A DNA stretch of 6,362 nucleotides from a bacterium (GTDB taxonomy: Bacteria > CAIWAD01). Below the pieces are notes generated by a model. The model was given only the letters and a program-made list of their open reading frames with translations, was not told the DNA's origin and made no database searches. Within the stretch, counting starts at the first letter, position 1. Every line of letters begins with the position of its first letter. The position numbers and the translations under genes are program-made. The stretch spans positions 1 through 6,362 of the forward strand of contig JAUIFJ010000066.1 in the NCBI GenBank assembly GCA_030429345.1, given 5' to 3'. Of this stretch, positions 1 through 6,362 are shown piece by piece.

Positions 1-193
1 CGATGATCCGGTATCCGTAGTCGGCAGCCGGGGTTTCGAGAATCGGGCCCAGCATGTCCGTCCCCTCCGCCGTTCGAAGCAGCAGCTTCAGCTCCACCAA
101 GTGCTGCCGGTCCCGTGCGCGGATCTGCAGCTTGTCCGGCTCGTCCCGACTGCGGGTGATGCTGTAGAACCCGTGACGTGCGAAAAGCCACAT
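1..193 (-). CDS. Small protein of unknown function, N-terminal part (3'-truncated by window edge)
   Basis: The frame opens with ATG at 193 after a good Shine-Dalgarno and runs to the left edge without a stop, giving 64 complete codons. It begins MWLFARHGFYSITRSRDEPD and continues with a charged segment holding KLQIRARDRQHLVELKLLL, which could form a strand followed by a helix. It then reaches TPAADYGYRI near the edge. There is no signal peptide, membrane segment, cysteine pair or recognisable catalytic motif. From memory, short proteins starting MW(L/V)F...GF(Y/F)S recur in phages and other mobile elements as hypothetical proteins, but I cannot assign a function. Its tight spacing after the primase makes it part of the same operon, and a small replication accessory role is only a guess. 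The gene is real on start-site and frame evidence; its full length is unknown. Confidence 0.75.
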   Translation of the reverse strand, partial: MWLFARHGFYSITRSRDEPDKLQIRARDRQHLVELKLLLRTAEGTDMLGPILETPAADYGYRII

Positions 194-198
194 GGTCG

Positions 199-204
199 TT
201 CCTT
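199..204 (-). promoter_or_regulatory. Shine-Dalgarno site for the small downstream gene
   Basis: AAGGAA lies 5 bases before the ATG at 193-191 and within the 12-base gap after the primase stop codon (TAG, 208-206). It is the best ribosome binding site in the window and supports this ATG as a real start. Confidence 0.75.
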
Positions 205-205
205 T

Positions 206-3160
206 CTAGAATGGGACGTCGTCGTCGAACGGAATGTCCCCCTGGCTCTGGGGCGGATCGGTTCCGACTCCCTCGGCGGGCGCGGCGCTCTCGACAACTC
301 TTGTTTGTGATGCAGATGTAGTATTTGATGTTTGGCCAGAAGCATCACCGGCATCTTCCGGCTCTTCCCCGCCCACGCGAATCAATGCTTCTCGAACTGT
401 TTCTGCCTTCAAGTACAAAGTCTGGTAGCGTTTCGCACCCAACCGTCTTCTGCGTATACCTTCCTCACTGATTACGTTTACCTTTCGAAGCGCAGAAGTC
501 AACTTGTGGCTCGTAATCTTCGAATCGGAAGGCCATTGTCCTGCATCTACAAGCTCATCGTGTACTACATCTCTGATCTTGGCAGTCTGATATTCGTGTG
601 GATGCTGAAGCTCCTCCAACCCTTCGCGACTGTCACCCTCCAGGATGTTCAGCAATGTCTGCAGGATCAGAATGTCCATGTCCGTGCGACGGTTCTTTTC
701 TTCCTCGTCCTTCCGCTTCTGCAGCTGTGTTTGCCGCAGTCGCTGCACAATGGATTGTGGGTCATCCGCGCACTCCAGATCGATCAGTCGGGCAATGGTG
801 AACAGGGGCAGCCAGGTCTCACGTTCGCGGCCCGTCAGGTCCGGAAACTCCACTTCCGGGTCACTGGTCATGGTGTTTCTGAGGTGGGCGAACCTGGTCA
901 GCGCCCAGCAATGCAGCTTGTTCCGCAGCTTGCGTGTACGAATGTCCAGCTCGGTACTGGTTTTCGCCCAATCCAGAAAGTTGCGCGCTCCATCCCTGTC
1001 GTACTTCAAGCAGCGAACCAGGATGCACCGGCTAGCCAGCACACGGTCGATCTCTTTTGTACCGCCCAGGCACTTGGGGCTGTAGGTTCTGAAGGACTGC
1101 AGCTGGTTGTCCTCCCCGCTGGCGCGCTTGACCATCCCCCCCTTCTTGTAGCTTCCATTGAGCACCAGCTTCTGAGCGAAGTACGTTGAGCCTGGTTCAG
1201 GATTCGTGAAGTTCTCCGCTTCATCATAGATCGATGTACCACGATTCGCGTGTGACTCCCTGAAAATCGCGGCCTCCGAAGTACTGTCCGACTTTGATGT
1301 GTTGAAGGCCAGAAGCTTGATCAGGTCCATGCCTGCGGACTTGCCGGATTCATGCCTGCCATGGAAGTGCAGGAACCCGATCGCATTGAAGAGCGGATAC
1401 ACGTAGGTCATCATGACCCAGACCGCTATCAGATCGTGCTGGTGCTCCTCGGGATACCAGATGTACTGTTCGAACAAATGCCTGATATCCCGAAACAGGT
1501 CCCGTGTGCTGGGTGTGCAGGATGCAGGATCATTGAGGAACCGGGCAAGCGAAAATTCTTCTGCCGGTTCCTTGCTCCAGTTGGGCAGGATGCGTTCAGG
1601 AAAGTTCAGACACTTCGGATCGCCGGGGTCTCGATCGTGATACAGGATGATCTTCGAACTGGGCTTTCCCTCAAGAATTCTGCTTTCAATCAAGCAGGGC
1701 ATCTCTCCTGCGATTTCATCATTGGATTCGTGCTCAAGCCACACTCCGATGTGCCCTACGGGCTCAGGGCCAGTGAAATCAAAATCCAGTGCTGGACTGA
1801 AAGACTTCTTGTCCCGAAAGACAAACTTCAGGCTCTCTGCAGAAGTGCCCTCCGCTTTGTCCTGTGATCCGCCCTTTTGAGCATCCTTGTGAACGCGCAC
1901 AGCTTCCTGCATGTCTTTGCGCAATTCGGAGACTGGGCAATCCAGCTTGGTGCGCAGACGCTTCAACCACTGCGCCTGTTCGACACCGGTTTCTGCTGCA
2001 AGCCGCAAAAGCAGCTGATTCAGCAGTTCCTTGTGATCACGGGTCAGCCGCTCACCCGCCTGCACATCGGGCAGCTGGTCGATCATGTACTCCAGCAGGG
2101 GCGGAGCTTGGTCGACCAGGGCCTGGAACTCCTCGGCCGTGTGGCCGGCGCGCGCCCAGTCGTTGATGTCATTGGCGTCCGGGATGTGCAGGATGCGCAC
2201 TTCCCCGTCCTGCATCTCGGACTGGATGGCCTGGGCGGTCTTCAACACGTTCTTCCGGCCCGCCTCGTCGTTGTCCCACACGAGGGTCAGGGTCTCGATC
2301 CGCTTGAATTTCTTGGCATGCTTGACGGCATGGACGCCCAGGTTCCCGACGGCCGGGATTCCCCAGTCCATGAGGGTCCAGCAGTCGGGGACGCCTTCGG
2401 TGAGCACAACTTCCCGGTGATATAGGTCGTCCTCGTTGTACAGGCCTGCAGGACCCGGCAGGTGGATGTACTTGGCTCGCTGATCCGGATCCAGGGAGCG
2501 AAAGGTCATGCCAACAACGCGCTGGCGGCGCATCAGGGGTATGGAGACCCGCGTGTCGTAGAACAGTCGCCTCCACTCGCCCTCGTCATTCAGCCGGCGC
2601 AGGCCCAACTCGTTGTACTCCTCGGGCTCGTAGCCCGCCAGTCCCGGATGCTTGGGCCGGATGTCATACAGCTTGCGGATCTCAACCAGACCCAGCAGAT
2701 GCTGGCGCTGGAAGTCCCGGCCAAAGCCCCGCTTTTCCAGGTAGGCGCGTGCGCCTTGCGCTGCTTCCGTCTCCCCCTGCAGCCATCCGGCACACGCACG
2801 GGCCACGGTGGTCAGGATGTCCTCCCGGCGGCGCCAGGTCTCCAGTTCCTGGCGTTCTTCCTCCGTCGGGGGTTTCACTTCGAGGCCCAGCATCTGGGCC
2901 CCGATCTCCACGGCGGCACGGAAGTCCACCTTTCGCTCGGTCATCAGGTAGTCGAGCACGCTGCCAGCGGATTGGCCGCCAGGGTGGGACCAGCAGATCC
3001 AGCTGTTGGTCTCGCGGTAGATGGTGAAGCTGGGACCCGTGTCCTCATGGTCAGGCAGTGGACAGCAGATGCTGCGCTTCCCTGCCGCCTCCTTGGGTAG
3101 CAGGGACTCGATGGGCAGGTCCCGCTTGATTCGCTCGATCAGGTCGCTGTAGTACGCCAT
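206..3160 (-). CDS. Phage-type DNA primase-helicase: zinc finger, TOPRIM primase, DUF3631-like ATPase, SSB-like tail
   Basis: A 984-residue bifunctional replication protein (residue numbers are hand-counted, +/-1). The N terminus is a DnaG-type zinc finger: Cys33, His38 (CPLPDH), Cys56 and His59 (CWSH), with His in place of the usual fourth Cys. The primase core carries TOPRIM motifs TEGVPD (Glu254), WDNDEAG (Asp295, Asp297) and IPDANDIND (327-333), which coordinate metal for primer synthesis. Residues about 350-450 form a linker. The C-terminal ATPase has Walker A GRHESGKS (600-607), Walker B SIYDEAENF (642-650), a YSPKCLGG sensor-like segment (692-699) and a likely arginine finger in LASRCILVR (707-715). 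This order matches DUF3631-like ATPases of mobile elements rather than DnaB. A winged-helix-like region (about 857-925) follows. Residues 931-984 are disordered, ending GDIPFDDDVPF like an SSB tip. ATG at 3160 fits the DnaG N terminus, though its Shine-Dalgarno is weak. The 9-base gap after the helicase gene suggests coupling. Helicase activity of the ATPase half is inferred from the family. Confidence 0.92.
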   Translation of the reverse strand: MAYYSDLIERIKRDLPIESLLPKEAAGKRSICCPLPDHEDTGPSFTIYRETNSWICWSHPGGQSAGSVLDYLMTERKVDFRAAVEIGAQMLGLEVKPPTEEERQELETWRRREDILTTVARACAGWLQGETEAAQGARAYLEKRGFGRDFQRQHLLGLVEIRKLYDIRPKHPGLAGYEPEEYNELGLRRLNDEGEWRRLFYDTRVSIPLMRRQRVVGMTFRSLDPDQRAKYIHLPGPAGLYNEDDLYHREVVLTEGVPDCWTLMDWGIPAVGNLGVHAVKHAKKFKRIETLTLVWDNDEAGRKNVLKTAQAIQSEMQDGEVRILHIPDANDINDWARAGHTAEEFQALVDQAPPLLEYMIDQLPDVQAGERLTRDHKELLNQLLLRLAAETGVEQAQWLKRLRTKLDCPVSELRKDMQEAVRVHKDAQKGGSQDKAEGTSAESLKFVFRDKKSFSPALDFDFTGPEPVGHIGVWLEHESNDEIAGEMPCLIESRILEGKPSSKIILYHDRDPGDPKCLNFPERILPNWSKEPAEEFSLARFLNDPASCTPSTRDLFRDIRHLFEQYIWYPEEHQHDLIAVWVMMTYVYPLFNAIGFLHFHGRHESGKSAGMDLIKLLAFNTSKSDSTSEAAIFRESHANRGTSIYDEAENFTNPEPGSTYFAQKLVLNGSYKKGGMVKRASGEDNQLQSFRTYSPKCLGGTKEIDRVLASRCILVRCLKYDRDGARNFLDWAKTSTELDIRTRKLRNKLHCWALTRFAHLRNTMTSDPEVEFPDLTGRERETWLPLFTIARLIDLECADDPQSIVQRLRQTQLQKRKDEEEKNRRTDMDILILQTLLNILEGDSREGLEELQHPHEYQTAKIRDVVHDELVDAGQWPSDSKITSHKLTSALRKVNVISEEGIRRRRLGAKRYQTLYLKAETVREALIRVGGEEPEDAGDASGQTSNTTSASQTRVVESAAPAEGVGTDPPQSQGDIPFDDDVPF
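209..241 (-). other. Codons for an SSB-like acidic C-terminal tip on the primase
   Basis: These 11 codons encode GDIPFDDDVPF just before the TAG stop. The last six residues, DDDVPF, differ from the E. coli SSB tip (DDDIPF) only by Val for Ile, and the Phe carries the free carboxylate as in SSB. The preceding four residues, DIPF, look like a second, partial copy. The upstream 40 or so residues are rich in Ser, Thr, Gln, Gly and Ala, like an SSB linker. Confidence 0.8.
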
Positions 3161-3169
3161 GGTGGCTTT

Positions 3170-3715
3170 CTATTTCAGGGCCATCTGGAACAGGTCGGTA
3201 TCACGGGCGGCCAGAACGGCGGCCGCGGCGTCGAACTGGTGCTCGGAGCGTGCTTTCGTCCGGTCCCACTGGGCTTCCTTCCAGGGGCGTCCTTTACGCG
3301 AAGCCCCTGCCTTCACCACATCCGCCAGGTGGGCCTTGGTGGCCAGGAGGCTGCCTCCCACACGCTGCTTCACCTCCCCAGGCAAAAGCCACACCGTCGG
3401 CACTTCGTGAAAGACCTTGGCTGCACAGGCCAGGGCCTTGGCGTAGGCCAGGCCTTTCAGGGCGTCCGCGCTCTGCGCGCCGGAAGACGGGGTCTCGCAG
3501 CAGATGACGGCCGGTGGAAAGCGGGTGAGAAACGAGTGCAGCCCTGCCAGCAGCAGCTCCAACCGGCGTGTGTCATCGTCTGAGACCCGAAGACCCAGCT
3601 TCTTGTCCGACTTGGCCGTCACGATGGTCTGGATTCCCGCCGGCCACCAGGACGAAAGTTCGATGGCCACCAGGCCGAAGTGGGTAAAACTGGGATCCAT
3701 GCCGACAGCGAAGCG
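3170..3715 (-). other. RuvC-like resolvase domain within the helicase fusion
   Basis: This is the DNA encoding residues about 515-695 of the fusion protein. The domain is about 180 residues, the usual size of a free-standing RuvC resolvase, and its acidic motifs come in the RuvC order: strand-1 Asp521, mid-domain Glu588 and C-terminal Glu672/Asp676 with His673 between them. The stop codon follows 10 residues after the last helix, so nothing is appended. The compact layout, without a zinc ribbon or inserted lobes, argues against a TnpB/Cas12-type RuvC. Confidence 0.82.
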
Positions 3716-5257
3716 TGTGGTGCCCGCCACCTGCGGGCCAAGCCGCGGGGGTTTGAGAATCGGAGCGCCAGTATCGATGTTCAGCTGCGCGCGGGACGCC
3801 ACGGGCTCACCCTTGACGATCTCCGCCCGCAGCTTGTGATACGCTTTCTTCCGCTGATTGTACTGGCGCACCAGCGGCTTGCTGTCCCCGCCCACGTGGA
3901 CCACACCGCTGTCCACGAAATCGAAGACCTCGCCCCGCTCCTTGCCCGGACAGGCGCGCATCACGCGGCCCACACGCTGCTCGACCCGGCTCTCGCTCTT
4001 GGCCGGGAAGGTGAGCAGCAGGGTGTTCAGCTCGGGGATGTTGAGCCCCTCGTCGGCCACGGTGCTGGCGAAGAGCACGCGAACCGCCCCGGCGCGCACG
4101 CTCTTCCGGATCAGCCGCCGGGTGTCCTTCTTGACCTTCCCCACCAGCAGCTCGCCCTGGATTCCGCGTTCAGCAGCGGCCTCGTAGAGCGGCACCAAGT
4201 GATCCTCCACGCGGCCGGAAAGCACGAGGATCACGCGGTCCGGGTCGTCGTACAGCTGGGCCAGCAGGTCCAGGATCTGCCTGTTGCGCGCGGCGCTCCC
4301 GGCCAGCGCGTCAGCCAGAGCCTGCCAGTCGGCTGCCCCGCCGTAGGGGAAGGTGAAGGCCGTGTGGATCTCATGGATCCGCGCCGGCACCAGGTAGCCC
4401 TGGTCCAGCAGCGCCCGCTGATCCGTCTCGTGGATCACGGGCCCAAAAGTGTCAGTCAGCTTCTGGGTCAGGCCGTCCGCCCGCTCGGGCGTGGCCGTCA
4501 GGGCCAGGCGATACTTGGCGGGGCACAGGCCGATGATCCGGTCAAACGTCGTGGCCGGCGCGTGATGCCCTTCATCCAGGATCATGCAGCCGAATCGATA
4601 AAAGAACGATCTCAATTCATCACTGCTCTTACGTGAAAGAGTCTGCACGGTCCCCAGAGCAATTGGATTCTCGAAGCTAACCGGTGAGACAACCAATTCA
4701 CCGGATTTGGCACGTGAAGAAACAGTGCCTGCCTCGATCCCCAACATTTCTTCAACAGCTTCCCGCCACTGGTCCAACAGATCGATTGTGTGGACAAGAA
4801 TCAGGGTCGGTTGGCCAATCTGCGCGACGGCCGCCAAGGCGGTGAAAGTCTTGCCGCCGCCGGCGGGGATGACTACCACACCCTGGACACGGTCGACCAT
4901 GGCGCTGCAGGCCTTCTGCTGATAGGGCCGGAGCGCCCAGCCCCCGGCCTTGAAGGCCACACGATCGTGTGACATGCGCAGGTCGCGCACGCCCGGCCAG
5001 GGATGGATAGATCGCTTGAGCAGCTCGATGGCCCCGCGGGGCACCGTGAGTTCGGTCCGGTCTTCCGTCCAGCCTTCCAGCCTGGGCGGAATCTGTACCC
5101 ACTTCCCGTCCACCTTCTTCATCGGCCGCTGCTTCCCCCGCCGCTTGGCCCCCAGGTACTCGGGGTTGGGGTAGCTCAGGTTCTTCTGAATCTGCTTGCG
5201 GGCCAGGGCGCTTAGCAGGCGACTGGGCACACGGATCACGGAATCGACGGTGATCAT
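3170..5257 (-). CDS. SF2 helicase (XPB/ComFA/UvsW-like) fused to a C-terminal RuvC-like nuclease domain
   Basis: This is a single uninterrupted frame of 695 residues. The helicase part has a Q-like motif LRPYQQKA (109-116), Walker A PAGGGKT (131-137), motif Ia LILVHTIDLLDQW (152-164), a DEGH box (228-231), motif III TATP (254-257), motif IV VILVLSGR (342-349), motif V with STVADEGLNIPE (398-409) and motif VI QRVGRVMR (427-434). The set is complete, so ATPase activity is expected. Residues 1-105 are a basic N-terminal region that may bind DNA. A linker (about 450-515) leads to a RuvC-type RNase H fold: GMDPSFTHFG (519-528, Asp521), ICCETPSSGAQSADALKG (585-602, Glu588), a WLLPGEVK segment (623-630) as in phage RuvC proteins, and EHQFDAAAA (672-680, Glu672, His673 and Asp676). 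RuvC enzymes cut Holliday junctions, so the chain may unwind or migrate branched DNA and resolve it. Helicase assignment is near certain; the RuvC domain is strong by motif order and spacing; joint action is inference. Confidence 0.93.
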   Translation of the reverse strand: MITVDSVIRVPSRLLSALARKQIQKNLSYPNPEYLGAKRRGKQRPMKKVDGKWVQIPPRLEGWTEDRTELTVPRGAIELLKRSIHPWPGVRDLRMSHDRVAFKAGGWALRPYQQKACSAMVDRVQGVVVIPAGGGKTFTALAAVAQIGQPTLILVHTIDLLDQWREAVEEMLGIEAGTVSSRAKSGELVVSPVSFENPIALGTVQTLSRKSSDELRSFFYRFGCMILDEGHHAPATTFDRIIGLCPAKYRLALTATPERADGLTQKLTDTFGPVIHETDQRALLDQGYLVPARIHEIHTAFTFPYGGAADWQALADALAGSAARNRQILDLLAQLYDDPDRVILVLSGRVEDHLVPLYEAAAERGIQGELLVGKVKKDTRRLIRKSVRAGAVRVLFASTVADEGLNIPELNTLLLTFPAKSESRVEQRVGRVMRACPGKERGEVFDFVDSGVVHVGGDSKPLVRQYNQRKKAYHKLRAEIVKGEPVASRAQLNIDTGAPILKPPRLGPQVAGTTRFAVGMDPSFTHFGLVAIELSSWWPAGIQTIVTAKSDKKLGLRVSDDDTRRLELLLAGLHSFLTRFPPAVICCETPSSGAQSADALKGLAYAKALACAAKVFHEVPTVWLLPGEVKQRVGGSLLATKAHLADVVKAGASRKGRPWKEAQWDRTKARSEHQFDAAAAVLAARDTDLFQMALK

Positions 5258-5261
5258 GGGT

Positions 5262-5266
5262 TCCTC
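5262..5266 (-). promoter_or_regulatory. Shine-Dalgarno site for the helicase-RuvC gene
   Basis: GAGGA lies 4 bases before the ATG at 5257-5255 and overlaps the TGA stop (5267-5265) of the upstream DinG-like gene. It decides the start: the frame is open a further 36 codons upstream, but that extension overlaps the DinG-like gene, is Ser/Pro/Thr low-complexity and has no homology-like features. Confidence 0.75.
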
Positions 5267-6362
5267 AGGAAAAGGGGTCGTCGTCGTCGGACAGGAAGGA
5301 CTGGATGGCCTGGATTTCGGTGGACAGCATGCCGCCCGGAATGGATTTGAGGAACTGCTGGCCATAGCGCTTGGTCTTCACGCGCCCGTCCATCAGCAGC
5401 ATGACGCCGCGATCTGTATCACGGCGGATCAGCCGCCCGAAGATCTGCTTGAAGGTGATCAGGGAAAGCGGCAGGCTGTGGCGGAAGAACCAGCCCTTGG
5501 GATCGTGCTCCGCGATCCAGTCCATGACCGGGTCCGCAGGCGAGGGAAAGGGCAGGCGATCCAGGGCCACCAGCGAAAGTGCTTCGCCCGGGACATCGAT
5601 GCCCTGGAAAAAGGTCCGTGTGGCGAACAGGACGCTCGACACGTCCTCTTTGAATCGCTGGATCAGCACTGTGCTGGGCGCGCTGCCCTGACGGAAGCAC
5701 CGGTATCCAAGACGGTCAAACTCGAGTTCCAGTGCGTTCCAAGCTTCCTGCATCGCCGCGTTGGATGTGAAGAGCAGGAGGCTCCGGCCACCAGCGGCAG
5801 GCACTGCTTGGCTCAAGGTGTCGATCATCCGGTCCCGGAAGTCTTCTGCATTAGGCTCCGGCAGCTGGTCGGGCACAACGACCAGGGCGCTGGATCGGAA
5901 GTCGAAGGGGCTGGGAAGGATCAGCTGGCGAGTCCGGCCTTCCGGCAGGCCCAACCGATCGCGGATGAAGCTGAAGTCGTTTCGTGTCGTAGTCAACGTG
6001 GCGCTCGTGCCCACGAAGGCCTGCAGCTGGGGAAACAGGTTGGCCGCCAGGTGCTTGGCCACCGACACCGGTTTGCCACACAGCTTGCCCAGCGTGGGCC
6101 CCGCCTTCGGCGCCCAGGTCTCCACCCAGTACACCCACTCGGGATCCTCCTGGTCGACCAGGAACTTGATCTTCCGGCAGGCTTCGCGGCACTGGGCCTC
6201 CCGACGTTCCAGCTGCTTGTACCGCTTGCCCTCCGGATCCTCCCCCTTCTTCACAGACTGCAGCTCTCGTCGCGCCTGGTCCACGCACATCAGCAGCTCC
6301 GACGGATCAGCGCAGCCCGGGCGCGTGATCCGCACCCGGTTGGTCTCGCGGAAGCGCGCGGC
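5265..6362 (-). CDS. DinG/XPD-like ATP-dependent DNA helicase, C-terminal part (5'-truncated by window edge)
   Basis: The reading frame is open to the right edge (first visible residues AARFRETNRV), so the N-terminal half, with Walker A, DEAH box and any iron-sulphur cysteines, lies outside. Counting from the in-frame GTG at 6335, the visible part shows the second RecA-like domain of the DinG/XPD family. Motif III is GTSATL (about 109-114), motif IV has LLLFTS (186-191), motif V is ATRTFFQGIDVPG (238-250, matching the family F(W/F).G.D.PG), and motif VI is QIFGRLIRR followed by D.G...L.DGR (297-318). Family members are 5'-3' helicases that unwind forks, D-loops and R-loops. Before motif III lies a charged, probably helical stretch (about 20-60). 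The protein ends in an acidic tail, SDDDDPFS, resembling an SSB tip except for the final Ser. The TGA stop lies 7 bases before the next start and overlaps its ribosome binding site, so coupling is likely. The phage context is inferred; a host-type DinG is possible, but the neighbours argue against it. Confidence 0.92.
   Translation of the reverse strand, partial: AARFRETNRVRITRPGCADPSELLMCVDQARRELQSVKKGEDPEGKRYKQLERREAQCREACRKIKFLVDQEDPEWVYWVETWAPKAGPTLGKLCGKPVSVAKHLAANLFPQLQAFVGTSATLTTTRNDFSFIRDRLGLPEGRTRQLILPSPFDFRSSALVVVPDQLPEPNAEDFRDRMIDTLSQAVPAAGGRSLLLFTSNAAMQEAWNALELEFDRLGYRCFRQGSAPSTVLIQRFKEDVSSVLFATRTFFQGIDVPGEALSLVALDRLPFPSPADPVMDWIAEHDPKGWFFRHSLPLSLITFKQIFGRLIRRDTDRGVMLLMDGRVKTKRYGQQFLKSIPGGMLSTEIQAIQSFLSDDDDPFS

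Follow-up and report, generated by a model that had tools for sequence, protein, structure and literature searches.

An SF2 helicase and a RuvC-like resolvase domain joined in one chain

The RuvABC resolvasome pairs branch migration with resolution by RuvC, and it does so with three separate proteins, the motor being the AAA+ protein RuvB acting with RuvA. The locus described here raises the question whether such a pairing can be built into a single polypeptide, with a motor of superfamily SF2 in place of RuvAB. The window, the whole stretch of DNA analyzed (6,362 bases), is a complete contig (C2) of a genome of 4.2 Mb in 92 contigs (G000). Three genes lie close together on its minus strand, encoding part of a DinG-type helicase, the fusion and a primase; no match to RuvA or RuvB was found in these three genes.

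Gene layout and the helicase half

The frame of the fusion gene (5257..3170, minus strand) is open for 695 codons, for which the chance probability at the base composition of the window is about 4e-10, and the gene (3170..5257) thus encodes a protein of 695 amino acids. An alternative upstream start, the ATG at 5365, would give 731 amino acids; 5257 is the better start because CCTGAGGAACCCATG has a GAGGA ribosome-binding site just upstream (5262..5266, minus strand) that overlaps the stop codon of the preceding gene. That gene (5265..6362, minus strand), 7 bases away and cut by the contig end, codes for the C-terminal part of a DinG/YoaA-type helicase, of which a full-length relative of 659 amino acids is found on contig C100 of a genome from another genus, G001 (L041:3925-5901). 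On the downstream side, 9 bases away, lies the gene of a DnaG-like primase of 984 amino acids (206..3160, minus strand) with a zinc ribbon, a DnaG core, a Toprim domain and a long C-terminal part. The gaps of 7 and 9 bases and the GAGGA overlapping the DinG stop codon suggest that the DinG helicase, the fusion and the primase form one operon.

The initial annotation had proposed the one-chain fusion from short motifs, all of which are indeed present in one frame: PAGGGKT (motif I, residues 131-137), DEGH (motif II, 228-231), TATP (motif III, 254-257) and QRVGR (motif VI, 427-431) in the helicase core, and GMDPS (519-523), CCETP (586-590) and EHQFDA (672-677) in the RuvC part. Sequence, profile, conservation and fold evidence agree with this proposal.

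The helicase core (residues 106-470; 3848..4942, minus strand) is matched by Pfam ResIII and Helicase_C and, over residues 109-462, by phrog_16 (DNA helicase; E 8e-72); among solved structures XPB/Rad25 is best (E 3e-27) and T4 UvsW is also found (E 6e-11). The Walker A motif, the DEAH-like motif II, motif III, the motif VI arginines and two RecA-like domains place it with the UvsW/D10/XPB members of SF2. The match of the helicase part to the Hef model is weak (E 9e-13), far below the Hef cut-off. The basic N-terminal region (residues 1-105; 4943..5257, minus strand; computed pI 11) is common to free-standing helicase relatives; because a free-standing helicase of 454 amino acids from an Alicyclobacillus plasmid can be aligned with residues 2 to 477 of the fusion (34%), these 105 residues belong to the helicase family.

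The top phage match is a helicase from phage Summit, whose annotation notes similarity to a T5 helicase, presumably D10. Experiments have shown that T5 D10 drives branch migration at three- and four-way junctions, an activity that UvsW shares, and the authors group D10 with UvsW and XPB (PMC5180179). By its sequence the helicase half is an XPB/UvsW-type SF2 motor, for which ATP-driven branch migration, demonstrated for these relatives, is predicted (PMC5180179). T4 UvsW and T5 D10, along with archaeal and eukaryotic XPB, resemble the fusion in the SF2 core and the motif set, and the phage enzymes also in the replication setting; they are closer than RuvAB and RecG, with which the motor had initially been compared. 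Unlike the fusion, the free-standing UvsW-type relatives examined have about 450-560 amino acids and lack a RuvC part.

The RuvC half

The resolvase domain (residues 515-695; 3173..3715, minus strand) is preceded by a variable linker (residues 484-514; 3716..3808, minus strand) that is poorly conserved among the copies described below, with both flanking domains conserved. Taken by themselves, the last 212 residues match phrog_159 (RuvC-like Holliday junction resolvase) with E 5e-19, and the copies from the other genus do so with E 1e-19 and 1e-20. All six copies also match Pfam RuvC, the domain of the window scoring below the cut-off (18.4 bits versus 22.2). On these profile matches we class the domain as RuvC-like via PHROG 159 and not as a canonical RuvC. 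A profile built from the six copies finds E. coli RuvC (1hjr) with E 9e-6, and free-standing phage RuvC-like proteins are 27-30% identical over nearly the whole domain.

The fold predicted for residues 515-695 is RNase H-like, as a RuvC assignment demands, with RuvC as the best match. An AF2 model of the domain, folded with phage RuvC-like relatives, reached a pLDDT of 77 and a pTM of 0.78, and its 12 best matches in Foldseek were RuvC chains. In VIA-align the eight best were bacterial RuvC structures (Z 17.7-19.4), Holliday-junction complexes among them, and the next rows stood at 14.3 and below, with phage RuvC and chloroplast MOC1 at about 14, poxvirus resolvases at 12-13 and YqgF at about 10. 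Single-sequence AF2 of the full-length fusion gave a pLDDT of 36 and is uninformative on the relative placement of the two domains.

In the profile alignment E588, K630 and K641 of the fusion take the places of E66, K107 and K118 in E. coli RuvC, and D521, E588, K630, K641, H673 and D676 are invariant in every copy covering them. Of the complete acidic motif set claimed in the initial annotation the motifs themselves stand; the last one reads H673-x-x-D676, so that the metal site consists of D/E/H/D and is not purely acidic. The domain thus resembles cellular and phage RuvC (PHROG 159) in its RNase H-like fold, its D/E/(H or D)/D site, its two lysines and its length (about 160-190 amino acids). 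It differs from RuvC, which is free-standing, in being the C-terminal domain on a motor, in its score below the Pfam cut-off and in lacking the wedge aromatic. F69 is the junction wedge of E. coli RuvC; the profile alignment puts S591 at this position, and given this replacement the junction specificity may differ from that of E. coli RuvC.

The lost wedge residue and the weak similarity to canonical RuvC would also suit a general branch- or flap-cutting RNase H-like enzyme, mainly engaged in debranching before packaging or in D-loop or R-loop processing. We regard this as improbable, since true RuvC ranks far above the other RNase H-like nucleases in the fold matches, the catalytic lysines (K107 and K118 of E. 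coli RuvC) are retained and the profile matches are to resolvase families. The domain identities of both halves are close to certain, and junction cleavage by the fusion is likely.

Copies, selection and prophage setting

Full-length fused copies were found on five separate contigs, three in G000 (C2, which is the window, C63 and C76) and two in G001 (C100 and C58). The three G000 copies are 92-93% identical, and the G001 copies are 63-64% identical to that of the window. Further pieces of a fusion in G001, on C22 and C23, are probably one copy split by assembly. The search for other proteins of the same two-domain layout, suggested along with the initial annotation, thus yielded copies in the same genome and in a second genus, and none of the five full-length copies has an internal stop or frameshift, be it between the two parts or elsewhere. 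Both halves are under purifying selection, pairwise dN/dS values staying well below 1 (for the RuvC part about 0.05-0.36 in all pairs, for the helicase core 0.06-0.41); of all regions the linker varies most from copy to copy. In-frame starts are present just ahead of the RuvC part, and inspection of the copies' sequences by eye revealed no conserved ribosome-binding site before them.

A contig of only 6,362 bases with similar copies elsewhere in the genome is a setting able to yield misassembly, and one could think of an assembly artefact or a pseudogene that has joined two genes. Five fused copies and one split copy in two genera, the lack of stops and the purifying selection rule this out, and its probability is negligible.

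The order DinG helicase, fusion, primase is found in G000 on C63 and C76 and in G001 on C100, where a DNA methyltransferase gene sits between DinG and the fusion; on C58 of G001 the fusion directly adjoins DinG. Both G001 copies are followed, further downstream, by a phrog_1499 gene (weak SbcC-like match). On C100 an integrase gene is about 6 kb away from the fusion on one side, and exonuclease, terminase, portal and head genes follow on the other, the span being about 47 kb. Because integrase, terminase, portal and head genes flank it within this distance, the C100 copy is part of a tailed-phage prophage. The window contig carries no virion gene, and prophage status is established for the C100 copy only.

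Helicase-nuclease combinations are common in defence, and weak NCBIfam matches to defence helicases were obtained here. A host or defence helicase-nuclease instead of a phage replication protein is nevertheless very improbable in view of the replication gene neighbours, of phrog_16 and phrog_159 as the best phage families and of the one copy that resides in a prophage with integrase, terminase and portal. Since the host has its own ruvC (a chromosomal gene was found in five of five genomes of the host phylum), the need of a phage for a resolvase of its own is not obvious.

Several side observations concern the same loci. The DinG/fusion boundary (window position about 5267; L039:884-1655; L041:2693-3925) is an insertion site, which in C76 of G000 holds 772 bases with two small frames that have no Pfam match and in C100 of G001 the gene of an N6/N4 DNA methyltransferase. 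Within the helicase, about 190 bases of the window (4592-4780; residues about 160-222, between motifs I and II) are 51-75% identical to two sister copies in 150-base steps, compared with 93-97% in the flanks, an apparent allele swap within the helicase domain. Compared with the window, the primase gene of C76 (window 213-2160; L039:3742-6714) carries a diverged allele in its C-terminal two thirds, with mostly 43-63% identity in 150-base steps, the N-terminal part being 93-99% identical and the bases past the 3' end of the gene 95% or more; this is domain-level mosaicism. Next to portal and terminase, L050:3474-7967 encodes a protein of 1,498 amino acids matched by head-morphogenesis families only at residues of about 100-330; for the long C-terminal part there was no best-stretch match.

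Distribution, known systems and proposed function

Among 386 genomes the profile of the RuvC half found the fusion only in G000 and G001, and in two further phyla (40 + 398 = 438 genomes, sets without a positive control) it had no match. By tblastn 2,252 phage records and 1,092 plasmid records were matched, none of them covering 80% of the fusion protein. Searches of viral and genome contigs with the protein or with alignments revealed no fusion; the matches that were confirmed are to helicases and to one cellular ruvC. More distant relatives of the helicase whose frames are longer showed, by eye, no RuvC motif in their tails, the frame viewed at several of the loci not being the helicase frame. 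Across the 386 genomes phrog_159 matched frames of 158-423 amino acids among the matches listed. For the RuvC half alone the phage matches were limited to six Klebsiella phage records, and in one annotated record examined the gene is free-standing.

A protein of Klebsiella phage ST13-OXA48phi12.3 annotated as 'hypothetical protein' (L064:5980-6546) matches phrog_159 with E 4e-57 and is a RuvC-like protein that stands alone; viral contigs supplied 37 relatives. A third genome of the family, G003 (L046:8028-9323, L009), has the same type of helicase at about 37-38% identity, in frames of 462-501 amino acids, without a fused RuvC.

In the other phages and bacteria examined, as judged from their sequences, motor and RuvC cutter are separate proteins. 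Phage Summit has a RuvC-like gene at a distance of about 3 kb from its helicase gene, and in Bacillus phage vB_BboS-125 (gp40/gp41) a Holliday junction resolvase gene adjoins and overlaps a UvsW-like helicase gene; in contrast to the fusion these are two genes in the opposite order, and the resolvase is of the phrog_843 family. The nearness of separate helicase and resolvase genes in these two phages fits a functional link between the activities. The same layout on one polypeptide is known from archaeal Hef, in which an N-terminal SF2 helicase and a C-terminal structure-specific nuclease act on branched DNA (PMC7776575). The nuclease of Hef belongs to the XPF family, however, whereas the C-terminal domain of the fusion is RuvC-like and not of the XPF type. 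The fusion most likely represents two known families newly joined, analogous to Hef with an unrelated nuclease. The literature covered by our search yielded no description of a helicase-RuvC fusion, although one may exist elsewhere; together with the searches of sequence collections this is consistent with the earlier statement that the architecture was not known as a described system.

We propose that the fusion is quite probably a self-contained branch-migration and resolution enzyme for intermediates of phage replication and recombination. The N-terminal UvsW/D10-type helicase would bind four-way or fork-like junctions and drive branch migration with ATP, and the C-terminal RuvC-type domain, held on a flexible linker, would cut the junction by two-metal catalysis. 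RuvC enzymes work as dimers. Two chains of the fusion paired in this way would therefore bring two motors to a single junction and stand in, in compact form, for a RuvAB motor and a RuvC nuclease made separately. To the phage it would be of service in replication- and recombination-dependent growth and in clearing branches before packaging. We infer the enzymatic activities, the dimerization, the coupling of motor and nuclease in cis and the role in packaging. Only tentatively do we go further and envisage a Holliday junction resolvasome that is single-chain and coupled to ATP: in a dimer of it, the two SF2 motors would move the junction and pass it on to their own RuvC active sites. Such an arrangement would have originated in temperate phages of a single, little-sampled lineage of bacteria.

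The two domains might instead be fused for co-expression only and act independently, the one as a UvsW-like remodeller of forks and R-loops and the other as an ordinary resolvase. The linker sequence is variable, and each half occurs elsewhere as a separate gene; in vB_BboS-125 the gene of the UvsW-like helicase overlaps that of a resolvase from another family. That the fusion has been kept in all full-length copies from two genera at about 63% identity, and that a partial survey of 18 further proteins of the C100 prophage against PHROGs revealed no other resolvase, makes such independence rather unlikely. The natural occurrence of both activities on one chain suggests that a phage RuvC can have a UvsW-type motor as its functional partner, and it offers a simple two-domain protein in which the coupling between motor and nuclease can be studied directly.
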